64,000 nucleotides of DNA from Effrenium voratum (taxonomy: Eukaryota; Sar; Dinophyceae; Suessiales; Symbiodiniaceae). The position numbers were made by a program, and so were the translations under genes. Positions 1 through 64,000 of this stretch are shown piece after piece. The stretch is from assembly GCA_963377175.1 (NCBI GenBank), contig CAUJNA010000578.1, forward strand, positions 36,001-100,000, written 5' to 3'. The notes under the pieces are model-generated. The model saw only the letters and a list, made by a program, of their open reading frames with translations, was not told the origin of the DNA and did not search any database. Positions within the stretch are counted from its first letter, which is position 1. Each line of letters starts with the position of its first letter.

Positions 1-764
1 CAGCGGATTCATGTTGACTGCCTGTCCCATGAGTCCCTCTTATTGTACCGTTTATTGGTGGTTTGTTAGTCTTTGCGGGGGAAAAGCTTGCTGGCAGCTG
101 CTGTCTGACCGGTGTCCGTCCAAATTCGTGCAACTTTACACGCTGCCTGGTTAATCGCATTTTTCAATGGCATCGACGGTTCCAAGCAAAATATTTTTTG
201 CAACTCCAGATGGACGTCGCGTTGGTGATGGAGTTTCGAGGCGAAGCCATTGGAGCTCAGAAAGGCTATTTTTTCCATTTCGGTCAAGTCGAGTATTTTG
301 TTTGTTTTTAGACGTGAGGTTGTTTTATTGGATCATTTGCTTCATTTGCTCGTGATTTGGTCGTTTAAAACCACTTTTTTAAACTTGTTTGGCCGTATGG
401 CCGTGTGACAGTTTTCCAGACAAAACTTTTTGACAAACTGCAGGCACATTTTTTTCCGTCGCTGTGATGGAGGTGTCATTATGAGATTCGCGATGCTTTG
501 TGTGCCCGTGTGCGTCATGCCTTTACGTTTGTCGCTATGTATGTTGCAAGGTCTGTGTGGGGTCTTGTTTGGACGATGTGCGAGGCGCGCCGTTGTTCGT
601 TGCTGGAAGAAGAAGGTGAGTTTGCGAATCCAAAAGCGGGCCCACGTTTTTGTTTGTTCTAGGTATGGCGCGGCCGTTTTGCTGCGTGGTGCTGGGGTCA
701 GTCGGTCGGTCGGTCGCCCGGTCGGCCAGTCGGTCGGTCAGTCGGCCCAACCCTAAACCAGCCT

Positions 765-935
765 TTAAACAAAAAAACAATCCTAAACCAGCCCCACACC
801 AACCGTAAACCCGCCCTAAACCAAACCTCAAACCAACCCCAAGCCAACCCTAAACCAATCCTAAACCAGCCCCAAGCCAACCCTAAACCAACCCTAAACC
901 AACCCTAAGCCAACCCTAAACCAACCCTAAGCTTT
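765..935. repeat. degenerate telomere-like tract (CCCTAAACCAA units)
   Basis: About 170 bp of imperfect repeats built from CCCTAAACCAA and variants such as CCTAAACCAGCC. The CCCTAAA core is the complement of TTTAGGG, the Arabidopsis-type telomere repeat also used by dinoflagellates. The units are too degenerate, and padded with CCAA, for a functional telomere, so this is best read as interstitial telomere-like sequence. It follows a CGGT-type repeat and runs directly into the TTCCACAC minisatellite. Confidence 0.7.
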
Positions 936-1448
936 GACACTTTCACACTCCCACGCTTCCATACTTCCATGTTTGCACATGTCCTACACACGCTTCCATC
1001 TGTCCATACCTCCATACGTCCACACTTCCACAGTTCCACAATTCGACACTGACACGCATCCACACTTGCCACAGCCGCATTTCCACACTACTAACAGTCC
1101 AGTTTGGTATGCTTCCACTTGCGCGGTGGAAGAAGTTGCAGTGTGGAAGCGTGGAAGCAAATGCAAGTGTGGAAGTGTGGAAGAGTGGAAGTAAATGTAA
1201 GTGTGGAAGTGTGGAAGTGTGGAAGTAAATGCAACGGTGAAAGTGTGCCACTGTGAGTGTGGAAGGCTGGAATTGTGGAAGAATGGATGTGTGGAAGTGT
1301 GGAAGTAAATACTGCGGTGCAAGTCTGGAAGTGTGGAAGTGTGGAAATATGGAAGTATGGTAGTGTGGAAATCTGGAGTTGTGGCAGCTTGGAAGTGTGT
1401 AAGTGTGGAAGTGTGGAAGTGTGGAGGTGTGGAAGTGTGGAAGTAAAT
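934..1448. repeat. strand-switching TTCCACAC / GTGGAAGT minisatellite
   Basis: From 934 to about 1130 the + strand carries variants of TTCCACACTTCCA. From about 1130 to 1448 it carries the reverse complement, GTGGAAGTGTGGAAG, with AGTAAATG interruptions. The two halves form a long imperfect inverted repeat able to fold into a hairpin. Long open frames on both strands here are products of the repeat, not genes. Confidence 0.8.
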
Positions 1449-3147
1449 GAAAGGACCAGGAAAAGTCACCGCTTTTGCGAAGACAAAACCGGGACAAGGC
1501 ACCGCTTGGGCATAGCACCCGCCAAAAGCCGGTCCACCAATCCTTTTGGCTGAAGCGTGACAAGTTATGTGTCCGCAGTATGTCGGTGTGGAACTATCAG
1601 CCTAGCAATCCCACGGCCCAAACAAAAAATCCCCCAGGCTTATGTTTCATTACTCGACGAACGTATTCTTAGCGCGCGAGCCATGGGCGGCTGCATCAGC
1701 TCTTCCGCTGTGTGTGGGATGCTTAGCGTGGCTGTTTTTCAGGGAGCTGTGGCCATGGGCCAAGGCAAGAAGGCGCTTGCGCGAAAGAAAGGCGCGCATC
1801 AGACTGGATGACTGGCTGCCTGGCTGCCGGAGCAAGTCATAGGGCACACCCTGACAGGTGAACCAGCTGGCAACCAGCCGTTCACGAAGAAGGCCATGAA
1901 CGCGAACGTGACACGCATGCATGCCGTGGTGTAATTGGTTTTAAGCTCGTCCTCGGTCGGCAGATGCTCAGGGTTGCAATTTTCAATCACAGATGTCATG
2001 TTAGGAGTTTTTTGTGCGAAACGGAGAGCTACCCAAGGCGGCGACTTGGAAGCTCCAAATAGAGGATACGTTTCTTGGCTTCATTCATGGACGCGGTTGC
2101 TTTTTGGTTCCCTTAAGAACACTTCCAATCTGTGACTCTGAAGGTTGAGCAAGGCTGCTTGGTTGTTGTAGGGTCGTGAAAGGCTAGAACCTCATGGCAT
2201 GCCTACCTTGTCGATCGAGGCGCACCACCGCCTCTTTGAGCCACGCCGTCTCTCTGAGTCGCTTGGCCCGGAAAGCGGAAATGCCTTTGCGAAGCGACTC
2301 TGGTTTAGAGCCTCTGACTTGAGATGACATTTGTTTCTCGGCCCTTTGGGTGTCACGGCTTCTCATTCGGCCATGTCACCCAATCCCTCGATTGTAACCC
2401 GCCTGCTGCTGGAATTGCCCAGGCGGCAATGGGATGCTGCTGACCGACGTGGCCAGGACTCCTAGCAACTGGCGAGCCTTCACGTTTCCTTTCCCACGAC
2501 ATGGGATCCAAAAAAACGCCGGGACAGCCGACGGGCGGCCATCGAAGACTGTTGTGAAGGGCTACTGGCTTGCCCGTGTTTTTCTTTTTGGCAAGTGGTC
2601 CCAAATCAGGTTGCATGTACCGGGTAGGGACGGCCGCGGCCGTGTGAAAAAGCTGGTGAACAGCACAAAATGAAAAAGTCGCATGCCTCGCCAAGGAGCC
2701 CTTGCCAACAGCAACCTTCGGCGAAGGACCCAAGAAACAAGAACAATAATCTCAGTGACTCCAACGAGAGGAACCAAAACGTAACCCAGCCAATCCAGTT
2801 TTCAAGTTGCGTCCAGTGGATCCAAACAAGAAAGGGTGCCAAGTCCAGACTTTGTGCTGCCTGGACACATGCAACCAGAATCAATTGCCAAACTTGCCAC
2901 CTTCACACCAACGTGGGATAGTGGCTCGCCTCATTCTTGCCGCACTGGTGTTGGAATGGGATTTGCAAGGTGCCTCAAGTCGACGCGGAATCCCCGGAGT
3001 TGTGTCTTGGCTGCAGCTCTTATATGACTTGCACTTGTTGGCATGTCGGTGGTGTGGTGGCACAGCATGAGAATGCATTATCGCTAACCAGATTTGAGCC
3101 AGCAAAGTTTGGTTCAAGGCGCTACAAAGCGCTTGGTGTAGCCAGCC

Positions 3148-3696
3148 ATGGCTTGGTGCCGCGCGAGGCGGCTGATGCCCACATTTTTCCGGAGACGCCC
3201 CTTGGGCGCCCGCCCTTCGGGCACATCCTTGGCGACCGTGCCTTCGTCCAGCAGGTATGACCTGAGACCGCTGGCGGTCATGGCAACCGTAGCGGCAACC
3301 GTGGAGCAGCATAGGCGCAGCCACCTGTGCGCGAGCACGCAGCAGGTGGGTCTTGGTAAGGCTGCAGAGTTTGAAGAGGGGACTATGACAGAGGTCAAGC
3401 TGGAAGGCGGCAGCGCCGTGCTGGTGCACCGCCACCAAGGAGAGTTCTTTGTGACCTCCCCGTCCTGTGCCCACTATGGGGCTCCACTGAAGAAGGGCGT
3501 CTCCTCCGCCGGGGGCCGTGGTGGCGCACCCACAGTGACCTGCCCGCTGCACGATGCTACCTTCGACCTGCGCACGGGCCAAGTGGTGCGGGGGCCGGCG
3601 GTGGATGGTATCGCCGTGTACCGGTCCCAGGTGAAGGATGGCCAGCTGGTGGCGGAAGTGCCCTCGGAGATTGCCAGCGGTGGCAAGCACAAGAAG
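3148..3696 (+). CDS. AIFM3-like exon 1: targeting region and Rieske domain
   Basis: This is the longest exon of the gene. The first 44 residues are rich in Arg and Ser with almost no acidic residues, like a mitochondrial or plastid presequence. The Rieske fold follows: SCAHYGAPL supplies the first Cys/His pair and TCPLHDATF the second. Both pairs are intact, so the cluster should assemble. The exon ends AAG and the intron starts GCAAGT, a GC donor in phase 0. If the true start is ATG 3280, the presequence would be mostly lost. Confidence 0.8.
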
Positions 3697-6600
3697 GCAA
3701 GTTGGCCGTAGGCCTTAGCCATGCCTCATGTGTTGTCACCCCTGTTCGCATACTGGGCCGAAAATCTCAAAGCTGAGCTACCACCTGTGGGCCCAACAAT
3801 CAGACATATGCGTTGATGAATAGGCTGTGACAGGGTTCTTGTTTGCTTGGCAAGAGGTGCAAGTCAGATTCGGCTCGTCATTTTGCATGTCTGGACAAAC
3901 AAGGAAAAAGAAGGGAGGGTCATCATCCTAAACTGGTAGTTGATAGCCGCTCGAAGGCTTTCTGGAAACGCATCAATCTTTTCCATTTTCACGGATTGCA
4001 GTCGGCCTCTTTTGGCCCCTTGGGTGAAACAGATGCGACAGGTGCTGAAGGCCATGGCCAAGCGGAAGGGCTCCGACGGCCGCGTCTTCGCCTTGCTGGG
4101 CGGCGGCCCTGCGTCCCTGGCGGCCGCCGAGACGCTGCGTCAGGAAGGCGGCCGGGATGGGGCGAGGCGTAGGGCACCTTTTTCGAGGTAGGTTCATTTG
4201 CTGTACGTCCTTTTGATTTTTGGTTGGATCTTGCATGATTCTCATTCCATCCCTGCCCACGACTGCCATTTAGCGCTTTCCTTCCAAGTCATCTCATGTG
4301 TTTCTGCTTTAGCCAATGGCCATGGGACGGCTCGCGTTTGGCGTTCGTGTGTCGCTGTGTGCTTCGTCACTGCAGGGTTTACGGGACGGATTGTGATGCT
4401 CACCCGGGAGCCGCATCTGCCTTACGACCGCGTGCAGCTGTCCAAGGCATTCGGGAGCTTTCTGGGCAGTTGGTGAAAAGGTCAAGGGGAAGACTCATTT
4501 GTCCTCAAGGCTTTTGGAGTGTGGCTTGGGGGGGCCCAGGATCTGGCTAGGAGATGTGAAGCTTCCAACAGTGCGAGTCTGCAAGCATGACGTTTTCTGG
4601 AGCGGGGGGGGGGGGGGCGGGCTGTCTCCATTGGGTCATTGGAACTTGCCTCCCTACAGTTTCTTTCTGCTTGGTTTGGCTGCGGGCATGATGATGATGA
4701 GTTGATAGATGAGGTTGTTAGAATTGAAATGGCTTGCATGCGCAGCATGAGGTTGTCATTGAACCTTCATGCTGAACGATGCACAAGATGCTTGGAAAGG
4801 TGTCGCCAAGTTTGGGGAGAGGTTTGATTACACTTGCACAGTTTGGGAACATAGCTGCACAGAGCGGAATGCAGAATGTAGCGAGTGCAGCGTTGAGAGG
4901 CCTTAGACAAGACGGTTGAGAAGCTGCTCCTTCGGCCTGAGTCGTTCTACCAAGACTACGACATTGAGGTGGTGAGAGGCGCAAATGTCACAAAGCTGGA
5001 TGCCAAAGAGCAGAACATTTTCTACACCGGAGCAGACGACAAGCAAGAGAAGTTGTGCCTGAGTTACTCTGTTAGTCTTTATTTGGAGGGTCACTTTGTT
5101 CAGTTCTTTTTTGTCCAGAAATCGTAAGAAACAAGCCCGAATTCAACCTCCCAGTCAAAATTTCAGCTGGTTGGCTCCAGCCCAAGGCACTATGACAAAG
5201 TCCTTGTGGCCACCGGCGGCAGCCCGCGCAAGCTGTTCGTCCCTGGCAGCGACTTGCAGAACATCTTCACATTGAGGCAGGGCGAAACGAGGGTGCATTC
5301 AACAGGGTCCCTTAAAAGATTCGTTTGGGCCAATTTAAAATCCTTCTCAGCAGACTTAGACGACCCCCTTGTATCTCAGGAGAAAGAGGCGCAATGGGAT
5401 GAACTGGGTTGCAGAAATAGGTGCGAGCACACACCAAAGCGCGTTGCAGAAATTGAGCAGAGCGGTGCCGCCCGTTTCGAGGACGCCTGAGGATGCCGCT
5501 CAGATCGCAAAGCTGGCCAAGAGCGGGCAGAAGATGATTGTGGTGGGCGGGTCCTTCATTGGTATGGAGGCGCCTGCGGAAACTAAAGAAAATCCCACCT
5601 GGCGTGGAAGTTCGAGGGTTGAGTCGAACCATCCACTAGTCTGCGGAGGTCATTTGGGAGGGTCAAGCCCCATGTGAGTCACCATCAAACCGGGTAGGTT
5701 AAGGGCAGTCCCCCATGTTTGGTGGTCAGACCCCCCCCAACTTCTCCGTGCCCCGCGCGCGCGGGCGAGCGAGTTAACGGGTGAGCGGTCAGGTGGCCTC
5801 CTCTCTGGCGAAGAAGGGCTGCGACGTGGCGGTCATCGCCATGGAGCCTCGAAAAACGTCGCGCGAGAAATCCGTTTAGTGGGTGTGTCGGCGAAGGTTT
5901 GGGGGGGTGGTCCTTGGAAGTTCCGTCGTTTTTTGTTTTTTGTGGTGCTCGATTTTTTATTCCGCCAGGCAAGGGGTTGTCGACAATTCTCGGTTGGAGT
6001 TTCGGCCAGTGCTGTTGGGGATGCTTCCGTGTTGCCTTGAGCGCTGGAGTTGTGTGTCATTCATTGACCTTTTGATTAATCGGCATGACCCTTGTGATAT
6101 GAAGTGGAGGTTTTGAATTTGCCAGAGGTGAAGGCCTAGTGAGCGTGAAGCTCACGATTGCCCATAGCAGCACACAGCACTGACAATGGCACACCTCAAG
6201 TCATAGGTACTGCTCCTAGTGTCCCAGGATCAGCTTCCAAAGGTGAAAAGAAAGTCAAGCAGCAACATCAACGCATATGCAAGCAACACATTATGATCTC
6301 CCCCTTTGAGAGGTAGATTGGAGTTGATCCCTGATTCCAGGTTCGGCCCTGGAGAACACTTCCACTTCCTTCAATAGCAGAAACGCCTGTTGTTTCGTAT
6401 CGTGCCCGGCAGGGTGTAAATTTAGCACGCGAAGCCGCAGCACCAATCTATTTAGAACACCTTGTGCTTTTGCGAAGTTTACTTGTTTTGCGAAGTCTAC
6501 TTGTTCTTCTCCACCTTGGCTGTTTCAGCACCAGTTCCAATACGGGCATTTTCAGGTAGGGATCCTGTGGACATAATACATGAGATCATAAAAGCTGGTA

Positions 6601-9600
6601 AGGCAGCAATGCCGCCTGCATAAGTGGTTTCTTTGCACCACAGCTCCAAATTTCTGAAACTGTTTTTTGACGGCGCGTCCAAACCGACCCGCTTTGACAT
6701 CAAGCTGGCAACGGGATCGGCCGAGGAGACGGTGCCCTTTGAGCGGGTGTTGGGGAAGAAGGTGGGCGCTTCCTTCGCGAGGAAGCTGCAGAAAGAAGGG
6801 GTCGAATGGCCACTCTGCGGGAAAGTCAATGCCGGGGGGGCGGGGGGTGTGGGCGGGGGGCCTTTAATTCTTATTGGACTCCAGCGTACGATTGTCGTGG
6901 TAGAAGCCTTGCTCCCATGCATTTGTTTTGTTGGTGGGGGAGGGGGATGCGTCTTTTCCCACTAGCCAGCAAACAGCCGAATCCTTGCTGAGGGGGCAAT
7001 AGCCACGCAGCCCAAATGACGTCATGGTTGCGTGTCCAGGTCGAAGTCACACTTGCGCGCCGGTCCAAGATCACGGATTCCTTTGCCGCTCAAGGGAAGA
7101 ATGTTCGATCTAAGACCCAACTCTTTTTGCAGGGTGTGAGTTGGATATTCGGCCAGTATGTAGCCACTATATAGCGGATATACATGATAGACACCCTGTT
7201 TTGACCTGGGGGAAGTGTTTCTTTCCTTTTTTTTTTTCCGGGGGGGGGGGGAGGACCCTGGCGAAAAACCTTTTTTTTCCCGGGCGCAGCCAAAAAGGGC
7301 AGACCAGGAGCAGAAACCGCCGGTCGGCGGTGCGGAAGGCCGGGCTCCTCTTCTTTCGCTGGCGCTATCCGAGGTTCGGCACCTCTCAGGTGCGGCTCTT
7401 CCGGGGCAACGAAGCGGTGAACGGGGTGGAGCTGGAGGACGGCGAGGCGGCGCGAAAGATCGGGGAGGCGTTCTTTTGATGGGTTGCTTTGGGTGAAAAA
7501 TGAGAGGATTTCTACAGGTTTCGGTTTTGTTCGACTCATAGGCCAGGTCTTTTCCCGAGAGGACATCTGGGTTTTTTGGACTCTAGACACTCAACCCTGG
7601 CCCCATTCAAAAGGGAAAAGCAGAAGCAGGTGAGCCACAGTCAGAGCCTGGGCAATTGCTGACATGGGTTTGGGTAGACCAGGTTGATTTTGTCTCGGTT
7701 GTTCAAGTGCCTGGCCCAACCTTGATCCCTTCAGGATGAAGATCTAGTTGGGGAGTGGGGTCGGGGATCATGTGTTCCATTCTATCAATTGCGGGTGTGC
7801 CTCCAAATGGGAGAAGCTGGTTTCCTTTCGGTGTCCATCTATCTTCTTTTTAGTATTGGCTGGCTTGTTTGGAGGATTGGGGCATTATTTTGCGCCTATC
7901 CTTCAACGATCTTCAGAAGTGGCAGCTTCTGTTATGACATTATCAGCTTCAAGTACAGGAGCTTTGCATTGGGATTCGAAGCATTAACTTCTAGTATATC
8001 TGCATGCCTCACATCTCTTAGCTTTTGGACAACAATTCTAAGTCTGAGCTCTTATCTTCATGTATGTATTAAAGGCTATCCATCATTTCCATTTTCTTTC
8101 TCGATTACAGCCCTCATGCTTTTTAAACATCACTTTTCTTTATCCAATATTGGAAGGAGATGTATGTTGTTTTTCAAGTCCAATAGTTTAGGATCATTTT
8201 CATCATAGTTCCTGTGGTTTTACAGGTACTCACCTTTTGCTAAGCGATCACGGATCTTTGCCATGTCATCTGCTTCTCGAGTCTGTTTGGGAGAATCTTA
8301 TTTGAACAACCCCCTTTCACATGTTGGGCAGCCGTGCAGAAATCCTCAAATCCAATCACCCTGTAGCTGAAGTCAATGATGGGCTGATTGGCCGCAGTTT
8401 GGCAGCTCTAAACAGGATACCTTTCTGACAGACACCGTCAACGGCGCAATTCCATTAACATCCCAAAGTGCAGCCTAAAAATGCAATCCATCAACTGTCC
8501 TCGGCTTTGATGTTGATTTAAGGGGGCTGGCAAACTCATCAGCCGTACATGGGGAGAAGTTTTTCCCTTTTGGCTCTGGGTTGGGGCAAGCATTGTGTGT
8601 GTGTGTGAGTGCGCATGGGCGCATTTGCAATACAGGACTTTTGTTTCCTCGATGTTGGCGAATTCAATGTCAGCCTGTTGGCACGGGCCAATCTCCGCTC
8701 TGCCCAAACATGGGACGGCTTTTGATTTGTTGAGGGGTTTAGTGACAAACCAGGCAACTCGTATAAGCCACGGTGAACCAAATCCAGGCGAGGGTGTCGG
8801 GATCCGATGGTTGCTGAGGTCTTGCCCGCAGATTGCGTCGTGGTTGGGGCAGGCGTCCTGCCGAACACCCGCTTCGTGGAGGGCTTGTCCTTGGAGACTT
8901 TGCATTCAAGTGTTTGAGGGTTTGGAAGGGTGGGCTGGTGTTTTTTGAGGGTGCCCGTTTCCGGTAGAGGAAAGCCATCATGTTAGGGGCATCCCAAAGC
9001 CGAGGCGCCTCGAGCACCGGGAGTCTGGGAGGGGGGGGGGGTGGTTGGAGGCAACATGTCAACCTTCATTTTGACATTGCAGCATAGGTCCAACAAGGTC
9101 CATACCGCTGCTTGGGATTCCCCAGTGGGAGGGTGAGGCTGCTGGAGCAGGTGCCCCAGCTTGCTTCTTCGAAGCCGTGGCAAGGGCAAGGGTGTTCTGA
9201 TGTATTTTGGCAGTTTATTCTGATTAATATTGATTTGTCACAGACCTTGTTCTGTTGCTTGGTGCCTCGGCCTTCCGGCTTCAGGCTGTTTCTCGGGCGA
9301 CGCGCGCCCAGGACAAGAATGGGGCCATCATCGTCAACCCATTGCTGCAGGCAGGGGTGAAAGAAGGACATTTCCAGGAGGGAACCCTTGCTTGCTTTCC
9401 CGGAACCAAGGGACTACCTATGTAGTGTGAGGGTGAGAGGATCTGCTGTGATCAGAAGTCGCCCACCTGCTTAGATTCATTCCCCGTCCCCTGGCGGTTG
9501 CCTCTCCTCTGGCTGCCGGCTGCTTTGTTTTTTTAAACGGGTCAAGGGTACACCAGCCCCAAATCGGCAGGCCGAGAACTGTGAGAACCTCTTCGCGGCA

Positions 9601-12600
9601 GGGGACGTGTGCGCGTACCCGGCGGTGAGGACGGGGCAGCGGGTAAGGATCGAGCACTGGGACGTGGCCATGCAGCAGGGCCGAACGGCGGCCGCCAACA
9701 TGCTCGGGCACCTCGGCTGAGTCCACCCGCCCGTGTCCAAGGGGTGAAACGGGAGCCCAGCAGAAGGGTCTCCAGACTGGTCTGGGAGAATCAACAGGGC
9801 AGACTTTGTGCAAACTTGGCCGTACCGTTTTCTTCCCCTGAAAGGGAACATCAACAGGAGAGTGTTCAAATTTTAGTGGAATCCTAAAAAAGACTTCAGG
9901 GCTGGCGAAGCTTTAAACTATGATATTGAACGCCACCTGCTTTTGGCCTCCCGGAACTTAGTTGCCCAACTGCAACCTGGAGGTCGGGCTATTCGAGTTG
10001 CTCCTTGGGTGCTGTTGGCACGCTCCCAAGCGTCCTTTGCGGAGCTCGTAGAGGGTCCCAGATATCTTTGAGGGGAAGTGGTAAAGGAATGTCTCATGTG
10101 AGCGTGGGAAGTGGGCAAGGGAAACAAAAACATAACACCCCTGATGAATGGTTTGGATGTCTTGGTCCAAAGTGCCATTGAAGGCCTATGCGTTTCTTGC
10201 ATTGCATTTCATCTATGGAAGTACGCCTGGTGTATGAGGGTCGTGAGGTGTTTCTTGAACATGGGTTCGGGTCAACGTATTTGGTTGCAGTTGCTGCACC
10301 TATTGAATTGGTTATGCGGTCTAGTCGCATCCAAATGACATTTGCTCCGAAATCAGAGCCTATTCGAGCCCTGGGCTTGATCCTGGGCAGACTCGTGTGT
10401 GTGGGCAAACACGCTGTAAGCAGTCCCCCTTCACTCAGCAAAAGCTTGGTCGCCGAGGAAGTTCCAGCCATTCACGACCACACCCTTCTTCTGGTCAGGC
10501 CGCACTGATTCTCACTAGCTGACTCAGCCTGAATTCACTCCTGAGCAGTTTTCGGGATGAGTGATTTGGAGGTAGCGCGCATGAATTCAACAAGAGAGTA
10601 TCCAAGTCACCAATTGTGTTTTCCCTTCTTCAAGCTGTTCTCAGCCTGGGCTGGCGCAGCCTTGCGTACTTGCTTGTGGGCAGCCCAGTGTGCGAAACTG
10701 GGCTTGTGAGATATTAACGTGCCTAATGTGTACACACACACACGTTTGTATATGCATATGTACATACATATGTGTAGATATGTAGGTGTATGCACAACAA
10801 GCTATAGCACATGTCATCCATATGTATTGGCTCATGTTTTTGGCGCTGCTCACATTCTCATTTGGTTCTTTGTGTTTTTTCTCGCTCATGGGCAGTTCGC
10901 CCAACACCTTCGCAGGCCTCTTCGGGAACGTGAACCTCCGCTTCGTGGGCCATGCGCCGGAGGCGCTGGACCGAGTCATCATCGAAGGCGGGGAAGCGAA
11001 GCAGAAGGCTTGGGGGGACCAAATGCGAACCTCAAAACTCCTATATTCATAGGGGGATTCAAACGGCTGGTGTCAGGGTGACATGTCTTGATCCACCCAG
11101 CTTGCTTAGTTTGGCCTTTGCAAAGCAAGACCTCTCTCAAAAACCAAAAGCCAAAGAGGGCGACGTTGCAGTAGAGCGAAGGTTGGTTGAGGGTGGATGT
11201 GTTGAGGCTGTTCCTTCTGATGTAGCTCAGTGGCAATTTGCAGGCTTTTGAATGCCCAAGGCATGATGTCCCCAAATTCGGGTTGAGTCTGTTTGGCTTG
11301 AGGTAGTCAGCAAACGGACCCCCTTGTTTTACTTTCGTCGCTGCGTCAGGCGACGTCAGCACCATGGAGTTTGTCTCGTACTACACAGAGGACCCGGGCA
11401 CGAGACGTCAACAGGTAAGACCAATGTCATTTGCGATGGTCGTTGCATGACTTGCACTTGTGCTTCTGGTCGCGGTGTGGCCTGCCCACACCGCGTCCCC
11501 AAAGCATCGCCAGGGGTTTTGGGCTTTGAAAGCTTCGGCCCGTGGCGTTTTCATCTGGACAGGCCCAGTCTCCGGGTGAAGGCCTCCAGGAGCCTCAAGA
11601 CAATGACAAGCGATTGATGGCGTATGCCAAGGAGGCCGTATGACAAGACGCCTACTCTCGCGCCAAACCAATCCTTACTTCCACAATCCCACACAAGCTT
11701 CCGAACCAGCCCCTGCCAGGCCAAGACCAACCATGGAACAAGCCTGAACCAATCCTGAATCAGGCCTATACCAACCGCAAGCCAACCCTAACTGACCACG
11801 GGGGTGGGCTGCCAAGACTGGATCGTTCGCAAGCCGGTCTGAGATTCCCCTCTGGACTCCCCAAAGGATCTTTGCCACTTTGAAACCATGCGAAGCCATT
11901 GTTCATTTCCAGGAGAATCACATTCCATGGTCGCTTAGGTGGCCTAGGATTTCGTCCATCCACAGCAGAGCAAAACTAAGTTCTAGTTGTGAGCAAGCAT
12001 TGCACATGAGGCTGCTCTCTCCAAATGTTGGGTCCATGGAGGGTCAGAGTGAGACCGCCCGAAACTCAAACTGCTTTCTGACGACAGCTCAGCCCAACAG
12101 TCCAAGGAACGCGACCTGTGACAAGCAGAAAAGCAGGGTCAACCTGAGGATGACGAGGTCCGGGCGGTGGCCACGGTGAATCGGGACCCTGTGGCCGTGG
12201 TTGTGGCGGAGCTCATGCGGAGGGGCCAGATGCCCAGCGTGTCCGAGCTGATGCTGGGCACCTTGGCAGGGACAGGGCCTGGCTTCTGGGGAGGTCCCAA
12301 CCGGCGCTTATCCTGGCCTACTTGCTGTTTGCCTGTGTCTGGCTTTTTCGTAGGGCTGGCGCTGAAGCCAAGACTGGTCCAAATGAGTCTGGTGATGCTG
12401 GTGATGCCGCCTCTTCATTTAGGTGCGCGCCAAGCCCTTCGAAAGAACACAGCTTCTACCCTTGTTTTGGCTGCCCATGAGTTTTTTTTTTTTTAATTAA
12501 CGGAAGTCACCGGAGATCGAAAATGCGTAATTTTTGCCATGTTGTGGATCGGTTTGACGCTGCGCTTTTTCTATTAGTGAGGCATTCTATTCCTCACGAA

Positions 12601-13184
12601 AAGGCAGAATTTAGCCAAGCCACAATGGCCTGTCTATCCTTGACGATAGGACCATGTTCTGTGGGGTGCTGGAGTGCCAGCAGTGGTTGAAGTTGGCTTT
12701 GTCCACAGCCAGCCTCGACTTGATTGTGGCTGGCGACGAGCCAAGCATTTCATGGAGTGGTGGGGCGGCTGGGGGCGCCAGGCTTCTAATCCAACCCGCA
12801 CAGAAAACAAGTTTGAGGCTGCACGCTTTTGACGGCTGCTTGTCAGTTTTTGCAGTGCGAGCGTCCTGCCACCTGTTCAAAACTTGCATGTGGTTTCTTT
12901 GAGTCTCCCAGAACAAGCTCGCTGATTGAGAAAGTCATAGGAAGATCGCATCATTGTGCCAGTCGGATTGCATTGCTCCGTTCATTCTTGCACACAAGCT
13001 TGCCATCAACACTTTGGGAATTGTTTACACGTCTTAGGTTTGGGGTCATTGACATTTTTCAAGTCATCGGGGCAGCCGCCAGCGCTGACGCGCCTGATTT
13101 GGCAGTTTTGACATCTCAGGCACAGTCAACGCAGAAGTCCTCTCGCGCCGCCTCAGAGACCTCAGCAAGCCTAAGAAGGCTTAA
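3148..13184 (+). CDS. AIFM3-like Rieske/FAD-dependent oxidoreductase, 17 exons
   Basis: Exons: 3148-3696, 4042-4147, 4376-4446, 4900-5042, 5187-5276, 5482-5569, 5793-5843, 6726-6800, 7390-7446, 8819-8893, 9312-9350, 9571-9707, 10458-10498, 10916-10987, 11350-11414, 12158-12257, 13120-13184 (TAA). Phases agree at every junction, giving about 607 aa; human AIFM3 is about 605. Seen: an Arg-rich N-terminus (residues 1-44, possible mitochondrial or plastid targeting); a Rieske [2Fe-2S] domain with C107-x-H109 and C132-P-L-H135; an FAD Rossmann motif LLGGGPASLA (about 201-210); ATGGSPRKL; an NAD-binding VVGGSFIGME ending near 349; FAAGDVC near 456-462; then RIEHWDVAMQQGR and TTPFFWSG of the AIFM3 C-terminal region. 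Family knowledge: Rieske-AIF proteins pass electrons from NAD(P)H through FAD to an iron-sulphur centre; the acceptor is unknown. Donors are 12 GC, 2 GA and 2 GT. Uncertain points are the start (ATG 3280 is an alternative) and the two GA donors. Confidence 0.88.
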
Positions 13185-15596
13185 CGATGTGCGCGCGCGC
13201 CAAAAGAACGGGTGGGCGATGTGTTGGGAGAGCAGCTTCCGTGTTGCGAGGAAAAGTCAGTGCGCACTTTTCTGGCAGAAGTTCCCTGTAAGTACCTGGA
13301 TTGGAAACCATGAACAAGATGAAACGTGCCACGTTGCCCCAACTCGTACTGAGGTGTCGACGCCGGCGCAAGGCAGTGACCTGGGGCGTGGCGGAGGTTT
13401 GCGAGTACGAGCCGCGGCGCCCCGACCGGGCGTGTTGGTCGCACGCGTGGCACATGTCACTTGTCCATGGGAATGGGTTTGAGGTTGATTTTGCTTGCTT
13501 CCAACCATGCCCGACGAGGATGCAAACGACAGGGTCTGGGAAGAGCGGGAGAAGGGACAAATCAGCTTCCTAGCTGGCGCGCAGAATCTTCGCAAGTCCT
13601 TCCTTGTCTCTCTGAAGGTCTTGCTTTCAGCGTTCAACACTGCGTTGTCGCCCCCTAGCAGCATACGGAGTATATCTTCCTAAATCGCCAACACAAGGAC
13701 CCACAACAAAGGATTAAGCGGTGGAGTCCAGAACAAACCCAGGGATTCAACTTCAGCAACATGGTGGCTTCGGAAAGAACAAGGGGTGAAGCGAATGCGC
13801 AACCAATCTGTAGAACGACTACGGGCCACTTGTCATTTGATGAAGCGGTGCCTCGTGGGAGAGCTTGGTCGCAGCCCGGCTAACACAGTCATGTGTGGGG
13901 AAAGGCAAGGAAAACCGCACATCCTGAACAATAGAACAAGACTCGGCAGGTCTTTGTCTGGGAAAGGAGGCTCTTCCTGCTGCCTTGCGAGCTCAGGCGT
14001 CGCCACGTGCGCAAGCTGACCTTCACCAGGTCTCCGCGGCACAAGCAGCTGCAGGCCCACCGAAACCGCTACAGGCCATTCCCTGAACTAGCTGGGGTTA
14101 TAGCAGGGTGGCAGCAGCGGCTTATCCATGGTTTCTCCCTTTGAGGGGGGCAGGGTTATGTGCGATAGGTAGCTAAATACAGGTTGAAAGCAAGGCCTAT
14201 ATTCTCATAGGACAACCTTCGTGCAGCAGTCGCTGGTTTTGAAGCGTACGGGGTCAAATAAACGCTCAGCTGGGATGTGTATGGAGTATTGCCTCAAGTT
14301 TCGTGGTGAAGAGCGGCGCAGGGAGTAAGTGCCCGATGTGCAGGCTGGGGTTTTGACGTTTCCCTCTGGCGCAATAGCAGGTTGACCCTCAGAATTTCCA
14401 GCGGGAGAGCCAACGCAACTCTAGGGCCCGCGTTTCACATGTTGGTTTGAGGCGCCCTCAGACCACCAAAGCTTGGGGTTGATGCATTTGGCGCGCCAGG
14501 TGTGATGACTGCAACCCTTCAGACGTGCGGAGGCTTGAATCAAAGCCAAGGGCATGGTAGACGCCCCCCAGCAGCGAGGAATGGGTCTGAAATGTTTCCA
14601 AATGAAAGTTCTTGGTCAAATCGGGGTTATGGGAACTATGAGTGTGTTGAGAAAGCGGCGCCTTTTTTCTTTCTCAATTCCCTTCCAGGTTCAACATCTG
14701 GAATCGCATGAGCAACTTACAAGCACACCTATTAGTTTTCACTACCCAATTTTGACCTCAGAATGCCAGAAGCCCAACATTTGGATGTTCATTCGCGGAA
14801 AAGTGGTTTGGCCCCCGTGGCTTTTTCCTCATTGATGAGCGGGACGTTTCTGGCACAGGACGAGTGCAGCACGAAGCCTTGATTCGATTCAAGCTGGCGA
14901 CGCCTGGCTGCAAGGAGTTGTAAGCGTTGCTGCGTTGCTGGGTCAACGCTTGGTGACATTGGACAGTTCCCCCTCTACGCAACATGAGGGCATTCCTTGA
15001 AGGTTGTGCCTGAGTTTAGGTTAGGCTTCGCACGGGAAGCTGGCGTCTACGCATAACGCTAGCATTGGGCAGCAGCTTGCATGGTGCGACACGACGCAGT
15101 GACCAGCTTGTTTGGGGGGAACTGATGAGCACTTCACGCTCTGCTTGCTGGAAGCGCCACAAAGGAAGAAGGGGCTGTCAGCATTCTGGCGATGTAAGTG
15201 CGACTTCAACTGCAATGTCTCTCATTGTCATTTCCCAAATGCAGAACACGAGGACCCCAAAATATCCTTGGCATCAATAGGTGAAGCTTCATACAAGCCA
15301 ACAAAGTAAGAGCTGGTCTAGGAAGCGAGAATTGATCCAATGTCTTGCAGCCATTTCAGCGACTGCAACATTACTGCCGCTACTTCTACTGCTACGACTA
15401 CTGCTACTGCTACTGCTACTGCTACGTACTGCTACGACTACTGCTACTGCTACTGTGACTGCGGCTGCTACTGCGACTGCCACTGCTACTATTACTACCG
15501 CTACTGCTACTGCTTCCCTACCACCACCACCACCACCACCACCACCACCACCACCACCACTACTACTACTACTACTACTGCTTCTGCTACTACTAG

Positions 15597-15643
<47 letters not shown>

Positions 15644-18600
15644 GGGGACTACTTCTACTACTACGATTACTGCGACTACTACTACGACGACCACTACTAC
15701 TACGACTACTACGACGACTTCTGCGACTACTACTATGACTACAACTACAACTACGACACTGCTACTACAACAGCTACGACGACTACTACAACTATTGCGA
15801 ATATTAGTAGTACTACTACCACCACGTGTTGAATTGGTTTTGATCCTGAATCATTATTTTTTTGATCCCTCACCCGCGCGATGTGGCCCGAGGTGCCGCC
15901 CAGCCTGCATGACCGGAATGGCCGATCGCTTGGCTTCGCTTCGAAGCCGAAGCTCTGCCTCGGGCGAAAGCCGCGCCACGGAAATTCCATTGATCTTTCG
16001 GCAGCTCCGGCCCGGTTTCGCCTCAAGGCGGGCTGGCCAGGTGGATCAAACCATGACACCTCTTGAAAACGTTGATTTTGTTTGTAGTCCTCCCGGAGTC
16101 AACGCTTCTGATTTCTGTGGTGCGGGCTAGGCTTGCAAACCTGCTTTTCAATCGCCGGGCTGGATGGTTTACTCGATGTTCAAGAGCGAGCTTGCCACAT
16201 TCGAACCAGTGGAAAAATGGGAGCCTAAGGGAAGGTGGAACATAAGGGTTTCTTAGGGACCCAGGTTCAGGGAGTCTTTGGGAGCCTTAGGGAAAGACCA
16301 GCTTATTCCCCCTTACCCTTAGATGCTACCCCAAAGCAAGTGAGATGCTTCATGAAACTTTTGAGGAGCTTCGTGCACAAATAAGCAGTGTCCTATTCCG
16401 AGCAAATTGAACAAACAAGATCGAACAAAGCCATCCAACCTGGGCAAATTGGGAAGCCCGAGGCCGAAGGGCCTTGAGCTATGTGGAAGTGAGGGCTGCC
16501 GAGCTCAGGGTTCCTATGAGCAAACTTGACCTGGCCATTTTGCACCGGTCGCCAGCATTCAGTTGTAAGATGACGCCCGGTAGGCGTTATTGTGTGTTTG
16601 GCTCCGACCCTCTCCACACTCCGTGGTGCAAACCGCGCGTTCCGAATACAGGGCAACCCGCTGAAGCCGGGCCAGTCCTGCCTTTAACAGGCACGCGGCT
16701 GGGGTATCGGGCCCAAAGCCTCAGGATTCCGATTCAGAGACAGCCAGCATACCCCAGGCCGTTCGGGTCTTCAACGTTTGCATCCTGAGCCGCGTGTCCC
16801 TTCACATAGGGGCCCCCTTTCGAGCCAAGCGAAGCCAGTGCCCCAACAGGCCACGCAGGCGGCCCTCGTCACACAACGCCCGTTTCCCACCCTGGGACCG
16901 GTGGTGTGATCGCACGGCGTAGCTGTGCAAAGATGTGCACCCGCCACCCGCGTTTCCGACAAGGTTCTCGCGCACGGGAAGTGTGAAGCCAAAGAGGCAT
17001 AATTATTTGTCCGTCCTTTTAGACCCGTGCTTCCTCAAAAGGAAGCCCAACAAAAACACATTTTGCGCGTTCGAAATCCTATTTGAGACGGAGACTTTGG
17101 AGGTTGCGCCAGGAGACTTGGAGGACACGCGGCCGCGGCCTTTTCGCTTGGGAGAAGCGCGTGCTTTTGTGAGACAAGGAATTGAGATCTTTGGACTTCT
17201 CACGTTTGACATTGCGGCATTCGGGTTTGCCTCCAACTAAGGAGGCTGTTGAAAAAACTCACTTCAAAGCAACCTCAAGAAAGATAGCCTCAAGACTCAA
17301 GACCTGTTCTGATTTTCTACCGATGCGGCTGGCAAAGAAATCTTGCAGCCGGTGCTTGACTCTTTTCCATTGTAAGGCTTCTCTTGAAGGGAGCTGTGTT
17401 TTTTAAGGGAGGTGCGAATGGCTCACATTGGCAAGCGCTTCTTCAAGGGGGTTCATGTGTGACTGCGGCATCGGGGCAAGTGAGGTGCAGGGTATGCCGG
17501 TATGCCGCCTTCTTTCTGGCCTTGCCAGAGCATCCAGGGCCAAGCAGCAAGGATAGACAAGTGGCATGCAGCGTTTTCGGTCACAGCAAGCCGACATCAA
17601 GAGCACGTCGGTTGGCGACTCTGGTTCACACCTTACACCCCACTTGCTCCCTGGCCTGGAGTGGAGCTTCGAAGGAACGGCTGGCCTCGAGTCTCTTCGG
17701 GCCGTCGTGGAGTCTTGCAGTGGCTCGTGCGCGTTTTGAGTGACACGCTGCCTGGGATGGTTTCGGGGTGGGCAAAGGGCTGCGGGCCAGGCTGATTTCA
17801 CGTCAGCCCCTCGCAGTTTCCGTTATCTGGAAGTTACAGACCATGTGGAAGGAAATGCGAGCATATTTTCAGGAAGTGAGTGCCTAGAAGATGGACCAAG
17901 CAAGGGGTGCCTGTTCCGATGTTGAGCTCCGGTCGATTGGGCTAGATTTGCTCAGCCTCAGCCAGTGAAGGCTGCGTGTGCGCTTGCATGTTTTAGAGCC
18001 ATTCTTTGCAAAAGCTAGTGCCGCATGCCACGCGGTGAGTCGCGAGTTGCGATTTGTGAGTCGCAAGTCGCGGCGAGGCAGCAAGCCGCCTGTGCGAGCA
18101 TGTCATAGGTCCTTGCAACTAGTCCCCCCCCGCTTGGACGAGGGGTAGCCACTCTGACAGATGTACATTCCTTGTGCCTGTGCATGGATGAGGGGGCGGA
18201 TTGTCCTGGCACTGTGAATGGGCACATCTACTCGGTACAGGGGTGCTAACTCACGAATGGGTGTCTCTTTCCAAATACGGCTGGGGGGGAACAGGTCCCT
18301 GCTGGAAACAATTGATAGTCAGGTAGAGGCAAGTCATGGTCAATAGTCGTGTTGCGAACTGGCGTGGAATTGCGGTACGAAATCCGATGTACATGTGGTA
18401 GTTCGACTTGGTGAGTGAATCCCATGGCGTCCATCATGAACAGGTTGTTGCATTGCGATAGATCCCCCCAACGCACCAATCAACCAACACACACACACAC
18501 ACACCCACCCACCCAGCCTGCTGCACGTTGTTGCCCATAGTTGGTGAAACTGACCAGTGCGCCATGACAGCAGAGCGGGGTAGAGGGTTCCACCAGAAGA

Positions 18601-20729
18601 CTCTAAGGTGCTTGCCAGTTGGGGGGCGACAGCTGCGAAAGACCCGAGCGCGGGCTTGCCGAAAGCACGGTTGTGTGGACCTTGCATGACCGAGGCTCTG
18701 GGAGAAACCTTGGAATTTGGTGCGCTAGCTGGGTAGCCCCATGTCCTCGGACTGGCTCAGCTGGAAATCTAGTTCGTGTCAACAGTGCTCGACGCTCGTG
18801 TGGGATATCGGCCGTTGTGCTGGGCAATCATGGGCCGCAGCTTATTGGCCCAGACGTGCCCAACCCGGTCGTTAGACGTTTTAGTTGGCCAGTACGGCCC
18901 TGGCAGAAGACGGCCCCTGACTGACAGCCATTGGCAGAAAGAGGCTATCGGCTATCGCCATCCACTGGGATCAGACACATGACTCCCGTCTCCAACGATT
19001 CAAGCCCTTTTCGCCTGAGCAAGTGGGCTTTCCGCAGGGTCTATGACCAAGCCCTTCAGAGCTCCAAGATGTGTGAATCTAGGGGCCCCAAAAACATGGT
19101 GGTTTTCTTTGATTTCCCTGCAGCGAAAAAATATCCCGCATTGGTTTTTGCTCGGAGGGCGTGGAATCGCCGCGCGGCCCATGCATCCGTATCGCCAGCT
19201 GCCACGCGGAGATGACGAGGCTGGCTTTGAGGCCGGGTGGGTGGGCACGGGAACTTGGGACTCCTTAAAACACAAAAGGAAATGGACCTGGCCATCAAAA
19301 TGGAAACTCAGCCCTGGTCACCTTTGTTCACGGTCTAGTTCGCTCTTTCTGGTTTCGAGCCCTTGGTTCAAGTGGATAAGTGCATATATCTAAAAAAGTA
19401 AGTACATGGATGTTTAGAAAGCAAAGGCTAATCAAGCATTGGCTAAATCTGCAGTCTTTGCATTAAACCATTTGTCTTTATATATCTTTGCATGCTTTTT
19501 ATGGAGTAGTACTTGTGCTGAAGGGATCTGAAATCATAGACTTAGTGCGCTCAAGGTTGGTGGCTGGTTGGTTGCCAGTGCTTGGTTGTTTTGGGTTGGG
19601 GGGGGACGCCCACTCCCCGCCCAAAGAACGACAACCAACCACAGGCAGCCAGCCGGCCAAGCTTAAACCTTGTTGCTCCCAGAATTTCTTAAAGAGCCGC
19701 AGTCTGTCCCAATGTGTTTGGAATGCTGCTGCACTGGACTGACGTGCATAGCTTCTTTGATGCAATGTCCAAAGCCTCATCAAATACCTTCAACATATCG
19801 TGCTTTGCGGGTTGAATGCCATGCTGGACTGCATCAGATCTGGCTGAGGGTCTCGCCACATGTTTGATTTGTTTGTGCATGAGTCCCATCCGAAAAAATG
19901 GTTTGGATGCATAATCTCTTTGGATGATGTTATGATGTTGTTGCCTGAGACAGGTTCTGTAAGCTGGTATCACTTGCTTGTGCTAAAGTTATCACTCTGG
20001 TTTGGGTTTCACTGCAATTTGTGCTAGCACTTTATCAATACTCCGGCTTGGACGCTTTGTCATTGTCGGCAAAGCACGGAGTTCTAGGACATAGAGACTG
20101 TATATTACAATCTGGCTTCTGGGATCTGTTCTGAACACTTTCTGGATGAGGAAGCGTATTTGGTTGCTCTTGGCTAGCTTTGCTTGCCGGTTTGTTTTCA
20201 GTGCTTCGTCAACTGCACCCGCCATTGCCTTGTGCACTGCGCCTGTCATTTCCACCTGGTGAGTTGGGTGCTTCATGCCAAAGTCCTGGGCAGGGTGTTG
20301 GACCAACCTATTTGCCCGGGCATCAGTGCCGCAGGGGAAAGTCGGAATCCTTGCAGCTGGTTGGACGGTTAATTCAGTTCCCCACCATGATGCCGTGGCG
20401 ACTTGCCGCCGGCCTTTGGGCTCCAAGCTGGCCAGATTTTGGATCCGATCCCAAGGCGGGCGCGAGTGGGTCGTGTCGTCCGGCCGCTTTGAAGCGCCAC
20501 GCGTTTAAGTTGAGCATGAAGGCAGGGCCAACAGGAGGTTCCGCATTGCTTCTTTGTTGTGAGGGTTGGTGTCAAAAAGTGCGGGAGCCACTTTTTCCTT
20601 CTTTTTGGGATTGGGGTGCTCGTGAACTTTTCCTTTGCTCGGGTCATGGAGCCGTTCCGGGCCGGGCTAGGGTTCCAGTTGGGTTGGGACAGGGCTTTGG
20701 CCCACAGTCAGCCGCCGGGCCTTGGGCAG
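13185..20729. other. long stretch without a supported gene
   Basis: I find no exon here with recognisable homology or a splice-consistent chain. It contains the large triplet repeat at 15355-15830 and a short CA tract near 18485-18505. Two pieces have protein-like composition but no support: about 17075-17237 (open frame with FETETLEVAPGDLED) and about 19170-19260 (MHPYRQLPRGDDEAG). I could not assign a frame or splice sites to either with confidence. The stretch may be intergenic or long introns. Confidence 0.4.
15355..15830. repeat. compound triplet repeat (CTG/CTA, ACC, ACT, GAC/TAC)
   Basis: About 475 bp of imperfect trinucleotide repeats. Mixed CTA/CTG and GCG units come first, then a pure ACC run near 15520-15560, then ACT/CTA runs to about 15640, then mixed ACT/ACG units. 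The open frames across it encode low-complexity Thr, Leu or Tyr-Asp runs depending on frame. None has flanking coding sequence, so a repeat rather than an exon is the best reading. Confidence 0.85.
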
Positions 20730-20816
20730 GATGCCCTGCCTCATGGACTTCTACGACTGCCTGCGGGCGTGGGCCAACCCCAAGTCCATCGGCTACCCCC
20801 CGTGGAAGAAGGGCAA
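20730..20816 (+). CDS. probable internal exon, unrecognised protein
   Basis: After AG at 20728-20729, an open frame reads MPCLMDFYDCLRAWANPK and SIGYPPWKKGK. Composition and third-position G/C bias look coding, and the other frames are less protein-like. A GC donor at 20817-20818 would end the exon in phase 2, which fits the start of the next candidate exon at 21312. I do not recognise the family. The reading could extend past 20816 (DCHERHGF) if another donor is used. Confidence 0.4.
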
Positions 20817-21311
20817 GCTGGACTGCCACGAGCGGCACGGCTTTCTGACCCCTTCTGGACAATACCCCCTTTTTCAGGCGAGCAACGCTGGAGTTTGTCT
20901 TTGTAGTTGGTGTGTGTGTGTGTGGGCCCGGTGCGCTCAACAAAGGATTTTGAACGGGGTACATATCTCATTTGGTGGAGGGCCCCCCGCCTCCCCTTGT
21001 CCCTTGTTTTTGACAGCAACCGTGATCGAGGGGGATGTTTGGGGACGGTGTCTTTGTGGGATCTTTTCATTGGGGTCGTCGCTTTTTGGCCAAAGGGTGC
21101 AAGTTCAAGCTAGTTGGGTGTCGGATGTCAGCTCCTGTGATGAGACCAATGCATATCCACATTTCCGGCTGTTTGCAAGTGTTGACGGCACTTTGACAAA
21201 GGAGTTGGCATTGAAGTCCAGAAAGCTTGTCCTTACATGGGCAGCCGTCTGAGCAGACCAATAACATCCTCTCATACTTGCGGCCACTGCAGATCCCGCC
21301 AGTCCAGTCAG

Positions 21312-21361
21312 GTATTACTACGAAGAGTTTCTGACCAAGCCCATGCACGTCCAGCAGAAGG
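21312..21361 (+). CDS. probable internal exon, unrecognised protein
   Basis: After an AG acceptor followed by G, the frame reads YYEEFLTKPMHVQQK and meets a GC donor (GGGC at 21361-21363). Its entry phase matches the predicted exit of the exon at 20730-20816, so the two may belong to one gene. No family is recognised. Further pieces downstream (about 22340-22460, with RLAPFIPLALKVLGG) may continue it, but their splice sites are not clear. Confidence 0.35.
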
Positions 21362-22734
21362 GCGGTCACTGACCGAGGGGAGGTGGGGCCTTCAGGGTGT
21401 CCTGCAACATTTGCGCTGGGGTGATTTTGTGTTTGTTGCCCCGCATCCGCTCTTGGCCCCTGTGCTGGTGGACACAGTGGAGGCGTTAGTGGGACAGATT
21501 TCCTACCGCCCCAACAATTTTCCTTCTGATTGTCCTTCAAAACGAGGCCCATAAAGGGAAAAGCGTACCCTTAAACAGACATCCACAGTTTGTGGCCCAG
21601 CATTGCTCAGGCTGGCCGCCGCCAAACCATGGATTTTCCGGCAGAAAAAGAGTGCTTGACCCCCTCCCTACCTGAGGAGAGGCGGTTCCAATGCCCGCGA
21701 ACCAGGTTTGCTTGGAAGCTCTCGGGCCGCACCTGCTTTCTGGCCGGGACATGACGCACTTACCTGGCTCAAGCCAGTCGCACCAAAGCAGTGCCCCCCC
21801 CAATAAAATTGGACAGCTAAAGGCATCAGCGTGGCCTTTGCGTCAGTATGACACGCGCACATCGAGAAGTGTGGCAAGTTGTTTGGCGCGGGGGGATTTT
21901 CACACCATTCCTTGGATTCTTTTCGGCGACCATTCGATAAGTGTGAAGCTTCGCAAAGACCATGCAACATGTTGTTTACACGCCCTACCTGCTAAGTCCT
22001 CGAATGGACGCGGGCCCCAGAAAGTATACTGTTAAATGTTTTTCCGGAATGGACCTATGCCACAAAGAGCAGACATAGTTTGATTCACAATCGTTACATG
22101 GGCCTATGCCCCACTCAACATCTAGTTGGAAGAGACGAAATGCGGCGGGCTTTGGCCAGTGCCAGCTGACTCTGCTCAAGGGCAGGCGGGGCCGAGTGCC
22201 GCCGCATCACCAGCATCATTTGAGCAAGTCCGGAGCTGATCTGTTGAGTTCCTTGTTTTATGGCCCCTCCTTGAGTGAAGTTTTACTTTGACGTGAGCTG
22301 TCAGCAGCCCTGTCTAGGCCATGGGCAGAGACATGGATTCAGGCAGGGCGGGCGCAAGGGCCTGCAACGGCTGGCACCCTTCATCCCGCTCGCCCTGAAA
22401 GTGCTTGGTGGCCTTCCAAGAAAAGAGGCTTTCCTGGAAATTGTGGGGTCGCCTTTCAGGTGAGAGCTACCTGCTGCCGGCCTCCACACTAACACCCGCC
22501 AGGCCACTGCGCGGCGCGTTGTCGCGGCGGGCCAGGGCCCCAGGTGCTGCTTTGACAGAAAAACCAAATTACTCTGGACGGCTTTTGCAAACAGGTCCTG
22601 CTTGCTTCTTCAGTGGGTTGCATGTTGTGCCGCCGGTTCAGCTCGGGTTGTAACATCTTGAACCTTTCTTCATCCAAGATGTTCTTCTGATTCTTGCCCA
22701 TCAAGCCATGTAAATACCTCTGCAGAGCCTGCCA

Positions 22735-22873
22735 TTGCCCCTCCCTCCCTCCCCTCCCCTCCCCTCCCCTCCCCTCCCCTCCCCTCCCCTCCTCCTCCCC
22801 TCCCCCTCCCCCTCCCCCTCCCTCCTCCTCCTCCCCCTCCCCTCCCCTCCCCTCCCCCCTCCCTCCCTCCCCA
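22735..22873. repeat. CCCCT/CCTCC polypyrimidine block
   Basis: About 140 bp of almost pure C/T on the + strand made of CCCCT, CCTCC and CCCTCC units. Long homopurine-homopyrimidine blocks of this kind can form triplex (H-DNA) structures; that is general knowledge, not shown here. Confidence 0.85.
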
Positions 22874-23513
22874 TCCAGCCGGCGTGGCCGGCCCAGTTGG
22901 AGGGCTTCAGAGGCACAGGCTGGGCTTCTATTGGGAGTGAAGTGGGGATGGATTTCTGGTGGTGAAGCAGGCCTCGCAAGGGTTCCCATCGCCACTTTGT
23001 AACTACCAAGTCTTTTAAAAGAGGAATGAATTAACAAGTAATCATGTTTTTATTATTTGAAGTTGTTTAAAATACTTTTCTCAATTTTCCATTAAGTAAT
23101 ATTTTTTTAATCAGGATCTTATTTGAAGTAAATGAAGAATTGCTAGTTGCCTATCTGAAGCAAGCTTGCCGCCTGTAGTTGATACCCGGGACTGGATAAG
23201 ATGCTCATGTGACTCATGTGCCTCATGGGTTTGGGATGGTTTGGGCGCATGGGTGCCCCCGAGGCCGTAGGCATGCTGGGTTTGGCAGCTTGTTTTGGCA
23301 CACACACACACACACACTTCAGCATGTCCAGATGTGACCCATGCCACGTTGAGTGCCGCCCGCCCGCATGCCCGAGCCAGGCACGCCCCCGCGCCTACTG
23401 AAGGCCCGGAACAAGCGAGCGGGAGAATGGAAGGCGTTGCTGCTTTGGCCTTTCTGCCGGCACGGTCATTCGTGCGTCTTTTGCTGTTTCTTGCAAAGTG
23501 GGTGTGGGTGAAA

Positions 23514-23612
23514 ATCAAACCACCGGGGACCCCAGATGTTCATCCTGCGTTCCATTGTGCAGTGCAACCCATTTTGGGGTACCCAATTGGTGACCCACAG
23601 CCGAGTGATTTT
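23514..23612 (-). repeat. dispersed short repeat, copy 1 (reverse orientation)
   Basis: In reverse complement it reads GTGGGTCACCAATTGGGTAC, then CCAAAATGG, a spacer, and GGTGGTTTGATTTT. It shares order and wording with the copies at 23808, 53184 and 60158. It carries no coding sequence. Confidence 0.65.
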
Positions 23613-23807
23613 CTGCCGCGCGGGGCTTGCGGCTTCCAAAAGCGACCGCGCCGCACCGAGCTGGGCGCAGGAGGCCTCGCCGGACGCGGGCTCCACCTCC
23701 GGGCGCGCCAGCGAGGCGACGGTGGTGCCCCTGGAGCCCAGCGCCTCGGTGGAGAACGGGTCCGGGGGGGGGGGGTTCGGTGGAGCATGGATGGGGCCAC
23801 AGGGCTC

Positions 23808-23905
23808 AAAAAACCGGTACCAAAATGGGACCCCGGTAAATGGAAGCATGGACCAAAGCTTGCGTAACTCCTCCTGTTAAATTTTGAGCCACACCCATTT
23901 TTGCA
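23808..23905 (+). repeat. dispersed short repeat, copy 2
   Basis: It contains GGTACCAAAATGGGACC, GGTAAATGGAAGCATGGACC and TTAAATTTTGAGCC in the same order as the copy at 53184. It lies about 200 bp from copy 1 in opposite orientation, so the pair forms an inverted arrangement. Confidence 0.65.
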
Positions 23906-24371
23906 ATGAGAGAGAGGGGAGAGAGAGAGAGAGAGAGGGAAAGCTGCTTTTTGGAGTTCGGTGGAATCGTCTGAAAGGAAGGCGGCAAACAGCCGTCTTT
24001 GTTCTCCCATGGCTTTGAGGAATGGTGGGTGTTCATGGGGCAGGCACAATCCCATTCTTGTTTTCTCATGTAGTGAAACAGTTTTTGGGGTAGGGTGCCC
24101 CCACTCATCAAGAGGGAATTAAACTCTCGCTTCCTATCACGGCGACGAGACACCTGTCCCTCGGAAAGTTGCGGGCGGCTGAAAAGTTGTCGGTGGCCGG
24201 GTGCCAAGGTTTCGCTTCCGACGGGGAGACTAAGGCGGGCAGCGAGCGGTCGTGCTGACGCTGAGGATGTAAGGAATGTAAGGAGTGGTTTGCTTGGCAG
24301 TTCTGAAGAGTCGACAGGCTTGAGGAGGAATTGGCCTAAAGAACGTCTGAAGCTGGAAACGCCGTGCCCAG

Positions 24372-27300
24372 GTGGAGTGGCTGCGCCAAGAGCTCGAACG
24401 ATGCCAGGCGGAGTCAGAAGACAACTGCTTATGTTTCTTGAGAACTCTCTTGGAGTCACCGCCAGCGCCCTAAGCATTGGACGGAAGGTCTTGGAATACC
24501 TTACTCTTTGCAAGGTCCTGGAAAGCCTTGGAAATGGTTGGTTGGTTGGTGTTATTTCAGGCGGAGCGGACCTTTGCGGAGGAGTCTCAGCGGGAGCTTG
24601 AAGCGAGGGTGGAGTGCCTGGTGCCCAGAGGGGCCTGCCGGTGTGTGTGGGTGTGTTGCCTGAAGTTTCGCTCAAGTAGGCCGTGAAGGGCAAGGAGAAA
24701 CCCGTTGGCCACCTCACCCAAAACCTGGCGGGTAATCCAAGAAGTGTTCATCCAAGTAGAGTGATGGTTCCTCTTCAAAGAGCGAAAGATGTCTGAAGTG
24801 TTCACGCGGAGAGGTGGCCTTCAAATCCCAGATTGATATGCTTCATCCTTCTGCCCAACATGTTTTGACACATGGTCAATCTGGCGCGAGACAAGCGTCT
24901 CACGAAGCCCCATGCTTGCGAGCATCAGTTTCAAGCACGTTTTGGCGACGAGGCCAGCGTCAAGCCTTCGAAGCAGAGAGGCCGAGCTTGGGTTTGGTGC
25001 GAGCAACGGTTCACCCAGATCCGACCAGGAAGACAACCTCCGAGTAGCCTCAATTCTCATCCGGTTGGCTGGCTTCTACGTGCTTGCCCTTAAGATGCAT
25101 ACGCAAATGAGACCTGCACCTTTTTCCTTAGCACTGGGACGGCGTGCAGTCCAGGCATATGATGCACACTTTCAGAATTGCTCGCCTCTTCCTCCTCACC
25201 TGGGATCTGACATCAGCGCTACTGTAAGGCTTTGCGAAGCCCAACGGGCGTAGAAGACTGAAGGTTTCACAGCCATGGGCGATTTGCAGTTTGTGTTTCG
25301 CCCTTTTATTTTTTTTGGCCGGGGGGGGGGGGGGGCAGAACGTTGTAGCACATGCCTCCAGGGCTTGAACCCCCATAGGCGTCTCTAGAAATCCAACCAG
25401 TGGTGATGGACACCCGAATGTTCGATTATGCTTGTTTTGGACGCTCCCCAACAGGCGCAGGCCCTGTGTAGGCCCCGGTGGTGCCACGGTTCATTGGAGG
25501 AGGTCAAAGGCTGGCCATGAAAGGTTCTTAGAAGCTAGGGTTGGGAGGAAACCAACAGCTTTCAGTGGCCTGGGGTTTGATCAGGCAGCAGATGTTGCGC
25601 CGAATGGCGCACTTGGAGTCGGAGCGCCGCCGGGACCCTCGGAGGATGCGAGCTGTGCAGCATGTCCTGATTAACGTGACTCAACCAATCTGGCTGTGGG
25701 TCAAAACCAATGGTACCATTTTGGGGTAGGTGCACCACTCATTTTAGTCTATTTTAGTGGGGATTGGGATGTTCACTGGGGGTACGGGCTTTTGACCCCT
25801 GACCATATAGAGCACACATGAGCAAACATATGTGTGGACAATTTGGAAACACACGCATGAAGATACGTGTTTGTATGCAGATCTGTATTGTTGAACATGT
25901 ATGTGCGTTTTCTTGGTGCATGTGTCACTGCAGGGCCCACTCTAATGAAGTTTAGCTACCCGGGATGAGCTCTGAACTCCAAGCCCGCAGAATCCATGTA
26001 CTAGGTATGTGGTCGAAATGGCTTCGGGGACGGCGCGGGATAGCGCAAGAGAGAAAGAGAGAGAGAGAGAGGTAAGCACAAGAGCCAGATTATGCGGACC
26101 CACACTTAGATGGAACAATTTCACTGGGCAGAATGTCAAAGAGTCAAGGTTTTTTCTTGGGCCCACCTGTGAACCAAACAGCGGGCACAGGATTCTAGCT
26201 GCGACGCGCTACCGCTCTGCAGCATGAGCCTTTGCCGGAAAATCAGGGCGTGGTTTCGTTGACGGTCTCTTTTCGCCGCAGCTGCTCCCTGTTGCCGGGT
26301 CACCAAAAGGTGTGCAGCATTTAGTTTTCTCCCGTAGCTTGCTGTGGGTGTGCCCTCTCCATGCCTACTCCCAGCGGCAGCTCGGACCGGCTGGGCGAGC
26401 AGCAGGCGGAGTGTGGACATCGTGCATGCGCGTTTGGAACCTGTACTTGTTTCATATCATCCTTTGGCTGAACCCCGGAGAGGGGGACCAGGGATCTGAG
26501 ATAGACTGCATGGCTGCGTGGGGTCCGAGGGTGGAAGAGCGTGGAGAGTGCTGCGGGCTTGGTGCATATGTTTCTGGTTTGAGTGAGTCAGCCCAAACTT
26601 CAATGCGTGACGACCAAACTCTTCTGGCCAGAATGACCCACGCATTGGCTTCAGAGTCATTGAGGCAAGCCAAGTTCGGCCACCACACCCGCGGCTGGCA
26701 GATTTCTTCCGGGGCTCGCTTAGCCGATCTAAATGCCTATGTTTGAGGCAGGGGTCCCCTACATTTCCCTTAGCCGGTCTCAATATCATCCAATGCATCG
26801 GCGTTTCATCTTGGTGGGTGTGTGGACGGAACTCTTCAGGTGGATGAGCTGAAGCAGCAACTGAGGCGGGAAGTGGAAAGCGAGCCAGCCCTTGTTTTCC
26901 CGGAAGTCAATATGTTCCCTTTCATAGAGGCTCCCCTGAGGGAAGCCACAGGTGACGGTACGTGTTCACCCACTCTGACCGTGCAAAGCTCGAATGCTTG
27001 TCAACCATGAACCTCCCAAAAAACTAAAACAGTGGTTTCCAATTTGGTTGAGGGTTGAAGCCAACCTGAAAAGGGTACCCCTAAAAAACACGCAGTTCAA
27101 CAAGCCGACCTGGATTGGACCTGTGCCATCTACTTTCACCCATTTGTCACCCACATTTCTCTTTTTGGGAGGGGGGAACCTGCAGGCCCATCCGGTCGAA
27201 GCGACCTTTTTCACGACTCCGCAACAGGGGAGTCTCCGACGTCTCTGCGTCCGCGTCTCCATGCGCGTCTCCGCGTCTGAGTCGTCCCGAGGCAGCAGCT

Positions 27301-30300
27301 GAGGCGCGACCTGGAGGATCTGCGCCAGGAGCTGCGGCAAAGCTACGGGGCGAGCCTCGAGGTCTTGTCCAGCCGCGTGGCCAGCCTCGCGGCCCGGCTT
27401 CGGGGCCGGTTGCCTGGGGAGGTGTTTGAGCGACCGGCCGGACGGAAGTTGTGTGTAAACTACAGGTGCTTAAAAAGTGTAACGGGCATGGCCCAGTGGC
27501 CGGTGGTTTGGTTTCTGAGGTGTTTGTGGGTTCGCATTGTTTGCACTTTGTTTTTCTCCCCTTTGCTTTGTGGTACGACTTGCGTTTGGGCAAGTCGTGA
27601 TGTCCTTGCCTTTCCGGACTTGGCGTTTTGTGGCATCCCTGCCCAAGGAGGCTCGGATGAAGACCCATCCCATGGTCGTGAAAGCCAGCACGGATGACAT
27701 TGCTTCGACCTCTGAGAGCCCAGTGCTCAACGTCAACCGGGAAACAACATGGGACAGTGAGGGCCACTCTGTGAATGTGGGGGAGGCTCAGTCGGTCCCA
27801 CATGAAGATGGCCGTCTCACACACGCAGACATCGCAATGCTGAATGAGGCGAATGAGGGGATTCAGAATCAGAACTGCATGGCGAACCTCACACAGGGAG
27901 TGACGGAGGAGGAATCAAAAGATCTCACAGCCTCCCAGGCGCTGCGTAAGGGGAGCTATGGTTCTGTCGCCATCAGCGAGAGTGTATGGAGTTTTCCACT
28001 TGTTTTCGGCCTTGCAAGAGCTGGGCGCTTTGATTCCGTCTATTCCGTGCTGCTGCTCCTCCTGAACTTGGGCATGCAGGCTATGTTCTCGGGCATCTTG
28101 ATGTCCGAGGGCTTCATGGGGTCCGACTTCTCGCATGAGGCCAGGTGTGTTTCGGCACAGTTTTTTTCTTCCTGGAAACTCGCGCTGGACACGGTTTTGC
28201 CGCCTCATTTAAACTTCCAAGTTTCCCTTTGAGGTATGGCATGGGTGTGCTTCTCATGCCCTTCTATCCCAGCAGAGATTGCTCAGCATGGTGTTGAGGC
28301 TCTCACTGGATCCCCCCTCCTGCCAACACGGAACAACCCATCCTTTGGCGAAGGCCGACCCAAAAAACTTGCGCAACCACCCGAACCCACCTGACTTGGT
28401 CCATTGAGGTGGCTACATTCAGTTCTCCATGCGACAGGGTCTAGTCTGTTCGCCAGAGGGTCTTTTTCTTTGTTTGCAGTGCCGAAGCCAGGTCTCGCAC
28501 GCGAAGCTTTGGCGGACCAGCGTGGCCCACGACATCAAGTATATGGACCTAGCGGCCACCAGCCTGGCGACCCGGGTCTGCAAGGATGCCAGAAGGGGGA
28601 AGGTGGTGGGGGGCATGGGGGGATGGGGATGCGGGCGAACTGAAGCACCAGAGAAGTATGCCATGTTTTTTTTCTTTAAAAAAGGGGACACCTTCATAAG
28701 GGCCCTGCCCACCAGAAATGGTTCAAAGTCCATTTGCCAGGACGATGGTGCGTTGATCTTGGCGCCTAAGCAAGCAACCCTGATCAGCAACATCAACAGC
28801 TTCATGGGCTTGAAAGTGGACCAGTTTACGCCGGGGCCGTTCCAGCTTCTTGGCCGATCAGCTTGCTGGTGCCCCCGGCTTCCGGCTTGTTTCCAGTTTG
28901 GAGATGGTACTAAGGCCTGGAACTCTGCTTTGCATACTTTGCATCCTCCTCTGGAGCCTGTGTGTTTACAAGGAGTTCCGCGCCCTCTCGCTGTCTGCAG
29001 AAGCGTTGCTGCAGCTGCCGCGGTCGCGCGGAACGGTGCTTCAGAGCAACATGCTCATGAGCTTGTCCAGAGGCCGCTTGGCAATTCTGCTGGGGGTGTC
29101 CATGATCCGTGCGGTGATCGCGGGCGTCCTGTTGGGCGCTGGAATTCTCTGGCTGGCCCGCACCACATCCATCACAGAGCTGATGCTCAATGCCGTGGCT
29201 TTGAATGCGATCCTCGACGTGGATGAGTTCCTCTTCGCCGGGTTCACGCCCATTTCCATGCAGCTGGCGGTCCGGAAGCTGCAGCCCGTGAGGATCAGGT
29301 ACAGCGCCCGCCGCAGCCACGTGGAGTCCGTTACGCTCATGGTCCTCCTGGCGACCACCATGCTTGTCCCTTACTTCGTCCTACTGAAGCCACAGTCGGA
29401 CACAATGTTGCAGGTGAAGTGGGAGCTCTGCGGTGGCAACCGCACCTTCGTGGTGTCCCGCAATGCGGAGACGCAGCTCATCTCTGGCTTGGTAACGGAG
29501 GACAGCCGAACTGTCGATGAGCTGTCGGTGAGTGAAATAGCGGTGGACACGCACAAGTTCCAATCGCCTTACGAGCCGGCTGTCTACATTTCCTTCGCAA
29601 CAAGCCAGGCGCAGCTGAACCGAGATCGCATTGCATCTTTGGAGCAGGAGACGCAGAGTTTCACCTTTTGCGTTGAGACGGACTACTTGCATGAGAATGG
29701 AACGCTGCACCATGACACCAACCTGGAGCCCATTGTTTTGAGCCGATTGCGGGCTGCGGCTGCAGCACTGGGCCGGTTTGACGTGTCTGGGTGCGAGGAT
29801 GTGGCTGACCTGTGCCTCCTGCCCTCTGCGCGCCTGCTGCGGATGATTTGTGGCGACACGTGTGGCTGCACCGACCCTTTGTCCTCTGGATGGCACCTTG
29901 CCCAAGGTTTAACCGTTTGCCAGGTTTACTTTGGCTGTAAGCCATGCCCAAGTACCCAAGAATGAAATGACGGGTGTAGACATTTAGTGCTGGCACCACC
30001 TGGGACGTATTTCACAAGGGCAGCCCCTTTAATTTTTGTTGTTTGTGATGGGGTATCTTGGTTGACCAGCCCCCCGCCAAGTGAAGCAGCTTGTCATGGA
30101 AGTTTCTTTTCGCATGGTTGTCGCTGGTCGGGTCAATTGAGCTAAGCAATTGCCTGTCAGACCTTCACCTGTGTAAAAGTTGGGATAGACAGTGCCGCAG
30201 GATCCAAGAAGTTCGGCATCTTCTATCTCAGGTCTTAATTGTTGAACTGGCAATGACATGGATGCGATGCCTTGCGCCTTGCTGGGGCCCCTCCGGTTGA

Positions 30301-31739
30301 ATGTGCTACTTGGCGGTCCAAACCAGCAGAGCAACAGTTGTTTTTGTACGTCCAGGATGTGGCAAATTCTGACCGACAGTTTGACACCCAAGGTTGGTCT
30401 CCCAGGCCCGTTGAATCAAGGCTTGTTTGCTCCCGGGTAGGATCTTCAACCTCTCACTTTCAGGCCCCCCTGGGTCCGGGGGCGGTTTCGAATTGGGAAT
30501 GGCGTGTGGACCAGGACCCCAGGGGGCGGCACTAAGGACCGGATTCTTTTTTGTTTGTTTTTTGTTCGTTCCTTTTTTCCGTTTCGGTCCGATGAGCACC
30601 TGGTTCATGATTCCCTTTTCGCCCTCGGAGCGACAGTGCCTTTTTTTTTTCTCTTCTTGTTTTTTTGCGGCCCCGCGCCGGCCCGCGTGGCAGAAGCCGC
30701 AGCCGTGGGTGGTTCGGGCTCACGCCCGGTTCAGCGGGCTCACAACTGACTTGGGGAGATCGTGTCTTTGGCGGTGACAGCAGCCAGGTGGGAGAGCAGT
30801 TGGTGCGCGTCCAGCAGATCCAATCAACTCAGAGTGCTTTTGCTGCCATCCTGGAGGACGGCTTTGTGGTGACAAGAGTGTTCAGCAGATCAAAACAAGT
30901 GCAGGTGCTTTTGCTGCCATCCTGGCCGACGGCTCCGTGGTCGGTGGTTCGGGCTCACGCCTGGGTGGAGCGGGCTCAGGCCCGGGTGGTTCGGGCTCAC
31001 GCCCGGGTGGTTCGGGCTCACACCCGGGTGGAGCGGGCTCACAACTGACTTGGGGAGATCGTGTCTTTGGTGACAGCGGCCAGGTGGGAGAGCAGTTGGT
31101 GCGCTATTGCCGCCATCCTGGAGGACGGCTTTGTGGTGACAAGTGTGTTCACTTTTGCTGCCATCCTGGCCGACGGCTCCCTGGTGGGTGGTTCGGGCTC
31201 ACGCCCGGGTGGAGGGGGCTCACGCCCGGGTGGCTCACGCCCGGGTGGTTCGGGCTCACGCCCGCGTGAAGCGGGCTCACAACTGACTTGGGAGATCGTG
31301 TCTTTGGCGGTGACAGCAGCCAGGTGGGAGAGCAGTTGGTGCGCGTCCAGCAGATCCAATCAACTCAGAGTGCTTTTGCTGCCGTCTTGGAGGACGGCTT
31401 TGTGGTGACAGGTGTGTTCAGCAGATCAAAGCCCTGGGTGACGGCTCCGTGGTGGGTGGTTCGGGCTCTCGCCCAGGTTGTTCGGGCTTCTGGCTCGGGC
31501 GCGGGTGGCGCGGGAATCGGGACATTGTCTTCATGCATTTGGTCAGTGTCAACCTGGCCCTTTTTTCGGGGCGATTTTCGGTAACGCACCGGCTTCCCCC
31601 TTCTTCCCCCCTCCTTCCCCTTGTTTGTTCTAGCCGTTTGGCTGGCAATGACGCATGCGGAGCCAGTCCCGGGCCTGATCCCGAGCGGGCCACCGCTGGG
31701 GGGAGGCTGCCCGGTTTGTGGCTCTGGTACACCAGAAGC

Positions 31740-31818
<79 letters not shown>

Positions 31819-32654
31819 CAGGTGAAAACGGGTTTGTTTTCCTGGCAAGCAGGCAACAAGTTCAGTTTTTTGGGCAGGGGGTAGCCACCAAGTATAGGAT
31901 AGGGGGGGCTGGGGCGGATGAGGCACAAGGTGCCGGCGCACGGGTGCACGGATTCCTGCCTGCAGCTGGCCCGGGATGAGATGGCCACTCTGCCATGCCA
32001 GGACCAGCCGATTGGCCCCAGCGCCTGGGCCTGGTGATCAACAGGAATTTGGGGAGAATTGGGCTGAACCATTCCGATTTTTCGAGTGTAAAGCCCAAGG
32101 CATGTGCACTGGACCATTGTTTGGGGTTGATGAGCTCCTTTGAATTCGCTCCAGTTGGCCAAGCTTCGGGCGGAAGCCTTTTGGCTTGGAGGTCTGGCAA
32201 GCCTGAAGGGTGATGTTTTTGCTTGCAGGTCTTGCAGGCATTGGTCCAAACAGATGTGAATGGGGTACTGCCAAGAAGGCCACCTTTTTGGAGCAGAGAT
32301 TCCTTGCAGAGATTTACATCCAGTCGAGGTTGGTTGAACTTCTGGGATACGTACATCCCGGCCTTGTCGGACTTCTTCGTGGGGCAGAACATTTCGAAGA
32401 CCTCCTTTGGCCCGGAGATGCACATGATCAAGGATGTCATGAAGGCCAACGGCTGCTCAGCGCTCCAAGATCCCGCATATCAACTTGACGTGGCCTCCTC
32501 GACGTCGTGGTGTGAAGGTGACCCTTCCCTTTTCCGACCACTCTCCTGGGTTTGCCCCGAGAGCTGCGGCTGTTTGGGTGAGAATCCGCCTCTCTCGTGT
32601 CCTACACGTTGTGCACGTTGGAATGAGTCTTCGCCCAATTTGACCTTGGATTGA
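24372..32654 (+). CDS. gene A: coiled-coil, multi-pass membrane protein with Cys-rich tail (5' end not found)
   Basis: Predicted exons: 24372-24407, 24561-24595, 25585-25651, 26840-26853, 27292-27418, 27648-28139, 28492-28584, 28741-28844, 28915-29892, 31923-32014, 32329-32654 (TGA). From 27292 on, this gives 736 residues in continuous phase, confirmed against paralogue B. Order: heptad-like segments (VEWLRQELERCQ, then LRRDLEDLRQELRQ); an acidic linker; a membrane segment IYS/VYSVLLLLLNLGMQ; TLLCILCILLWSLCVY; a further hydrophobic pair around ILWLARTTSITELM; LMVLLATTMLVPYFVLL; an extracytoplasmic domain with N-glycosylation sequons (NRT, NGT); and a Cys-rich tail (CGDTCGCTDP, WVCPESCGC). Function unknown; I recall similar proteins only as uncharacterised. 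The exons before 27292 are less certain, especially the 14-nt one. The 2-kb intron 29893-31922 holds minisatellites. Confidence 0.75.
27648..28139 (+). CDS. gene A exon: acidic linker and first membrane segment
   Basis: This 164-codon exon begins EARMKTHPMVVKAS, runs through a Glu/Asp/Asn-rich linker and ends in the first hydrophobic segment, then GSDFSHE. It exits through a GC donor (28140-28141) in phase 0. Paralogue B is continuous across this point, so the following intron is absent from B. The linker differs from B's, which has ATPGN repeats instead. Confidence 0.75.
28915..29892 (+). CDS. gene A exon: membrane core and extracytoplasmic domain
   Basis: This 326-codon exon runs from PGTLLCILCILLW through LARTTSITELM, ILDVDEFLFAGFTP and the last membrane segment into a soluble domain ending CGCTDPLSSGW. 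It corresponds to parts of two exons in B, because B has an intron after VEQ (35539-35846) where A is uninterrupted. Bases 29516-29637 are identical to 35407-35528. The exon ends before GC at 29893-29894. Confidence 0.85.
30690..31440. repeat. compound minisatellite in gene A intron
   Basis: Two repeat types alternate. One is a G/C-rich 16-19 bp unit (GGTTCGGGCTCACGCCCG) in runs of one to five or more. The other is a roughly 115-150 bp unit starting CTGACTTGGGGAGATCG and containing GGTGACAGCAGCCAGGTGG, with copies at about 30747, 31046 and 31282. The middle copy has an internal deletion. The nested pattern implies amplification of a composite unit. Confidence 0.85.
31742..31817. repeat. CT dinucleotide microsatellite
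   Basis: About 75 bp of CT repeat with one CTTT interruption, within the large intron of gene A and about 105 bp before the acceptor at 31922. It could lengthen the polypyrimidine context of the intron; no function is shown. Confidence 0.9.
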
Positions 32655-33059
32655 TCATTTTGCATGTGAGTCAGCTGCTAAGCGCAGTTTCAGAAGATTC
32701 ACAGGATCACAAGAGGGCCAAGCCGCAAGGTGCCTGTGAAGCAGGCCCGAGCAAAAAGCTTGGCCCAAACCTGCTATGGTACGTCGTGGTGTGAAGGTGA
32801 CCCTTCCCTTTTCCGACCACTCTCCTGGGTTTACCTAGAGAGCTGTGGCTGTTTGGGTGAGAATCCGCCTCTCTCGTGTCCTACACGTTGGGCACATTGG
32901 AACCAGTCTTCGCCCAATTTGAACCTGGATTGATAATTTTGCATGTGAGTCAGCTGCTAAGCGCAGTTTCAGAAGATTCATAGGATCACAAGAGGGCCAA
33001 GCCGCAAGGTGCCTGTGAAGCAGGCCCGAGCAAAACGCTTGGCCCAAACCTGCTATGGT
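32502..33059 (+). repeat. 279-bp tandem duplication of gene A last exon and 3' flank
   Basis: Two adjacent copies (32502-32780 and 32781-33059) start ACGTCGTGGTGTGAAGG and end CTGCTATGGT. Copy 1 contains the last 50 codons of gene A with its stop plus 3' flank. Copy 2 repeats this with scattered substitutions, including WVCPESCGC to WVYLESCGC and TRCARW to TRWAHW. Confidence 0.92.
32781..32933 (+). pseudogene. duplicated terminal-exon fragment of gene A
   Basis: Coding part of copy 2 of the tandem duplication. The frame is open through the TGA at 32931-32933, but two Cys codons conserved in A and B are lost (PESCGC context to LESCGC with C to Y, and TRC to TRW). There is no upstream exon of its own, and A's stop codon precedes it. 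It could act as 3' UTR or as a rare alternative last exon; a decaying fragment is more likely. Confidence 0.65.
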
Positions 33060-33446
33060 AGCTACATGTTCGAAGCGCATGCTTTGGCTTTTCGTCGCTG
33101 AGTCTATGTAGACCGCCACAAGTTTTTTTCTTGTTGAAAGCGACAACGAAGTGACGCCAGCCGCGGTCTCGGGGTACGCATCCCTAAGACCTTTCCATTT
33201 TTGACTTGGCATCCTCAGCAGAGCTGGGAGATGCAGGCCGTACAGTTAAAGAGAAAGATCTTGAGCTGCTGTGCTCGTGTCCTGTATTTTTTTGGGGGCA
33301 ACATTTGCTCAACAATCCTTCCCTGGGTTGTGCCACGTTCCCATATGCAGTGGACGCACAGAGCACCATGTCCTTGCAGAAGTTGAAGGGCATTTGGTTT
33401 CAAATTTACGTCCTCACACCCGGCGGCCTAGCTTGGGAAGCGCTTT

Positions 33447-33545
33447 GACATCACAGCTGTTGTTATTTTGGATTTCCTCGTTTTGGACTCTCCAAGCAAG
33501 TGAGTGAGCGACTGGTGATTCCAAACAAAAACACCCCGGTTCCAT
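33447..33545 (+). repeat. dispersed repeat pair, copy 1
   Basis: It contains GTTGTTATTTTGGATTTCCT and AGTGAGTGAGCGACTGGTGA followed by TTCCAA. The same words in the same order are found at 40226-40315. It lies upstream of gene B. Confidence 0.7.
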
Positions 33546-33582
33546 CCAGAGTTTTTTGTGTGGATTTCACACCTTTTGATTC

Positions 33583-33720
33583 ACGTTGCCCTGTGCAAGT
33601 TGCTCAGCGCAAGTCGCTCTGTGCAAGTTGCCCTGTGCAAGTTGCTCAGCGCAAGTCGCTGTGTGCAAGTTGCACTGTGCAAGCCGCTCAGCGCAAGTTG
33701 CTTTGTGCGAGTTTCTTTGC
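33583..33720. repeat. minisatellite upstream of gene B
   Basis: About 135 bp of imperfect 11-21 bp units of the form TGTGCAAGTTGCTCAGCGCAAG. It ends about 210 bp before the first possible ATG of gene B. Open frames in both directions here are low-complexity translations of the repeat. Confidence 0.8.
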
Positions 33721-33930
33721 GCAGTTTGTATCTGCCAGTTGTTGCGCTCTTCTTTGTCCTCCTTTTGTGCTTCAAAATTGAGATTTTGGAGCTGGAACTG
33801 CGAGAGCGCTACTTTCGTACTGAAATGTTGGGAGTTTATCCGTTTATCCTGCCGGCGGACAAGGGGGACTCGCCGATTACCAGAACACGCACGCACTATC
33901 ACACAACTACCCTGAAACCATCCCAAAACA

Positions 33931-36900
33931 ATGCTAAAACCTGCTTATGTAAATGGACCCTGGAGGATCTTCATGGCTGAAGTTGGGAAGCCCACCCAAA
34001 AGGAGCACGCAGACGATTGCTCGCCCATTTGTTTGAGCCAGGGAGCACTTGGCTTAAAGATCGCAATGCCAACTCCGGACATCCCCGAAGTTGTGCTCGG
34101 CCAACTTCAGGAAGAGCTTCGGCAGGAGCTGCTTTCGGAACTGCGGGAGGAAGTGCTGGAGGAGGTGCGGCAGGACTTTGGGCCGACCATTGCAGGGCTT
34201 TCGCAGCGCATCGCTGCCTTGGAGAGCGCAGAGAAGGGCACAGTCACCGTCGGCAGCCCGGTGCTCCAATTGAACTGGGAAGACTCCTGGGACGGGGTTA
34301 AGCCAGATTTCGCCCAACCAGGGGATGTGGCGACACCAGGCAATGTGGCGACACCAGGGAATGCGGCGACACCAGGAAAGCAATCGGAAGGCACAACGGA
34401 GTCAGAAACAGTGCAAAAGGGAAGGCAGGGTTCTGTTGCCTTCGGCGAGAGTGTATGGAGTTTTACAGTTGTTTTCGGCCTTGCAAGAGCTGGGCGCTTT
34501 GATTCCATCTACTCCATGCTGCTGCTATTGCTGAACTTGGGCATGCAGTCCATGTTCTCGGGCATTTTGCTGTCCGATGACTTCATGGGCTCCGATTTCT
34601 CGCAGGAGGTCTTGCATGCGAGGCTTTGGCGGACCAGCGTGGCCCACGATATCAAGTACATGGACCTGGCGACCACTAGCCTGGCGACCCGGGTGTGCAA
34701 AGATGACGGTGCCCTGATTCTCGCCCAGAAGCAGGCCACGCTAGTGAGTCACATCAACAGCTTTATGGGCTTGACAGTGGATGAGTTCGAGCCAGGACAG
34801 TTTCAACCAGGGGTGCTGCTGTGTGTACTCTGCATCCTTCTTTGGAGCCTGTGCATTTACAAGGAGTTGCGCGGCCTCTGGCTGTCTGTGGAGGCAGTGT
34901 TGGCCCTACCGCGCTCACGGCAAACTGTTTTGCAGGGTCATATGCTTCTCAGCTTGTCCAGAGGCCGCTTTGCAGTGCTGTTGGGTGTCTTCCTGGTCCG
35001 CGCAGGGATCGCAGCCGTGCTGCTGGTCGCAGGAATCCTTTGGCTGGCGCGCACGACATCCATTACGGAGCTGATGCTCAATGCTGTGGCTTTGAATGCG
35101 ATCCTCGACGTGGACGAGTTCCTCTTCGCAGGGTTCACGCCCATTTCCATGCAGCTGGCGGTCCGGAATCTACAGGCCCCTAAAGTTAGATACAGCCAAC
35201 GTCGCAGCCATGTGGAATCCATGTTGCTGCTGGCCCTTCTTGTGACGACGATGCTTGTTCCGTATTTCTTTCTGCTGAAGCCGCTGGCAGAGACGATGTT
35301 GGAAGTGAAGTGGGAGCTTTGTGGCGGCAATCGCACTTTCGTGGTGTCACGCAATGCGGAGACGCAGATCATCTCTGGCCTAGTAACTGAGGACAGCCGA
35401 ACTGTTGATGAGCTGTCGGTGAGTGAAATAGCGGTGGACACGCACAAGTTCCAATCGCCTTACGAGCCGGCTGTCTACATTTCCTTCGCAACAAGCCAGG
35501 CGCAGCTGAACCGAGATCGCATTGCATCCGTGGAGCAGGAGAAAGTCTTAAGCCGACCAAATCTGATACGGTTTGTGGAAGGGTTTGGGCTTAGGGTGTC
35601 TGGTTGGGGAGGGTTTTCGGGTGGGTGAGTCAAGGGTGGGTTTAGGGTTGGTCTACGATACATTGAGGTGCGTTCAAGGTCAGCTTAGAGCCCGGGTGGG
35701 TTTAATTGTTCGTTTAGGTGGGTTCAGTGATGACTTTCAAGATAGGTTCAGGGCTTGAGGTTTGGCTTAAGGAAGGTTTTGGGTTTGCCCAGGGCGAGCA
35801 AAGGCACACAAGCGACGTTTGGAAGCCAGCGGCGCGCTTGCCGCAGGAGACGCAGAGTTTCACCTTTTGCGTCGAGACGGACTACTTGCATGAAAATGGA
35901 ACGCTGTACCATGACACCAACCTGGAGCCCATCGTTTGGAGCCGGTTCCGGGCTGCGGCTGCAGCACTCGGCCGGTTTGACGTCTCTGGGTGCGAGGATG
36001 TGGCTGACCTGTGCCTCCTGCCCTCTGCGCGCCTGCTGCGGATGATTTGTGGCGACACGTGCGGCTGCACCGACCCTTTGTCCTCTGGATGGCACCTTGC
36101 TGAAGGTTTAACAAGGTCATCCCCGGCACTTTTTGGTTTACTCGCCACGCACTTGGATTGAGCTGTGTGGCACGCGCCATTGCCCGGAGAACCCTTGTTA
36201 CTTCGGAGCATTTCGGGCGATTTTTTCCATCGCAGGTCGGTGTTCGTTTCCCTCGGGTCGGGTGTTGCGAAGGCACAAGGTGCCGGCGCACGGGTGCACG
36301 AGTTCCTGCCTGCCGGCCCTGGATGAGTTGGAAGAGCTGCCCTGCCAGGACCAGCCGGTGGGCCCGAGTTCCTAGGCGAACACAGCAGTGAAGCCGCTTG
36401 TAAAGCGTGTCGCAGTGTGCGTTGCTCCAATCCTATATAATTCTGTTCCGACAGGTCTGCTATATCCAGTGTTGTCAGAAGAATCGCAAACGGATTCGTC
36501 ATTGAATTCATCATCAGCATTCAAGGTTACCGAGTTTCGACGCAACTCCCTAAGCACGACTTCCAATTCAAAATTAGCGACTGGGCTGACAAAGCTCAAA
36601 ACATTCAAAAAGACTGAATGCCAGCACGAATCTCAATCAAATGACCCAGCATGACTGAGGAGTACGCATACCATGTAATTTCCTGAAGCGTTATCAGAAG
36701 AAACAACAGCGGCTCAACAACATGACCCAGCAACACTGGGTTCAGGTCTGGAGGCATACTCCGGAGGGACTCCTTTTTAGACCGGTTTTGTGAGGTCCAG
36801 CTCGCATCAAGTCATCAAGTGTCCTTTGGCCTTTTTTGACGCCTCTCAAAGGTCTGCAGATGTGCAAAGAATTGCCCGAAGTGGATGTTGTTGTTTTGGG

Positions 36901-37469
36901 GACCTCTCCAGATTTCGGGTATGTAAGTAGCACTCCGGGCTTTGCTGAAGGGCAATGAGTGCCATAGATTGAATTGAACTTGAACTTGCCATGGCGTTTT
37001 CCATCACAAGAGGTTGGCTGGACTTTTGGGATACCTATTTGCCTGCGATGTCCGACTTCTTCGTGGGGCAGAACATTTCAACCACTTCCTTCGGGCCGGA
37101 GATGCTCTTGACGGTGGAGGTCATGAAGGCCAAGGGCTGTGACGCGCTGCAGGAGGGTTGGTTGACGTTGAAAGAAGCAACCCGGTCCGCCTTTCGCGGG
37201 GAAACCAAAAGGAGGTTCTTTGAACAACAGGTGTTTCATCGCCTGGTTAAACCCAGGTTGAATTGCCCAACCCCGCGCAGGACTCCCAATTTCAACTGGA
37301 GGTCGCCTCCTCGGCGCGATGGTGTGAAGGCGACCCTTCTTTATTCCGACCCCTTGCCTGGGTTTGCCCCGAGAGCTGCGGTTGCTTGAGCGAAAATCCG
37401 CCCAGCTCTTGTCCCACACGCTGTGCAGCAGTCAACCAGACGTCGCAGCCCAATCCGGCATCAGATTGA
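33931..37469 (+). CDS. gene B: tandem paralogue of gene A, coiled-coil multi-pass membrane protein
   Basis: Exons: 33931-35538, 35847-36091, 36273-36361, 37013-37152, 37281-37469 (TGA), in phase throughout. Start candidates are ATG 33931 (756 aa), 33973 (742) or 34066 (711). Counting from 33973: coiled coil at about 41-86 (LQEELRQELLSELREEV); ATPGN repeats at about 117-137; first membrane segment about 178-200; second about 279-300 (VLLCVLCILLWSLCIY); third about 333-360; a hydrophobic ILDVDEFLFAGFTP region; last about 417-438; then an extracytoplasmic domain with NRT and NGT sequons and a Cys-rich tail (CGDTCGCTDP, HGCTSSC, WVCPESCGC, CPTRC). The family is not recognised. Donors are GA (35539, 37153) and GC (36092, 36362). 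Head-to-tail with A on the same strand. Confidence 0.85.
35539..35846 (+). other. intron present in gene B, absent from gene A
   Basis: 308 bp with a GA donor and AG acceptor. GCAGGAGA occurs at both exon-intron boundaries. Removing it joins VEQ to ETQSF exactly as in the uninterrupted exon of A. The intron is rich in GGTTTAGGG- and GGGTTTGG-like words, so it resembles degenerate telomere-like sequence. It begins 10 bp after a 122-bp block identical between A and B. Confidence 0.8.
37153..37280 (+). other. second intron present in gene B, absent from gene A
   Basis: 128 bp with a GA donor and AG acceptor. GCAGGA is present at both boundaries (CTGCAG|GAGGG and GCGCAG|GACTC). Gene A reads straight through at the matching place (ALQDPAYQLDV, where B has ALQ then DSQFQLEV). 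Small size plus flanking direct repeats fits an introner-like insertion; loss from A is the alternative. Confidence 0.75.
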
Positions 37470-38168
37470 GGCGCCGCTGCTCGGTGTGACTAAATACATA
37501 CCGCTTTCTCGCACGTCAAATGTTAGTGCGACGCAACACAATCCATCAATGCACTTGCTTGAAGTGTATTGCAGGCCACAACCGTCCAAGACGACGTCAT
37601 TCGGAGTTGTTTCCAAGAGTCTTGGAGAGTCAGCAAGACACAAGCAAATACGGAGACTTGCCCAATTCCAAACCAAGTTGGCAACAACTATGAATGACAT
37701 TGGCTGCATTCTGCGCCTTGCGTTGCCTTACCCAACAGGTGTTGCGGCATGCAGGCGATCGCACCTAAATTGCATCGAATATCATCGAGGAAAAGAAGAT
37801 CTGTGGGGCCAGAGGGGTGCATGCGGTAGGGTCTTGCCCTCAGAAACCCAAGTAGCCACCAGATGCGTGTGCCTTTTTTGAGAGTACCCTTTCTTCTTCT
37901 TTTTTTGGGGGGGGGCGGCTGGTGTAAAGGCTGACCGAAAGGACCCCCCCGCCATGTGGAGCGTCCCCGTGATTCGACACCAGATCTTCCAGGCGAGGCG
38001 CCGGTTTGATGAAGAATCATAGGGGCAGATCTCCGCCCTTTCAATTCTTTCTCCCTTTGGAGTGCGCCAAATTCTCAAGAACAGGCTTGATTATGCGCAA
38101 TCTTGTGGATTGAGCGACTCAGATGTTCGATTTGGCCCGGGGCATGTCGCTGAGGCCAAGTGGGCCAG

Positions 38169-38235
38169 GCCTTGGAGCTGCTGGCGCGGTCCCTGCCGCC
38201 CACTTCCGCCCTGCAGCTGGCACGGCAGCCCGGAG
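38169..38235 (+). CDS. candidate exon, helical unrecognised protein
   Basis: After AG followed by G, the frame reads ALELLARSLPPTSALQLARQ and meets GT at 38236-38237. Amphipathic Leu/Ala/Arg content is protein-like. Other frames are Gly/Pro/Arg-rich and less plausible. No linkage to a neighbour exon is proven. Confidence 0.3.
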
Positions 38236-38670
38236 GTTGGGGTCGCTTCGGGGGGGCTGGGGGGGGGGATTGGGGCTTGGGGGGGGGCGTTTCTTTTTAG
38301 GTTGGGTGCTTTTGGTGGATTTTTTTTTTCCTCTTCGGTTGACCTTTTCATCAGGCTGTTCAAGGGAGGGAACCAAAAGGACAACCACAATTTTGGGCAT
38401 CCCCAATCTTTATGCCTATGTGCACAAGTTTCGTGTTTGTCTGCTCCCGAGAACGGGATGATACGAAGCTTCTCTTCCCTTCGCGGCCGTAGTGTAGCTC
38501 CCTTTGGCCCACGTGGATCTTCTCGGGGGCCAATTTCTTGTAGGTGGGTTCTGAGCAAGCCGAATTGGTCGCATACGAAACTCTGAGGCCCAGCTGGCTG
38601 GGCGCCTGACAGGAGGGCGGCCAGGGAAGGTTGGCGTGGATTGGCACGGATTGAGTGTGTTGCAATATGT

Positions 38671-38748
38671 ACACACATACACACACGCACATATATATAT
38701 ATATAAAACATGTATATATATATAATTATATATATATATAAATATTAT
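38671..38748. repeat. CA/TA-rich microsatellite
   Basis: ACACAC-type units are followed by two TATATA runs and an ATTATATATA segment. This is the most A/T-rich point for several kb. Confidence 0.85.
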
Positions 38749-39903
38749 TTGCCTCTCTATACTGTACCTTTTGTGCATATACATAAACTAAATAAATATC
38801 TATGTATAGATGTATGCATGTTAGCATTCCTTGTATTGGTGGTTTGGAGGTTAGTCTGATTAACCCGATTTTTTAGAATTAGGGACACACTGCCAATCCA
38901 AATCACCAGCAAAGGGGAATCGACTGCAGTATGTCCGCCTTTTTGTGCTTTGAAATCATCACTGTCCGGGGCCAGGTCAAAATGCTTCTCCTTTGGGTGA
39001 CACGATGTTCGCAGGGCAAGTGCAGGAGCCCTTAGCAATGCCCAAAGTTGTAAGACGGGGGCATGGGTCTTCGCCAGTTGGCATCCTTTGGTGCAGATGG
39101 ATCCGTTTTTACTTTACCCTTGTTATTTCAAGGCATGTTTGGGTTTGAGCTTCCTGGGGCAAGCAAAGTTACGCGTCATGGACATCCCCGCCTTTGAGTC
39201 GACTTTGCCTTTATTCAAGGACATCGCCCCACGCAGGCTGTGCTGAAGTCCTCGCGAGTCTGGTGATTGAACGGAAGACCTGCTTCTTTGATCGCTATTT
39301 CCAGCATGTTTGGTTCAATCTTTTCGCCGACCGCGCGGTCAGCTTGTCAGCTTTTTCTTCGACCGCTACCTCAAGCATGTCGCTACATCCCCTAATGCAC
39401 AGGTCCCAACCTGAACTTCCACAACGAATGTCGAAACCTGACATGGCGGCCTTGAAACCAATCGAAGCTCCAGGGAACGTCGAAAACACGAGTGGAAACA
39501 CATCTCAACACTTGGCTGCGGGCGATGGGCAGGGAACACAATACGCCCAATTTCCCAGGAGACCCGGAGAATTGCAGCCCGATGAGCCCGAGCTCGCAGC
39601 GCCTCGCATGGGAACGGCCATATTCTCCAATTAGGGGTGATTCAGCCATGTGGTCTCAGCTTTGCCTGGCTCACCTGCACTCGTGATTCACCTTTGTACT
39701 CGCAGTAGTGACATGTGTTCCAGGGGCTCATGTGAAGGATCCAACCCAGGAGCCCCTCCCGTCTTTATGGTTTGGTGTCATCTCTCCCTTCACAAAGCCC
39801 ACGCAAAGCCCAACAGTGGATCTCCTATTAGTCGAAAGCACCAGTAACACCCCCTACTCTTCCCCGGACCTTGTTTTCCCCCAAACCCCCCCCCCCCACC
39901 TCA

Positions 39904-39922
39904 ATCCTAAACCCTAAACCCT
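39904..39922. repeat. short perfect telomere-type repeat
   Basis: CCTAAACCCTAAACCCTAA, about two and a half units of CCCTAAA, set between poly-C tracts. It is the only perfect TTTAGGG-type run that I saw in the window. Confidence 0.8.
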
Positions 39923-40225
39923 AATCCCCCCCCCCCTCCCCCCCTCGCTTCAACCGGAACCAAGGGGATGCCGCGCCCGCCTCCCGAGGCAGTCGGAGGC
40001 CTCCTCCGTTGCACGGATCTTGTGCGACTCGGATGGCTCCGGCCATGCCTCCAGGCGGGCTGCGGGCGCGCTGCGGGCGTTTTGTTTTGGGGGGCTTCGT
40101 TACGGTGGGCCGTGTGTTTTCCCCGGCCGTTTGACTTGTGGCCGGGTGTTTTGTAAGTTTTGTTGCCCCCCCCCCCTCAACGGGAACAGCTATGCGTTTT
40201 GAAGGGAGGCCGGTGGTTTGTTGAG

Positions 40226-40315
40226 TTCACACCAGCCGTTGTTATTTTGGAGTTCCTCATCTTGCAATCAAGTGAGTGGGCGACTGGTGATTCCAACAAT
40301 AAGAAGCACCACGGT
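40226..40315 (+). repeat. dispersed repeat pair, copy 2
   Basis: It contains GTTGTTATTTTGGAGTTCCT and AGTGAGTGGGCGACTGGTGA followed by TTCCAACAA, matching 33447-33545 with a few differences. Same orientation. No coding sequence. Confidence 0.7.
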
Positions 40316-41205
40316 CCCGGTCCGGCATTTTTTAGTTTTGAATCTACGCCTGGAGGTCCTGTTCACGCCAGACCCCGGAGCCCCTGGGCGTTTCAAAAAA
40401 GGATGCAGCCGGCGCGAATCAAACACCCAGAGAGCCTTTTGAAGGCCAGCTCTAGAGGGGTTCTGGAAAGGTGAGGTTCCGAAGTTGGCTTCGGCCGAAG
40501 GAGACACTTGCGTAGATTTGTTTTCCCCAGTAGCAATAGCTGCAACTATGTATGGGCCAAGAAAGGCTAACACGGACAGCGCCACTTTGGGTTTGCTTGG
40601 CCGATCCTTGCCACTTGCGGTTTGCCCGCCTGTTTAAGTGGCGTGCTAGGCAATACTTATGTATCTCTTACGCACATTCATTTGCAGGGTGCAAGCTTGA
40701 GCCCTGCAGAATTGATTTAAAAAAAATCAACTCACCATGATGGGACAAAGCGCAGGGCAAGCTTTTATAGAGCCTCAGGGTGCTTTGATTTTGGGGGCGA
40801 GATGAGCAAGAGGGCCTCCTTGGTCTGTGGCAAGGGGGGTTTGAGTCGAACTTCGGATGGCCCAGACCGAAGCCTGGCAAGCTTGACACGCGCACAACCA
40901 GACATGGCCTGCTTGAGACTTTTGGCCATGGCAGTCTTCGGGCCCTGCGACAGTTTCGGCCGATTTGCCACGACCCACTCACGTGCCGACTTTGATTTCT
41001 CAGCACAACCGTTGAGGGGCGCATGGCAGAGGGTTCTACCCTCAAAGCAGTATACAAGGATGTTCTTCTTGGGTGGGTTGGGGCGGGCGATTCACATGTT
41101 AAGCCACCGAATTGCTTCCCCTCCTCAGAGTAACACGGAAGCTCCCAGAAGGTCACTAAGAATGGGGTCGGTTCTTGAAACATGCACCCGCTGGTTACTC
41201 GGCAG

Positions 41206-41272
41206 GCGCAGCAGCGCCAACTGAGGGCAGTGCGCGGCAGAGCGGGAAGGGGTCGAAGAGCTTCCGGGAAGG
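41206..41272 (+). CDS. candidate exon, basic helical unrecognised protein
   Basis: Following CAG|G, the frame reads AQQRQLRAVRGRAGRGRRAS. It is short and strongly basic. The end is not fixed; several GT or GC dinucleotides are possible. It is listed because it lies between better candidates of similar composition at 38169 and 42920. Confidence 0.22.
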
Positions 41273-42919
41273 TGAGGAGGGACGAAGGCAAGGAACCCAC
41301 CAGATACTGTATAGGTGCGTCTTTTCCTTGATTGTTTTTTGGAGTCCATTTTGATTAGTTTTCTAGTTTTCATGGGGGACCAACAACATTGATAAGTGAA
41401 CTGTTCCCTGAGAGTGGACCACCTTGTGACTGAGAAGCTTTGGGGCTGGCAAGCCTACGACAACCCGCCCCGTTTCACAGCGCGCTGGACCAGTGCTGCT
41501 GGATGTTTTTTGTGCGGGCATGCCTGCCCTCAGCACGCGAGTCGCATGTGACCCCAGGAGCTCATAGGCTCGTTCGCGGGAGGGGGTCCTTTCACCTCAC
41601 GGGTTCGTGCTGCGTTCGAAGGCAGCCAGCCTTGGGGTCCCCTTTGGCCACGTGACTGGGACTTGTTTCGAGCTGGTGGCCAGGACCCTCCCCACGTGTT
41701 CCCATTCCAGAGCAGCTTACCCCATGACGCTGCAACACCAGCGGCCATGCTAGAAAAAGCACAGAAGGCTGGCCCAGACAAAGGCCAGATGAACTACACT
41801 GCATTTGGACTCAATCGTTCAAGTTGATCTGATAATCTTTTAATCCCCATTCTTTTTTGCGGGTTGTGTACGTAGGGTGCCGGCCACTTTGCTTATGCTA
41901 GAGTCAGCCTCTCTTTTGGGCTATGAAGATACTAAGGGCAACGGCTTCGAGCAAAGCAGTGATTCGATATGGACTGTTCCAAGGACCCCCTCATGGTTTG
42001 CTGTGATGGATAGATCCAACAGTTCAGAGCTTCTCCACCTACCTGTAGGCTTCCATTTGCAGGGTTCGCTTGAATGACAGCCGCTTATTCGGGCGGAATT
42101 GGGGTAGGCGCCAACTCCACAGCCTTGGCCCTCAACCTGCGTGAGCCATCCCCCTGCTTGTGGAATCTGACCAGGGGGTCCGAAGACCATTTTCCTCTAA
42201 ACGGGGCCTTTTTGGGAGTTCCGGGTTGGGAGGGTGGCCCCATGCAGCAGCTGAAGCAAAAAGGCGCAGTGTGCAGGGCTGCCGTTTCTTTGGGTCTGCC
42301 AGGTTGTGCCAAGGGAGCCCCCGTTCAAGCGAGAAAGTAGTCATGGGGATGGCCAAGCCGCTTCAAACTAGAGTGGCACGACCCCGTGCTTAGTGTGGGA
42401 ATGAATTTTGAGGGCACTGACCGGTCCGAAGTTGAAAACCATGAGCAGTGTGCAAGGATTTTGTTGACATAACCATTGATTAGACATGTTTTCAGCCATG
42501 TTTGCTTTTGAAGGCTTTAGGCAGTCATTCGGGGAGCTCCCATGGCTTTGGGTTTCGATGTGCGATAAAAACTCCTGAAAGTTGCGGTGCGAACGTATTG
42601 CTTGCTGTATTTGGTTCAATTCACATAGGGACTCCGAGGATGTGGAAAGTAGGCAAGTAGTGGCCAATTTGCTAGGTCCGTTCCTGCTTCAAGCTGCTTC
42701 GGCACGTGGCAACGCTTTTCTTTAGGCTGCTTTCCCACCCTATCAATCAACAAGAGGTCATTCCTTTGGACCGATTGGTGGCGCGACCGTCACTGCACGA
42801 AGCAAACACACTTTCACCCAAGCTTTCGGCCCCTTCCGCTATGAACCCTCCAATCAATAGCTGACGGCACGCCGCAGCTGACGGGGTCTTGGGGCCATTG
42901 GGGCCACATCTCGCGCCAG

Positions 42920-43033
42920 TCCCTGTTGCGGGAGCAAGCGGCACTGGGCCGCCCGGCAGCCACTGCGGTGCGTGCCCGCCGGGAGGTGAAGGAGGCGGTT
43001 TCGTTGATGCGCGGCCGGCTTTGTGCCCGTGAG
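42920..43033 (+). CDS. probable exon of a coiled-coil-like protein
   Basis: After CAG, 38 codons begin SLLREQAALGRPAATAVRAR and continue REVKEAVSLMRGRLCARE, ending at GAG before a GT donor (43034). The Arg/Glu/Ala/Leu composition suggests a helical, perhaps coiled-coil, segment. Phase 0 on both sides fits a join to the candidate exon at 44687, giving LCAREIAALEGRLPS. Family unknown. Confidence 0.45.
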
Positions 43034-44686
43034 GTTTGGTCCAGTTGGAGGGGCGTGGGGGAACTAAATCACTGCAGTTGCCGCAAAAAAAGGCCAACAA
43101 GGGACTCTTTATATTTTAGTTGTGGCAGGGAAGCTTGGCTCATGTAGGTCGGTCATTGTTCGAGGGCGCCGTTTTTGGCGTGGTTTGAAAAGATAGAAAC
43201 CCCCACTTGTGATTGGAGTGCTCATTCAAGCCGGGCGCGCCTCCCCTTGAAATGGGACTGACGCTTGGGCACCGAAAGTACTAAAAACTGGTGGCTTCTG
43301 CTCTTTGCCTCTTTGCATGTTGCAAGTGTCATGAAGGATGGTGAGGGTTGTGGTGCAGCATCTTCAATTCGGCGCATGAGGTGTCCATTTGTGGGCCCAT
43401 CTTCTGGGTTGTTTCCTGGTTTAGTTGGCTTGCGTTTCGAGGGTTTCCATTGACGGACAGCAACAACTTAGAGCTCGTGACTTCATCCTTGCCTGTCCAG
43501 GCGGTTGCGTTTGAGTTGAGGTATGGTTTGAGGTTTTGGCTTGAGGCACTGCAATGCTCCGGAGTGGCAGGGCAACATATCGTTTCGCGGTTCCTGTCTC
43601 GGAGAGGCCGGCCCCCTGACGATCAGGGACGGTTATTGTATCGCTCAGGGGTCAGCATCAACCCTCGTCTGTTCTTGAGTGCTGTAGCGCCGGTGTCAAT
43701 GCCCCCAGGCAGCGAGCAAGCCGTCACTCTTCAAGCAGCGAATAGGCGAAGGGGAGGGGGTTGGGCAAACAGACAAGAAAGCGCTTCATGTGATTTTCTC
43801 AGCCGCAACGGACGAAGCGGACATTCCATGCCAGAGAAGAACTGGGAAGGCAGGACTAGCTGCATAATTGGGATTTGGTTGTTTTGTTTGGCTCTTGTTT
43901 GCTCGTCAGGGATTGCAGAGCGGAACTTTAGAAGTCAGGCTGCAGTGTGTTTGTCCTGCATGCACGGTCCGCAAGAACGACAATTGTGGGGCGAAACTGT
44001 CAGTCAGTCTTCAGGGGAGCTTTGTTTTACCCTCACCGCAACAATGGAAGTAGTGGCGCTCGTTCGTTGAAAGCAAACAAAGGTGATCCACCATGTTGCA
44101 AGCCAAGCGGACAGCGAACTGTTCCTCTCCTGAGTCCGACCGCCCTTGCTTTCTTCTCAGGGATGAACGATGAACTGTAGCTCCGGGAGCATGCAGGAAG
44201 TAATTACTGCGCATCCAATGAGCAATGGGTCAGCCCTCCTGGCAAGCAAACGAAGTAGATCATTTGCAGACAAGTTGTGACTGAGCATGGCTGTCTATGC
44301 GCTCCGTACTTTATCTGTCTGTCAACAGGTGTGGGCCAAACCCGTTCAAACAAGCTCCTTGTTTGAATTTCTTGGACTGGCTGTTTAAGACCATTTTGCT
44401 CCACCCTGACTGCTGTTTTGGGGGGGGGGGTGACTCAAGCATCATCTTGCAGGTGGAACTTGGTTTAGTTTGCTTTGGGAGGATGATGTTTAAGAGAGTC
44501 ACATGACTTGGCCAGTCGAACAAACAAAAGAACGCATTCTACCCCACCAAATTTCTCACAGTACAAGGGAACAGGCTAATTCTCCCATGTCCTCTATGGC
44601 AACTGCATAGTTTAACATTGCCTCATGTAAGGAAGCCTGTGTTGGAGATGACCCGTGCAGGCGAAAACCGTCAGCGCCATCCTGAG

Positions 44687-44722
44687 ATTGCAGCGCTCGA
44701 GGGCCGGCTGCCCAGCGGTGGT
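44687..44722 (+). CDS. probable exon, continuation of coiled-coil-like protein
   Basis: After CTGAG the frame reads IAALEGRLPSGG. It is in phase 0 with the exon ending at 43033. The exact donor is unclear (several GGT and GGC sites around 44715-44726), so the end is approximate. The frame stays open to 44754 but loses protein character. Confidence 0.35.
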
Positions 44723-45578
44723 GGCATAGCCGCGAGTGTGTACCAAAATTAACATGGAAGCCCAAAAGGGATCCCCGCGAAAAACATTCCTTTGCGAACT
44801 CGCGCGCGCTTTTGGTCCCATGCAGACGTCGATGTTCAAAACCCACGTGGCCGATAGCTCTGGCCAAGCCACAGCTCCAAGACAGCCAGGCGTTCTGACC
44901 GGGGTGGGCAAAGGGTTGATGTTGGGTCGCCGTTCAGTTTCACGTTGGCCATGCCGAAGCAATTTGGGTCACTGGATCACAGTTTCTGGAGCCGGTGTTG
45001 AGCCCCCCAAGAAGGGGATAGTTTCAACTTGGCGACTCCCGTGCAAACCCCGAAAGAAACTGTATACGGACTGTATCACCAAGTTCTGTTGGATCCGTGT
45101 GGAAGATAGAGCCACGCAGGAGTAGTTGCAACAATGTGAGGGAAAGAGGGACGGCAACATAAGTCAAAGTGTTCTGCCACCTTCTGCCACATTTGTCCGC
45201 CAAGCCTTGATGTAAACAGAACAAGGATCAAACAGGGGTCGCTCGATTTCCAGGTTTGGACTTCGAGAAGTTGCACGTTCATTGGGTGAACTTTTAGTAG
45301 CATTCTACACCCTTGCGGTTTAATATCTTGATGATGGCAGAAAGACCAAATCCTAGCTTTAGACTGACCGATATCACATTGAAACCAATCGCTTTGCAAC
45401 TTTTGATTTGGGAAACTATGTAAACGTAACAACGCTGTGAATGGTGGTTGAAAAGGGGAATCACCCCGACAGTAAGCCCGACCCCTCACAACATTGGGAC
45501 ATTTATAGAACGCGCCCCTCAAAATTGACACCACTTTACTGCACCCGCACACTCATGGAATGTGGCTTGGGGGCAAAG

Positions 45579-45622
45579 GCCCAGGAGAGCCCGGAAGCCG
45601 CCCTGGTCAACTCAAACTTGAG
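45579..45622 (+). CDS. candidate exon, unrecognised protein
   Basis: Acceptor AG followed by G, then AQESPEAALVNSNL, then a GT donor (GAG|GTGAGG). It may continue the coiled-coil-like gene upstream, since the next supported gene starts at 46655. Too short to assign. Confidence 0.3.
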
Positions 45623-46654
45623 GTGAGGAGGAGCTGCCTTGCCTCAAGGAGGTGTCAGAGCGCACAGCTCCGGGCACGGAGGCGTACCATGCACCAGTGG
45701 TGAATATGGCACTTTTTCGCTTGCCTGGCACCACAACAGTAGCAGAAAGGGTTGCACAAACGTGAATTTGTGGTGCCTCTCTTCCTTGGCGTGTCGCGGC
45801 AGTTATTGGTTTTCACGATGAACAGGGCGAGTTCCGACGGGGGGGGGGGGTGGAGTTGCTTTCGGGTCGCTCCGCGCTCTGTTAGTGGGCGCCGTGAGGC
45901 GGGGCAGACCTTCGAGGCGCCTGCTGGTGGCTTCCCCGTGGCGCCTCACCGCGCGGCGGGGGGGGGGGCGGGGGTGGGGGGGGGGTTGGCAGGGTGTCGC
46001 TGGAGGGAGGGGCTTGCAAGGCAATTCAGTGTGTTTCACCCGGGGAGGAGCCTTGGTCAGCTGGGAGGTGTTCTGGATGTTGCCCTGATGTGCGGTGTAC
46101 GTATTGAGGGTGCAAGGTCCTGGATGGAAGCAATTTGTGTGCGGCAATGGCATGCTCCACTCGCCAGCTCAAAATCACCCGACTGCAAAGAAAATGTCAT
46201 GTTATTGCCTTGCCTTTTCTGGCGCAATAGATCCAAACGGGCTTCTTGAGTGATGTTCATACTCGACCACTGAAGGATGTTGCCCCTGCCATCTACTTGA
46301 TTGCACCCTGGCATTTTTGTCGTTGAAGGGGGTGCACGCTGGTATTTCTGTTGTCGAGGGTGCAATCTACGGGGACTCCATGAAAGGAAGCATCGCCGTC
46401 TGGCAGCGGCTTAGTTCAACGATCAAACAAGCTGTGAGTATCAACACATCTTAGAGCATATATCGTATCAGTTGATCCAGATCACATGTTCCAACTCGCA
46501 GCTGCGATGTTTCAGAGCAGACGATGCCTGAATGAGTTCTTAATGTGGTTCAGTCCAGCACCACGCAGGCACTCAGACTCCACAGTGCCTCCCTTCGGGG
46601 GGTGGCGGTCGCGCCCCTCGCGAGTGGGGGCGTCGCTTGCGTGGCCATGGGCCG

Positions 46655-49600
46655 ATGGCTTTGAGGCTGCTGCCGCTGCTGCCGCTGCTGCGCCTGGCCC
46701 TCGCCGGTGGAGTTGGCAACGAGCAGCTCTCGGTGGAGGTGGAGGGCAAGAAGCGCCACTTCCGGCGCTTCGTGCCCGAAGGCGGCCCCCGGTTTGATCG
46801 CCAGGGCGCCTTGTGGCCGTAGGGTTCTAGAGATAGAAGGACGGCCCGTTTGTTAGAGAGGGCGTGAGAGAGTGTTGGAGCAACCATTAGCAAGTCCTGG
46901 TGGTGTCGCAACTTCTTCTGCAGACATGTTCTGCACAGGGTTATCTTAATTGGACACCTTGCCGGCCAACAACTTGAAGCAAAGCAACCATTGCGGTCAT
47001 CGCTGGCTTTGGCTGTGGGCCACTGCTCCCAGATCAGTCAAGTTTCTAGCCGCGCTCCGATTCAATCGAATTGATGGGGCTTTCCAAACATGAACTCCGT
47101 CCTACCCAAGTCATTGACCCGTGAGTAGCTCCCGCGCCTTGCTTTTTCAGTGCCCACTTTGGGTCAGTGCCGAAGTGCCGAAGTGAACATCTCTAGATTG
47201 CTCTTCCCCTGGCTCCGCCCAGATAGCAGCTTGGGCATAGGCGGCCTGTTTAGGTTTTGTTGTGTATAGATGGATTCCACGGGTTTCAGATTGTTTCTCA
47301 TCTTTTACTAGTGGAATCCACTCTTTTTTCTCCAAAAGGACACCCAGGTACTAGGTTTATGAACCCCAAATGGTTTCAGTTGCAATGCTGATCTTGTTAT
47401 TTGCATGTGGGGTAGCGTCAATCGTCGTGCCTCCTCTGACCCTACTGACGATTTTTTTTTCCAAAAAATAAAAAAAAATCGTTATAGCGTTTTTTTTTGA
47501 CAAAAAAAATAGCTAGTAATGTGTGAGTCACCATAGCATGAAAATTCGGCCGGGGGCGACAACTTTTTTTCAAAAAGTCGTCAAAACAATTTCCAGAACT
47601 GGAAATCTTTTTTCCAGTTTTTTTCACCCCTCCCGCCGGGAGGCGGGGCCTGGCAGCTGTGGCTCATCTTCGGGGGCACGGGGGACACCGCGGAGAGCTT
47701 TTTGGAGTACACGGGCCTGGGGACCTTCGCTCCGGAGAAGCGCTGCTCGATTCGACACGATTGCATTTTTTTTGCTTTCTTGGGGGGGGGGGGGTGGCGG
47801 AAGGCCAGGGGTGTTTGGATTCCCAAGTCGGTTTAAGCAGCGCCGTTCGAAAATGCCCCACTTTTGCTCTGCGTGTTGAAGGGGGAAAATATGGGCAGCT
47901 GCGAGGCTGTGTGACGTTCTGGGTGAGAATTCCATGCGAGATCTCTAGTGACACGGGAGGACTTTATGTGGCCCCCTCAATTGACGGGATGGATTGTGAT
48001 GACTACCAACCGGTGCTCGAAGACCGCAAACTGACCGAAATGGGTCGTTGCAATTTGGACATCAGCATCATGAAAATGGGAGGGGGCGGGGGGTGGCGAT
48101 CGAGCAAATGTGCAAGACCAAGCACGCTTACCTGGAAGTGATGCAAAACCCTGAGGGCTAGCCGCCCGAGGCCTTAACCCGCCCCGTGTCCTCCGAGATC
48201 CGAGGCATCGCGTACCTCTGCTTTGAGGCGCTGGGGTCGCCGACGCTCTTCAATGTCTATCGGTACCTCTGCAACCAAAAGAGTAAGGGGACAGCAGCTC
48301 CCTGGTTGGCCCTGTGAAACCACAGGAGTGTCTAAACAAAAGTAGTTGTTTAACCATGTTTTAGACAAGTGGTTGGAGCAACTTGACCTGCTGCTTTTGG
48401 TTCAGGCCGGTTTTGCACCACCATTCGTTACTCATGGTCCCCTCCCTGTCAGGGGTCCCTGTAGCTTCCCTTCTTCTTTGCTTTCCGGAAAGGCCTTGGT
48501 CCATGTTTGTATGTAGTCCTGGAGTTTCTGGATTGGTCAATTTGATGCAAGGAAACAACACTGCAGTTTACTTGTGTTTCTCGAAATGTCGTCCAAGTTT
48601 TGCCCACCATTTTTGGGTGCAGAATGCCCCCTCCCCCAATTTGGTTCTGAGGCACGCGCACCCAGTGCCAGACAAGCCCCCGGACGTGCGCTTCGTACAG
48701 CGGGCCATCGAGATGTCAGACGTCATGAACTTCGTCGACAGGAGGTGAACACACACACACAGATATATATATATATAGGTATATATATGTATATGTATAT
48801 AGTCTTATGTAGTAATGTAGACGGATGGATGGATGGATGGATGGATGGATGGATGGATGGATGGGTGGATGGATGGATGGATGGATGGATGGATGGATGG
48901 ATGGATGGATGGATACATAGATAGAAGCCTGCATAGTGGTTTGCCTTGTTCTGACTGCCTCGAAGAGGCTTTGCTTGAGGTTTGTACTGAAAGTGGAGGG
49001 GGGCAAGGTTGTGGGCGCAATAGTGGGTGCGACAGGGCCCTTTGCCTGAAAAACGGGGAGGCGGGTTCACAGGGGTGCATCTTGTGCATTCTTGGGGCGT
49101 GGCAAGGGGTTCGACCCCGCCTTGTCTGGCCGGATGAGTTTGCCATCCGATGCATTGCAGTTTAGCATTCCTGGTTCGCACTTTGGCTCCGGCACAGGGT
49201 GTCCTCTTGCGGCCATTTGTCAAATTCCCCATGCCCAAGCCGAGGCGCTTGGAGGTCTTTGAATTGCAGATTTCGTGGTCAGGATTTGACTTGGTGGTGC
49301 GCATGCAACCGCGCCACAAAGCGCAAGGCTTGTCCTCTCTTATGCTCTGCCATTTTCTCCTGAGCTGTGAAGACCCACCAGCTCGAACATACACTGATTC
49401 CAGCGCTCTTGAAAGCTGGCGTTTCTAGAATGTCACGAAAGCTAGCGTTAGCAAGCTTGAGTTCCTACTTGCTTTGCAAGTGTTCCGGATGGATGCACCA
49501 CTGTGTGAATACATCACATGCAGCCGCTGCTTCCTGTGGCCCCCCCCCCCTTCCCCCTCGAATCCACCCTCGGCCGGCTCGAGTCTGCGCACGTGCGTAG

Positions 49601-52600
49601 GCAGCTGAGTTTCTTGCTTGTTTGCGCGCGGTCCCTTTGCACGCATTGCGCCCTGCAACATGCACCCTGCCGCCGCTTGTTTTAGCCACGCGCGCACGCT
49701 TTTGATAGGTGCGCACATGTTTCTTTGCCCTGCTTGAGCTGGCACGCCTGCGCCGGTGCCCTCAAACAGCCGTCCCGGCACCGCTCATGTTGCTGCTTTT
49801 GTCAATGCACTTGCTTCTTTGAGCCCGCTTGTTTCTTTGCACGTTCGCAACTCACGTGCCCGGCTGCCTCAGCCATGGGCCCGGGCAACGCTCGTTTCAT
49901 GCACGCGCCGTAAAGTGGGCTAGGACCAAAGTTGAAGTTTTGTTTGGGCTCATTTTACGCTGCTATCACGTGGCTGACTGCTGCCCGTTCTTTGACGGCG
50001 GACAAGCCGCGCGTGTGTTGCTAGCTTTTGTCCACCCCTCTCTCAAGTATCAAGACCAAGTCCAATCCGCTGTCCTGCAAGTGTCTGGCCTAAGCTATAG
50101 GTCTGGATTGATCCTTCACCAGTTCCGACAGATTCCGGTCCCATGTTACTGCGCAGCTTTCTTTTATCGCCCGGCTTTGGAACTCCTCTTTTTTCTTTTT
50201 TCCATGCTGGTTTGTAGCTTTGAACAAAACTAGGAGTGCCTGCCTCATGCTTTCAAGGGATCCTCTTTTCAGGATAATTTTCAGGAAACCACTCAAAACC
50301 CAGGGGAAACAGCTTGTTTTTGAAAAGCGCGAGTTGAGCATAGTGTGGAATCAAGCCGGGCACTCGCCAGGCACGTGCACTGCGCGGGCTACTCCAACGG
50401 GGGCCGTTTCTGCGTCACCTTGGCCTCGGAGCTCTCGGACGTCGTGGCCTCCGTGGGCATCATCTCGGCGCTGAGGTACCCGAAGCCCAACTATGCCATC
50501 AGACCCGTACCCATCCTGGCGCCTCGCTGTGGCGGGTTCGTGTGCCAACGGTTCGTTTTTCTTCTTTTTTTCAGCGAGGTTTTGAGGGTAGCAACCCTAA
50601 TGGCGCTCACCAACTAATATGACACTATGGGCCAGGTTAAACCCTCGAGCATGTACATACCCGAGTGTGCATTCACGATGCCACTTGCGGGCTGGAACAA
50701 TTACTTTGTTTGATGTTGCCACTTTGGGCTGTGACATGGCTGCTTGCCAGAATGCTCGGCATGATGTTGGCATTTTGGACAAGCTGCCGCGCCCGAACGA
50801 GCAGGAAACGTGGCAACAGCAAACCAAGCCTGAGCCATGGAGATGGGGCTGAAACTGCCGAAACGAATGTTGGTCGGGGCTTCCTTTGAAAGTTCGCACG
50901 CCGAAATTTGGGCCGGCATCTGAATTTAGGGGTTGGCGCTTGAAGCTAGGGGGAAATCCTTCAATGTATCGAAACAAAACCATTTGTTTTGGTGTGGGTA
51001 CCTTTGGTCCGTGTCGTGTTGGTCACCCGTGGTGTGAGCGGGTGTGCTTTTTACTTGGAGCAGTTCTGGTGTGTACTCTTGAGCGGGTGTGCACATGATT
51101 TGGCAGGCATGTCTGTTGTGACATGCTCATCATGTGGCAGGCATGTGTGCAGCTTTGCGAGTGTACTGCTAAGACTCCATAGCTGTCGCTGTTGGGAGAA
51201 AAGATGGAACGTTGCGCAAGGGGTCCGGGGCGTTGCCTTCCAAGGTGTTGGGAAAGTCATGCCGAACGTTTTGTGATGCGTGTTGTTGTCTTGAGTGCTT
51301 GGTCTGTTGGTTTGTCCGCGTGTTCGCTTCAGAGTTCGTGGGGGTGACAGTGCATGCGCGGATATACCGGTCGATCACTTGTGTAGGCAAGCACCATTGT
51401 GACACATTAGTGCCCCAATGCACCGCTATGTCGGATGCTGGCGCAAGCATCGACGCACCGGCCCGCCGAGCCCGCCGAGCTCGCCGTACGTAGGAGAAAG
51501 TTGGCATCATTGAAATCTTTTTGCCAACTGCTTATGCCCCTCATTACTTGCCAGCGAAGAGGCAAGGAAAACTATGATCACTGTCAAGGTCTGGATGGGC
51601 ACTAACAAAACGTTCGTGCCCCTGGTTGCCAGCTTGCGTTCGTTTCCCATTTTGAATCAGTTGCCCGGTTGTGTATTGTTGTCCTTCGGGCTGCTTATGC
51701 TGAGGCTGGGGTGTCGACAAATCAGTTAAAATCACATCAAAGCCCCCCTGCGACTGGCACGCGGTGCTTGCCATATGACTGCGCATGGCGTGTTGAGAAT
51801 AGCCTAGCGTCATATCGGCCAATCGTCGTATCAACCAGCGTGTATCAGCATGTCGGCGATTTACTTTCGTTGCGGACAGATCTGAGGCCATGCACGGCAA
51901 GGCGGACACGGTGAACCCATGGGACGGACATGGAAACCCAGAGTACTGGCACATGTCGGTTCCGGAGGCACTGGCGCCTTTGCAGCAAAAAGGGCGGTTT
52001 GGATCTGACTGAATTCAGCGTCTATGGTTGCTTGCAGGCCCAAAGGGAGACGGCACACAAAGGGCAAGCAACACAAACAATCAGACTGAATAACAAGGCT
52101 GCTCACCAGCTGCGCTGGCAGCAATCTCGAGTATGTGTCTTAGTTTCTTTGGCGGCAGCTCTTTCTGGGCAAGACAACAATTTCCAGCTCTGCTCAGACA
52201 AGGCCAAGTGGTGCACCTTCAACGAATGTGCCTGTGGGCACCCGGAACAACGGCAGCTCTTTCCTGATGTTCACTCGCTGAGCGGCCTGGCGATAAGAAA
52301 CCCTCTCTGAAGCAATGTCCGCTTCCCTCCGCAGCATAAGCTTTTAGGGACCTGGGGTCTGGTTACTGGGATAGAGTTAGCCGTTTACCGGGGACTGCAG
52401 CAAACGTTTTTGTGTTGTTTCGACTCTGCATCACATATCCCGTTCACGGCTGGTACTTGGCCTCAAGTCATGTTTGTGGGTGTTTCGGAGTGGATGGGCC
52501 CCACTTCTCGGGAGAGTGCAATTGCTGCAATGGCTCGGGCCAAGGGCGCAGCTTCACAGTGCCAGAAGAAATAGACACTTAAACTTGTCAGTGGATGGAG

Positions 52601-52915
52601 GCTCTCCATGGCGTTGCGAACGTTGCATTTCAAGGGTGTTGCCATGGTGGGGTCAGCGCCCTTTTGAACCAAAACCGCTCTAAGAAAGGCTCTTACAGCC
52701 TTCCGCCAAAAAGAGCATTTGGTCCTTGTTCTTCCCCTAGCCTCGGTGAATGGAGAGAACCCAGGCTGTCAAGGACCAATTCCCGAGGCTACCGTTGCCG
52801 CGCCGACGCAGAGCTGGAGCTCATGATCTTCGAGCATGGCGGCCACTCCTGGCCCGGCTGCGCCAATGACCGCAGCGAGCAGTGGTGCGGCGTGTGCAAC
52901 CAGGCGCCCGAGTAA
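46655..52915 (+). CDS. secreted esterase of the LpqC / PHB-depolymerase family, 8 exons
   Basis: Exons: 46655-46781, 47643-47741, 48205-48262, 48652-48744, 50371-50518, 51887-51973, about 52203-52227, 52788-52915 (TAA); about 254-256 aa. Phases agree at all junctions if exon 7 ends at a GT near 52228 or 52234. The N-terminus [19 protein letters not shown] is a clear signal peptide. [10 protein letters not shown] matches the start of the alpha/beta-hydrolase domain; [18 protein letters not shown] replaces the usual HGCGG oxyanion-type segment. The nucleophile Ser lies in [10 protein letters not shown] (G-x-S-x-G), the Asp in [13 protein letters not shown], and the His in EHGGHSWPG. Family members cleave ester bonds in polyhydroxyalkanoates, feruloyl esters or similar substrates; the substrate here is unknown. 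The oddity is the usual family HG replaced by FGG at the oxyanion strand. Introns use GC and GT donors. Confidence 0.82.
48752..48935. repeat. TA and GGAT microsatellites in esterase intron 4
   Basis: CA then TA repeats at about 48752-48805 are followed by roughly 90 bp of GGAT units (about 48820-48914). They lie directly after the GT donor of exon 4 (48745). Long Met-Asp-Gly-Trp or His-Pro-Ser-Ile open frames here are repeat translations. Confidence 0.9.
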
Positions 52916-53183
52916 AAGCCAATCGCCGGGTCGCTAATCGAAGAATTGGCTGGGTGTGCGGGATGGGCAAGGGCCCGGAAAAGGGAAGACGGAAGATACG
53001 GTGTTTGGGTTTGCTCACCTTCTGTTTCCTGCACCTGCTGCAGTTGGCCCCCTGTTCATATGTTGATTTGCATCCGGCCACACACACACACATCTTTCCC
53101 ATGCTCCTTGCTTGCATGCTTGCAGGCACAAGGAAAGTTCTACCCCTTTCTATTTTCTACTTGCGCTCTTTGTGCAGGTAGTG

Positions 53184-53285
53184 GGTCAAAAATATGTACC
53201 CAAAATGGAATCCTGGTAAATGGAAACATGGGCCAAAACCTGGGGTCCTCTGGTGGTTTAATTTTGGCCCACAGCCAAATGGACC
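53184..53285 (+). repeat. dispersed short repeat, copy 3
   Basis: It reads GTGGGTCAAAAATATGTACC, CAAAATGGAATCC, GGTAAATGGAAACATGGGCC, GGTGGTTTAATTTTGGCCC. It sits just before the acceptor of the candidate exon at 53291, so it would form the 3' part of an intron. Confidence 0.7.
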
Positions 53286-53290
53286 AGGAG

Positions 53291-53524
53291 GTGGACGCCA
53301 ACCTGGAGCTCCTGAACTTCTTCGCGCGCCACCCTCTGCCCCTGGCAGCGGCCGCCTCCGCCTCGCGCGGGGAGGGCGGGTCGGCGCTGCTGGCGGCGCT
53401 GGGGCCGGGGGCGGGGGGCCCGCGCTGGGCGGCTGTGGCGCCGGACGTGGCCTTCTTTGGTGCCTCGGCGGCAGCGAGGGTGCCGAAGCAAGCCGCAGGC
53501 CACCAGGGAAATCCCGAATTCTGG
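53291..53524 (+). CDS. probable exon, unrecognised protein
   Basis: After CAGGAG the frame reads VDANLELLNFFARHPLPLAA, continues through an Ala/Gly-rich part to AGHQGNPEFW, and ends at a canonical donor GTAAGC in phase 0. It starts directly after a copy of the dispersed repeat (53184-53285). The second half is low complexity, so a donor inside (for example GC after LPLA) is possible. No family is recognised. Confidence 0.4.
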
Positions 53525-54091
53525 GTAAGCGCTGTTGAGCCACATCGCAAATCGGGGCGGATTGCGCCATGATGGATTCCTTTTTCTACCCTCCCCTCAA
53601 ACTCCGCTGCATGACCTGTGGTTCATGCGCATGAGGGCCAGCCCGCTGCGGGCTTGCAATAAGCTTGTCAAACTTCGTCACTTGAACGACCAAGTGACCC
53701 TAGCCATGAGGTCAGAATCGTTTCTGAGTTTGGCACTTGCGTGCCACAAGGACCAGGAAGAAAACAGGCCCACAAGGTCGCCAGAAGCATGGCTTGCAAA
53801 CCCAGAAGCCAACAGGTCAACCAGGTCAAGAAGGGTTTTCCTTGACATCGCGCCCCGTTGGCTTCACTTTAACTGTCCACCAAAGCACAACAGCAGCACT
53901 TGCTTTTCCATTGTTCCATGACTTCGTCGGGGGCCAAAGGGCCAAATGGCCAAAGCATCAATGGCCAAGGATCTCTGTTCCTCTTGATTTTGACGCTCTG
54001 TGGCCTTTGTCACCTACTGCACTGCCGCCTCTGCGGCTGCCGCTCCAATGGCCTTTCGCCGCTCGAGCGCTCAGATTGCCGTGGGCTGGAG

Positions 54092-54130
54092 GTGGAGGAG
54101 ATCCGGGAGCCAACCATTCAGCGCATCAAG
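54092..54130 (+). CDS. candidate exon, unrecognised protein
   Basis: After GGAG, VEEIREPTIQRIKLPF is read. The likely exit is a GC dinucleotide within AAGCTG (about 54130), but the frame stays open to 54166. Acidic-helical composition resembles the following candidates at 55366 and 56045, so one gene may join them. Confidence 0.35.
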
Positions 54131-55365
54131 CTGCCGTTTTTGCAGGGCCGGTCTGTGTCCCGTTGATTGCGATGGGAGCAGCACTGCATGCAAAGCGCGA
54201 TGTCTGCTCAACTCCTCCAAGAGGAGCTGCGTTTTTCTATTCGTTTGAACAAGGGCTCCTTGCCATTTCAACTGCTCGCTGATCAGAAGTGGATGTTCTT
54301 TGGACCGAACCCCAAGCTGCCAGGGGCGCTTACCTGGAGGCTAATTGCCTCCTTGCAGGCGCCATCTGGCAGGCCCGGCCCACAGGCCAGGCCGAGAGCC
54401 AGGCAGATGGTAGATGGGACATACCTGGTTTTCCAAGCAAGCACATTTCATCGCCACGAAAAGAGCGGTTGGGAAGGGGAAGCTGCCATCATCAGGTATG
54501 AAGTCTGCCTCGTGCAAATTCGTCCCTCTGTCCCTGATTGCCAGGGGCGCGGGCCAGCGGGCGTGCAGTGCTCTTTCCGTGGTTTGGAGTTGGCAACCCT
54601 TCCATGAAGGTGCTTCATAGGCAGAGGGTGGTGAAGTAGTGGCTAGAACGTTTACATAGCGTTTCCCCCACCTTATTTGTAGCACCAACAGCCCCGAGCA
54701 CAAGCAGTCGCTTCGTTTGGAAGCGCGTGCTTCCAGCTGTTCTCGCGCGTTAAAAGAGCTTGGCGGCTGCCTCAGCTTTTGCTGCACAGTTCACTTGATG
54801 CCAAGGGTGAGCCAATCTTCTTCACCAACCGCGGCATAAAAGTAAAGCAGAAAGAACAAAGAACGGACCAAGAAAGCAGGCAACACTTATGCAAGCAATG
54901 GAACAAGCGGGGAAAACACGAAGAACGACCAACACGGGCGCAAAGATCGCCGACTTGTCGACGACGCCAGGCCGGGAAGCGCCTCGGAGTGGCGCCAAAG
55001 GCACCTGTGCGCGCAGGCGATCTGGAGGCAATGAGAACTCGGGGAGGGAACGCCCAGGTTGGTTTTAGAGGAAGCCAACAAAAGCCACCTTGACGCAGCA
55101 TTACCAAGCCATTTGTATATATATATATACACATGTGTGCAAAGAGGTTCGAAAGGGATCCACATCTATCCTCCAACATGCGCAGTGAGCAGACGCCGGG
55201 ATTTGAAATTGGGTTTTGAACACGGGGACAGCTATCACGGAACACAGGGCGCTCTTGTTGCGACGCCTTGCCGGAAGGTTCCCAACATTAAGTGAGGCTT
55301 TAGATTTTTCAGTACAAGTTTGGAGGTTCGGCATGTCATCGGTTCTGACACTTGACTGCGGCCAG

Positions 55366-55419
55366 GAGGAGTCCATTGACCTGGAGAACCGCAAGGCCCT
55401 GGAGAGTGCCTCACCTGAG
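55366..55419 (+). CDS. candidate exon, unrecognised protein
   Basis: After CCAG, the frame reads EESIDLENRKALESASPE, with GAG at both the start and the putative GA donor. The open frame extends to 55446 with AQDLRLL, so the end is uncertain. Helical, charged; family unknown. Confidence 0.4.
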
Positions 55420-56044
55420 GAGGCACAAGATCTTCGGCTTTTGTGAATTCGGAAGAAAGAAGCGGCCATGAACGAGCTCGGGAAGAACGCAGCAAGAGAT
55501 GGGGAGGGCAAGAATGTGATTCGCTTTCACCCCACCAAACTTGTTCGTGCGTGTTCTCTCCCGCATGGCTTCCCCCAAAGGTAGTCAACGCTTGAAAGCG
55601 GCGGGCGGAAAGCACCAACCACGCTGGCTTGCAGAAACCCTTCGTGATCGGGTAGGCGTCAGAGCGCGCGAGTTGGTCCCGTGTTCCATTGCTCAGGGCT
55701 TCCTTCCCCAGTTGCCCAGTTTCCCTTCCCCGGGGTTCCCCTTAATGCCAACCAACGTTATGGTTTGAACCCTGGCTTCCAAGTGGGGCGAATTGAAGAT
55801 TTCGTCCATTTGCATTGAAGCGACGAAACCCAACAACCCAACAACCCCTTTGAATGCAGGGCTCATATTGGGCTCAGGTTTCCCTTCCCCGGGGCTCAGC
55901 CCCGTAGCCACGGAGACCTTCGCCATCGCCATCGGCCCCCAGTCGCGAGCATAGGTGTCCTGTTTAGTTGATTTGCTCGAAAAATAGATGGCGATTCCTC
56001 GTTTACCTGGTGGTTGAATCATCCACCGAAACTATGGTCGCGAG

Positions 56045-56128
56045 GTGAAGGAGTGGCAGCGGGAGCTCTTGGAGCAGCTGGGCGCCGAGACCTGCGCCTT
56101 TCTGAGACGCCGGGGCGCCGAGAAGCGG
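56045..56128 (+). CDS. probable exon of a coiled-coil-like protein
   Basis: After GCGAG, VKEWQRELLEQLGAETCAF is followed by LRRRGAEKR; a GC donor (AA|GCGG near 56129) is plausible. Hydrophobic spacing (W, L, L, L) suggests an amphipathic helix. It lies about 330 bp before the foldback element, which would then be inside the next intron. Confidence 0.45.
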
Positions 56129-56462
56129 TGGGCGGAGCCGCAGGTGAAGCCGAGGCCGAAGGAAGAGGCGGGGGTGGGGGGAGGGGGGGCGAGGGAGGGG
56201 GAGGGAGGGATTGTGGTGGTTGGTTGGAGGGATTGTGGTGGTTGGTCTTCAGCACTCTCAATTTGGGATGTGGAGCCCCAAAACGGGTTTTGGCTGGAGG
56301 CCTTGTGTTTCTGCTTGCTATTCATCAACAATAAAAGCATAGAAATGAGCAAGTGTTGGATTGAGTTCGACGCCTCAAGGGTCCGTGACGCCTACCAAAG
56401 GGTTAAAAAAATAGTTCCCACTGCCAATTTACGTGGGGAATTCGATTCAACACCAAAAAAAA

Positions 56463-58478
56463 CTTAAGGGTAAGGCAGCTTGATGCGCATGCTGAAAGGG
56501 GTTTGGGGTCATCTAAGCAGGAATGAGTCTTGGCCGCCAAGAGGAACAGGCTTGAACTGTTTTCCGGGAAAAACTTCACTATGAAACCGCCTCTTCTGTA
56601 CGAGCAAAATGCGTTGTGTTGGAGCCCAAATTCTGCTCGTATTTTGGCAGATTGGGCTTGCGTTTGCGGCAATTGCGAGTTTTCACAAAGAAAGCAGTGA
56701 TCTGCAACAAATCCTGCATGGGCACATTTTTAGGGTTTTGGCCACACACGACATAATACGGAGCAGAACGTGTTTTTTCTCACTAGGCGTTTCTCAGAGG
56801 CCCCAGGTTCCCCGTGAACCAACTCCGAACAAGCTCCGAACGAACAAACTTTGAACGAACTCCGAACGAACTCCGAACGAACTCCGAACGAACTCTGAAC
56901 GAACTCCGAACAAGCGAACAAGCTCCGAGCGAACTTTGGCTTTGTTCCCGAGCCAACTCCGAACACACTTTGGCCATAAGTATGTTTTTGAGCCCAAGTA
57001 TTTTGGTGGCCAAGCGTTTTTTTTTTTTTTTTTGCTTTTTTGTGCTTACCAAAAAAGGCCAAGTGATCAGGGGCCAGTTTCAACAAGTGGCCTGGGAAGG
57101 TGTTTTTTGAGGCAAACACACATGTTCTCAGGGCACTTGTTGAAATTAGTTCTTTTGGTCGCTTGATTTTCCTTTTATGTATGTTTCGGGCTGGATTTAC
57201 TTCCCGGACAAGCGCCAAACAAACTTTGGCCATATTTTTCTTTGGGGGAGCTGATTTTTGTGTTTCGGCCTTAAGTTTCAGTTTTTCGGCTTTGTTTTGT
57301 TTTATTGCTCTTTTTTTTCAGGCTGTGATGTTTGCTTTTTTTTTGGGGGGGCTTAATTCTTGCCCCGGACGAACTCCGAACGAACTCCGAACGAACTTTG
57401 GCCTTAAGTTTTTTTTGGAGCTTTTTTTTTCTTCCCTCCTCAGTGTTGAACTTTTTGGGTTTTGGTCGTGCAACAACACTGGAATTACAGCTTGTTGATG
57501 CGTTTTTCGTACAAATTAAGTGTTACCAGGGCAACACCAAACATTGAAACATGCTTAATCCAGGTTTTTCATGCAAAAAAAAACAGCTATTTCATACGAC
57601 CAAAATCGGGCAAGCCATTACACAAATCGGGCAAACCCTTAAGTTCAACACCGGTGCTGAACTTAAGCTCTTTTTTTTGGAATAAGGTTTTTTTTCCCGG
57701 ATTAAGCCTTGATCAAAAAGATTACGCTTTATTTCAGCTTCAACAGCGAGCCTCAGCGTCAACCAAGCTGCGTGATCACCCCGGTAACGATTTTAGCCCT
57801 CCGCAGCTCTGAAGTCCTACCCTGAACGTCTTTCCAGGCCACTTGTTGAAACTGGCCCCTGTAATCACTTGGCCTCTTTTGGTAAGCCCGTAAAAAAGCA
57901 ACAGAAACAGTTTGACCACCAAAATACTTAGGCTCAAAAACATGCTTATGGCCAAAGTGTGTTCGGAGTTGGCTCGGGGGTTTGTTCGGAAATCAACCAA
58001 TGACAAAGCTTGCTCGGAGCTTGTTCGCTTGTTCGGAGTTTGTTCCAAGTTCGCCCGGAGTTCGTTCGGAGTTCGTTCGGATCGGAGTCTGTTCGGAGTT
58101 TGTTCGGAGTTTGTTCGGAGTTGGTTCACGAGGAACCTGGGGCCTCTGAGAGACGCCTACCAAGAAAAGCACGTTCTGCTCCGTATTATGTCGTGTGTGG
58201 CCAAAACCCTAAAAATGTGCCCATGCAGGATTTGTTGCAGATCACTGCTTTCTTTGTGAAAACTCGCAATTGCCGCAAACGCAAGCCCAATCTGCCAAAA
58301 TACGAGCAGAATTTGGGCTCCAACACAACACATCTTGCTCGTACAGAAGAGGCGGTTTCATAGTGAAGATATTCCCGGAAAACAGTTCAAGCCCTGTCCT
58401 CTTGGCGGCCAAGACTCATTCCTGTTTAGACGACCCCAAACCCCTTTCAGCAGGCGCGTCAAGCTGTCTTACCCCTAA
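56463..58478. mobile_element. 2-kb foldback (long inverted repeat) element
   Basis: The left arm (about 56463-57108) is closely matched, in reverse complement, by the right arm (about 57822-58478), around a spacer of about 710 bp. Arms start GGGTAAGGCAGCTTGATG and end with its complement. Each arm contains a cluster of GAACTCCGAAC direct repeats (56820-56940; complement at 57955-58130). The spacer holds further GAACTCCGAAC units near 57367-57395 and a 30-bp near-perfect palindrome. No transposase was seen. Structure fits a non-autonomous foldback transposon; target-site duplication was not clear. Confidence 0.8.
57638..57667. repeat. 30-bp palindrome in the foldback spacer
   Basis: CTTAAGTTCAACACC is followed at once by its reverse complement with one mismatched base pair, giving a near-perfect hairpin centred on ACCGGT. 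It lies inside the spacer of the foldback element. Confidence 0.8.
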
Positions 58479-59783
58479 GGCTGAGCGCGCAGAAACGCGC
58501 GGTCCCCTGGGAAGCAAGCAAATTGATTCTTGTTTCGAGGAAACTGGCATCACTAGTGCACTTTGAGATTTGCTGCAAAATCTGGGCTTTTCTTTTTTTG
58601 GTTTTGGCAAACCCTTAAGTTTGAGTAAAAAACCTTATTTATTCTTTTTTAGGACCTTAAAACACCCAAATCCCGAACGAACTGACCTGACCCATGAAAT
58701 TTGGCAGTTCCCACCAGAACTTGCTTACCGTTTTTGACCCCGCGTTCTTGGGGGTGGGTGGGGGTGCTTGTGGTTGTGTCTTCGCAGAATTCTGGTTGTC
58801 GGCATACGCATTGTTCATCCTGCAGGAAAGCAGTATGCCGCATGCCCTCGCTTGCCTGACCATTTGGTGCATCTTTGTGTTTCCTTCCTTGCCTAGCGTT
58901 CGTTTTGGTATCTGTTACTGTCAATTTTTTGCGGAGTAGTTCCAGGGAATCACAAGCCCGCCTTCCAGATTACACGAATCTTGGGGCCCCGCACCATCCC
59001 CGTGTCGCGAGACATGATCTGCAACCTTCGGGTGCTCTTCGCTTTCAACGTTCCAACGAAAGGGCCCGGACGTGGAAGTGCTCCAGGGCTCCATGTCAAC
59101 CGTCCCTGAGGCATGCAGCGTTCACTTGGAGCATATCGGTCGAAGCCTCGCCAGGAGCTCAAGGAGCCAAAGGAGCTCAAGCCGAAGCCGGAGGACAGGC
59201 TTGGCCCCTTCAATGGATGCCGGTCTTCGCAGGGCGGGTTTGTTCCAAACCCCGGCAAGAGAAAGGAAGCAACAGAGCCCGTTGCCACACACACATGTTT
59301 CTTGAGGGCACCCTTTTTGGGGTAGTCTTGAAGGACAGCCAGAAGGACGCCGCGATTTTTGGTTCGCGGATGACGGGCTCCGCAGGAGAGTGTATCCTCT
59401 GTGTCGCTGGAGTTTTCCATGGATGGCGTGGAGGCAATGCGGTCGAGGGTCGGCCTTGTGGCTGGGTTGTTGTTGTCTGCCTTGTTGCAGTTGTGTGCCA
59501 CTGCAGGTCGCGGATTGGAATTAGGGACCCTCGCAGTTTGTGTATGGTCCCCTGCTACCGGGCACCCGTGTCCGGGCCTGATCCTGACAGCGTGATGTGC
59601 TGTGATTTGAGGATGCTGGACTTGTCACTGTCGCAAAGGGTCACATGCACAATCGTTCTTTGGGTGCATACGCCCACCTACTTCAGGGGTCCCTAACACG
59701 GGATGATGATTTAGGGGGGAGAGGTTCTCGGGAGCCCTGTGCCTTTGATTTGGCGCATGCTTGTAGGCCCGTGGCTTGAACAC

Positions 59784-59950
59784 ACGGAAGGAAGGAAGGA
59801 AGGAAGGAAGGAAGGAAGGAAGGAATGAAGGAAGGAAGGAAGGCAGGAAGGAAGGAAGGAAGGAAGGACGGAAGGAAGGAAGGAAGGAAGGAAGGAAGGA
59901 AGGAAGGAAGGAAGGAAGGAAGGAAAAAAGGAAGGAAAAAAGGAGACGTA
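59784..59950. repeat. GGAA tetranucleotide microsatellite
   Basis: About 160 bp of GGAA units with single-base variants (GGAT, GGCA, GGAC) and AAAA interruptions near the end. Homopurine on the + strand. Open frames through it encode Lys-Glu-Gly-Arg or Ser-Phe-Leu-Pro runs. Confidence 0.92.
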
Positions 59951-60157
59951 CCTCAACCCATTGTTCTGCTCAAATGGGTACGTGTCAAAGTGGGGGGGCC
60001 CAAAAATGGTCGAACCCGAGTCCACAAATTGGGTACCCTGCAAAAAGCCGATCTCCAGACCCAAGCGCTTCACGTAGGCGAGTCTTGGTGGCCTGGACCG
60101 CTCGGAGCTGCAGAAGCTTCAGCCGGGAGCTTCAGCAGTTTAAGGAAAATGGGGACC

Positions 60158-60270
60158 TTCCAAATGGGTATGGATCAAAATCAAACCACCAAGGACCGCA
60201 GGTTTTAGTTTTTGGTTCCATTTACTAGGGTTCCATTTTGTGTACCTATTTTTGACCCACACCTAAATGA
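60158..60270 (-). repeat. dispersed short repeat, copy 4 (reverse orientation)
   Basis: On the minus strand it reads GTGGGTCAAAAATAGGTACA, CAAAATGGAACC, AGTAAATGGAACC and GGTGGTTTGATTTTGATCC. It is the closest match to copy 3, with opposite orientation. Confidence 0.7.
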
Positions 60271-61566
60271 TGAGAATGTGTCGTTGGTTTCGCTTTGCAG
60301 CCCCAAGAAAGGGGACACTCAAAAAAGAGAGACCCAGATTGTGGCCTTAGGGTGTGGCATGAAGAGATGGCTCCAAAAAATCGGCCACATGGCCCTAACT
60401 TTTGTCATTTGGGGGTGTTGAAGCTTTCGCTGGTGGTAGCGGGTCAGGTTCTGCTTGGGTTCCATGTTTCGGGGATGCGTCCGAATCACGTCAATCAGAG
60501 CCCCCAGGTCTGCAAGAATTGTGGCGCCCAGCAGGGAAGGGGTGCCTACTCTTCTGTGTAAGGTTTGTGAACCGTACTAACATTCCGCAGGCCTGTTGCC
60601 CTCATTGAAGGATATGCCCTTCTGACGGCTAGAGGGTGCCGGCCCTCATTGCGCCAGAGTTTCCTTCTGGGGAAGGATGAGCAGCCAGCTGCAGTTCAAT
60701 CGATTTCTAGTGGTGTGGGCAGACCCTCCCTGGTTGGGGAACCACTGGCGGTGGGGCTTTTTTGACATGCCCGCCGTGCAATGTAATGTGTGCCTTACAG
60801 TGGGGAGCCGGTTTGGGATGGTTTTGAATGGAACATGCAAAACCAGCTGGAAGGAAACATGGAGCTCCCCACTCAGAGCTTGAGATGGTTTGGCTAGCTA
60901 TGACGCTCTTTGGGCGATTGTTCAACAAGTTTCCTGTGCGAGGTGGGGATTTCAACAGGACAATGGCAACCTGCCCAGTCGTTTTCACCTTGGCATCCTC
61001 CGTGGTGACGCCACAAGTGGGTTAGTGCGGCTCGCTCAAAGGTGGACGGCACCCGCTGGCGAGCCAGACTTGGACAAGGCGTGGGGGGCCGAGAGGAAGG
61101 TGGCAGCTTCGGATCGCACTGTCAACCCCCAGCTGACCGGCAGAGGTACGGGCCATGGGCTCAACGGACAACACTAAGCTTACGTAGGTTATGATTTCTG
61201 CCTGCGGAGAGGCTCCATGTTGTTTTGTACTACCGTACCCCATTTCTTTTCCAGGTCGGGAAATATGTGTTTGGAAACTTTGCAATCACTCCCCACCCAA
61301 TATCATAAAATCAACCAGCCAATTAAACATGTTGCGTCCCCTGGCCACGCGGAGGTCTGGCGCCCCATTTGTGTCCAAGCCTTTGAAACGGCTCGGACAA
61401 ATATTGTTGACATGAAAGGGGAGCCAAAAAACGAGCCTGTCAGAACAAGCGTGGTTAAACCAGTTCTAAAGTCCTTCAGACCTACCCCCTTTGGTTTTCC
61501 AAACGATTTGAGCCACCATCTTGGCCCCTTCTCGCCTTCCCGGGTTTCTGAGTCGCAAAGTCGCAG

Positions 61567-61656
61567 GTGCTCGAGGACCCCAGCCTGGCGCCGGAGCCCA
61601 TGGCCAAGGCGCTGCAGCTCATCCGCTTCGACTTCGAGGGCGCCGTGTGCCCCCGA
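61567..61656 (+). CDS. probable exon, unrecognised protein
   Basis: After CGCAG the frame reads VLEDPSLAPEPMAKALQLIR and continues FDFEGAVCPR. Strong third-position G/C and balanced composition look coding. The donor is uncertain (GGC near 61637 or 61656). It may be a late exon of the gene starting near 53.3 kb or part of a separate gene. Family unknown. Confidence 0.45.
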
Positions 61657-62852
61657 GGCGCGGGGCGGGGCGCAGCTGGTGAGGGGCGGGTTTTCTGCGG
61701 GTTGTGACCTTGTGACCGGTGGGGGGGGGATTGGGGGGATGGGGCGGGGTTCGGGGAGGGACCGGGATATGATTTTATTGGCTGGGACCGCGCTGACGTG
61801 GGATGTCCTTGAGTGTTCGTGCTGTAGGGGTTGAAGATGGGATTCAAGAGGACGCTGACGCCCGCTGAGGGCAACCTTTTGTGACACGTGCGTGAAAGCC
61901 ACAAGCTCAAACGATGAAAGCGAGGCTCGACCCCTCTCGATGTTCCACCCAGTCAAGTCACGGTCTACGTTGTTCCGAAGTTGTGGTGGAGCACTCGGTG
62001 CGGGTATGTTTCATAGTCGGCTACGCCTAATGGGTGACCTCGCGCAAATCTTTAGTTGTTGAGTTTCGCGCCACATGTCAGGCACAAACATTCGCCTATG
62101 AGCCTATGAGGCCCTAAAACTGAATGTGGCGCGAAACCCACAAAGACAAATTGCAAGAGACTTCCCCCTGAAATGGAATTGAAGCACATATGATATTGGC
62201 CTAAAGGAGCTGGGTTTGGGGCTGAAGGCTGAAGCTGTCAAGGAGCATCCAACGACAACATAGCTGAAATGCATATTTACAAAGATTGAACAAAATAAAT
62301 ACATTTAGAGCCTAGAGGAAACATGCATCATCTCGAGCACTTGGAAACCGCCAAGAATCACTACGAGAGGACATTTCAAGTTTCATTTCCAGCCTCAACC
62401 ACATCCCTTGTATGCCTATGCTGAATTCCATTTGTACCCTTCATACTTACGAACATGTTGGCTTGCGCGCGGCATTTCATTTTTGGGGGTGGTCTCGTCA
62501 GCAATTCTTACTGGCTTCCAAATTGCCGAGATGGTAGATCTTCCCGCTAAGCTTTAAGGCTTCCACAATTTGAACATGCACCTCGTTGGATGAACCTTGA
62601 CATCTTTAAGTTTCCTCCCAATATTGCTTGAATTCCATTTGTAAGTTTTGCACCTGTGTTGCGAAAAGCAAGAGCTTGTGTTGGCTTCTTTTTTACATTC
62701 AAACAGCCTATGATTAGCTAAAACTATGTCTGTTAACATGATAAATCTTTGCGACGCCGCAGCTTTGGGGATCTCAGTGGATACTCGGATCAGCTCGCAG
62801 GCCGGTTGCAGTCAGGTCAGGAGGTCAGCAGGTCTCTGCCCAAAGCGGAGCC

Positions 62853-63566
62853 ATGGCGCTGGCCGCCGGCATGTGCGACCTTTTCTCGACGCTGCGGCGT
62901 GCGGGGTCCCAGGGCCTCGAGGTCGAGGGTCCCAGGGCCTCGAGGGTCCCAGGGCCTCGAGCGGACAGGTGATGGCTTCTTTCTTGCGTGGCAAAGAAAG
63001 ACTACGGCTCGGGTGGGGGGGGGCAAGGCGAAACCTCTTTGGGCATTTGGATCTTTGCAGGTCAGTTTGGGTTTATATATCATAGGGGCAATTCTGGCCT
63101 GGGGAATGTTGACGCCATGTTTCTTCTCACAAATGTGCGACGTCCCTCAAAAGGTCAAAGAAAGGCTCCCCTTTGTTCCTTCAAAGGGCGCACGCTTCAG
63201 GCGCCCCTGCTGTGGGCGCGGCTTTCCACCGCCGCTTCTGCGGAATGACGTCTCCCTCCACGGCTTCTGCAGTGGGCGTGGGGGTCGTGATGGACGCAGC
63301 GAAGGTCGGCATTGGCAGTCTGGGTCCTTGAAGGGAGAAACCAGCAAAATAGATATTTCCCCTCAGAGCTTCCTTTTCGGTTTCAGCCAGGGCAGCCTCC
63401 AACTCCACACGCCCAGGGCCAGGGCTTCGTGTCTCGGGTTCGTTCGATTTGACGCCCCCGCCCGTTGCCCGTCGCAGCGCAGAGGTCTACGCGGTGGCTG
63501 CCGGGCGGCGCCCGGGTATCTACGACACCTGGGCGGAGTGCCATCAGCAGGTGGCGGGCTTCCCAG
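62853..63566 (+). CDS. 5' part of a gene with an RNase H1 N-terminal (viroplasmin-like) domain
   Basis: Exon 1, 62853-62968: ATG then MALAAGMCDLFSTLRRAG and a Gly/Pro/Arg stretch made by an 18-bp repeat; canonical GT donor at 62969. Exon 2, 63478-63566: SAEVYAVAAGRRPGIYDTW then AECHQQVAGFPG, leaving by a GC donor. Phases agree (2 then 1). The motif YAV-x-GR-x-PGIY-x-TW-x-EC-x-x-QV-x-GFPG is the hallmark of the small domain at the N-terminus of eukaryotic RNase H1, which binds RNA/DNA hybrids. The catalytic RNase H domain, if present, lies beyond the window or in exons I could not find after 63566. Exon 1 is less certain than exon 2. Confidence 0.65.
62899..62962. repeat. short tandem repeat (GGGTCCCAGGGCCTCGAG units)
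   Basis: Three to four imperfect copies of an about 18-bp unit, GGTCCCAGGGCCTCGAGG, inside predicted exon 1 of the RNase H1-domain gene. It encodes a Gly/Pro/Arg-rich stretch in that frame. Confidence 0.75.
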
Positions 63567-64000
63567 GCCGGACGGGGCTGGGCGGGATCCCAGCCCGCTG
63601 GTTCAGACGTGTTTCTTCACGTGTTGAAATATTAAACAGCATCCTTCTGTTTCCTTTGAAAATCAGGGTTCCGGTTGTTGAAGGCCAATTGTACCCAACC
63701 CTGACGACCCAGTATGTTTTTGACGTCGTGTCAACAGAGCTTCGCCACGGCGCCCCAGAATGCGTGGATCATCTTTCTGCCAAAGGCTGTGCGTTGGTGC
63801 ACTGCTAAGGTCTTTGCATAAACAGGCATGGCTTTCTTTTGGGTTTGTTGAGCAGTGCGACAGGTCATTTTTTACTAAATACTCTGGCTTGGCTCCATTT
63901 GTCGTTTTTTTCTTCTGTTTTCTGCTCACAGTGATGGTTGCAATTTGTTCCCGCACAGTTGTTGTTGGCAGGGAACATCCTAATGCTAGGAGGATTTCAT

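What the first reader, a model, noticed from the sequence alone, without database searches (positions are those of the whole stretch)
35531..35856. A recent intron next to a near-identical coding block, flanked by an 8-bp direct repeat
B's intron 35539-35846 begins 10 bp after the block 35407-35528, which is identical to A, and is followed by sequence nearly identical to A. GCAGGAGA occurs at both ends, like a target-site duplication or microhomology. Because the neighbouring exon sequence has barely changed, the intron must have been gained by B or lost by A very recently. It has a GA donor and telomere-like words inside.
Basis: partly seen in the sequence, partly recalled or inferred. Interest (0 to 1): 0.85.

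Follow-up and report, generated by a model that had tools for sequence, protein, structure and literature searches.

The report
New intron built from minisatellite DNA
In a free-living dinoflagellate, one of two neighbouring sister genes carries an extra 308-base intron that the other copies examined lack; it looks like a one-off insertion of repetitive, telomere-like DNA that probably became removable because it is flanked by a copied 8-base splice-like word.

Summary
B has a 308-bp insert, X (35539-35846), between two copies of GCAGGAGA; sister gene A has one copy, an exact empty site. B encodes a full 713-residue protein only if X is removed, most simply as a GA-AG intron whose donor and acceptor both lie in the repeat copies. 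The organism is Effrenium voratum.

In the window's own genome the X site is unbroken in A and in 12 of 12 paralogue loci examined, so X was most likely gained in B. X is not shown to be an introner: each end was found once in the assembly, there are no terminal inverted repeats, and the four other matches touch only its core. That core (35567-35794) is a decayed 11-bp minisatellite array, GGTTTAGGGTT, also found elsewhere; this explains the telomere-like words.

"Very recent" does not follow: A and B exons are about 0.7-1.0 dS apart except in a gene-conversion tract around X, so flank identity dates the conversion. The 8-bp repeat is only modestly above splice-site expectation (0.7-1.9% per intron).

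Best reading: one-off gain by capture of minisatellite DNA at a proto-splice site. No RNA evidence was available. B has a second private GA-AG intron, Y.

The parts
34066..37469 (+). Gene B: exons 34066-35538, 35847-36091, 36273-36367, 37013-37152, 37281-37469; 713 residues
   Evidence: Joined exons give one open frame to a stop, aligned end to end with A
35535..35542 (+). Left copy of the 8-bp direct repeat GCAGGAGA; holds the GA donor (GCAG|GAGA)
35539..35846 (+). Intron X, 308 bp, GA-AG, private to B
   Evidence: splicing is inferred, no RNA
35567..35794 (+). Core of X: decayed tandem array of 11-bp unit GGTTTAGGGTT
   Evidence: 157 of 237 aligned columns identical to the repeated unit; controls
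35843..35850 (+). Right copy of GCAGGAGA; holds the AG acceptor (GCAG|GAGA)
35407..36112 (+). Gene-conversion tract with A on both sides of X (X itself not shared); reaches about 21 bp into intron i4
   Evidence: 2 mismatches left of X from 35407, 12 of 266 right of X to 36112, then loss of similarity; dS change
36092..36272 (+). Intron i4 of B (GC-AG), at the same place as A 29893-31922
36368..37012 (+). Intron i5 of B (GT-AG), at the same place as A 32021-32328
37153..37280 (+). Intron Y, 128 bp, GA-AG, second intron private to B, with a 6-bp repeat GCAGGA
   Evidence: single copy in the assembly
26361..32654 (+). Gene A, 9 exons, 8 introns (7 GC-AG, 1 GA-AG); lacks X and Y
   Evidence: Joined exons give 752 residues plus stop, close to the E. 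voratum protein P0001
29644..29651 (+). Empty site in A: single GCAGGAGA
747..930 (-). Array of the same 11-bp unit elsewhere in the window
11665..11792 (-). Second, decayed array of the same 11-bp unit
   Evidence: Score 42 against at most 18 in 200 shuffles

Best explanation
X is a spliceosomal intron gained by gene B of Effrenium voratum after the A/B duplication. About 300 bp of DNA, mostly decayed 11-bp telomere-like minisatellite, entered the coding word GCAGGAGA and left it duplicated, probably by repair of a staggered break that took up this DNA as filler. Because dinoflagellate splicing accepts GA donors and AG|G acceptors, the two copies of GCAG|GAGA supplied a donor on the left and an acceptor on the right, so the insert could be spliced out with the protein unchanged. 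A gene-conversion tract between A and B, before or after the gain, made the flanking exons alike. Shown: insert, repeats, empty site, absence in A and 12 paralogue loci, minisatellite core, ends found once, conversion tract. Inferred: splicing, break repair as the route, and the order of gain and conversion.
For: Exact empty site in A. B is open over 713 codons only with X removed. Site unbroken in 12 of 12 fetched paralogue loci that cross it, several with introns elsewhere, and in P0001, probably from another isolate. Minisatellite core shared with arrays elsewhere in window and genome. Each end found once in the assembly, no terminal inverted repeats, so no sign of a mobile family. GC|GA-AG introns make up 25-74% in Symbiodiniaceae (PMC11453091, passages). 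Direct repeats at new introns are read as staggered-break repair in Daphnia (PMC4202315, passages).
Against: No RNA evidence, so the intron and its GA donor are inferred; a GT donor at 35545 with two extra residues is also open. The 8-bp repeat is not far above chance. No source array closer than 74% was found, which fits a recent copy badly, though arrays may be unassembled and the search skips simple repeats. The array could have grown inside X after the gain. A decayed transposon cannot be told from a repair patch by one copy.
Confidence: 0.5

Rival explanations
1. X is an introner relic: a non-autonomous DNA transposon inserted with a target-site duplication of 8 bp (or of 4 bp, GAGA, with a carried GCAG acceptor), from a family now decayed, unassembled or reduced to one copy.
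For: Introners are reported in 5% of E. voratum genes (PMC11114475, section read), and co-option of both splice sites from the target is a known introner mode (PMC9860276, section read in part). Families judged low-complexity were filtered from that survey, so one with a minisatellite core could be missing from it. Many introns of this gene family have 3-5 bp repeats at their borders.
Against: Each end found once; core matches only at 70-74%; no terminal inverted repeat. Intron Y is also single copy, and a 2.5-kb stretch with six introns of A gave no copies beyond two of about 45 bp. No known introner was run as a positive control.
Confidence: 0.25
2. A lost X: the intron was present before the A/B split and A deleted it exactly, by end joining across the 8-bp repeats or by conversion from cDNA.
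For: A deletion between the repeats would leave exactly A's sequence.
Against: 12 of 12 fetched paralogue loci of the same genome that cross the site lack X, and the Fugacium model P0050 has the length of an intronless locus by its record name and reads through the site. The similarity runs about 21 bp into intron i4, so the converting template was genomic DNA.
Confidence: 0.07
3. X is an ordinary insertion that broke a redundant gene: B is a recent pseudogene and X is never spliced.
For: B was not found among annotated proteins of matching length, and no RNA was available.
Against: Apart from X, B has no frame break over 713 codons with i4, i5 and Y removed; dN/dS against A is 0.13-0.22 in five of eight regions (0.33, 0.33 and 0.94 in the other three). 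The insert edges fall exactly on a usable GA/AG pair.
Confidence: 0.13

Closest known systems
Introner elements (PMC9860276; dinoflagellate introners of Roy et al. 2023, known here only as cited in PMC11453091)
   Same: Insertion into an exon, possible target-site duplication, splice sites co-opted from the target, mRNA length unchanged.
   Different: No second copy of the ends found, no terminal inverted repeats, simple-repeat core.
Neointrons of Daphnia pulex formed at double-strand breaks (PMC4202315, passages)
   Same: Insertion flanked by a direct repeat, absent from other copies, source sequence usually untraceable, internal repeats common.
   Different: Those are population polymorphisms; here the contrast is between paralogues and polymorphism is unknown. 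The filler class is identified here as a minisatellite.
Symbiodinium sPCP intron gains (PMC4201569, passages)
   Same: Gains in Symbiodiniaceae at potential splice junctions that exist in intronless relatives.
   Different: The term 'direct repeat' does not occur in that text and no source of the inserted DNA is given in the passages seen.
Amphioxus minisatellite 'mirages' (PMC3087553, passages)
   Same: Proposes intron gain that involves minisatellite-like repeats and reports degenerate repeats in one gained intron.
   Different: There the repeats duplicate the exon-intron border itself; here the repeat is a dispersed family unrelated to the exon.
Amoebophrya introner elements (PMC7789003, passages)
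   Same: Dinoflagellate non-canonical introns with direct repeats over the borders.
   Different: Those have 8-20 nt inverted repeats and 3-5 nt direct repeats; X has no inverted repeat and no unusual hairpin.

Membership tests
Introner element | Several introns alike from end to end in the genome | tested here: not met
   Full X: only itself at full length, four core matches; 66-bp 3' end and 72-bp 5' end each found once. Limit: the search skips simple repeats and common words and scores only best candidates.
Introner element | Terminal inverted repeats (in part of the families) | tested here: not met
   End-to-end inverted similarity at shuffle level, p 0.47-0.83 at four lengths
Introner element | Target-site duplication (in part of the families) | tested here: inconclusive
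   8-bp repeat with single-copy empty site, but 0.7-1.9% of random splice-like site pairs give as much
Spliceosomal intron of dinoflagellates | GT, GC or GA donor and AG|G acceptor, frame restored | tested here: met
   GA...AG|G; restores 713 codons
Spliceosomal intron of dinoflagellates | Removed from mRNA | not testable with these tools
   No transcript data; no annotated B protein found
Break-repair neointron | Insertion with direct repeat or blunt joint at a site empty in relatives | tested here: met
Break-repair neointron | Identifiable filler source | tested here: inconclusive
   Family of the repeat identified, source locus not: best other match 74%
11-bp minisatellite GGTTTAGGGTT | Tandem periodicity of 11 with the family unit | tested here: met
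   Score 56 against at most 44 for 200 permuted units; lag 11 is the best of lags 4-40, p 0.03
Interstitial telomere (TTTAGGG)n | Runs of TTTAGGG | tested here: not met
   One perfect TTTAGGG in X; repeat score 29 for TTTAGGG and 44 for TTAGGG against 56 for the 11-mer with the same scoring; all three exceed 200 shuffles

The most novel reading that the evidence does not exclude
Telomere-like minisatellite DNA is a recurrent raw material for new introns in dinoflagellates. Because AG|GT, AG|GC and AG|GA can all serve there as donor and acceptor borders, any insertion that duplicates such a word is spliced out from birth, so repair patches of simple repeats become introns without a dedicated transposon. 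Such introns would tend to be discarded as low complexity by introner surveys.
Probability: 0.15. Interest if true: 0.75.

Novelty: new member of a known kind. Interest (0 to 1): 0.45.

Why it matters
The A/B pair gives a polarised case of intron gain with an exact empty site, with the class of inserted DNA identified and both splice borders lying in the duplicated target. It points to intron gain that does not need an introner family, in a lineage reported to gain introns fast, and it warns that near-identical flanks around a private intron may date gene conversion and not the intron. If repeat-filled gains prove common, part of dinoflagellate intron birth has been filtered out of surveys.

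Tried and rejected
Retrocopy origin of B: no spliced-leader relic upstream of A or B, both scores at background level; B keeps introns i4 and i5, so at most its 5' part could be cDNA-derived. Interstitial telomere: the 11-mer fits better (56) than TTAGGG (44) or TTTAGGG (29), though all three exceed shuffles. Terminal inverted repeats: none in X; Y has a weak 7-bp one, p 0.07. RNA hairpin: z -0.14, 41 of 100 shuffles fold as well. Relatives of A in viral contigs: none. Similarity to phages: none. Annotated B protein: not found with a 578-residue query or with A+B joined to reach longer models; shorter models than 318 residues were not searched. Pfam on P0001 and nine open frames: nothing above cut-off. 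Copies of other introns: Y single; six introns of A, only two matches of about 45 bp. B introns i4 and i5 and a genome-wide count of the 11-mer were asked for and never answered. Literature: introner+minisatellite gave 2 papers, listing seen, neither about this by title; minisatellite+dinoflagellate+intron gave 7, 6 listed, of which I saw passages of PMC11508785; intron gain+minisatellite gave 7, of which I saw passages of PMC3087553. All 10 searches used. The open library lacks Roy et al. 2023 and the Crypthecodinium intron paper PMC5032977.

Corrections made on checking: one search had the donor of B i5 one base off, mended and measured. One search also prints a left-flank mismatch number made with a wrong offset; it is void, and one search is the valid count. 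One search missed loci lying on the minus strand and was replaced; one search failed.

Full report
Organism and genes. The spliced B protein finds as best match P0001, an Effrenium voratum protein, 71% identical. P0001 is the product of gene A; my A model gives 752 residues plus stop against its 752. The window is G000:C578:36001-100000 of a 1.156-Gb, 3699-contig assembly. Four contig lengths of that assembly equal those listed for E. voratum proteins P0002, P0047, P0055 and P0090. P0001 is listed on a 263,881-bp contig, unlike C578 (194,889 bp), and differs from A in a few N-terminal residues, so it probably comes from another isolate; there too A reads through the X site.

Observation. BLAST pairs B 34816-35542 with A 28925-29651 and B 35843-36112 with A 29644-29913: the eight bases GCAGGAGA are used twice by B and once by A. 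At the site nothing else is gained or lost.

Is it an intron? Unspliced, the frame stops at 35626-35628. With X removed as GA-AG (35539-35846), and i4, i5 and Y removed, B gives 713 uninterrupted residues. A GT donor at 35545 would add Glu-Lys and keep the frame. Donors in the models: A seven GC and one GA; B two GA (X, Y), one GC (i4), one GT (i5). No transcript was available, so splicing is inferred.

Polarity. Protein B against its own genome gave 67 aligned pieces, from 63 scored of 111 candidates, a lower bound. Of the paralogue loci fetched, L008-L019 cross the X site and 12 of 12 are unbroken there; 11 of 11 (L008-L018) are also unbroken at i4, i5 and Y. Two more pieces of the table cross the X site by coordinates but were not fetched. 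Thirteen introns elsewhere were modelled in nine of these loci, so those nine are not plain retrocopies. In a tree of 17 rows A and B are sisters at 99/99; the conversion tract helps that grouping, and the program warned of long branches. Gain of X in B is the simplest history; i4 and i5 look gained in the A/B ancestor, and six introns of A (between 26406 and 28914) are absent from B.

Age. Synonymous divergence of A and B is 1.9 in the poorly aligned N-terminus, then 0.68 and 0.66 up to 35405, 0.033 in the block, 0.119 right of X, 0.17 in the next exon, then 0.98 and 0.86. Mismatches are 118 of 591 left of 35406 and 12 of 378 from there to 36091 (p 6e-16). Similarity enters intron i4 by about 21 bp and then breaks, so the template was genomic DNA. 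The tract spans X without sharing it: X came after the conversion, or the conversion left a 308-bp heterology alone. Against a very young X: its array is 66% identical to the unit and no match better than 74% was found elsewhere. A fresh copy should have a close source, unless that source is unassembled or skipped by the search.

What was inserted. X is G+T rich (0.653; 1.1% of 308-bp windows reach that). Positions 35567-35794 match the repeated unit GGTTTAGGGTT in 157 of 237 columns. The score is 56 against 11.8 +/- 2.9 in 200 shuffles; 200 permuted units average 19.6 and reach at most 44; the best lag of 4-40 is 11, p 0.03. With the same scoring TTAGGG reaches 44 and TTTAGGG 29, also above shuffles. 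The unit equals the telomeric TTTAGGG of dinoflagellates (PMC11508785, passage) plus TTGG. The window holds two further arrays, at about 747-930 and 11665-11792, on the other strand. The four other genome matches to X lie in large arrays of this family. In 95 kb of paralogue loci (overlaps counted twice) one further weak array was found.

Introner test. The 3' and 5' ends of X were each found once, Y once. Inverted ends and hairpin are absent. A 2.5-kb stretch with six A introns gave, besides exon matches, two matches of about 45 bp. No known introner was run as a positive control, and the search skips simple repeats and very common words. So no multi-copy family is visible here; a rare or decayed one is not excluded.

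The repeat. Border repeats in the family are 1-8 bp: 12 introns in A and B and 13 in nine paralogues (junctions chosen by score with a small bonus for AG|G). X is the longest, Y has 6. At 0.68-1.9% per intron, 0.17-0.48 repeats of 8 or more are expected in 25. X could also be a 4-bp duplication (GAGA) with an acceptor GCAG that happens to match the exon.

Mechanism. Both splice signals lie within the repeat copies: GCAG|GAGA on the left gives the donor, on the right the acceptor. Any insertion that duplicates such a word is removable where GA donors are allowed. Introners that co-opt both sites from the target are known (PMC9860276), as are break-repair neointrons in Daphnia (PMC4202315). I favour repair capture because the ends are unique and the content is simple repeat, and keep a decayed transposon as the main rival. 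GA donors and such borders are ordinary for this lineage, which is why I file X as a new member of a known kind; the minisatellite filling is its unusual part.

Noticed in passing
37153-37280: Second intron private to B (Y, 128 bp, GA-AG) with a 6-bp GCAGGA repeat; absent from A and from 11 of 11 paralogue loci crossing the site; single copy in the assembly.
   Followed up: partly
26406-28914: Six introns of gene A (five GC-AG, one GA-AG) that B lacks: B is one open exon from 34066 to 35538. Intron turnover between the two sisters is very high.
   Followed up: partly
29516-29913 and 35407-36112: Gene-conversion tract between A and B, ending where intron i4 diverges.
   Followed up: partly
32502-33060: 279-bp tandem duplication at the end of gene A, which copies most of its last exon.
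   Followed up: no
56463-57099 and 57830-58479: Inverted repeat of about 650 bp, 88% identical, with 11-bp arrays (GAACGAACTCC) inside.
   Followed up: no
747-930 and 11665-11792; L002-L005: Dispersed 11-bp minisatellite GGTTTAGGGTT, a telomere-like unit plus TTGG, in arrays up to more than 1.5 kb.
   Followed up: partly
gene family of A and B (P0001-P0107): Membrane-protein-like family of Symbiodiniaceae with at least a dozen loci in this genome and no Pfam domain above cut-off in P0001; record names such as VPS11-like or NLRC3 look unsupported.
   Followed up: no
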